DNA of 23,233 nt from a virus. The notes under the pieces were generated by a model. That model made no database searches and was not told the origin of the DNA. It saw only the letters and a list, made by a program, of their open reading frames with translations. The position numbers and the translations under genes were made by a program. The stretch spans positions 1-23,233 of IMG/VR virus record IMGVR_UViG_3300046011_000062, one strand, 5' to 3'. This document shows, piece after piece, positions 1 to 23,233 of this stretch. Positions within the stretch are counted from its first letter, which is position 1. Each line of letters begins with the position of its first letter.

Positions 1-2425
1 AAACAGCAGTTGAACCAATTGAATATTGATTACTACCGCTAGTAGTAGAACCTCTTGCTAATATGTTATACGCCCCGCTGGCAGCACCCCCCACCCCCAT
101 ATACCCATTCACCGTCACAGTGTCGGTGGAGGCATCGCCAAGGGTGGTGTTGCCTGTTACGTTGGCATTGCCGTCTACGGTAAGTTTGTTTGTAGGCGAA
201 CTCGTCCCAATACCCAGACCTGTGCTGGTCAGGCGCATGAGTTCTGATGTGCCTTGTTTGAAAGCCAAGTTTTCACTTGTTCCTGTTTCCAGAGTCCACA
301 GCGGAGTTGAAGAACTCAAATCAGAACAAACTAGATTTACAACCCCTCCAGAAGCAGTGGAAAACCTAGTAATGTTTATGTCTGTGCCAGAAGTTTCTGT
401 TTCATTGATATGCAGCGTACAAGCTGGAGTGCTTGTACCTATACCCACAGTAGAGGTGCTTGCATCAACAAACAACATATGGGTGTTGTCTTCAGATTCA
501 ACTCTAAAGTCATAATTACCAGCCGCTTCGTTGAAAACAGCACCACCGTTAGCAGTGAGTGCTGTAGAGACTGTGACCGCCCCGGTGGAGTCCGTCAGGA
601 CGATAGCAGCCGTACCATCCTTGGCCTTGATGTTGGTGACCTCTAGGTTGGTCGTGTCGACCGTAGTACCAGAGATGGTGCCGTCAACATCCAGCGTTGT
701 AGAAGGAGACGCTTTGTTGATGCCAAGTCGGATGTTGGATGAGTCCCAGTACAGTTTGACATTCCCGCTGGTGTCATACATGGACACACCAGAAAGGTTG
801 TCAATCTTTAGCCCTTTGTAAGCAATTCCGCTTGCATACGTCTCGAATAACATTTCCCCGTTGCCACCGTTATCTGTCGTCTTGCCAGACACACGGGCAA
901 CATTCCGATATACGCCAGGGCCATCCTTGTTCTTAAAGGTCAGATAAGACGATCCAGATGTACTAGCAGTTGAATTGCCTACAAACAACGGAGAGCCGTC
1001 AGACGCATTCAGGCTTGTAGCTCCGTTTACCGTGGTAGACGTTCCATTCTCGGAGCCAATAGTGATGGTTGTAGTAGATCCAGATACACCGCCTGTCGCA
1101 ACATTAACAGTCTTGGTTGCGGCGTTCTCTGTGGCTCCAGAGGCAACATTCAGAGTATGGGTCTTCGTAGATTGATCGACCGTAATCGCACCAGTCTGTG
1201 ATGCCCCGCCAACAGTAAACGTGCCGCTGGTCTGAGACGTACCTAGTCCAATATTCTGCGTCGTAGCCGAGAAGGTAACAACTCCCGACGCAGTAAAAGC
1301 CGAGCCAACATCCACAGCACCAGTCGTGTCCGAGATTGACAAAGCGCTTACACCATCCTTGGCTTTGATGTTGGTGACTTCGATATTTGTAGTGTCAACC
1401 GTTGACGCATTGACCGTTGTAGAGGTCAGCGTTGTGATCGTGGTCGATCCAATCGTCCCACCTTGTATTTTGTCACCGCTAATCTGATCGTCAGCAAGAG
1501 TCAGCGTGCCAGCAGATACGTTCAGCGTTTTTCCTGCACCAACAGTAATGTCCGAGGTTGCAATAGTAGCGCCATCAATCGTCCCACCATTGATATCAGT
1601 GGTTGTCAGAATAGACGATGCAATCGTCATCACCCCAGTAGAGTCTGCGATAGATGCTGATGCAGTTCCGTCTTTAGCCTTGATATTGGTAACTTCTATA
1701 TTCGTCGTGTCAATCGTCGTTGAGTTAAACGTCGCAGCAGTAACAGTACCGTTTAGCGTGATGGTCGTACCAAACACAGAACCAATAGTAATCAGTGTGG
1801 TAGACAGTGACACCCCGTTAGTGCCAATATTAATAGTCTTGGTCGCACCGCTTTCAGTTGACCCAGACGCGACAGAAAAAGTGTGCCCCTTAGTTGACGG
1901 ATCAATCGTGATAAACCCAGTTTGGGAAATCCCACCGATAGTAAAGTTGCCAGTTGTTTGCGAGGTTCCAAGCGCGATATTTCCTGTCGTTGACAGCGTA
2001 AAGACTGTCGTGACGGTAACGGCTCCGGTTGAGTCAGCAATTGACATCGCAGCCGTGCCGTCTTTGGCTTTGATGTTTGTAACCTCGATATTGGTAGTAT
2101 CAATCGTAGCCCCACCAACCCAGCCAGTAGAGTCAAAGTAACCTATAGACACGCCACCAATCGCAATCCCAAGCTGATTAGCACCAGCACGATAGATGCC
2201 GGTATCGAGATCACCGTAAAACTGGACACCAGGAGCCGCAGCAGTTCCAGCAGGGACGACATACACATCCATCGAGCCTGACTGCCACTCTTTGAGATCA
2301 GCCATCATCTGCCGGATGGCGTTGTTGATCCCACTGGGCGCACACCCCTCGGCAATGTTGATGCCGTTGATGTCGGTGTTATCACCGGGAGTGGTGGAAA
2401 ACTCGCTGATCTTGGTCTTTGACAT
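1..2425 (-). CDS. Tail fiber / tail spike protein, partial (C-terminus beyond the left edge)
   Basis: This is an open frame of 808 codons from an ATG at 2425 with no stop before the window edge; I checked every codon triplet between 1981 and 1 for stops. The start is preceded by GGAG with 6 nt spacing, inside the last codons of the upstream gene. The N-terminus (about residues 1-50) carries GINNAIRQMMADLKEW, a sequence typical of virion-attachment domains of podovirus fibers. The rest is Thr/Ser/Gly/Ala-rich beta-repeat sequence, with a 15-residue linker present four times (DTTNIEVTNIKAKDG type) and a 78-residue module present twice. The final visible part has motifs such as VGIGTSTP and LGIGTSSP, common in phage fiber shafts that end in an autoproteolytic chaperone domain, which would lie outside the window. 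Inferred role: trimeric receptor-binding fiber. Confidence 0.9.
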   Translation of the reverse strand, partial: MSKTKISEFSTTPGDNTDINGINIAEGCAPSGINNAIRQMMADLKEWQSGSMDVYVVPAGTAAAPGVQFYGDLDTGIYRAGANQLGIAIGGVSIGYFDSTGWVGGATIDTTNIEVTNIKAKDGTAAMSIADSTGAVTVTTVFTLSTTGNIALGTSQTTGNFTIGGISQTGFITIDPSTKGHTFSVASGSTESGATKTINIGTNGVSLSTTLITIGSVFGTTITLNGTVTAATFNSTTIDTTNIEVTNIKAKDGTASASIADSTGVMTIASSILTTTDINGGTIDGATIATSDITVGAGKTLNVSAGTLTLADDQISGDKIQGGTIGSTTITTLTSTTVNASTVDTTNIEVTNIKAKDGVSALSISDTTGAVDVGSAFTASGVVTFSATTQNIGLGTSQTSGTFTVGGASQTGAITVDQSTKTHTLNVASGATENAATKTVNVATGGVSGSTTTITIGSENGTSTTVNGATSLNASDGSPLFVGNSTASTSGSSYLTFKNKDGPGVYRNVARVSGKTTDNGGNGEMLFETYASGIAYKGLKIDNLSGVSMYDTSGNVKLYWDSSNIRLGINKASPSTTLDVDGTISGTTVDTTNLEVTNIKAKDGTAAIVLTDSTGAVTVSTALTANGGAVFNEAAGNYDFRVESEDNTHMLFVDASTSTVGIGTSTPACTLHINETETSGTDINITRFSTASGGVVNLVCSDLSSSTPLWTLETGTSENLAFKQGTSELMRLTSTGLGIGTSSPTNKLTVDGNANVTGNTTLGDASTDTVTVNGYMGVGGAASGAYNILARGSTTSGSNQYSIGSTAV
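614..658 (-). repeat. Tail fiber linker repeat, copy 4 of 4
   Basis: Encodes DTTNLEVTNIKAKDG followed by TAAIVLTDSTGAV; one substitution (I to L) against the other copies. Confidence 0.85.
1022..1255 (-). repeat. Tail fiber 78-residue module, copy B
   Basis: Begins NIGLGTSQTSGTF and ends GTSTTVNG; partner of the module at 1748-1981 (53 of 78 identical residues by eye). Confidence 0.85.
1352..1396 (-). repeat. Tail fiber linker repeat, copy 3 of 4
   Basis: Encodes DTTNIEVTNIKAKDG followed by VSALSISDTTGAV. It precedes the second 78-residue module, as copy 1 precedes the first. Confidence 0.85.
1667..1711 (-). repeat. Tail fiber linker repeat, copy 2 of 4
   Basis: Encodes DTTNIEVTNIKAKDG followed by TASASIADSTGVM. 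The protein sequence is identical to copy 1 while codons differ at many third positions. Confidence 0.85.
1748..1981 (-). repeat. Tail fiber 78-residue module, copy A
   Basis: Begins NIALGTSQTTGNF and ends GTTITLNG. Aligned by eye without gaps to copy B at 1022-1255, 53 of 78 residues are identical. This suggests an internal duplication that has diverged. Confidence 0.85.
2057..2101 (-). repeat. Tail fiber linker repeat, copy 1 of 4
   Basis: Encodes DTTNIEVTNIKAKDG followed by TAAMSIADSTGAV. The same linker recurs at 1667-1711, 1352-1396 and 614-658. Confidence 0.85.
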
Positions 2426-2428
2426 GAT

Positions 2429-4408
2429 TTACTCCGGGTTCAATCCGAATACCGATCCATAACCTAGCCTCATTGCTCGACGCTGAAGTTCTTGTGAGAT
2501 CGGAATAAGTTCTGCGTTGTTTGCTCGGCGCATCATCCTGGCAGCGAGCTTTGGATCAAGCATTGCATCAACAATAATCTCTCTAATCTTGTCATCTGGC
2601 CCTGAAAATAGCCAGTTAAAAGCAAGCGCACCTTGCCTCATAGCGGCAGGAACTTCACCGAACATTTGTTTGCCAATAGACGCGCCAATAAAGTTAGCAA
2701 TCGACATGTTCTTAAACGTATTCGACCCAGGTTCAGCAGTTAGACGAATTGTCGCACCTTCGTCTAGATCTTTGCCAACACGCCGCAACACAGCAACCTG
2801 TGTATCTGACAGCTTTGTGTCTTCGCCAAGATTCCTCAACGCTCTGACAAAACTAGGCTGCGACAGCATAAATTGACTAGCCTCTGTTGGCTCAGTCATC
2901 ACAGGAACTGTACCAGTTACCTTGGTGCGGAATGCCTGTGCTTCTTCCATACTCTCAATGGCCTTACTGGAAGCCGCATACTTTCTAAGATACTCACGAT
3001 ACCCCGGAGCCGCCGACTCAATCGTTTCATCGACAGCCCGAATAACACTTTCAAGCTGAGGCTTGGCGGCCTTAAAAGCGCCAGAAGTTGGCCCTCCGCT
3101 ATTGGATTTATCAAGAAGCCCCTGGGCGGCGATACGCAGGTCTTTTCGTATCTCATAAAGCTCATCAGGGGTTCTAGCGTTTGCGACTTCAGCCCTAGCG
3201 TCTTCCAACACCTGTTTGACAGTTTTGCGCTTGCCAACAGGCGAGGCTAGGATGTCATCAATTGTCTTGTTTACGTTAAGCGCAATAGCAGACTCGAAAG
3301 TTTCTGGAGATACCGTTACGTTAGCAAATGCTTGATCCCTCAACGGAGTGGTGACTTCATCGCGCTTAACCTTCGCCGCTGCAAGCGCCTCCTCATCTTT
3401 TGCCATGCGATCTAGGATTTTCGACCTAGCTTGATTGGCTTGCATTTGCTGTGCCGCGAACCGTCCAGTCGTATCAATACTGCGAACGGCAGGGACAGCT
3501 CCAGCCAATCCAATATCACGAGACGCCTGTGCAGTCGTAGGCTGATACCCAGGGACTCCTGGTTGATATGCTTCCATTCTTTGTGCTGCTGCTTCAGGAT
3601 CTCTTGCAAGTTGACGTAGCACGTTGCCAACAATCACCTCGCGCCCTCCCTCAGTAAACGGTCTGACAAGTTCTCGTCCACCTCGCAACGCTGCGCCTCC
3701 AGCGGTGGCAGCAGCAGCCCCAGCCGACGGAGCCAGCATCCCAGCTCCAAGGCCAGCAAGAACTTGTTCAACAGGCCCAGCGCCTTCTTCTCGCGTAAGA
3801 GCAGACGCACCAGCAGCAGCACCACCAGCAGCAGCTTGGAATCGAGGAGATTGAGTCAGTAACTCTTTTACCGCTTGCCCACCAGCAGCGGAAGGCGCGA
3901 ATTGCTCAACCGCTTGCGTTGCAGTCGGAGGAGTGACCATGGCCCCAGGTAACATTCGTCCGATACCTGCACCGCCAAGCACGCCGAATCCAGCGCCAGC
4001 AATATCTTGCACAACTCGCTCTTGAGGCGTCTTAGGCTCAGGCACTCCTGCTTTAGTCAGCAATGCTTGCTGTGCTTGAGATGGCATCGGAAGATTGCCG
4101 CCAAGCATGTTGACAAGCGACACAAGCGCATCAGAAGCCATCGTGGGCAAACTAAGCCCACCTGTAACAGCGGATCGACCAGTCAACCCAAGTTGCCGTC
4201 CAATCTGGCTCATAAGTTCTTGCGGGCGCTCCGGCGTTACAGCCTCGGCTACTTGTTTGGCCCCAGAAGCTACTGATTGAATGACCCGTTCGCCAGGCGA
4301 CATTTCGCCAGAGATGATTCGCAAGCCTTCTGTTGAAACATCCTTCAGCCGCCCCGCAGCAACAGCCTCAAGGTCTTTATCTGATAGCTTAGTTAGATCA
4401 ACCATCAT
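2429..4408 (-). CDS. Large internal virion / ejection-type structural protein (659 aa)
   Basis: I do not recognise a named family with certainty. The N-terminus (LTKLSDKDLEAVAAGRLKDV, residues 5-24) resembles a short helical motif found at the start of many podovirus internal virion proteins. Residues 135-160 and 190-245 are very rich in Gly and Ala and could be membrane-active or flexible. The rest, from about residue 250, is predicted helical and charged, with no Cys and no visible enzymatic motif. The start overlaps the upstream stop as ATGA at 4408-4405; a second ATG follows directly. Its size and place between other virion proteins and the tail fiber suggest a protein carried in the head and ejected with the DNA (inference from position, not from a catalytic signature). 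Confidence 0.7.
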   Translation of the reverse strand: MMVDLTKLSDKDLEAVAAGRLKDVSTEGLRIISGEMSPGERVIQSVASGAKQVAEAVTPERPQELMSQIGRQLGLTGRSAVTGGLSLPTMASDALVSLVNMLGGNLPMPSQAQQALLTKAGVPEPKTPQERVVQDIAGAGFGVLGGAGIGRMLPGAMVTPPTATQAVEQFAPSAAGGQAVKELLTQSPRFQAAAGGAAAGASALTREEGAGPVEQVLAGLGAGMLAPSAGAAAATAGGAALRGGRELVRPFTEGGREVIVGNVLRQLARDPEAAAQRMEAYQPGVPGYQPTTAQASRDIGLAGAVPAVRSIDTTGRFAAQQMQANQARSKILDRMAKDEEALAAAKVKRDEVTTPLRDQAFANVTVSPETFESAIALNVNKTIDDILASPVGKRKTVKQVLEDARAEVANARTPDELYEIRKDLRIAAQGLLDKSNSGGPTSGAFKAAKPQLESVIRAVDETIESAAPGYREYLRKYAASSKAIESMEEAQAFRTKVTGTVPVMTEPTEASQFMLSQPSFVRALRNLGEDTKLSDTQVAVLRRVGKDLDEGATIRLTAEPGSNTFKNMSIANFIGASIGKQMFGEVPAAMRQGALAFNWLFSGPDDKIREIIVDAMLDPKLAARMMRRANNAELIPISQELQRRAMRLGYGSVFGLNPE

Positions 4409-5619
4409 TGCCCCCTACGTCTGCGGAGTTCTTCAGATGCTTGCCGTTGAATATCTTGCATGTTTAACGCCCCAGGAGCCTCTTGCGGTAGGTTAGTCAA
4501 GATATCTGCCAACGGGTTCGTTAGGAAAGAACCGTCGCCACCAAGCTGCCTAGACAAAGCGGCATAGGGCGCTTTCTGTGCCTCAATGGATTGCGCCCTA
4601 GATTTAATCTGCTCAGTAACAACAGATAACAATTGATTCCGCTCACTTGGCAACAATGTCTCACCGTTAAACACACTTTGTGCCACAGCGCGAATTCTGT
4701 CAGGAATTGACCTATTGCCAAGGATCGTGTTTTTGTCGCCTTCTTGAACAGCCCCAGACGGGTCGTAAATCTTGCCAACAGCGTAAATCAACGCTCCATC
4801 GGCAGCTTTATTGCCAGCATTGCCCTGTCGCACAGCATTAACGGCAGCAGAATACCTGTCACGCACTTCCAAAGCACCAACGTCTTTAAGAACAGATCTC
4901 CAGTCACCAAGAATCCCAGACTGAGCTTTAGCGATAGCGGTAGGATCTTTCAAGTCAACAGCGATTTTCGGAGACTTAAGCTCCTCTTTACGGTCAATGT
5001 AATTCTGAACTTGTTTGCGTTGATCTGGAGATAATTCGTTGACCGGCAAGTTAATACCAAGAACTTGCATGGCTTCTAAAACACTTCCAGCAGGCTTTTG
5101 CTCTTTAGGCCCACCGGCAATAGGAACCAACCCTTGTGGCGTCCTTTCAAATACTTGTTGCCCTTCGCTCACCGTAATACGCTCAGGAGCCCGCATCTTG
5201 GCGCTGGTTTCAATCCCGCTCATAAGCTGCTGAAACTGTTGCGGAGACATTATCCCGGCAAGCGTAGCCTGCGCTTGCTGATCCCCAGCCGCAGCCGCAG
5301 GAGCCAACTGCTGCACAGCCTGCTGCATCTGCTGAGCCCGCTGCTGCTCTTGGAGCTTCCGCATCATCTCCATTTCCTGGAGACGCTGCTGATACGTCCG
5401 CTGATACGCTTCCTGACCAGCCATCAGTCCTTGTACCAGACCAGCACCCGTGCCCGTTCTGACAGCAGACGGTGCCCCAGCAGCCAGCAGACCTAGACCC
5501 AGGTTCAGCAACCCAGATCGTTGCGCCTGACTCTGTAGCCTTTGGGCTTCATCTGCACCCAGCAGCCCCTCAGCGTAAGAGGGTGCCTGGGGAAACAACA
5601 AACTTGCTAGACCGTCCAT
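4405..5619 (-). CDS. Internal virion / structural protein, Gln-rich (404 aa)
   Basis: The function is not recognised from sequence alone. The N-terminal part (residues 1-70) has a short hydrophobic Gly/Leu stretch around SGLLNLGLGLLAAGAP. Residues about 70-115 are a Gln/Arg/Met-rich likely coiled coil. The C-terminal half, with GALIYAVGKIYDPSGAVQEGD, is more conserved-looking; this signature appears in structural proteins of many aquatic podoviruses. The start at 5619 has GAGG with 5 nt spacing, overlapping the end of the upstream gene by a few bases only. It ends in an ATGA overlap with the 659-aa gene, so the two are probably translated together and used together in the particle. Confidence 0.7.
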   Translation of the reverse strand: MDGLASLLFPQAPSYAEGLLGADEAQRLQSQAQRSGLLNLGLGLLAAGAPSAVRTGTGAGLVQGLMAGQEAYQRTYQQRLQEMEMMRKLQEQQRAQQMQQAVQQLAPAAAAGDQQAQATLAGIMSPQQFQQLMSGIETSAKMRAPERITVSEGQQVFERTPQGLVPIAGGPKEQKPAGSVLEAMQVLGINLPVNELSPDQRKQVQNYIDRKEELKSPKIAVDLKDPTAIAKAQSGILGDWRSVLKDVGALEVRDRYSAAVNAVRQGNAGNKAADGALIYAVGKIYDPSGAVQEGDKNTILGNRSIPDRIRAVAQSVFNGETLLPSERNQLLSVVTEQIKSRAQSIEAQKAPYAALSRQLGGDGSFLTNPLADILTNLPQEAPGALNMQDIQRQASEELRRRRGQ

Positions 5620-5626
5620 GATTGCC

Positions 5627-7300
5627 TCACAGCAGCGAAATAGGTTGACGCTGGACTAATTTCGGAGCCAGCAGAGATGCAACAGGCCCAACAATGTCAG
5701 GAGCCTTGCCAGCAGATACGCCGGCTTGCGGAGCTGCTTGGCCTCTATTCGCAAGCAACGCACCTAGAGCTGTACTCGCAAGCGAACCAAACGGAGACCC
5801 CTGCGTAGTTGTTGCCGCCGCATCCCCGCCACCGAACAAGTCTTTCAACCCCGGGACACTCGACAACGGGATAGCACCAAGCGCCCCCATACCTGCACCG
5901 GTCACAGCGCCTTTGGTTACAAACTCTACAAAGTCACGCACAGTTGCGCCTTTGCCAAGACTACTAATCGGAGAAGAAGTAATCGGGGCTTGATTAACAG
6001 TCAGGTCAGGCATCGGCCCATAGCCTTCATTCCCCAGCAGCACAGACTTATCTGCATTGCCTGTCTGCAAGAGTGGCCCAACAAATTCTGTCGGAGCCCC
6101 ACCAAAACCACCCATCGACCCTTCTATCTGGCCAAGCGTACTTGCAGCATCCCCAGGAGTGATCGTCTCCCACCACTGCGTCGGCCCCATCCCACCATAA
6201 CCTGTATCGCTAAACAACATCGACTTATCGAGATTGCCAAGCGCAGGCTGTACTTGAGGTTGCGGCATGACATCTAACCGGAGATCTGGAACCCCGGGCA
6301 TACTAGAAGGCAACGGTATCCCCATAGATGCTTCTAGGAGGCCCAGATTGGATGCTGCTACGTCTGGCGGGATTACGTTCGACAGGTCGCCCATAGAGGC
6401 TTCTATAAGGCCAAGATTGGATGCAGCCATCTCTGGAGCAATACCAGCTAGACCAGCAAGGTCTGCGGCTTGTGCAGCGGTTATAGCCTCGTCAAACGGC
6501 ATACCAACCCCGAACGAGGTAGGCATAGACTCAACAATTGGAGCTGGTTGCAAATATCCACTAACAGCACCGCCAAGCGCCCCGCGAATAATATCTTGCG
6601 TATCTTTCCCTTGAATTGCTGGCAACGCAGCACCCGCTACAGCACCGGCGCCTGTAGACCCCAACAACCCAGCGCCAGCAGGGCCAAGCGCCATCCCACC
6701 GACACTTGTCAACAACGCTGTGTTAGCAGCCTTTGCTAAAGCGTCAAGAACTTTGTCTGCGGAATAACTTCCGAGCAATGTACCAGAAGGGTATGCGCTA
6801 ACTTCTGTACCGCCTGGGCGAACCGTTAAAGCAAAATTTGTAGCAGGGCCAGCGGTTGTCGGGAAAGCATCAAGCGGATTAAATAAAATACCCGGTCCAT
6901 ATCCTGGGTCTTGAGCTTTTATGTACTCAGGATTAGCGCCTAGTTCTGTTAAAACTTTGGCTAATTTTTCCCCAACGAAAAACTTGCCAACTTCTTCAAC
7001 CCTGTAGCCAGAACCTTCCCCGCCTGAATCAGGAACTTGCCCCTCAACAGGACGAACAAACCTAGCTTCATTTTCTGTTAGGTTTCTTCCTAAAGATGGG
7101 CTGTACCATCCAATTTGAGGGTAATTTGGGACTTGTATTTCATTATAAACAGGCTCGTCAGCTTGATAACCGACAAATTGATACCCGGTTTTTGTCCCAA
7201 CCGGAGTTGGACTATAAGCAGGCGTTACTCTTGTTTCATCTAATGTTTTTGGAGCCGCTTGTTGAAGCAGTTCTTGAATTTTCCCAGCATCAACAGCCAT
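5627..7300 (-). CDS. Structural protein with internal short repeats (557 aa), probable internal virion or tail protein
   Basis: No enzyme motif is visible. Residues about 1-180 contain Tyr/Pro/Gly-rich sequence (TPVGTKTGYQFVGYQADEP). A Gly/Ala hydrophobic stretch at roughly residues 195-235 could contact a membrane. The middle carries three copies of a short motif with consensus P-x-x-AAS-x-LG-x-(I/L)E-x-SMG, interleaved with two copies of a GN-x-DKS-x-L-x(5)-GYG-x-M motif. The C-terminus is again Gly/Ala-rich. The start at 7300 follows GGGAGG with 6 nt spacing; that Shine-Dalgarno is formed by the last two Gly codons and the stop of the upstream gene. The upstream protein ends with the same SMG motif, which ties the two products together. 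The exact role is unknown. Confidence 0.7.
   Translation of the reverse strand: MAVDAGKIQELLQQAAPKTLDETRVTPAYSPTPVGTKTGYQFVGYQADEPVYNEIQVPNYPQIGWYSPSLGRNLTENEARFVRPVEGQVPDSGGEGSGYRVEEVGKFFVGEKLAKVLTELGANPEYIKAQDPGYGPGILFNPLDAFPTTAGPATNFALTVRPGGTEVSAYPSGTLLGSYSADKVLDALAKAANTALLTSVGGMALGPAGAGLLGSTGAGAVAGAALPAIQGKDTQDIIRGALGGAVSGYLQPAPIVESMPTSFGVGMPFDEAITAAQAADLAGLAGIAPEMAASNLGLIEASMGDLSNVIPPDVAASNLGLLEASMGIPLPSSMPGVPDLRLDVMPQPQVQPALGNLDKSMLFSDTGYGGMGPTQWWETITPGDAASTLGQIEGSMGGFGGAPTEFVGPLLQTGNADKSVLLGNEGYGPMPDLTVNQAPITSSPISSLGKGATVRDFVEFVTKGAVTGAGMGALGAIPLSSVPGLKDLFGGGDAAATTTQGSPFGSLASTALGALLANRGQAAPQAGVSAGKAPDIVGPVASLLAPKLVQRQPISLL
6111..6158 (-). repeat. SMG motif copy in the 557-aa protein
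   Basis: Encodes TPGDAASTLGQIEGSMGG, the most diverged copy in this gene. It matches the C-terminus of the neighbouring 310-aa protein in ending SMGG. Confidence 0.7.
6321..6371 (-). repeat. SMG motif copy in the 557-aa protein
   Basis: Encodes PPDVAASNLGLLEASMG, nearly identical to the preceding copy and 23 codons downstream of it. Confidence 0.75.
6390..6436 (-). repeat. SMG motif copy in the 557-aa protein
   Basis: Encodes PEMAASNLGLIEASMG. Related copies are at 6321-6371, 6111-6158 and 7310-7356. Confidence 0.75.
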
Positions 7301-7302
7301 GA

Positions 7303-8235
7303 TTAGCCTCCCATCGACCGCTCAACAGTCGCCAAATTCGCCGCAGCCTGGGCAGGAGTTACGCCATACGAGTTAGTGCCGCCGCCAAACTGTCCTTTTA
7401 AAAAATCAAACAAAGCCGTTCCAGCAGTGCCCAACTGACTTAGAGCAGCTTTCAATGGGCTGTTAGGGTCAGTTAGCAGCGTACTTCCGACAAGTGCACC
7501 ACCTAACCCTTCCAACAGTTTGTTAGGCTCGTAAGTGGTTGTGACTTGTTGCCCAGCAGGGGCGCTATATACGGACGATAGATAGCTTTGCAGGTTGGCG
7601 TAAGGCTGCATTTCCTGAGCCTGGAACTTAGCCATCTCACCAGCGAGCTTTTCTCGCTCGTAGGTTTCTTGTGCTTGCCCAACACTCAACAATTTGTTGA
7701 TGTCGTAATACTCAAGATTTGCAAGGTTCTGAGCGTTTTGCAAAGCAGCTTGTTGACGCTCACGCTCAGACTCATACCCCTTGAATGCCAGCGTCCCGCC
7801 AATGTTGGACAACTGCTCGGCAAGTTGATTGGTTGCCCTCGCCTGCAACTGCTGCATAGCTCCAGACCCGTATCGGCCAGCACGAGATGCTTGAGACGAT
7901 AGGTTAGCCATTGCATCTTGGAAGCTCTGTGTAATAGGAGCAGTTGCTGACTTGAATGCGCCCTCAAAGAACGGGTTCATCCCAAGATACTCGCCGCGCA
8001 ATGTCTTGCCAGCAGTAAGAGCAGCAGCGTCTGCAAGAGTGCTAGTGGACTGCGCCTGTGTTTTGGCAAGGTCAAGTGCGCTCTTTGTGGCCGGGTCTTG
8101 GCTTACATACCAATTGCCACTGTAAACGTCAGGGCCCTTAAGATTAAACAGCCGTTGAGCCTCTGTAAGCCCTGTATTGATATACGACTGCGTACCAGGA
8201 GCAGAACTAACAACAGATGATTGTGGGCCACTCAT
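7303..8235 (-). CDS. Structural protein (310 aa), probable internal virion or tail-assembly protein
   Basis: The frame is open further upstream (to 8286), but the ATG at 8235 has GAGG with 6 nt spacing and lies just after the upstream stop at 8237, so it is the better start. The product begins MSGPQSSVVSS. It contains a segment around SSQASRAGRYGSGAMQQLQA (about residues 110-130) followed by long Gln/Glu/Arg-rich helices (about 130-215), a layout seen in structural proteins of many aquatic podoviruses next to the fiber genes. The Gly/Ala C-terminal part ends exactly with TPAQAAANLATVERSMGG, a motif that the next gene product carries three times internally. No catalytic residues are recognisable. 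Confidence 0.7.
   Translation of the reverse strand: MSGPQSSVVSSAPGTQSYINTGLTEAQRLFNLKGPDVYSGNWYVSQDPATKSALDLAKTQAQSTSTLADAAALTAGKTLRGEYLGMNPFFEGAFKSATAPITQSFQDAMANLSSQASRAGRYGSGAMQQLQARATNQLAEQLSNIGGTLAFKGYESERERQQAALQNAQNLANLEYYDINKLLSVGQAQETYEREKLAGEMAKFQAQEMQPYANLQSYLSSVYSAPAGQQVTTTYEPNKLLEGLGGALVGSTLLTDPNSPLKAALSQLGTAGTALFDFLKGQFGGGTNSYGVTPAQAAANLATVERSMGG
7310..7356 (-). repeat. C-terminal SMG motif of the 310-aa protein
   Basis: Encodes TPAQAAANLATVERSMG and ends one Gly before the stop codon. It matches the internal motifs of the adjacent 557-aa protein. Confidence 0.75.
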
Positions 8236-8236
8236 A

Positions 8237-8632
8237 TCACACCTCACACGCCCATTGAATAGGCTTGAATCCAAACTCAGGAGCAACCTTCTCCCACCCA
8301 GGGCGCAGGCTGCTAAATGTCAATCGTTTTACCTTGGCTTCTGTGGCGATCTCTTTCGCCAACTCCATCGCACCGTCAAGGCTCCACTCAGCCCAACCAG
8401 CCCACATATGCAATCCCTCTTTGCTCGGCTGCATCACGCAAAACGCAACAGGCTGGTTCTCTTTCAACGCCAACCACAGATATGCACGACGCTCTTTTAT
8501 CTCGCAATACACATCTTCTGGCATCCATGCAACCGGACTAGACTGCGCCACTTCCTCCAGCTTAGGACGCATCCACGCCCAAACCTGCCCAATCTGTTCT
8601 GGTTGCACCAATGCTTTAACCCAAGACGACAT
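8237..8632 (-). CDS. Acetyltransferase-like (GNAT-fold) small protein (131 aa)
   Basis: An upstream in-frame start exists at 8713, but it lies deep in the preceding gene. The ATG at 8632 (MSSWVKALVQPEQ) overlaps that gene by only 17 nt and is preferred. The sequence pattern suggests a GNAT fold: an AYLWLALKENQPVAFCVMQ segment (about residues 50-68) fits beta strands 2-4, and a C-terminal GFKPIQWACEV fits the strands after helix 4. A clear acetyl-CoA loop (Q/RxxGxG/A) is not obvious, so catalysis is uncertain. GNAT-like proteins occur in the tail regions of several podoviruses, where they may be structural or modify a host or virion protein. The family assignment is tentative. Confidence 0.6.
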   Translation of the reverse strand: MSSWVKALVQPEQIGQVWAWMRPKLEEVAQSSPVAWMPEDVYCEIKERRAYLWLALKENQPVAFCVMQPSKEGLHMWAGWAEWSLDGAMELAKEIATEAKVKRLTFSSLRPGWEKVAPEFGFKPIQWACEV

Positions 8633-9395
8633 ATCGATATACCTTGTCTGCTGTGTTATTAGAGAAGTGATTGACCGTACACTGACCATTCGTTTGATTG
8701 GACGCCCACACATCCGAGGTCGACGATTCGTCTACCTTGTTGACAGTGACAATCGCTGACGGGGTTGCCGGTCGAGTAGGAGTTGTTTGCGCTGGCAACT
8801 GTTGAATTGACAACGCCACATTTGTAGTCGCCCACATGATTTCTACATAGTCATTGGCAACCAGCTCAACGTAGAAGTTCAGCGCACCAATCAAATGGCC
8901 GTCAATACTCCCATGCTTGTTTGGGACAGAATACTTAGAGTTGCTGTTAGCGATATCCGTCCCGTTCTTGCGAAACCAAATATCCACATCCTCTATCTGA
9001 CTGTTAGTATTTACAAACTGAATACTGAACTGGAAATTGTAGACACCTGGAGACTTAACGGTAATCCGACTACCACTAGCAACAGACACCCCATTCGAGT
9101 AATCTGTCGTCCCAAATTGCACCGCATACGCCGTTGTTGTATTTGCAGCAACTTGGTCTGTTGAATCCTGAAACGCACCGAACGGGATTTCATCGCCACT
9201 TGCCGCAGCGTTAGCCGGGGCAAACAGAATCAGCGATTCTTCAGAGATACGCTCATCGTACAGCGTGGTGCTGGTTACATTCCCCGTTGCAAGCGTAAGG
9301 TTGCCGACAGAGTTAATCTTGCCGTCTAGAATGCGGTTGACGATCTCCGCAACGTCCCTGGGTGTCCCGCCTTGTTGGGATAGCCTGCGAAACAT
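8616..9395 (-). CDS. Virion protein with C1q/TNF-like beta-sandwich domain (259 aa)
   Basis: The first 40 residues (RRLSQQGGTPRDVAEIVNRILDGKINSVG, split here as RRLSQQGGTPRDVAEI and VNRILDGKINSVG) form a short conserved N-terminal adaptor seen in small tail proteins of aquatic podoviruses. Residues about 75-200 look like a C1q-type jelly roll: alternating hydrophobic strands with SPGVYNFQFSIQFVNT, VDIWFRKNGTDI, and a late YVELVANDYVEIMWAT. The family binds ligands or glycans in phage tails. The gene starts in a TAATG overlap with the hub gene, which suggests coupled translation. It could be a head or tail decoration or a secondary receptor-binding protein; position next to the hub favours a tail role (inference). 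Confidence 0.7.
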   Translation of the reverse strand: MFRRLSQQGGTPRDVAEIVNRILDGKINSVGNLTLATGNVTSTTLYDERISEESLILFAPANAAASGDEIPFGAFQDSTDQVAANTTTAYAVQFGTTDYSNGVSVASGSRITVKSPGVYNFQFSIQFVNTNSQIEDVDIWFRKNGTDIANSNSKYSVPNKHGSIDGHLIGALNFYVELVANDYVEIMWATTNVALSIQQLPAQTTPTRPATPSAIVTVNKVDESSTSDVWASNQTNGQCTVNHFSNNTADKVYRYVVLG

Positions 9396-10810
9396 TAGCG
9401 GCCCCCAGTCGGCGTTATTTCAAACTCAACGCCCATCGCCTTAGCCCATGCTCCAGTCGGAGTCACCGATACACGATGGAATCGCCCATTAGACCGCAGA
9501 GATACCCGGTTTTCACTTGATGCAGACACCGGCGTAGAAAAGGTGATTTCGCCATCCAGCCTTTGCCTACTAGCAACAGATACATTCGCAGACCCATTGT
9601 CAATCAGAGGCCTAGCAAGGCGAATCATTGAATTAGCCCCAGCATCAATATCGCCAGTCGTCAACACCGCAGTCGAATTCAACCCTGAGAACGTAACAAC
9701 ACGCTGATCACGAACGCCACCAAGAACCAACAGACCACCAGCCCAAAGGCGAGAGTCAAGCGACGCTGGCAACGTATCGATTGAAGTCGAGTAGTTGTCT
9801 AGGTTCTCAACCGTTGTAGGCTGCGTTGCAAGGGAAGAAACATAATCCGAGTCAACCTCTGCATAACTCCATTTATCCACCGCCCAGTTGTAGATAAGTA
9901 AGTAAGTGTTTGCAAACGTATTCGTGAATCCCCATATCACCAGCTTGTTGATCGGGTCAATGGCCGACGATATGTTTTGCAACAAGGACGGGTTGATGTT
10001 GTCATCAAACCAGCGATCCACACGCTCATTGCCTATAGGCTTAACTGTCTGGCCATCGCAAACATAAAACCCGTCATCCGACAGGAAATATGTGAATCCA
10101 CCAGACTGCACAACGCTACCAGAGCTGAGACACCCAAGCTGACGAGTAATGTTGTCAAACTGGAAATACAACGGCGCACCGACATACGTCATCCGATAGA
10201 TAGACCGCTCTAACAATACAATCCCAAACTCGCCGCCGGTAATACCTTTGATATCCCCGCCATCAGGAATGATCTGCGTATCACTTTGTGATCCCGTCCC
10301 AGGCGTCCAATTAGTCTCGTCGTTGATATCAGACCAAAACACTTTAGACGGGTCAGCAGTCGTCCCAGCAGCCACCACAAAGTCGCGAACAATCGTGACA
10401 TACCGCGCAGCAGGTGCCGCCGCAGCAAGGTCAGCAAACAACGTAGACGACCCCAGCGTGAACGCTTGTAGCTTCTCCTGGCCGTTAGCCATGATGAGAA
10501 CGCCACCAAAGATTGCGTAGTCCCAGTAATCCGACAGCGTGTAACCCCCGGACTTAGACACATTGTCCAAACCGGCATCGTTAACGTCGAACTTGTACAG
10601 ATTGTTGATACCCGCTGCAAATAGATACTGCTGCCCAGCCCACTTAACAGGGATTGCATTCAGCAGTTGCTCGCCAGCATCCGTAGACAGGTCAGCAGCC
10701 TGCGGCAACGGTATATACCCGACAGCAGTAGGTATGACGTTTTTAGCCTCGATCAGGTTGGATTCCAACCCAGACCGATCCGGCGTCCACTGATCGAACA
10801 ATACTTTCAT
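9395..10810 (-). CDS. Tail hub / stabilisation protein, P22 gp10-like (471 aa)
   Basis: The protein reads as a beta-rich, propeller-like structural protein. It opens with KVLFDQWTPDRSG...NLIEAKNVIPTAVGY and holds WSDINDETNWTPGTGSQSD near residue 160, GGEFGIVLLERSIYRMTYVG near 200, FTYFLSDDGFYVCDG near 245 and GNERVDRWFDDNI near 265. This set of motifs is characteristic of the packaged-DNA stabilisation protein of P22 (gp10), which forms the hexameric hub between the adaptor ring and the tail needle or fibers. It starts in an ATGA overlap with the adaptor gene, in the order expected for portal-adaptor-hub assembly. Length fits the family (P22 gp10 is similar in size). Confidence 0.8.
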   Translation of the reverse strand: MKVLFDQWTPDRSGLESNLIEAKNVIPTAVGYIPLPQAADLSTDAGEQLLNAIPVKWAGQQYLFAAGINNLYKFDVNDAGLDNVSKSGGYTLSDYWDYAIFGGVLIMANGQEKLQAFTLGSSTLFADLAAAAPAARYVTIVRDFVVAAGTTADPSKVFWSDINDETNWTPGTGSQSDTQIIPDGGDIKGITGGEFGIVLLERSIYRMTYVGAPLYFQFDNITRQLGCLSSGSVVQSGGFTYFLSDDGFYVCDGQTVKPIGNERVDRWFDDNINPSLLQNISSAIDPINKLVIWGFTNTFANTYLLIYNWAVDKWSYAEVDSDYVSSLATQPTTVENLDNYSTSIDTLPASLDSRLWAGGLLVLGGVRDQRVVTFSGLNSTAVLTTGDIDAGANSMIRLARPLIDNGSANVSVASRQRLDGEITFSTPVSASSENRVSLRSNGRFHRVSVTPTGAWAKAMGVEFEITPTGGR

Positions 10811-11427
10811 CGTGACAACACCGACATGACCAACGGAGACGCAGAGTATTCCGCCCTGTCGTCCGACTCAGAAAGATTCTTTACCCCACGGTCGTACAAC
10901 TGTGACCACAGAGCAATCCGAGCGTCGTTCATGAGATACGGCTCAGCCTCGGCAAGACTGGCGTACAGCAACAAATCCGGGCAGTTAGCCATGAAAGCGT
11001 TGCTTGTGTTGGAGTCGCTCAAAAACGCAGGAGCAGCGTAATACAGCAGCGGAACCGTGTAGGCTGTGTCCGGCGTAGGGCCGAACTTGATCGTGCTTGC
11101 AAGGACCGTGTAATACAGCGGACGGCCTGATTCGTAGGTATAGCCATCCCGCTCAAGCGTCGATGGAGTCATGTACGTCATGGAATACGTCGGATTACCA
11201 TCTACATACAGATTTTTAAGCTCTAGGAAGTCCGTCGGCAGATTAACCGTAGCAGTACCACCAACCGTCGTGAGATTGGTGGAGGTCAACATCTGACGGA
11301 TACGGAGATCTCTCCGCAGGCGGATCTCAGCAAGCGATATGAAGTCAGGAATCTGACTGGTCAGGTCACTTCTTGCGAGATAGTTTGCGACGCTTGTCTT
11401 TAGGTCGCTGTATGTGCTGAGTGCCAT
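10807..11427 (-). CDS. Head-tail adaptor protein, SU10-adaptor-like (206 aa)
   Basis: The N-terminus STYSDLKTSVANYLAR, followed by DLTSQIPDFISLAEIRLRRD, is the recognisable helical signature of the adaptor (gateway) protein family known from Escherichia phage SU10; the family binds the portal ring and receives the hub. Further conserved features are a FLELKNLYVDG strand segment and the C-terminal helix around ALWSQLYDRGVKNL. The first ATG (11427) must be right because the conserved domain starts there, although it lies 62 nt inside the upstream glycosyltransferase gene. No strong Shine-Dalgarno is visible, so reinitiation or coupling with the upstream gene is likely. It ends in ATGA with the hub gene. 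Confidence 0.8.
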   Translation of the reverse strand: MALSTYSDLKTSVANYLARSDLTSQIPDFISLAEIRLRRDLRIRQMLTSTNLTTVGGTATVNLPTDFLELKNLYVDGNPTYSMTYMTPSTLERDGYTYESGRPLYYTVLASTIKFGPTPDTAYTVPLLYYAAPAFLSDSNTSNAFMANCPDLLLYASLAEAEPYLMNDARIALWSQLYDRGVKNLSESDDRAEYSASPLVMSVLSR

Positions 11428-12070
11428 ATTTTACGTCATCCCATCCAAATGTCCGCGCCCCAGTGTGTCCGATCATCATGGACAGATCGTGGTCAACAAA
11501 CACGGGAATGTCGTTTTCCATGCACCGCACGCAAAACGTGACGTCTTCCCCGATCACATTACCGAAATCCGTCCAGATGATGTCGTGCCACGGACGAGGC
11601 AATGTATCGAAAACCGCTCTGCGAACAAGTGTAACACCAAATCCCACCGCTGTCACTTGTTCTATGCCCGTTTTCCCTCTTGACTCAACCTTGTGCCAAA
11701 CTTGTTTTGGCTCGGGTTTACCGTCAAGCATTTCTCTAGTAATCTCAAGATTCAACGCAGTCGGCAATATAGGCTCTCTGCGAGTGGTAGCATTTACCCC
11801 AATTACCGGTACATCCCTCGCTAACAGAACTTCTAGCGTGTTTGCCGGGAACCTCATATCGCTGTCAATCCACAAGACAGCCTCACATCCCATCTGCATC
11901 GCCTCAGACGCCAGCTTCTCTCGCTGAGTAAATATCAGCGTCCCAGGCATCTGCATCAACTGAAGATCAATCACACCCCGTTTAGCCTCGTATTCCACCA
12001 GTCTGCACAGGTCAAAACAGAACGACGACATGACCTCATCACGACACGGAACACAGATGGCTATTTTCAT
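11366..12070 (-). CDS. GT-A fold glycosyltransferase-like protein (234 aa) within the head-tail module
   Basis: This is a family 2-like glycosyltransferase of the GT-A fold, which transfers a sugar from a nucleotide-sugar donor. It begins MKIAICVPCRDEV, the first nucleotide-binding strand. AVLWIDSDMRF places a DxD metal/donor motif at D69-S70-D71. GVNATTRRE (about 95), AVGFGVTLVRRAVFD (about 142) and GEDVTFCVRCMENDIPVFVD (about 175) fit the acceptor-side and catalytic region. The C-terminus is basic (KDKRRKLSRKK) and overlaps the adaptor gene by 62 nt. It starts in an ATGA overlap with the 102-aa gene. The position among structural genes suggests late expression and perhaps virion or host surface glycosylation; the substrate is unknown. 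Confidence 0.75.
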   Translation of the reverse strand: MKIAICVPCRDEVMSSFCFDLCRLVEYEAKRGVIDLQLMQMPGTLIFTQREKLASEAMQMGCEAVLWIDSDMRFPANTLEVLLARDVPVIGVNATTRREPILPTALNLEITREMLDGKPEPKQVWHKVESRGKTGIEQVTAVGFGVTLVRRAVFDTLPRPWHDIIWTDFGNVIGEDVTFCVRCMENDIPVFVDHDLSMMIGHTGARTFGWDDVKYGTQHIQRPKDKRRKLSRKK

Positions 12071-12375
12071 ATTTTCCCTGGGTGAGTCCTGAAAAATCGG
12101 TTATCAGGATGGTTTAGAAACGCTCGGAATGCTTTGTCATCCTTGACGCTAAACCCTTGCATGATGCCCTTGCGGTTTAGATCGTCGATGACTGTAAGCG
12201 GAAGGCTGGCAACCTTGGTGACGACAGGCTCAAACTTGCCATTAGAAGCGTTGTATTCGCGCTTGTTGGCTTCCAGGATTGCAGATACATCCTGCTTGGT
12301 TTCCAGCACGATACCGTCATCAGTCGCATGTGCAACTGTGTATCGGCCTTGATCTACAGAGAACAGTGTTTTCAT
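12067..12375 (-). CDS. Conserved small protein downstream of the capsid gene (102 aa)
   Basis: The function is not recognised. The N-terminus (KTLFSVDQGRYTVAHATDDG) looks like a small beta structure, and the C-terminus (FRAFLNHPDNRFFRTHPGKI) is aromatic and basic with a signature familiar from proteins next to capsid genes of aquatic phages. No Cys, membrane segment or enzyme motif is visible. There is no Shine-Dalgarno in the usual window before the ATG; a GC-rich hairpin (12382-12405) lies between it and the capsid stop. It ends in ATGA with the glycosyltransferase gene. A head-decoration or head-completion role is possible from position only. Confidence 0.65.
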   Translation of the reverse strand: MKTLFSVDQGRYTVAHATDDGIVLETKQDVSAILEANKREYNASNGKFEPVVTKVASLPLTVIDDLNRKGIMQGFSVKDDKAFRAFLNHPDNRFFRTHPGKI

Positions 12376-12381
12376 GTAAGC

Positions 12382-12405
12382 AGGGGAGAGGTTTCCCCCT
12401 CCCCT
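12382..12405 (-). other. Stem-loop between the capsid gene and its downstream neighbour
   Basis: On the minus strand AGGGGAG pairs with CTCCCCT (7 bp, 10-nt loop). It begins 8 nt after the capsid stop codon. There is no T-tract after it, so it is not a standard intrinsic terminator. It could act as an mRNA end-stabiliser or RNA-processing site, or lower expression of downstream genes relative to capsid. Confidence 0.5.
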
Positions 12406-12412
12406 TCACCCA

Positions 12413-13651
12413 TTACAGCGCGGGATTTAGGTCAGCAACGATGCCCGAGGCAGCCTCATTGCGGGTTTCAAGAGTGAACTCAACCAGAAGCTGAGTTTTC
12501 TCGCTGTCGCCCGTTTTGGCCAGATCGTTAGTCTGGAAAGGACGCAGATACGCAAGCGCCATGTACTCAGGATCAAGCAGCAGGGCGTCACGGGTACGCA
12601 TGAAGCGATCCGGGACGATGCTAAGCGTACCAAAGTCGCCCATGTAAACATCAGCGGCACCGATAATCGTGGTGGGCTGATCGCCAGGGGCCATGTAACG
12701 CTGAGCAGCGATACCAGCAAACGCACTCGCTTTCTGCTTCAGACCGGAGTTGACGACCAGCATCGTGGGATTACCACCAGCGTCGTACACCAGCTTGATA
12801 ACGTCTTTCAGCAGAGTCTCGGTAAACGTGCGGGTAGCGCCGTCCGAACGGGTCGAAACACCGATAGTCGTCGGGTCAGTACCAGAAGTACCTTTCGACG
12901 TATTGGTTTTCAGCCACGACAGGATCGCGCCAAGTTTACGAGCAGTCGAGGAAGACCCAGCATCACGGCCTTGGTTGGCAGTGATAATGGTTTCCATATC
13001 GCGCTTAAGCTCGCTGGAAGCCTTTGAAAGCTGATAAGCCTTTTCAGACTTACGGCCAGCCTTGTTCACGGCCTCTAGCGTTCCTGAGACCTGAATTGTC
13101 TTTTGCGCAATTTGACAATAATTACCAAGACGAGTAGTCGGGCTAATCGTCGCACTCGTAGCGTCGTCTCCCTCAACGGCTGCATTCGCTGCCGTAGCAC
13201 TGGCGAGACTATCTGATTGCCATTCGTGGAAAACAGCAGTGGCTTTAGTCCGCGCAAGCGTGGACATAATAGGGGTTTCGGTAGGGCTGATGTCGTAAAT
13301 AACCGATTTGTTATCGCAAGGCTCTTTATCCTTGCTTCTATCGCTTTCACGATAGTCCAGACTATCTCATCGCTTTCGCGTCGGGCGCTCGTGGGCAGAT
13401 TATTCTTTCGTCACTGCCTAGTCGTTGAACCTTCCGTGTCCCTGGGCCTTTTGGCTTACATACACGACTTGGCTGCTGATTGCCCAATCCTTGAGATTGT
13501 TACGCTTTGGTACTCAAGGCTCTAAGGGGTTTCCAGCAATTCACCCGATTATTCAACGATGCCTAGCAAACACTAAACATCGAGGGGACTGTATTTAATC
13601 CGTGAGGTCTTCGCGCTGGCCAATGGCCGTATGTGCGGTAAAGGTAGGCAT
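12413..13651 (-). CDS. Major capsid protein, SU10-like, in two exons (314 aa after splicing)
   Basis: The coding sequence is a join of 13651-13598 (18 codons) and 13303-12413 (296 codons plus stop), interrupted by a 294-nt group I intron. Exon 1 encodes MPTFTAHTAIGQREDLTD and exon 2 opens VIYDISPTETPIMSTLAR. Joined, they give the conserved capsid N-terminus EDL(S/T)D-(V/I)IY-(D/N)ISPTETP of the SU10-type HK97-fold capsid proteins. Later features fit: TKATAVFHEWQSDSLA, a DMETIITANQGRDAG helix (about residue 120), a MLVVNSGLKQKASAFAG segment and a PDRFMRTRDALLLDPEYMALAYLRPF region near the C-terminus. The exon 1 start has AGGA with 7 nt spacing, 9 nt after the scaffold stop. A call starting at the internal ATG 13267 would lose 30 residues. 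Roughly 415 copies per head would be expected for a T=7 shell, so splicing must be efficient (inference). Confidence 0.88.
13304..13597 (-). ncRNA. Group I self-splicing intron in the major capsid gene (294 nt, no homing endonuclease)
   Basis: The fold was built by hand. P1: exon GGAU pairs with intron GUCC, giving the U-G pair at the 5' splice site. P2: CGAUG/CAUCG. P3: UCGGGUG (13548-13542) with CGCCCGA (13387-13381), 7 bp. P4: UUGCUG (13539-13534) with CAGCAG (13478-13473). P5: CCUUGAG (13519-13513) with CUCAAGG (13495-13489). P6: CGUGU/ACACG capped by GCC-AAAA-GGC. P7: GACUA (13423-13419) with UAGUC (13364-13360), within the core signatures UUCAACGACUAGG and GAGAUAGUC. P7.1: GGCAG/CUGCC. 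P8: CGC-GAAA-GCG (13380-13371). P9: CUAUCG/CGAUAG (13355-13338), followed by a GCAAGG/CCUUGC hairpin. The last intron base is G. P7.1 between P7 and P3 suggests subgroup IA. The intron has no ORF, and its first three bases (TAA) are an in-frame stop for exon 1. Confidence 0.88.
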
Positions 13652-13660
13652 GATAAATTC

Positions 13661-14569
13661 CTAAAGAAATCGTTCAAAAAGATTCGCGGCGTCTCGGGCT
13701 TTGCCGGTCTTCCGCAGTTTGTTTCGATCAGCTTTATACGCATCCGATTCTGGATTGGCGGTCTTGCTCGATCCGGGCTTCATAACAGTAGGCGCAGCAG
13801 TAACCTTTTTAGTCACCTCTGCCTTGCCGTTAACCAGCTTGTCGTATTGAGCTGCCTTCCACAATGCCAGAACTGCGCGGCTGTCGTAAATGCCTGCAAG
13901 CTCTTGATCGCTGAATCCCAATGCCTTGGCGTAATTGCGAATATCGCCTCTTACACTGTCGGCCTTTTGCGGGTCTGCAAACTCGGGAATGTGCTGTGCA
14001 ATCTTCTGCGCTTCCTGAGCCAGATGAGCCTGCAATCGCTGCGAATGCTCCGCTTGTTGCATCTGTGCAATGCGTTGCTGTTCCGCTTGAATTGCTGCCA
14101 ACTGCTCTTTGCGCTGAACCTGCTCAGCCATTGCGACTGCATAACCGATGGGGTCAGTTTCTTTCAGAGCTTCAATGTTCTGCGGTTTGTTCTGCTCGGC
14201 TATAACTTTCTGAATAAGCTCAAGCCGTTGGGCATACTGGTCACGCAGTTGTTTTGCTTGCTCGACAGCGGCTCTCTCGGCCTCTACAGCCTTCCGTTGT
14301 TCTGCAAGCGCCTGGGTTTTCTGTGTGTAATCTGTGCCGAGCTGATACGACTTAATGAGATCGTCTAGGGTTACTTCGCGTTCCTCACCTGCGGCTTTCA
14401 CCCGGTAGCGCGGCGTTTCCTCGACTGGCTCAGTCTCTTGCTCAACCTGCGGTTCCTGCTCTGGAGCCTCGGGAGTCGGTTCCCCTTCCTCTGGCCCCAT
14501 CATGCCTAGAATCGCACTGGCTGCACTGTTTACATCTAGCGGCCCACTTCCATTCGGATTAGTGTCCAT
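13661..14569 (-). CDS. Capsid scaffolding protein (302 aa)
   Basis: Scaffolding proteins guide procapsid assembly and then leave or are degraded. This one has the usual layout: an acidic, Pro/Glu-rich low-complexity N-terminus (residues about 20-55), a segment RVKAAGEEREVTLDDLIKSY (about 56-75), a long Gln/Ala/Glu-rich coiled coil (about 80-190), and a basic C-terminus (KADRNKLRKTGKARDAANLF) suited to bind the capsid shell. The YRVKAAGEEREVTLDDL pattern is common in phage scaffold proteins. It lies directly upstream of the capsid gene with a 9-nt gap. The start has GAGG close to the ATG, overlapping the stop of the 75-aa gene. Confidence 0.8.
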   Translation of the reverse strand: MDTNPNGSGPLDVNSAASAILGMMGPEEGEPTPEAPEQEPQVEQETEPVEETPRYRVKAAGEEREVTLDDLIKSYQLGTDYTQKTQALAEQRKAVEAERAAVEQAKQLRDQYAQRLELIQKVIAEQNKPQNIEALKETDPIGYAVAMAEQVQRKEQLAAIQAEQQRIAQMQQAEHSQRLQAHLAQEAQKIAQHIPEFADPQKADSVRGDIRNYAKALGFSDQELAGIYDSRAVLALWKAAQYDKLVNGKAEVTKKVTAAPTVMKPGSSKTANPESDAYKADRNKLRKTGKARDAANLFERFL

Positions 14570-14575
14570 ACACCC

Positions 14576-14803
14576 TCAAAAGATTTTCCAGCGTTTTTGG
14601 GCAATGTCCGTAGTCTTCGCAATACTCTCGAAATGACTGCGGATTGATTGCAATGCAATAATCATTTTATAAGCATTTTCTCTTTTGTCAATATCATCTA
14701 TTTGCGAGGACTTTATAACATCCACATGATATTGCTCTAGCTTATCAAGTTCTGCGTTGAATTCCTCATCTCTGAGTAGATTTGCAGCACGCTCCGGCGT
14801 CAT
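14576..14803 (-). CDS. Small helical protein between portal and scaffold (75 aa)
   Basis: The function is not recognised. The protein is charged and predicted all-helical (RAANLLRDEEFNAELDKLEQ, then KRENAYKMIIALQSIRSHFE), with no Cys and no membrane segment. Small proteins of this kind with a LLxDExFxxxxDxLExxxVDxI pattern sit at this position in many podoviruses. The start overlaps the portal stop as ATGA and the stop overlaps the scaffold Shine-Dalgarno, so it is translated with the head genes. A chaperone or assembly-cofactor role is a guess from position. Confidence 0.75.
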   Translation of the reverse strand: MTPERAANLLRDEEFNAELDKLEQYHVDVIKSSQIDDIDKRENAYKMIIALQSIRSHFESIAKTTDIAQKRWKIF

Positions 14804-16863
14804 CCAGGGATCTCCACGTTAGACGATATCCCCGCACCAACCTTCGCGGCTTTCAACTGAGCCTCAACTTGAAACTCTTGTTGCTTCAACTGAAGTTCAG
14901 CAGCGGCCTTTTCTCTTGCAAGCTGAATGTCGGCTTGAGCTTTTAGACGTTGAGTTTCAATCGCAGCCATAGCCTTTTGCTGCTCGATCTGAATCTGAGC
15001 TTGAGCTTGCGCCATCATTGCATCCAACGCAGGATTACCCTGTTGCGGTGGAGGCTGGCTAAGCTGCTGGTCAATCTCAGGGGTGATTTCCTTGAAGAAC
15101 TCAGTCGAATCCTTGAACCCTGCGGCCTCGATAAATCTACCGAGAACAGCGCGATACTGGCCAACAGATACCAATGGGTTGTTAGGCCCGTAGGCTTGCA
15201 GAATCGCCTCTTGCTTGGCCATGACCATCTGGAGCATAGCCATCTGCTCGTTTTTGCTTCCTGTACCCAATCCTACGGAAATACTGAGATCGTACTGATT
15301 CGACCACTCTCGCGGATCCATTTCGACGAACTTGCCGCGCATCCTGATAAGACGGGGCTTGTCTTGGTACTTACAGAGAAGATGCAAGATGCCCTTGAAC
15401 AGGCTCTTGACACCCGTCTCAGCGAACAGTCGCGCAATCAACTCCAGCTTGCCCTGTGCAGCGCCCATAGTAGCCGCTACAGCAGCCGCAGTGACGTTTT
15501 GCAATACGTTAGGGTCTAGCCCCTGTTGAGCGTCTGAGACGCCTGTACGCTTGGCCTGGACGTTATCGAAATACCCCAGCATCGGGAATGCGCTGTCAGC
15601 GATATTAGGCACCACCATCGGCTGCACAGCACCGGCAGACTTCATCCGTACAACACCGCCCGGAGTGACGTTCAGCAGGTCGTCGAGGTTAACTTGCCCC
15701 TCGATAGCGCCCATCCGAGCATTGTTCGACAGATACAGGTTATCCAGCGACTGACGCACCAGCGTTGACTTGATGAGCTGGAGATCCATCGTCCGATCAG
15801 CCATCGACTGACCGAAGAACTTGTGCGGGATCGGGAATGGGCAGATCACATGGAACGGTACATAATCCACAGGCACATTGGCTTTAGACCCGTCAGCACG
15901 AGTCAGAATCATCTGATTGCTGAAAAAGATCTGCCGCAGCTCTGCTAAGCCGTCACCGTCGCTGTCAACGTAGATATAGCATTCGAATACCTCGACTTCT
16001 TGCATGGACTCGTCGAGACTTTCCTGCTCGAAAGGTTCTTCCCCAGGCGAATACCGAGCAATACGCTCCTCGGTAAAATCCAGCGAGTTATACGCAGGCA
16101 GGCTTGATACCTCGTCCCGGTCAAACCCCATCGCTACCAAGTCCGACCGTGGCACAAGGCGACGGTGAGCGCAGAACGGCATCTTCTGCTGGCCGAAAAC
16201 ACCTTTCTTGCTAACGATGAATTCCTCTGGCGGCACAGACTCAATCGCCACTCGACCAGACTTGTCCTTCTTTCGGACGGTAATGGTTGTTTTATTGGAC
16301 ACCATAGGCTGACCCATTGGGTCTAGCATTGGTTGCCCATCTGGCCCCATGATTTCCTCAGTCTCTACAGACTGGCCGACAATCTCTCGGGTGCCATCCA
16401 GCATCAACAATGCAATCTCATTGTCAGTGAGGTTCTGATACGTCTCCTCAGTGACATCGATCTGTTCTTCCCAATAGCACTTCAGCGTGCCGGTCTTGGC
16501 AACCAGCGCATCCCAAAACCATTGGTGCAGCAGCGCAAACCCTGGGTTGTCTTTGTAAAACACCCAGTTTCCATAATCGGTCGCTTGCTTAGCGCCTTCC
16601 TCATCCCCAGGGCCAACAGGCTCGTAACGGGCAATATCATCGCTCGCGGTGAATACGCGAATCAACTGAGGCAATGCACCGTCTACAGATTCGGCAACCT
16701 CGCCAGTGACAATCTGGCTGCGCCCGTCGATCTCATTGCCGTACGGGTTTCGTAGGTAGTAATTAAGCGCTTCAGCACGCTGGCCAGTTGTTTCGCTGTC
16801 CAGCATCCCAATAGCGTCGTCGATCTCCGCGCTTACGATTGCGGCAAGGCGTCCTTCATCCAT
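14800..16863 (-). CDS. Portal protein, P22-type (687 aa)
   Basis: The portal is the dodecameric ring at the head vertex through which DNA is packaged and ejected. Matching P22-type features in order are RSQIVTGEVAESVDGALPQL (about residues 48-67), VFYKDNPGFALLHQWFWDALV (about 100-120), SVPPEEFIVSK (about 210), the FHVICPFPIPHKFFGQSMAD stretch (about 340-360) followed by DLQLIKSTLVRQSLDNLYL, and DAQQGLDPNVLQNVTAAAV (about 440). The C-terminus is a long Gln/Ala-rich coiled coil that could form a barrel into the head, as in P22. The start at 16863 has GAGGG with 7 nt spacing and lies 31 nt inside the preceding small gene. Length is close to P22 gp1 (about 725 aa). Confidence 0.9.
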   Translation of the reverse strand: MDEGRLAAIVSAEIDDAIGMLDSETTGQRAEALNYYLRNPYGNEIDGRSQIVTGEVAESVDGALPQLIRVFTASDDIARYEPVGPGDEEGAKQATDYGNWVFYKDNPGFALLHQWFWDALVAKTGTLKCYWEEQIDVTEETYQNLTDNEIALLMLDGTREIVGQSVETEEIMGPDGQPMLDPMGQPMVSNKTTITVRKKDKSGRVAIESVPPEEFIVSKKGVFGQQKMPFCAHRRLVPRSDLVAMGFDRDEVSSLPAYNSLDFTEERIARYSPGEEPFEQESLDESMQEVEVFECYIYVDSDGDGLAELRQIFFSNQMILTRADGSKANVPVDYVPFHVICPFPIPHKFFGQSMADRTMDLQLIKSTLVRQSLDNLYLSNNARMGAIEGQVNLDDLLNVTPGGVVRMKSAGAVQPMVVPNIADSAFPMLGYFDNVQAKRTGVSDAQQGLDPNVLQNVTAAAVAATMGAAQGKLELIARLFAETGVKSLFKGILHLLCKYQDKPRLIRMRGKFVEMDPREWSNQYDLSISVGLGTGSKNEQMAMLQMVMAKQEAILQAYGPNNPLVSVGQYRAVLGRFIEAAGFKDSTEFFKEITPEIDQQLSQPPPQQGNPALDAMMAQAQAQIQIEQQKAMAAIETQRLKAQADIQLAREKAAAELQLKQQEFQVEAQLKAAKVGAGISSNVEIPG

Positions 16864-17000
16864 TTCTCAGCCCTCTTGATGTATGGCCGTTTTTCGGGTT
16901 GCTCCAGCATTTGCCGCAACTCCTCGATTTGTTTGCGTAGCTCAGCCATATCTTTTTCGTACTGCTGGCGCATAACAATATGACCCTGCGGAATCATCAT
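16833..17000 (-). CDS. Small coiled-coil protein between terminase and portal (55 aa)
   Basis: This short gene begins at the ATG that overlaps the terminase stop as ATGA; GAGG lies 8 nt upstream. A second ATG follows directly. The product (MMIPQGHIVMRQQYEKDMAE, then LRKQIEELRQMLEQPEKRPY and a basic end) has a heptad-like helix at about residues 11-34 with Leu/Ile/Met spacing that suggests a short coiled coil. It overlaps the portal start by 31 nt in another frame. Short coiled-coil ORFs between terL and portal are common in related phages, so I take it as real. The function is unknown. Confidence 0.65.
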   Translation of the reverse strand: MMIPQGHIVMRQQYEKDMAELRKQIEELRQMLEQPEKRPYIKRAEKWMKDALPQS

Positions 17001-18262
17001 ACAACCCACCTCGTATTGACCTGAATGGATTTACCCCAGGTCGATTGCGTATCATTGAGCCCGATTGCGAGATACCGAAAAGCGTCCGATCCATGACTAG
17101 ACCAGTCGTGCATTGGCCTATCATAGAACACTTTCCGCTTTTCGTCGAAGTCTCTACGATAATTTCGCAAACAATTCAACCCCTCGCTAACCTGTGGTAC
17201 GTTAAACCAGCACCTTGGAAGCATTCTCCTGACTGCCTGTATCCCATCGTCTACAGACATTCTTGGCGCAATCCTGCAATCCAATCCTGCCGATTGCAAA
17301 ACCTCCAGCCGAGACTTCCCAGTGCCTAATTCCCTGACCTGGATGTCGTGCGGGACAATATGCTCGGCTTTCAACCAATCCCGTTCTCTGAGCGTTCGGA
17401 CATACCAATCAAGACCAACGCCGTGGTTCTCGATGTAATCCAGCAGGCGAATCTCCTGGCCATGTACCTGCGCCACCCAAATAGCCGTTGAATCCCCGAT
17501 TCCCAAGTCCCAGGCTGCTATGGTCTTGCAAAGGTCATCCCGCTTGATCTCGCAGAATCGACCCTCGCCTTCCATCTGATTGAGTTGGTGGCCGTAATAC
17601 GCACCCTCGATAGCAGCGTGGAAAGAGCACTCAAACTCTTGGTCGTACTTATCCCGACCCATCTCGTGCAGAGCATCATCCAACTCAGCCTGCGGGAGAA
17701 TCCCTGTCTTGCTGGCCTTGAACTCCAGCAGCTTCCATCCTGGCTCTGTGATCGCCCTGTTTCGCAGGTCGTAAAAGTGGTTCTGACCCTTTGGCGTCCC
17801 AATAAAGAGTGCCCATCCTTGTCTGTCAGCTAGGGCAGGGCGGATAACCTCGTTCCAGATCTTCGGGTTTTGGTCGCCAACCTCATCCAGCACCACCCCG
17901 TCGAAATAACTCCCGCGAAGGCTGTCAGGATTGTCTGACCCGTATAGCCCGATGCGCCGATCCCAGAAGTCCACCCGCAACTCTGAGATATTGGCCGTGC
18001 CACCAAGAGGCTGAGCAAAGTGAGTCAAATAGTCCCAAGCTACTCGTTTGGCTTGCGAGTATGTCGGGGCGATATAAGCGTATCTCGGGCGCTCCTTCTG
18101 GCAGAGCACCGCAGACTTGATGAGCTGATTGATTGCTGAAACAGTCTTGCCTAAACGCCTGTGGGCAACTACAACGGCAAAACGGTGGTTTTCGAGAGCA
18201 CTGTGGATCTCGATTTGCGACTCTCGTGGAGCGTAAGGAATTACGATTTCTCTGACGCCCAT
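16997..18262 (-). CDS. terL: Terminase large subunit (421 aa)
   Basis: This is the ATPase-nuclease that drives DNA into the procapsid. The ATPase motifs are a Walker A variant AHRRLGKT (residues 33-40), a Walker B VVLDE (123-127) and a coupling motif GTPKG (155-159). The C-terminal RNase H-like nuclease has its first Asp in AAWDLGIGDSTA (D252, D257) and a last Asp in HGSDAFRY near residue 395. At 421 residues it is shorter than many TerL proteins (often 460-600), but all motifs are present, so it looks complete. It overlaps the small-subunit gene by 22 nt and ends in an ATGA with the next small gene. Confidence 0.93.
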   Translation of the reverse strand: MGVREIVIPYAPRESQIEIHSALENHRFAVVVAHRRLGKTVSAINQLIKSAVLCQKERPRYAYIAPTYSQAKRVAWDYLTHFAQPLGGTANISELRVDFWDRRIGLYGSDNPDSLRGSYFDGVVLDEVGDQNPKIWNEVIRPALADRQGWALFIGTPKGQNHFYDLRNRAITEPGWKLLEFKASKTGILPQAELDDALHEMGRDKYDQEFECSFHAAIEGAYYGHQLNQMEGEGRFCEIKRDDLCKTIAAWDLGIGDSTAIWVAQVHGQEIRLLDYIENHGVGLDWYVRTLRERDWLKAEHIVPHDIQVRELGTGKSRLEVLQSAGLDCRIAPRMSVDDGIQAVRRMLPRCWFNVPQVSEGLNCLRNYRRDFDEKRKVFYDRPMHDWSSHGSDAFRYLAIGLNDTQSTWGKSIQVNTRWVV

Positions 18263-18579
18263 GTCACCGACATTTTCAACGGTTCACCTTCAGAATTAGC
18301 GTGTTCCAACACATGATGCTCACGCCACTGAGCACGGGTTTTCAGCCAAAATATCATTGCCGCCGTGTTTCCAGCCTTTGCCTGCTGGAAAAGCGTCTGT
18401 GCAACAGCAGCGTTGGCCTCCATCCGACCTTCAGTTAACTCCTTTTTGTAGTGCTTTGTAAGCGTGTCGTGGTCAATCTCTAGCTTGTCTGCAATGTCAA
18501 CATAGCGCACCCCGACAGCGGATAGCGTCTTGACTAGCCGACGATCCTCATCTGACGGTTTATGCCGCTTGCCTTGCAT
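18241..18579 (-). CDS. terS: Probable terminase small subunit (112 aa)
   Basis: The small subunit binds the packaging site and regulates TerL. The N-terminal region (residues about 8-42, DEDRRLVKTLSAVGVRYVDI then ADKLEIDHDTLTKHYKKEL) reads as a helix-turn-helix of the kind used for pac/cos recognition. The C-terminal part (AQTLFQQAKAGNTAAMIFWL then KTRAQWRE) is a pattern familiar from phage small terminases. It sits directly before terL and overlaps it by 22 nt; its own start overlaps the methyltransferase gene by 20 nt. The assignment rests on these motifs plus position. Confidence 0.8.
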   Translation of the reverse strand: MQGKRHKPSDEDRRLVKTLSAVGVRYVDIADKLEIDHDTLTKHYKKELTEGRMEANAAVAQTLFQQAKAGNTAAMIFWLKTRAQWREHHVLEHANSEGEPLKMSVTWASEKS

Positions 18580-19798
18580 TTTTTATATCCGAAAGTTCAT
18601 TAAATGACTGACCAGTTTCCTCTAGCGTCGCGGTCTTGCCGGTAAAGTCTTGCCAGCGTTTAATGATTACGTCGCAGTACTTTGGGTCAAGTTCCATCAA
18701 TCGTGACACGCGCCCGTTCTTCTCGGCAGCTATCATGGTTGTGCCAGAGCCGCCGAACGAGTCAAGCACGATATCGCCGCCCTTCGTGTTGTTCAGCAGT
18801 TGGTACTCAAACAACGCCACCGGCTTCATCGTCGGGTGTTCTGCGTTTCGAGACGGTCTATCAAATTCTAGGATTGTTGTTTGCTTTCGATCTGCTGCCC
18901 ACAGGTGTCCAGCACCATCCTTCCAACCGTACAGACATGGCTCGTGCTTCCAATGGTAATCCTGACGCCCCATCACCATCGTTTGCTTCTTCCAAATCAA
19001 ACACTGGCGCACCTTCCATCCAGCATCTTGAGCCGCGCCCCTAAAGTTATACCCTTCCGAGTCAGCATGCCAAATGTAAAACACCGCCCCAGCCTTCATA
19101 ACCGCATCCGCAGCGACATAACTATCCCGCAGAAACTGTCGAAACTGGTCGTCGCTCATTGAGTCGTTCTGAATCTTTAGGGCATCTTTTGTTTTACCCT
19201 CATAGGCAACGTTGTATGGAGGATCAGTCAGCCACATATCAACAGACTGACCTTGGCATAATTCCTCGAGCGCCTCAATACTAGTAGAGTCTCCACACAT
19301 CAACCGATGCTTGCCAAGCAGCCATACGTCACCCAACTTTGTGACGGGATCAACCGGAGCCTCTGGAACCTCGTCCTCGTCCGTCAGCCCTTCCGTCAAC
19401 TCTACCGGCATCAGCGCAGCAATCTCATCGGCTGAGAATCCGGTTAGGTCTGTGTCAAACCCTAGGTCTTTCAAGTCGGCAAGCTCAATCGCCAGCAGAC
19501 TGTTGTCCCAATCAGCGTTCAGCGCCAACTTATTGTCAGCCAGGATGTAAGCCTTGCGCTGCATCTCCGTAAGATGCGACAACCTTACAGCAGGAACCGT
19601 ATCTTTGCCTAGCTTGCGAGCAGCCATCACCCTGCCGTGGCCAGCAATAATACTGTTGTCGTCGGCTATCAAGACAGGATTGTTAAACCCGAACTCTTTG
19701 ATTGACGCTGCAATCTGTGCAACCTGCGCGTCCGAATGAGTCCTGGCGTTGTTAACATAAGGGATCAGATTTTCGATGCTGATCTGCTCTACCTGCAT
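18560..19798 (-). CDS. ParB-like domain fused to an adenine-type DNA methyltransferase (412 aa)
   Basis: Residues 1-95 form a ParB/sulfiredoxin-like domain: IENLIPYVNNARTHSD, then SIKEFGFNNPVLI and IIAGHGRVMAARKLG (GHGR at 53-56), known in phage ParB-nuclease fusions. Residues about 150-400 are a class beta methyltransferase: DPPY (192-195) comes before FGGSGTT (348-354), with the target-recognition region between. DPPY favours N6-adenine over N4-cytosine. The start chosen is the ATG at 19798, which has AGGAG with 5-6 nt spacing; an in-frame ATG at 19819 overlaps the oxygenase stop as ATGA but has no Shine-Dalgarno. Position next to the terminase suggests marking phage DNA against restriction or for packaging (inference). 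Confidence 0.9.
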   Translation of the reverse strand: MQVEQISIENLIPYVNNARTHSDAQVAQIAASIKEFGFNNPVLIADDNSIIAGHGRVMAARKLGKDTVPAVRLSHLTEMQRKAYILADNKLALNADWDNSLLAIELADLKDLGFDTDLTGFSADEIAALMPVELTEGLTDEDEVPEAPVDPVTKLGDVWLLGKHRLMCGDSTSIEALEELCQGQSVDMWLTDPPYNVAYEGKTKDALKIQNDSMSDDQFRQFLRDSYVAADAVMKAGAVFYIWHADSEGYNFRGAAQDAGWKVRQCLIWKKQTMVMGRQDYHWKHEPCLYGWKDGAGHLWAADRKQTTILEFDRPSRNAEHPTMKPVALFEYQLLNNTKGGDIVLDSFGGSGTTMIAAEKNGRVSRLMELDPKYCDVIIKRWQDFTGKTATLEETGQSFNELSDIKNARQAA

Positions 19799-19815
19799 AC
19801 GCACTCCTACTAAAG

Positions 19816-20499
19816 TCATGCGAGTTTACTACGCTTTGCTATCAATTCGCTAATATACGGGTCGTTTTCCTGTTCTTTGGTCGGCGCATATAACGCTCGC
19901 TGACGGTTATCTGTTATTCCTGGCTGGCATAGATAGTACATAGCTAGACTGTTTCTGGTGACGTTATCAGGACAATCTATCGGCTCCGGTAGTCCATGCC
20001 ATGAACCACGAGTATCGAAAATGACCGCTCGGTTAAATACTGGAGTGATCTCTTTTACCAACTTTTTCCTGCCGTCGTACAGTCCTAGATGCCCACCCCA
20101 GTCTTCATCCCAGTCCGGCGTCAGGTAAACGATGACGTTTAGCCTGCGCTGAAGGTTCAGCTTTGGATGGATGTTGTAATCCAGATGCACATTGAGCTTT
20201 CCACCTTTGCCGTGCTGATGGAGTCCACCACCGTGCAAACCGTAGTCAGCAATGATGTGCTCACCTATTAATGAGCCAAACTCGCCTGCAAGCCCCGCTA
20301 AGGTTGTCAACGCTCTGTAGGTGGCTGGCCCGAATCTCTGCCAGTTGTTGCAGGTTTGCTTGGTCTCTAACGGGTTGTCGTATCGGAACCAGCACGGGTC
20401 GTCTTGATGTGGGAACTCTGCGGCTATTTCGTCTGCCTCTTGTAGACAGTCATCAGCTATTGCATGCCAAAATGGCTTGTGGAATATCGTTAGGTTCAC
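19816..20499 (-). CDS. 2-oxoglutarate/Fe(II)-dependent dioxygenase (227 aa)
   Basis: The fold is a prolyl-4-hydroxylase-like double-stranded beta helix that uses 2-oxoglutarate, O2 and Fe(II). The iron ligands are visible as HxD in KLNVHLDYNIHP (H105, D107) and the distal His in GSWHGLPEP (H168); the 2-oxoglutarate-binding Arg is R182 in TRNSLAMYYL. NVIVYLTPDWDEDWGGHLGLYD (between residues 121 and 142; YLTPDWDEDWGGHLGLYD is typical) is also a family hallmark. The start is GTG, overlapping the upstream stop as GTGA, without a strong Shine-Dalgarno, so coupling is likely. Such enzymes are common in aquatic phages; the substrate could be a protein residue, a nucleobase or a lipopolysaccharide component, and nothing here decides it. 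Confidence 0.88.
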   Translation of the reverse strand: MNLTIFHKPFWHAIADDCLQEADEIAAEFPHQDDPCWFRYDNPLETKQTCNNWQRFGPATYRALTTLAGLAGEFGSLIGEHIIADYGLHGGGLHQHGKGGKLNVHLDYNIHPKLNLQRRLNVIVYLTPDWDEDWGGHLGLYDGRKKLVKEITPVFNRAVIFDTRGSWHGLPEPIDCPDNVTRNSLAMYYLCQPGITDNRQRALYAPTKEQENDPYISELIAKRSKLA

Positions 20500-20789
20500 T
20501 TTTTATTTCGTTGGCTGATAGCCTTTGCCTTAGCCTTGGCGTCCGCTTTGGATGACGCGCCCCACGCTCTCAGCGACAGCAACAACCGGGTAGGCTCACC
20601 GTTCTTGTACTCCGGCCCAGGCATGTTCCCCATTCTTGCCAGAAACGATGCTCGCCTCGGATTATCGCCAGACTTGACAGGAGCCTTTAGATTGCTCCCA
20701 GGGTTCTCTCGCTCGTAAGACTTGCGTCCAGCCTCATTCAACCCGCCTTTGGGGTTCTTGCCAGCCTTGCGAGTCCACGCCGCACTCAT
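20496..20789 (-). CDS. Conserved basic phage protein of unknown function (97 aa)
   Basis: The frame is open upstream to 20870, but the ATG at 20789 overlaps the preceding stop as ATGA and begins the conserved sequence, so it is the start. The product is Lys/Arg/Gly/Pro-rich and strikingly conserved in pattern: AWTRKAGKNPKGGLNEAGRK, then SGDNPRRASFLARMGNMPGP and SLRAWGASSKADAKAKAKAI. I recognise this as a small protein seen in many aquatic phages (a domain of unknown function), but I know no established role. The basic charge and lack of Cys or hydrophobic segments are compatible with nucleic-acid binding (inference). Confidence 0.8.
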   Translation of the reverse strand: MSAAWTRKAGKNPKGGLNEAGRKSYERENPGSNLKAPVKSGDNPRRASFLARMGNMPGPEYKNGEPTRLLLSLRAWGASSKADAKAKAKAISQRNKK

Positions 20790-21100
20790 TCTTCTTCCAG
20801 CAGCTTGGCAATTTTCAGCAGGATCTTCTGCTTGGGGTTCATTCCCTTGACAGGGCCACCAGACAGCCAACGATCACAGGTCATATCCTCGCTACACACA
20901 AAGTCGTTCTGCGTGCAATACCCATAATCATCGTCATCCGTGCCCATGCACTCCATCATCTCCGGTGTCTGGATGAAAGCTCCACATTTGCCGCAGGAGT
21001 ATTCCTCCTCGTCGGCTTCCCGGTAATTGGCAGCAGATACCGCCTTTTCGCGGTTTTTATCGTTTGCCTTCTGATCCTGCGTAACAATTGGGCAGTTCAT
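20786..21100 (-). CDS. Cys-rich small protein, probable metal or Fe-S binding (104 aa)
   Basis: After a charged N-terminus (residues 1-33) come six Cys: C36 and C39 (CGKC), C51, C62, C69 and C75, within YREADEEEYSCGKCGAF, YGYCTQNDFVCSEDMTC and DRW. The YxxAxxxxxxCGxC...YC...DFxV.....CDxW layout is common in small phage proteins and recalls a zinc or HiPIP-like iron-sulfur cluster site; the metal cannot be told from sequence. An acidic DDDD stretch lies at residues 55-58. It starts in ATGA with the 29-aa gene and ends in ATGA with the 97-aa gene. The role is unknown. Confidence 0.8.
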   Translation of the reverse strand: MNCPIVTQDQKANDKNREKAVSAANYREADEEEYSCGKCGAFIQTPEMMECMGTDDDDYGYCTQNDFVCSEDMTCDRWLSGGPVKGMNPKQKILLKIAKLLEEE

Positions 21101-21186
21101 TTCTTTTTACTCGGATAGGCTGGAGCGTTGTTCTTGGCAGGCTTTGGTTTCTTTTTGTAATTCGGCTGGTTGGTAGTACCCATCAT
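21097..21186 (-). CDS. Tiny Lys-rich protein (28-29 aa)
   Basis: The frame ATG-ATG-GGT... encodes MMGTTNQPNYKKKPKPAKNN followed by APAYPSKKK and a TGA. The first ATG overlaps the upstream stop as ATGA; AGGA lies 4 nt before it and 7 nt before the second ATG at 21183, which is therefore the likelier start. The TGA overlaps the ATG of the Cys-rich gene. The product is basic and disordered-looking. Seamless ATGA coupling on both sides and good ribosome-binding context are the evidence that it is translated. Confidence 0.55.
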   Translation of the reverse strand: MMGTTNQPNYKKKPKPAKNNAPAYPSKKK

Positions 21187-21338
21187 TTTTTCCTTGCTGC
21201 GCGGAGGTTATCAATTAAATTTGGATAGGGTCTGCCAGCAGCCTTAGCCATCGCCTTTGCCGACTTCTTTTCCTTGGCCGACAACGGGTCAGGTTTGCCC
21301 AGCTTTTTAGGACGGGGCTTATCCCAGATCGCTTTCAT
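21183..21338 (-). CDS. Small basic protein (51 aa)
   Basis: This gene encodes MKAIWDKPRPKKLGKPDPLS, then AKEKKSAKAMAKAAGRPYPN and LIDNLRAARKK. The AGRPYPNLIDNLRAA end is a recognisable sequence in small phage proteins. It starts in an ATGA overlap with the 52-aa gene and ends in ATGA with the 29-aa gene. The product is rich in Lys and Ala with one likely helix in the middle. The function is unknown; nucleic-acid binding is possible from charge alone. Confidence 0.7.
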   Translation of the reverse strand: MKAIWDKPRPKKLGKPDPLSAKEKKSAKAMAKAAGRPYPNLIDNLRAARKK

Positions 21339-21493
21339 TTTTTGCGCCCAGGCATCTTGGCGTATGCCTTCTTGGGAGTTTTCTCGATCATCTCTTTGGC
21401 CACAGACATTGGCACACCGACTTTCTTAGCCATCTTCTTGCTGCCAGCGGCTGCGTACATGAGCCTTTGCTGGGCTTTGCTGGTGATAGGCAT
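21335..21493 (-). CDS. Small basic protein (52 aa)
   Basis: This gene encodes MPITSKAQQRLMYAAAGSKK, then MAKKVGVPMSVAKEMIEKTP and KKAYAKMPGRKK. The SKAQQRLMYAAAGS...GVPxSVAKEM(I/V) layout is a conserved pattern in small phage and bacterial proteins of unknown function. The Shine-Dalgarno is GGAGG with 5 nt spacing to the ATG at 21493, overlapping the end of the glycosyltransferase gene, whose stop lies at the same point. It ends in ATGA with the 51-aa gene. Confidence 0.75.
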   Translation of the reverse strand: MPITSKAQQRLMYAAAGSKKMAKKVGVPMSVAKEMIEKTPKKAYAKMPGRKK

Positions 21494-22147
21494 TTAATCC
21501 TCCACATAATGTTCGAGATGACCAATCCGGCCACGTACCCCTATTTTACCCACTTCGTACAAAATGTCACGTGGTAGGAATTTCCAGAATCCATGCTCTA
21601 AATCGAATACCCGACCAGACTCCCATTGCCGCCAATGGAATTGCTGTATTTCTCCCAGCACACGCCTGATTTCAGGCACCAGCTCTCTTGAGAATGAATA
21701 GAGCCGGGTCATCAGCATTCCGTCTGTCCCGCACTCCTCCTGGCTAAACCCGGTCGGCAATCTCTCGCGGAAGGTCGCAAGTTTGTGACTCTCAGGGTCG
21801 AAGTCGTCCGTCAGCACATATCGCCCAGACAGTTTAAACACGCGATCAGCATAGATCGGCTGACGTAAAAGCTCCCTAGTGGTATACGCCTCTGTCGCTG
21901 ACTTTCGGAACCCAAGATTCCACGGTTTGCTGGCAACAAACTTGACATGCTCGTCATCCCAGAACGGGAATAATCTAGCCCTAGCTGGCAAACACCCCAC
22001 AAACGCGCTAGAAAGGGCTACAGGCGACGATTCTGCGATCCAGATCTCCGCAGTAGGGTAGCGCGTCCAAATCGATTCTAGCGTCTCCAATGTTTCCTGT
22101 AGACGACGATCATCGTTGCATATTGCGCTGTTGACGATAAACAGCAT
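21494..22147 (-). CDS. Glycosyltransferase-like protein (217 aa)
   Basis: A longer frame begins with GTG at 22174, but the ATG at 22147 has GGAGGG with 7 nt spacing and overlaps the upstream stop as TGATG, so it is preferred. The product begins MLFIVNSAICNDD and continues RRLQETLETLESIWTRYPTA, the pattern of a nucleotide-sugar binding fold, and contains VFKLSGRYVLTDDFD (about residues 103-117), a motif typical of GT-A-like proteins encoded near sugar genes of phages and giant viruses. A canonical DxD is less clear (DDFD at 114-117 is a candidate). It is paired with the preceding GT32-like gene, so both probably act on the same glycan. Confidence 0.65.
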   Translation of the reverse strand: MLFIVNSAICNDDRRLQETLETLESIWTRYPTAEIWIAESSPVALSSAFVGCLPARARLFPFWDDEHVKFVASKPWNLGFRKSATEAYTTRELLRQPIYADRVFKLSGRYVLTDDFDPESHKLATFRERLPTGFSQEECGTDGMLMTRLYSFSRELVPEIRRVLGEIQQFHWRQWESGRVFDLEHGFWKFLPRDILYEVGKIGVRGRIGHLEHYVED

Positions 22148-22752
22148 CACCAGACCCTCCTGGTGCTGTTCCACTCCTGAGTAGCGAAAACCTGTCCAGA
22201 ACCCTTGTACATCTCGCCAGCAAAGTGCTTCGGCAGAAAGTAATGACTGGGGTAAATGGTGATGTCTCTGAACTGGTGGTTATGGACGGTCTGGGTAAGT
22301 CTGACAGGCCCGGAGTATTGCCACGGCGGTAGGTTCCCAGGGTCTTGGTCGAGCATGTCTTGGATGATCTGACCTATAAGTGGGTGGTCTGGAACCGCCC
22401 CAACGACACCGTTGGCGATCAATCCAGGTCTGGAGATTTCGGACTCCCAGCAGGCGAATAGGTCTGGTTCCAGCAACCAGTCTTCCAAAGATCGCACACA
22501 CTCGGAATCAGCGTCTAACGCAATGCCGCCAAGCTCGTACAGGATCTCCCAGCGCATGCAGTCTGCTACACCAGGGAAGTTGCCCCAGTAGTGTCGCATC
22601 CGCTGTGCAAGCCTCCACCCACGTTGGAGTGACTTGTTGTTCCAAACCGTGACCTTGTAGTCAGGGTTCAGAAGCTTCCAAGTGTTGATCGCTGCGTGAG
22701 GGGTTTTTGATTCGTCTCCAACCCAGACAATGTGCAGGAGCTTGGGAATCAT
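22147..22752 (-). CDS. GT32-family glycosyltransferase, DxD type (201 aa)
   Basis: The start IPKLLHIVWVGD and the core GVADCMRWEILYELGGIALD followed by ADSE are hallmarks of the sugar-binding DxD region of family 32 (Och1 / capsular polysaccharide / toxin-type) glycosyltransferases; the DxD is D80-A81-D82 and the preceding Asp and Arg (D64, R67) match the donor-binding helix. The family transfers hexoses from nucleotide sugars. The ATG follows directly after the T-tract of an intrinsic terminator, and the only Shine-Dalgarno (AGGGG, 9 nt upstream) lies in the 3' arm of that hairpin. It overlaps the next glycosyltransferase gene as TGATG. Confidence 0.82.
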   Translation of the reverse strand: MIPKLLHIVWVGDESKTPHAAINTWKLLNPDYKVTVWNNKSLQRGWRLAQRMRHYWGNFPGVADCMRWEILYELGGIALDADSECVRSLEDWLLEPDLFACWESEISRPGLIANGVVGAVPDHPLIGQIIQDMLDQDPGNLPPWQYSGPVRLTQTVHNHQFRDITIYPSHYFLPKHFAGEMYKGSGQVFATQEWNSTRRVW

Positions 22753-22777
22753 AAAAAAATGCCCCTAAAGAGGGGCA
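22753..22777 (-). terminator. Intrinsic terminator that also contains the ribosome-binding site of the GT32-like gene
   Basis: On the minus strand TGCCCCT pairs with AGGGGCA (7 bp, loop CTTT), followed by a run of seven T and then at once the ATG at 22752. On the plus strand no T-tract follows the stem, so it acts only on the minus strand. AGGGG in the 3' arm is the only Shine-Dalgarno for the next gene, so a folded hairpin would also hide that site. Confidence 0.8.
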
Positions 22778-22782
22778 AAACT

Positions 22783-22971
22783 TCACAGGAGACATTTCCA
22801 GTGTACACGGTTTCCCTTCTTCAGTCTAGCCACAATCCCACGGGTTTCTAGATTGTCCAGCACGTTGATGGTGTGTCGCTTAGTCACCATGAACCTGTCG
22901 GCAATGGTTTGCGTTGTGTGTGGCGTTTTGATGGTTTTGATCCAGCGGATCAGTTTTTCTTCAACAACCAT
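22783..22971 (-). CDS. Small winged helix-turn-helix protein (62 aa)
   Basis: The sequence reads as one winged helix: EEKLIRWIKTIKTPHTTQTI (helix 1 and turn), ADRFMVTKRHTINVLDNLET (helices 2 and 3, the recognition helix around TKRHTINVLDNL) and RGIVARLKKGNRVHWKCLL (the wing). This layout matches MarR/IclR/ArsR-like DNA-binding domains without any effector domain. It overlaps the zinc-finger gene by 22 nt and is the last gene before the terminator at 22753-22777, so the two small DNA-binding proteins form the end of one transcript. Possible job: a regulator of phage transcription; target unknown. Confidence 0.75.
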   Translation of the reverse strand: MVVEEKLIRWIKTIKTPHTTQTIADRFMVTKRHTINVLDNLETRGIVARLKKGNRVHWKCLL

Positions 22972-23108
22972 TCGTTACCAACCCTCTTGTGTGTCTGCTC
23001 TAGCTCTGACAGCGTTTTGCATCGCCTGGATGATGCTGGGCCTACAGTGTGCTTCTCTAGGGCCTTTTGGTTCTGAAACATCCGCAGACACTTCTTGCAT
23101 TCGATCAT
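22950..23108 (-). CDS. Small C2HC zinc-finger protein (52 aa)
   Basis: The likely metal ligands are C4, C7, H20 and C30 in MIECKKCLRMFQNQKALEKH and TVGPASSRRCKTLSEL. The CxxC...FxxxxALxxH...VG...RRC(K/L)T pattern is familiar from small phage zinc proteins. The ATG at 23108 begins the conserved domain but has only a weak ribosome-binding site. A TTG at 23138, with AAAGGA about 10 nt upstream, would add ten residues (MLTLNFLGAA) and is an alternative start. It overlaps the winged-helix gene. A role in binding DNA or protein is likely, but the target is unknown. Confidence 0.7.
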   Translation of the reverse strand: MIECKKCLRMFQNQKALEKHTVGPASSRRCKTLSELEQTHKRVGNEWLLKKN

Positions 23109-23144
23109 CGCTGCACCCAAAAAGTTAAGTGTCAGCAATGATAA

Positions 23145-23233
23145 TCAATCCTTTCGTTGCAACTCAATCTGAGCTGACAACAGGCGAGCGTCTGCGATGA
23201 CCTCGATACACATGTCTTTGGCTTCTTGATTCT
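23145..23233 (-). CDS. C-terminal end of an unknown gene (partial)
   Basis: A minus-strand frame open from the right edge encodes NQEAKDMCIEVIADARLLSA, then QIELQRKD and TGA at 23147-23145. Only 28 residues are visible, looking helical and charged. Of the three frames here it is the most protein-like, and its spacing to the zinc-finger gene fits the rest of the operon. Nothing can be said about its function. Confidence 0.45.
   Translation of the reverse strand, partial: NQEAKDMCIEVIADARLLSAQIELQRKD

Follow-up and report, generated by a model that had tools for sequence, protein, structure and literature searches.

Group I introns have already been found in the capsid genes of phages, and the chemistry by which they splice is established. 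In mycobacteriophage LittleE, a group I-like intron of 819-820 bp lies in the major capsid gene, and its splicing was demonstrated by RT-PCR and N-terminal protein sequencing (PMC3706429). This intron carries a homing endonuclease gene on the opposite strand, which was reported to be LAGLIDADG-like (PMC3706429). The part of the same report that concerns lactococcal phage Tuc2009, a phage of another host lineage, places a group I intron in a capsid subunit gene, and we liken it to our case by description only (PMC3706429). The closest sequenced cores that we found belong to two isolated phages; 74-82 nt of these cores, no more than 28% of the intron length, match at 89-90% DNA identity. The phages are Pseudomonas phage KIL1, where the group I intron lies in a gene other than the capsid gene, the portal gene (its CDS is annotated as joined), and Acinetobacter phage YMC13/03/R2096, where the intron lies a short way upstream of the gene annotated as terminase.

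In the present study, we analyzed a linear metagenomic virus contig of 23,233 bases from IMG/VR, the whole of which is called the window below. We found that the SU10-type major capsid gene on its minus strand is almost certainly interrupted at 13304-13597 by a group I intron of the self-splicing type, which has shrunk and lacks the endonuclease of its mobile, HNH-bearing family. The SU10-type capsid gene is a newly documented place for such introns; we found no description of an intron there in the open-access literature, which is weak evidence of absence. As in LittleE, exon 1 ends with U, the intron ends with G, and intronless relatives are known (PMC3706429). The LittleE intron carries an endonuclease gene, whereas that of the window does not, although its relatives at the same site do; in the relatives, the gene is an HNH gene on the sense strand within P2, and the phage lineage and the capsid gene are also different from those of LittleE (PMC3706429).

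On the minus strand of the window, the terminase genes are followed by the SU10-type portal gene, the scaffold gene, and the capsid gene (Table 1). Adjoining the terminase genes, 18560-19819 (minus strand) encodes a protein with an N6/N4 DNA methylase domain and, scoring just under the cut-off, a ParB-like N-terminal domain. Upstream of the structural block, 22147-22752 (minus strand) encodes a sugar-transferase-like protein (PF04488), and its neighbor at 21494-22174 (minus strand) has no Pfam match.

Table 1. Positions in the window of the split capsid gene, its neighbors, and the elements of the predicted intron RNA
Feature	Position	Strand	Remarks
SU10-type portal	14800-16863	-	PF23899, E 1.6e-210
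Scaffold	13661-14569	-	phrog_3927
Shine-Dalgarno-like AGGA	13659-13662	-	7 nt ahead of ATG 13651; read from sequence
Capsid exon 1, 18 codons, MPTFTAHTAIGQREDLTD	13598-13651	-	N-terminus as in intronless L002 except residue 17
Predicted group I intron, 294 nt	13304-13597	-	In-frame TAA first, terminal G (omega-G) 13304 last; without long ORF
Capsid exon 2, VIYDISPTETP... through stop	12413-13303	-	296 codons + stop
RF00028 match, whole 253-position model	13338-13586	-	Rfam, 74.4 bits, E 1.8e-17
P1, exon GGAU (13601-13598) with internal guide GUCC (13589-13586)	13586-13601	-	U.G at 5' splice site
P2 hairpin, 10 bp	13557-13582	-	HNH gene in loop in relatives
P3, 5' arm UCGGGUG	13542-13548	-	3' arm 13381-13387; both-side changes at 3/7 pairs
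P7, 3' arm UAGUC	13360-13364	-	Pairs with GACUA 13423-13419; invariant
Extra hairpin between P7 and P3, GGCAG...CUGCC	13394-13418	-	Covarying
P9 and next hairpin, CUAUCG/CGAUAG and GCAAGG/CCUUGC	13316-13355	-	Covarying

When the unspliced sequence is read from ATG 13651, the final GAT of exon 1 is followed directly by TAA, the first intron codon, and stops are present in all three frames of the intron. Removal of 13597-13304 leaves a single frame of 314 amino acid residues, in which the exons meet between D18 and V19. The exon and intron coordinates, the length of 294 nt, and the in-frame join had all been given in the original prediction, and our re-reading found them correct.

The joined protein matched PF17236 (SU10_MCP) with an E value of 8.1e-101 over profile positions 6-291 of 292. 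It scored 337.8 bits, against 326.3 bits for exon 2 alone, and the alignment began at profile position 6 instead of position 17. The joined protein also matched phrog_1328 (major head protein; E 4.7e-109) and the solved capsid protein 9ny2 (E 3.9e-66). Relatives conserve its first 29 residues, part of which can be aligned with the solved capsids 9ny2 and 7z45, and the uninterrupted protein is present in one piece in phage records, at an identity of at most 75.8%. The 314-residue product would be the virion protein. Plain ORF calling shortens the protein by the first 29 residues, and hence there is a risk of mis-annotation in a marker gene. The capsid of the nearest isolate is that of Methylophilales phage Venkman (54%).

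The group I identity, also part of the original prediction, agrees both with the full-length RF00028 match (Rfam cut-off, 50 bits), which is the sole Rfam match anywhere in the contig, and with covariation. For the latter, we compared 11 distinct core sequences from relatives at the same site, in which the helices from P3 to P9 could be named, with the P3/P7 pseudoknot. In the named helices, 98.4% of the cells are standard pairs, and both sides have changed in 27 of the 57 pairs. None of 500 shuffles equaled the real set, and slid partners were paired at 43% or less. RNAalifold independently recovered the same nested helices minus the P5 extension, with 26 of 47 pairs covarying. There is no variation in P7, where known group I introns bind guanosine, or in nearly all of P4, and thus these helices give no independent covariation test. 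The U.G pair at the splice site is present in all P1 helices examined; P1 has just 4 bp in the window versus 7 bp in some relatives. By eye, about 2 bp (GU with AC) of a possible P10 (3' exon against the guide sequence) can be seen, and a convincing helix could not be drawn. The endonuclease-bearing introns (L076 at about 1900-1925, L082, and L092) have an additional hairpin of 6-7 bp in the P1 loop, with a lineage-specific sequence, and this hairpin is absent from the compact introns, including that of the window.

According to the proposed mechanism, ribosomes would translate the short exon 1 and halt at UAA, the first codon of the intron. An in-frame stop shortly past the 5' splice site is usual in such introns and keeps ribosomes out (PMC3073962); all 25 introns at this site start with one (TAA, TGA, or TAG). 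The intron RNA would then fold, P1 (GGAU/GUCC) would position U13598 for attack by the guanosine bound in P7, and ligation of the exons would yield the 314-residue capsid protein. We infer that splicing occurs in infected cells, and the phage would have to splice its capsid mRNA for assembly.

One alternative is that the intron has decayed and no longer splices, in which case either the phage is defective or translation of the capsid protein starts from the internal ATG 13267. The short P1 and the lack of an endonuclease gene in the intron would suit this explanation. We consider it very unlikely: the core is complete and conserved, being identical in another contig (L089) and covarying with those of the relatives, and exon 1 retains the N-terminus of the intronless alleles. 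In addition, inspection of the sequence found no Shine-Dalgarno sequence ahead of ATG 13267, and a start there would cost the 29 conserved residues.

Introns at the same site were gathered by a pattern scan of viral contigs and by Rfam scans. Apart from the window, 24 capsid loci contain an intron at the identical GAT codon, making 25 loci in total, with intron lengths of 232-966 nt. These relatives, together with a colinear intronless allele (L002), bear out the intron boundaries originally proposed. They also bear on the suggestion that the insert arose as a chimera during assembly or as a sequencing artefact; the window does come from a metagenomic contig, but the identical junction and intron occur in L089 and related introns occur in 23 further contigs, which leaves this suggestion a negligible probability. 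Seven further pattern matches (L088, L090, L091, L098, L101, L104, and L107) were rejected as introns since RF00028 matched none of them; in five, exon 1 continues without a break. L085 and L102 duplicate the contigs L076 and L078. As for copies in prophages or named genomes, there were four pattern matches in genome contigs, none of which had a group I match, and they were attributed to chance.

In 9 of the 24 loci (for example L076, L105, L082, L093, and L092), the P2 loop contains a long intact ORF of 225-234 codons from stop to stop. That of L076, the sole ORF scanned with profiles, encodes an HNH protein (PF01844, E 5.5e-6), and the others are its homologues. The final codons of the ORF make up the 3' arm of P2 (...TCT AGG CAT CAT TGA in L076), and the window has ...GCTAGGCATCGTTGA there. 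The enzyme of the T4 td intron belongs to the GIY-YIG class, whereas that of the window's relatives is HNH. As in td/I-TevI, the endonuclease frame overlaps a helix of its own intron, but the helix is P6a/P7 in td and P2 here (PMC3073962). In the introns of L086 (380 nt) and L108 (392 nt), just both ends of the HNH ORF are left and the core is as in L082; by their sequences, these two introns are deletion products. The remaining introns at the site are compact and without an endonuclease gene, and an ORF check of the 294-nt intron of the window found no endonuclease gene or other long ORF. Among L076, L082, and L093, pN/pS of the HNH gene is about 0.25-0.30, with synonymous change saturated; the low ratio indicates that the gene has been maintained as a protein by purifying selection. 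The original prediction stands as regards the group I intron and where it begins and ends, the reading frame, and the capsid gene, and was incomplete in that the intron very probably belongs, without an endonuclease of its own, to a mobile HNH family at the same codon.

The intronless allele of L002 (IMGVR_UViG_3300036719_000531) is colinear with the window over the exact join and 97.2% identical (26 differences in 945). L002 cannot have been copied as cDNA from the spliced RNA of the window's allele, since the two differ in the last codons of exon 1 (ATT GAC in L002, ACG GAT in the window). Four of the 26 differences fall within the 7 bases that directly precede the intron site, compared with an expectation of about 0.2 by simple arithmetic. 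The change from ATT GAC to ACG GAT yields the form that pairs with the guide and replaces I with T at residue 17. This clustering fits flanking exon having been copied along with the intron. At this site, ATYGAY is present in all 78 close empty alleles; GGAT precedes the site in none of these 78 and in all 25 intron alleles. ACGGAT is nevertheless found in empty alleles of the wider family (L254, L259, L264, and others), and the motif alone is therefore no mark of past homing. We thus rejected GGAT as diagnostic of the intron; it is needed for P1. L254 and L259 are natural empty sites and not spliced cDNA, since their exon 2 differs by 11-13% from that of the intron-bearing L082. The intron carriers are a minority, 2 of 80 among the best 80 capsid relatives, and a scan of contigs for the uninterrupted motif gave at least 120 matches.

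The introns of the window and L089 are identical (294/294), while exon 2 is 90% identical and the closest empty alleles by exon 2 are different (window and L002, 97.7%; L089 and L003, 98.9%). The upstream flanks of this pair are 97.8% identical, and thus plain recombination without homing could account for it. In the case of L076 and L105, the 948-nt introns with the HNH gene are 99.6% identical, and the identity of the flanks drops within tens of bases to 72% upstream and 77% downstream; by exon 2, their nearest relatives are separate empty alleles (L031 and L061). Such near-identity of introns between diverged capsid genes suggests that the introns have moved horizontally in recent times. 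On a tree of exon 2 minus its first 60 bases (109 rows, 21 of them intron-bearing), at least 10 changes between presence and absence of the intron are needed.

Ordinary phage recombination and vertical descent, and not endonuclease-driven homing, might be the main cause of this distribution. The near-identity of both intron and upstream flank in the window and L089 would be in line with this, as would the apparently clonal compact lineages L084/L095 and L094/L099/L109. We nevertheless regard it as unlikely in view of the rapid fall of identity on both sides of the L076/L105 intron, the purifying selection on the HNH gene, and the number of state changes that the capsid tree requires. Horizontal movement by homing is most likely, and the sequences are best read as those of a homing element whose endonuclease was subsequently lost. 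The full form of the family would encode the HNH homing endonuclease in the P2 loop and spread when an uninterrupted capsid gene is cut at the GAT codon, presumably the specificity of the enzyme, and the intron is copied in with some flanking exon. The direction would be from this form to the compact one, and the copy in the window would have moved by means of an endonuclease supplied in trans or by plain recombination.

The allele series, with 25 intron-bearing and dozens of empty alleles at one site, makes it possible to study, by simple tests in natural phage populations, how homing proceeds, how flanks are converted, and which capsid changes are linked to the intron. A major structural gene repeatedly tolerates the insertion of a ribozyme. 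As a tentative suggestion, the SU10-type capsid genes of environmental phages might be a running field case of the homing cycle, with empty, endonuclease-bearing, partly deleted, and compact orphan alleles at one codon and further introns elsewhere in the capsid gene, and the HNH enzyme might, in addition, damage rival phages in the same cell through cleavage of their capsid gene. The part of a report on PhiPA3 that deals with its intron endonuclease describes harm to a co-infecting phage (PMC11620839).

A second group I intron was observed at other capsid sites in L106 (after position 1284) and in L092 and L097 (after about 7367 in L092). These sites correspond to about residue 108 and about residue 240, and at both the exon letters are TACCT before and TAA after the junction. 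The two second-site introns resemble each other (190/270, about 70%) but not the intron shared with the window, as though a single element had passed from one to the other of two similar targets within the gene. In L111 (IMGVR_UViG_3300032288_001378), the capsid gene contains the intron at the site of the window and another frame break after NTYHE, past which there is a weak RF00028 match (20.8 bits, below the cut-off); this break is perhaps another intron site. The intron-bearing phage contig L093 also contains, at 3540-3658, a Betaproteobacteria-1 small RNA (RF02932, 95.8 bits), which may hint at betaproteobacteria as hosts.
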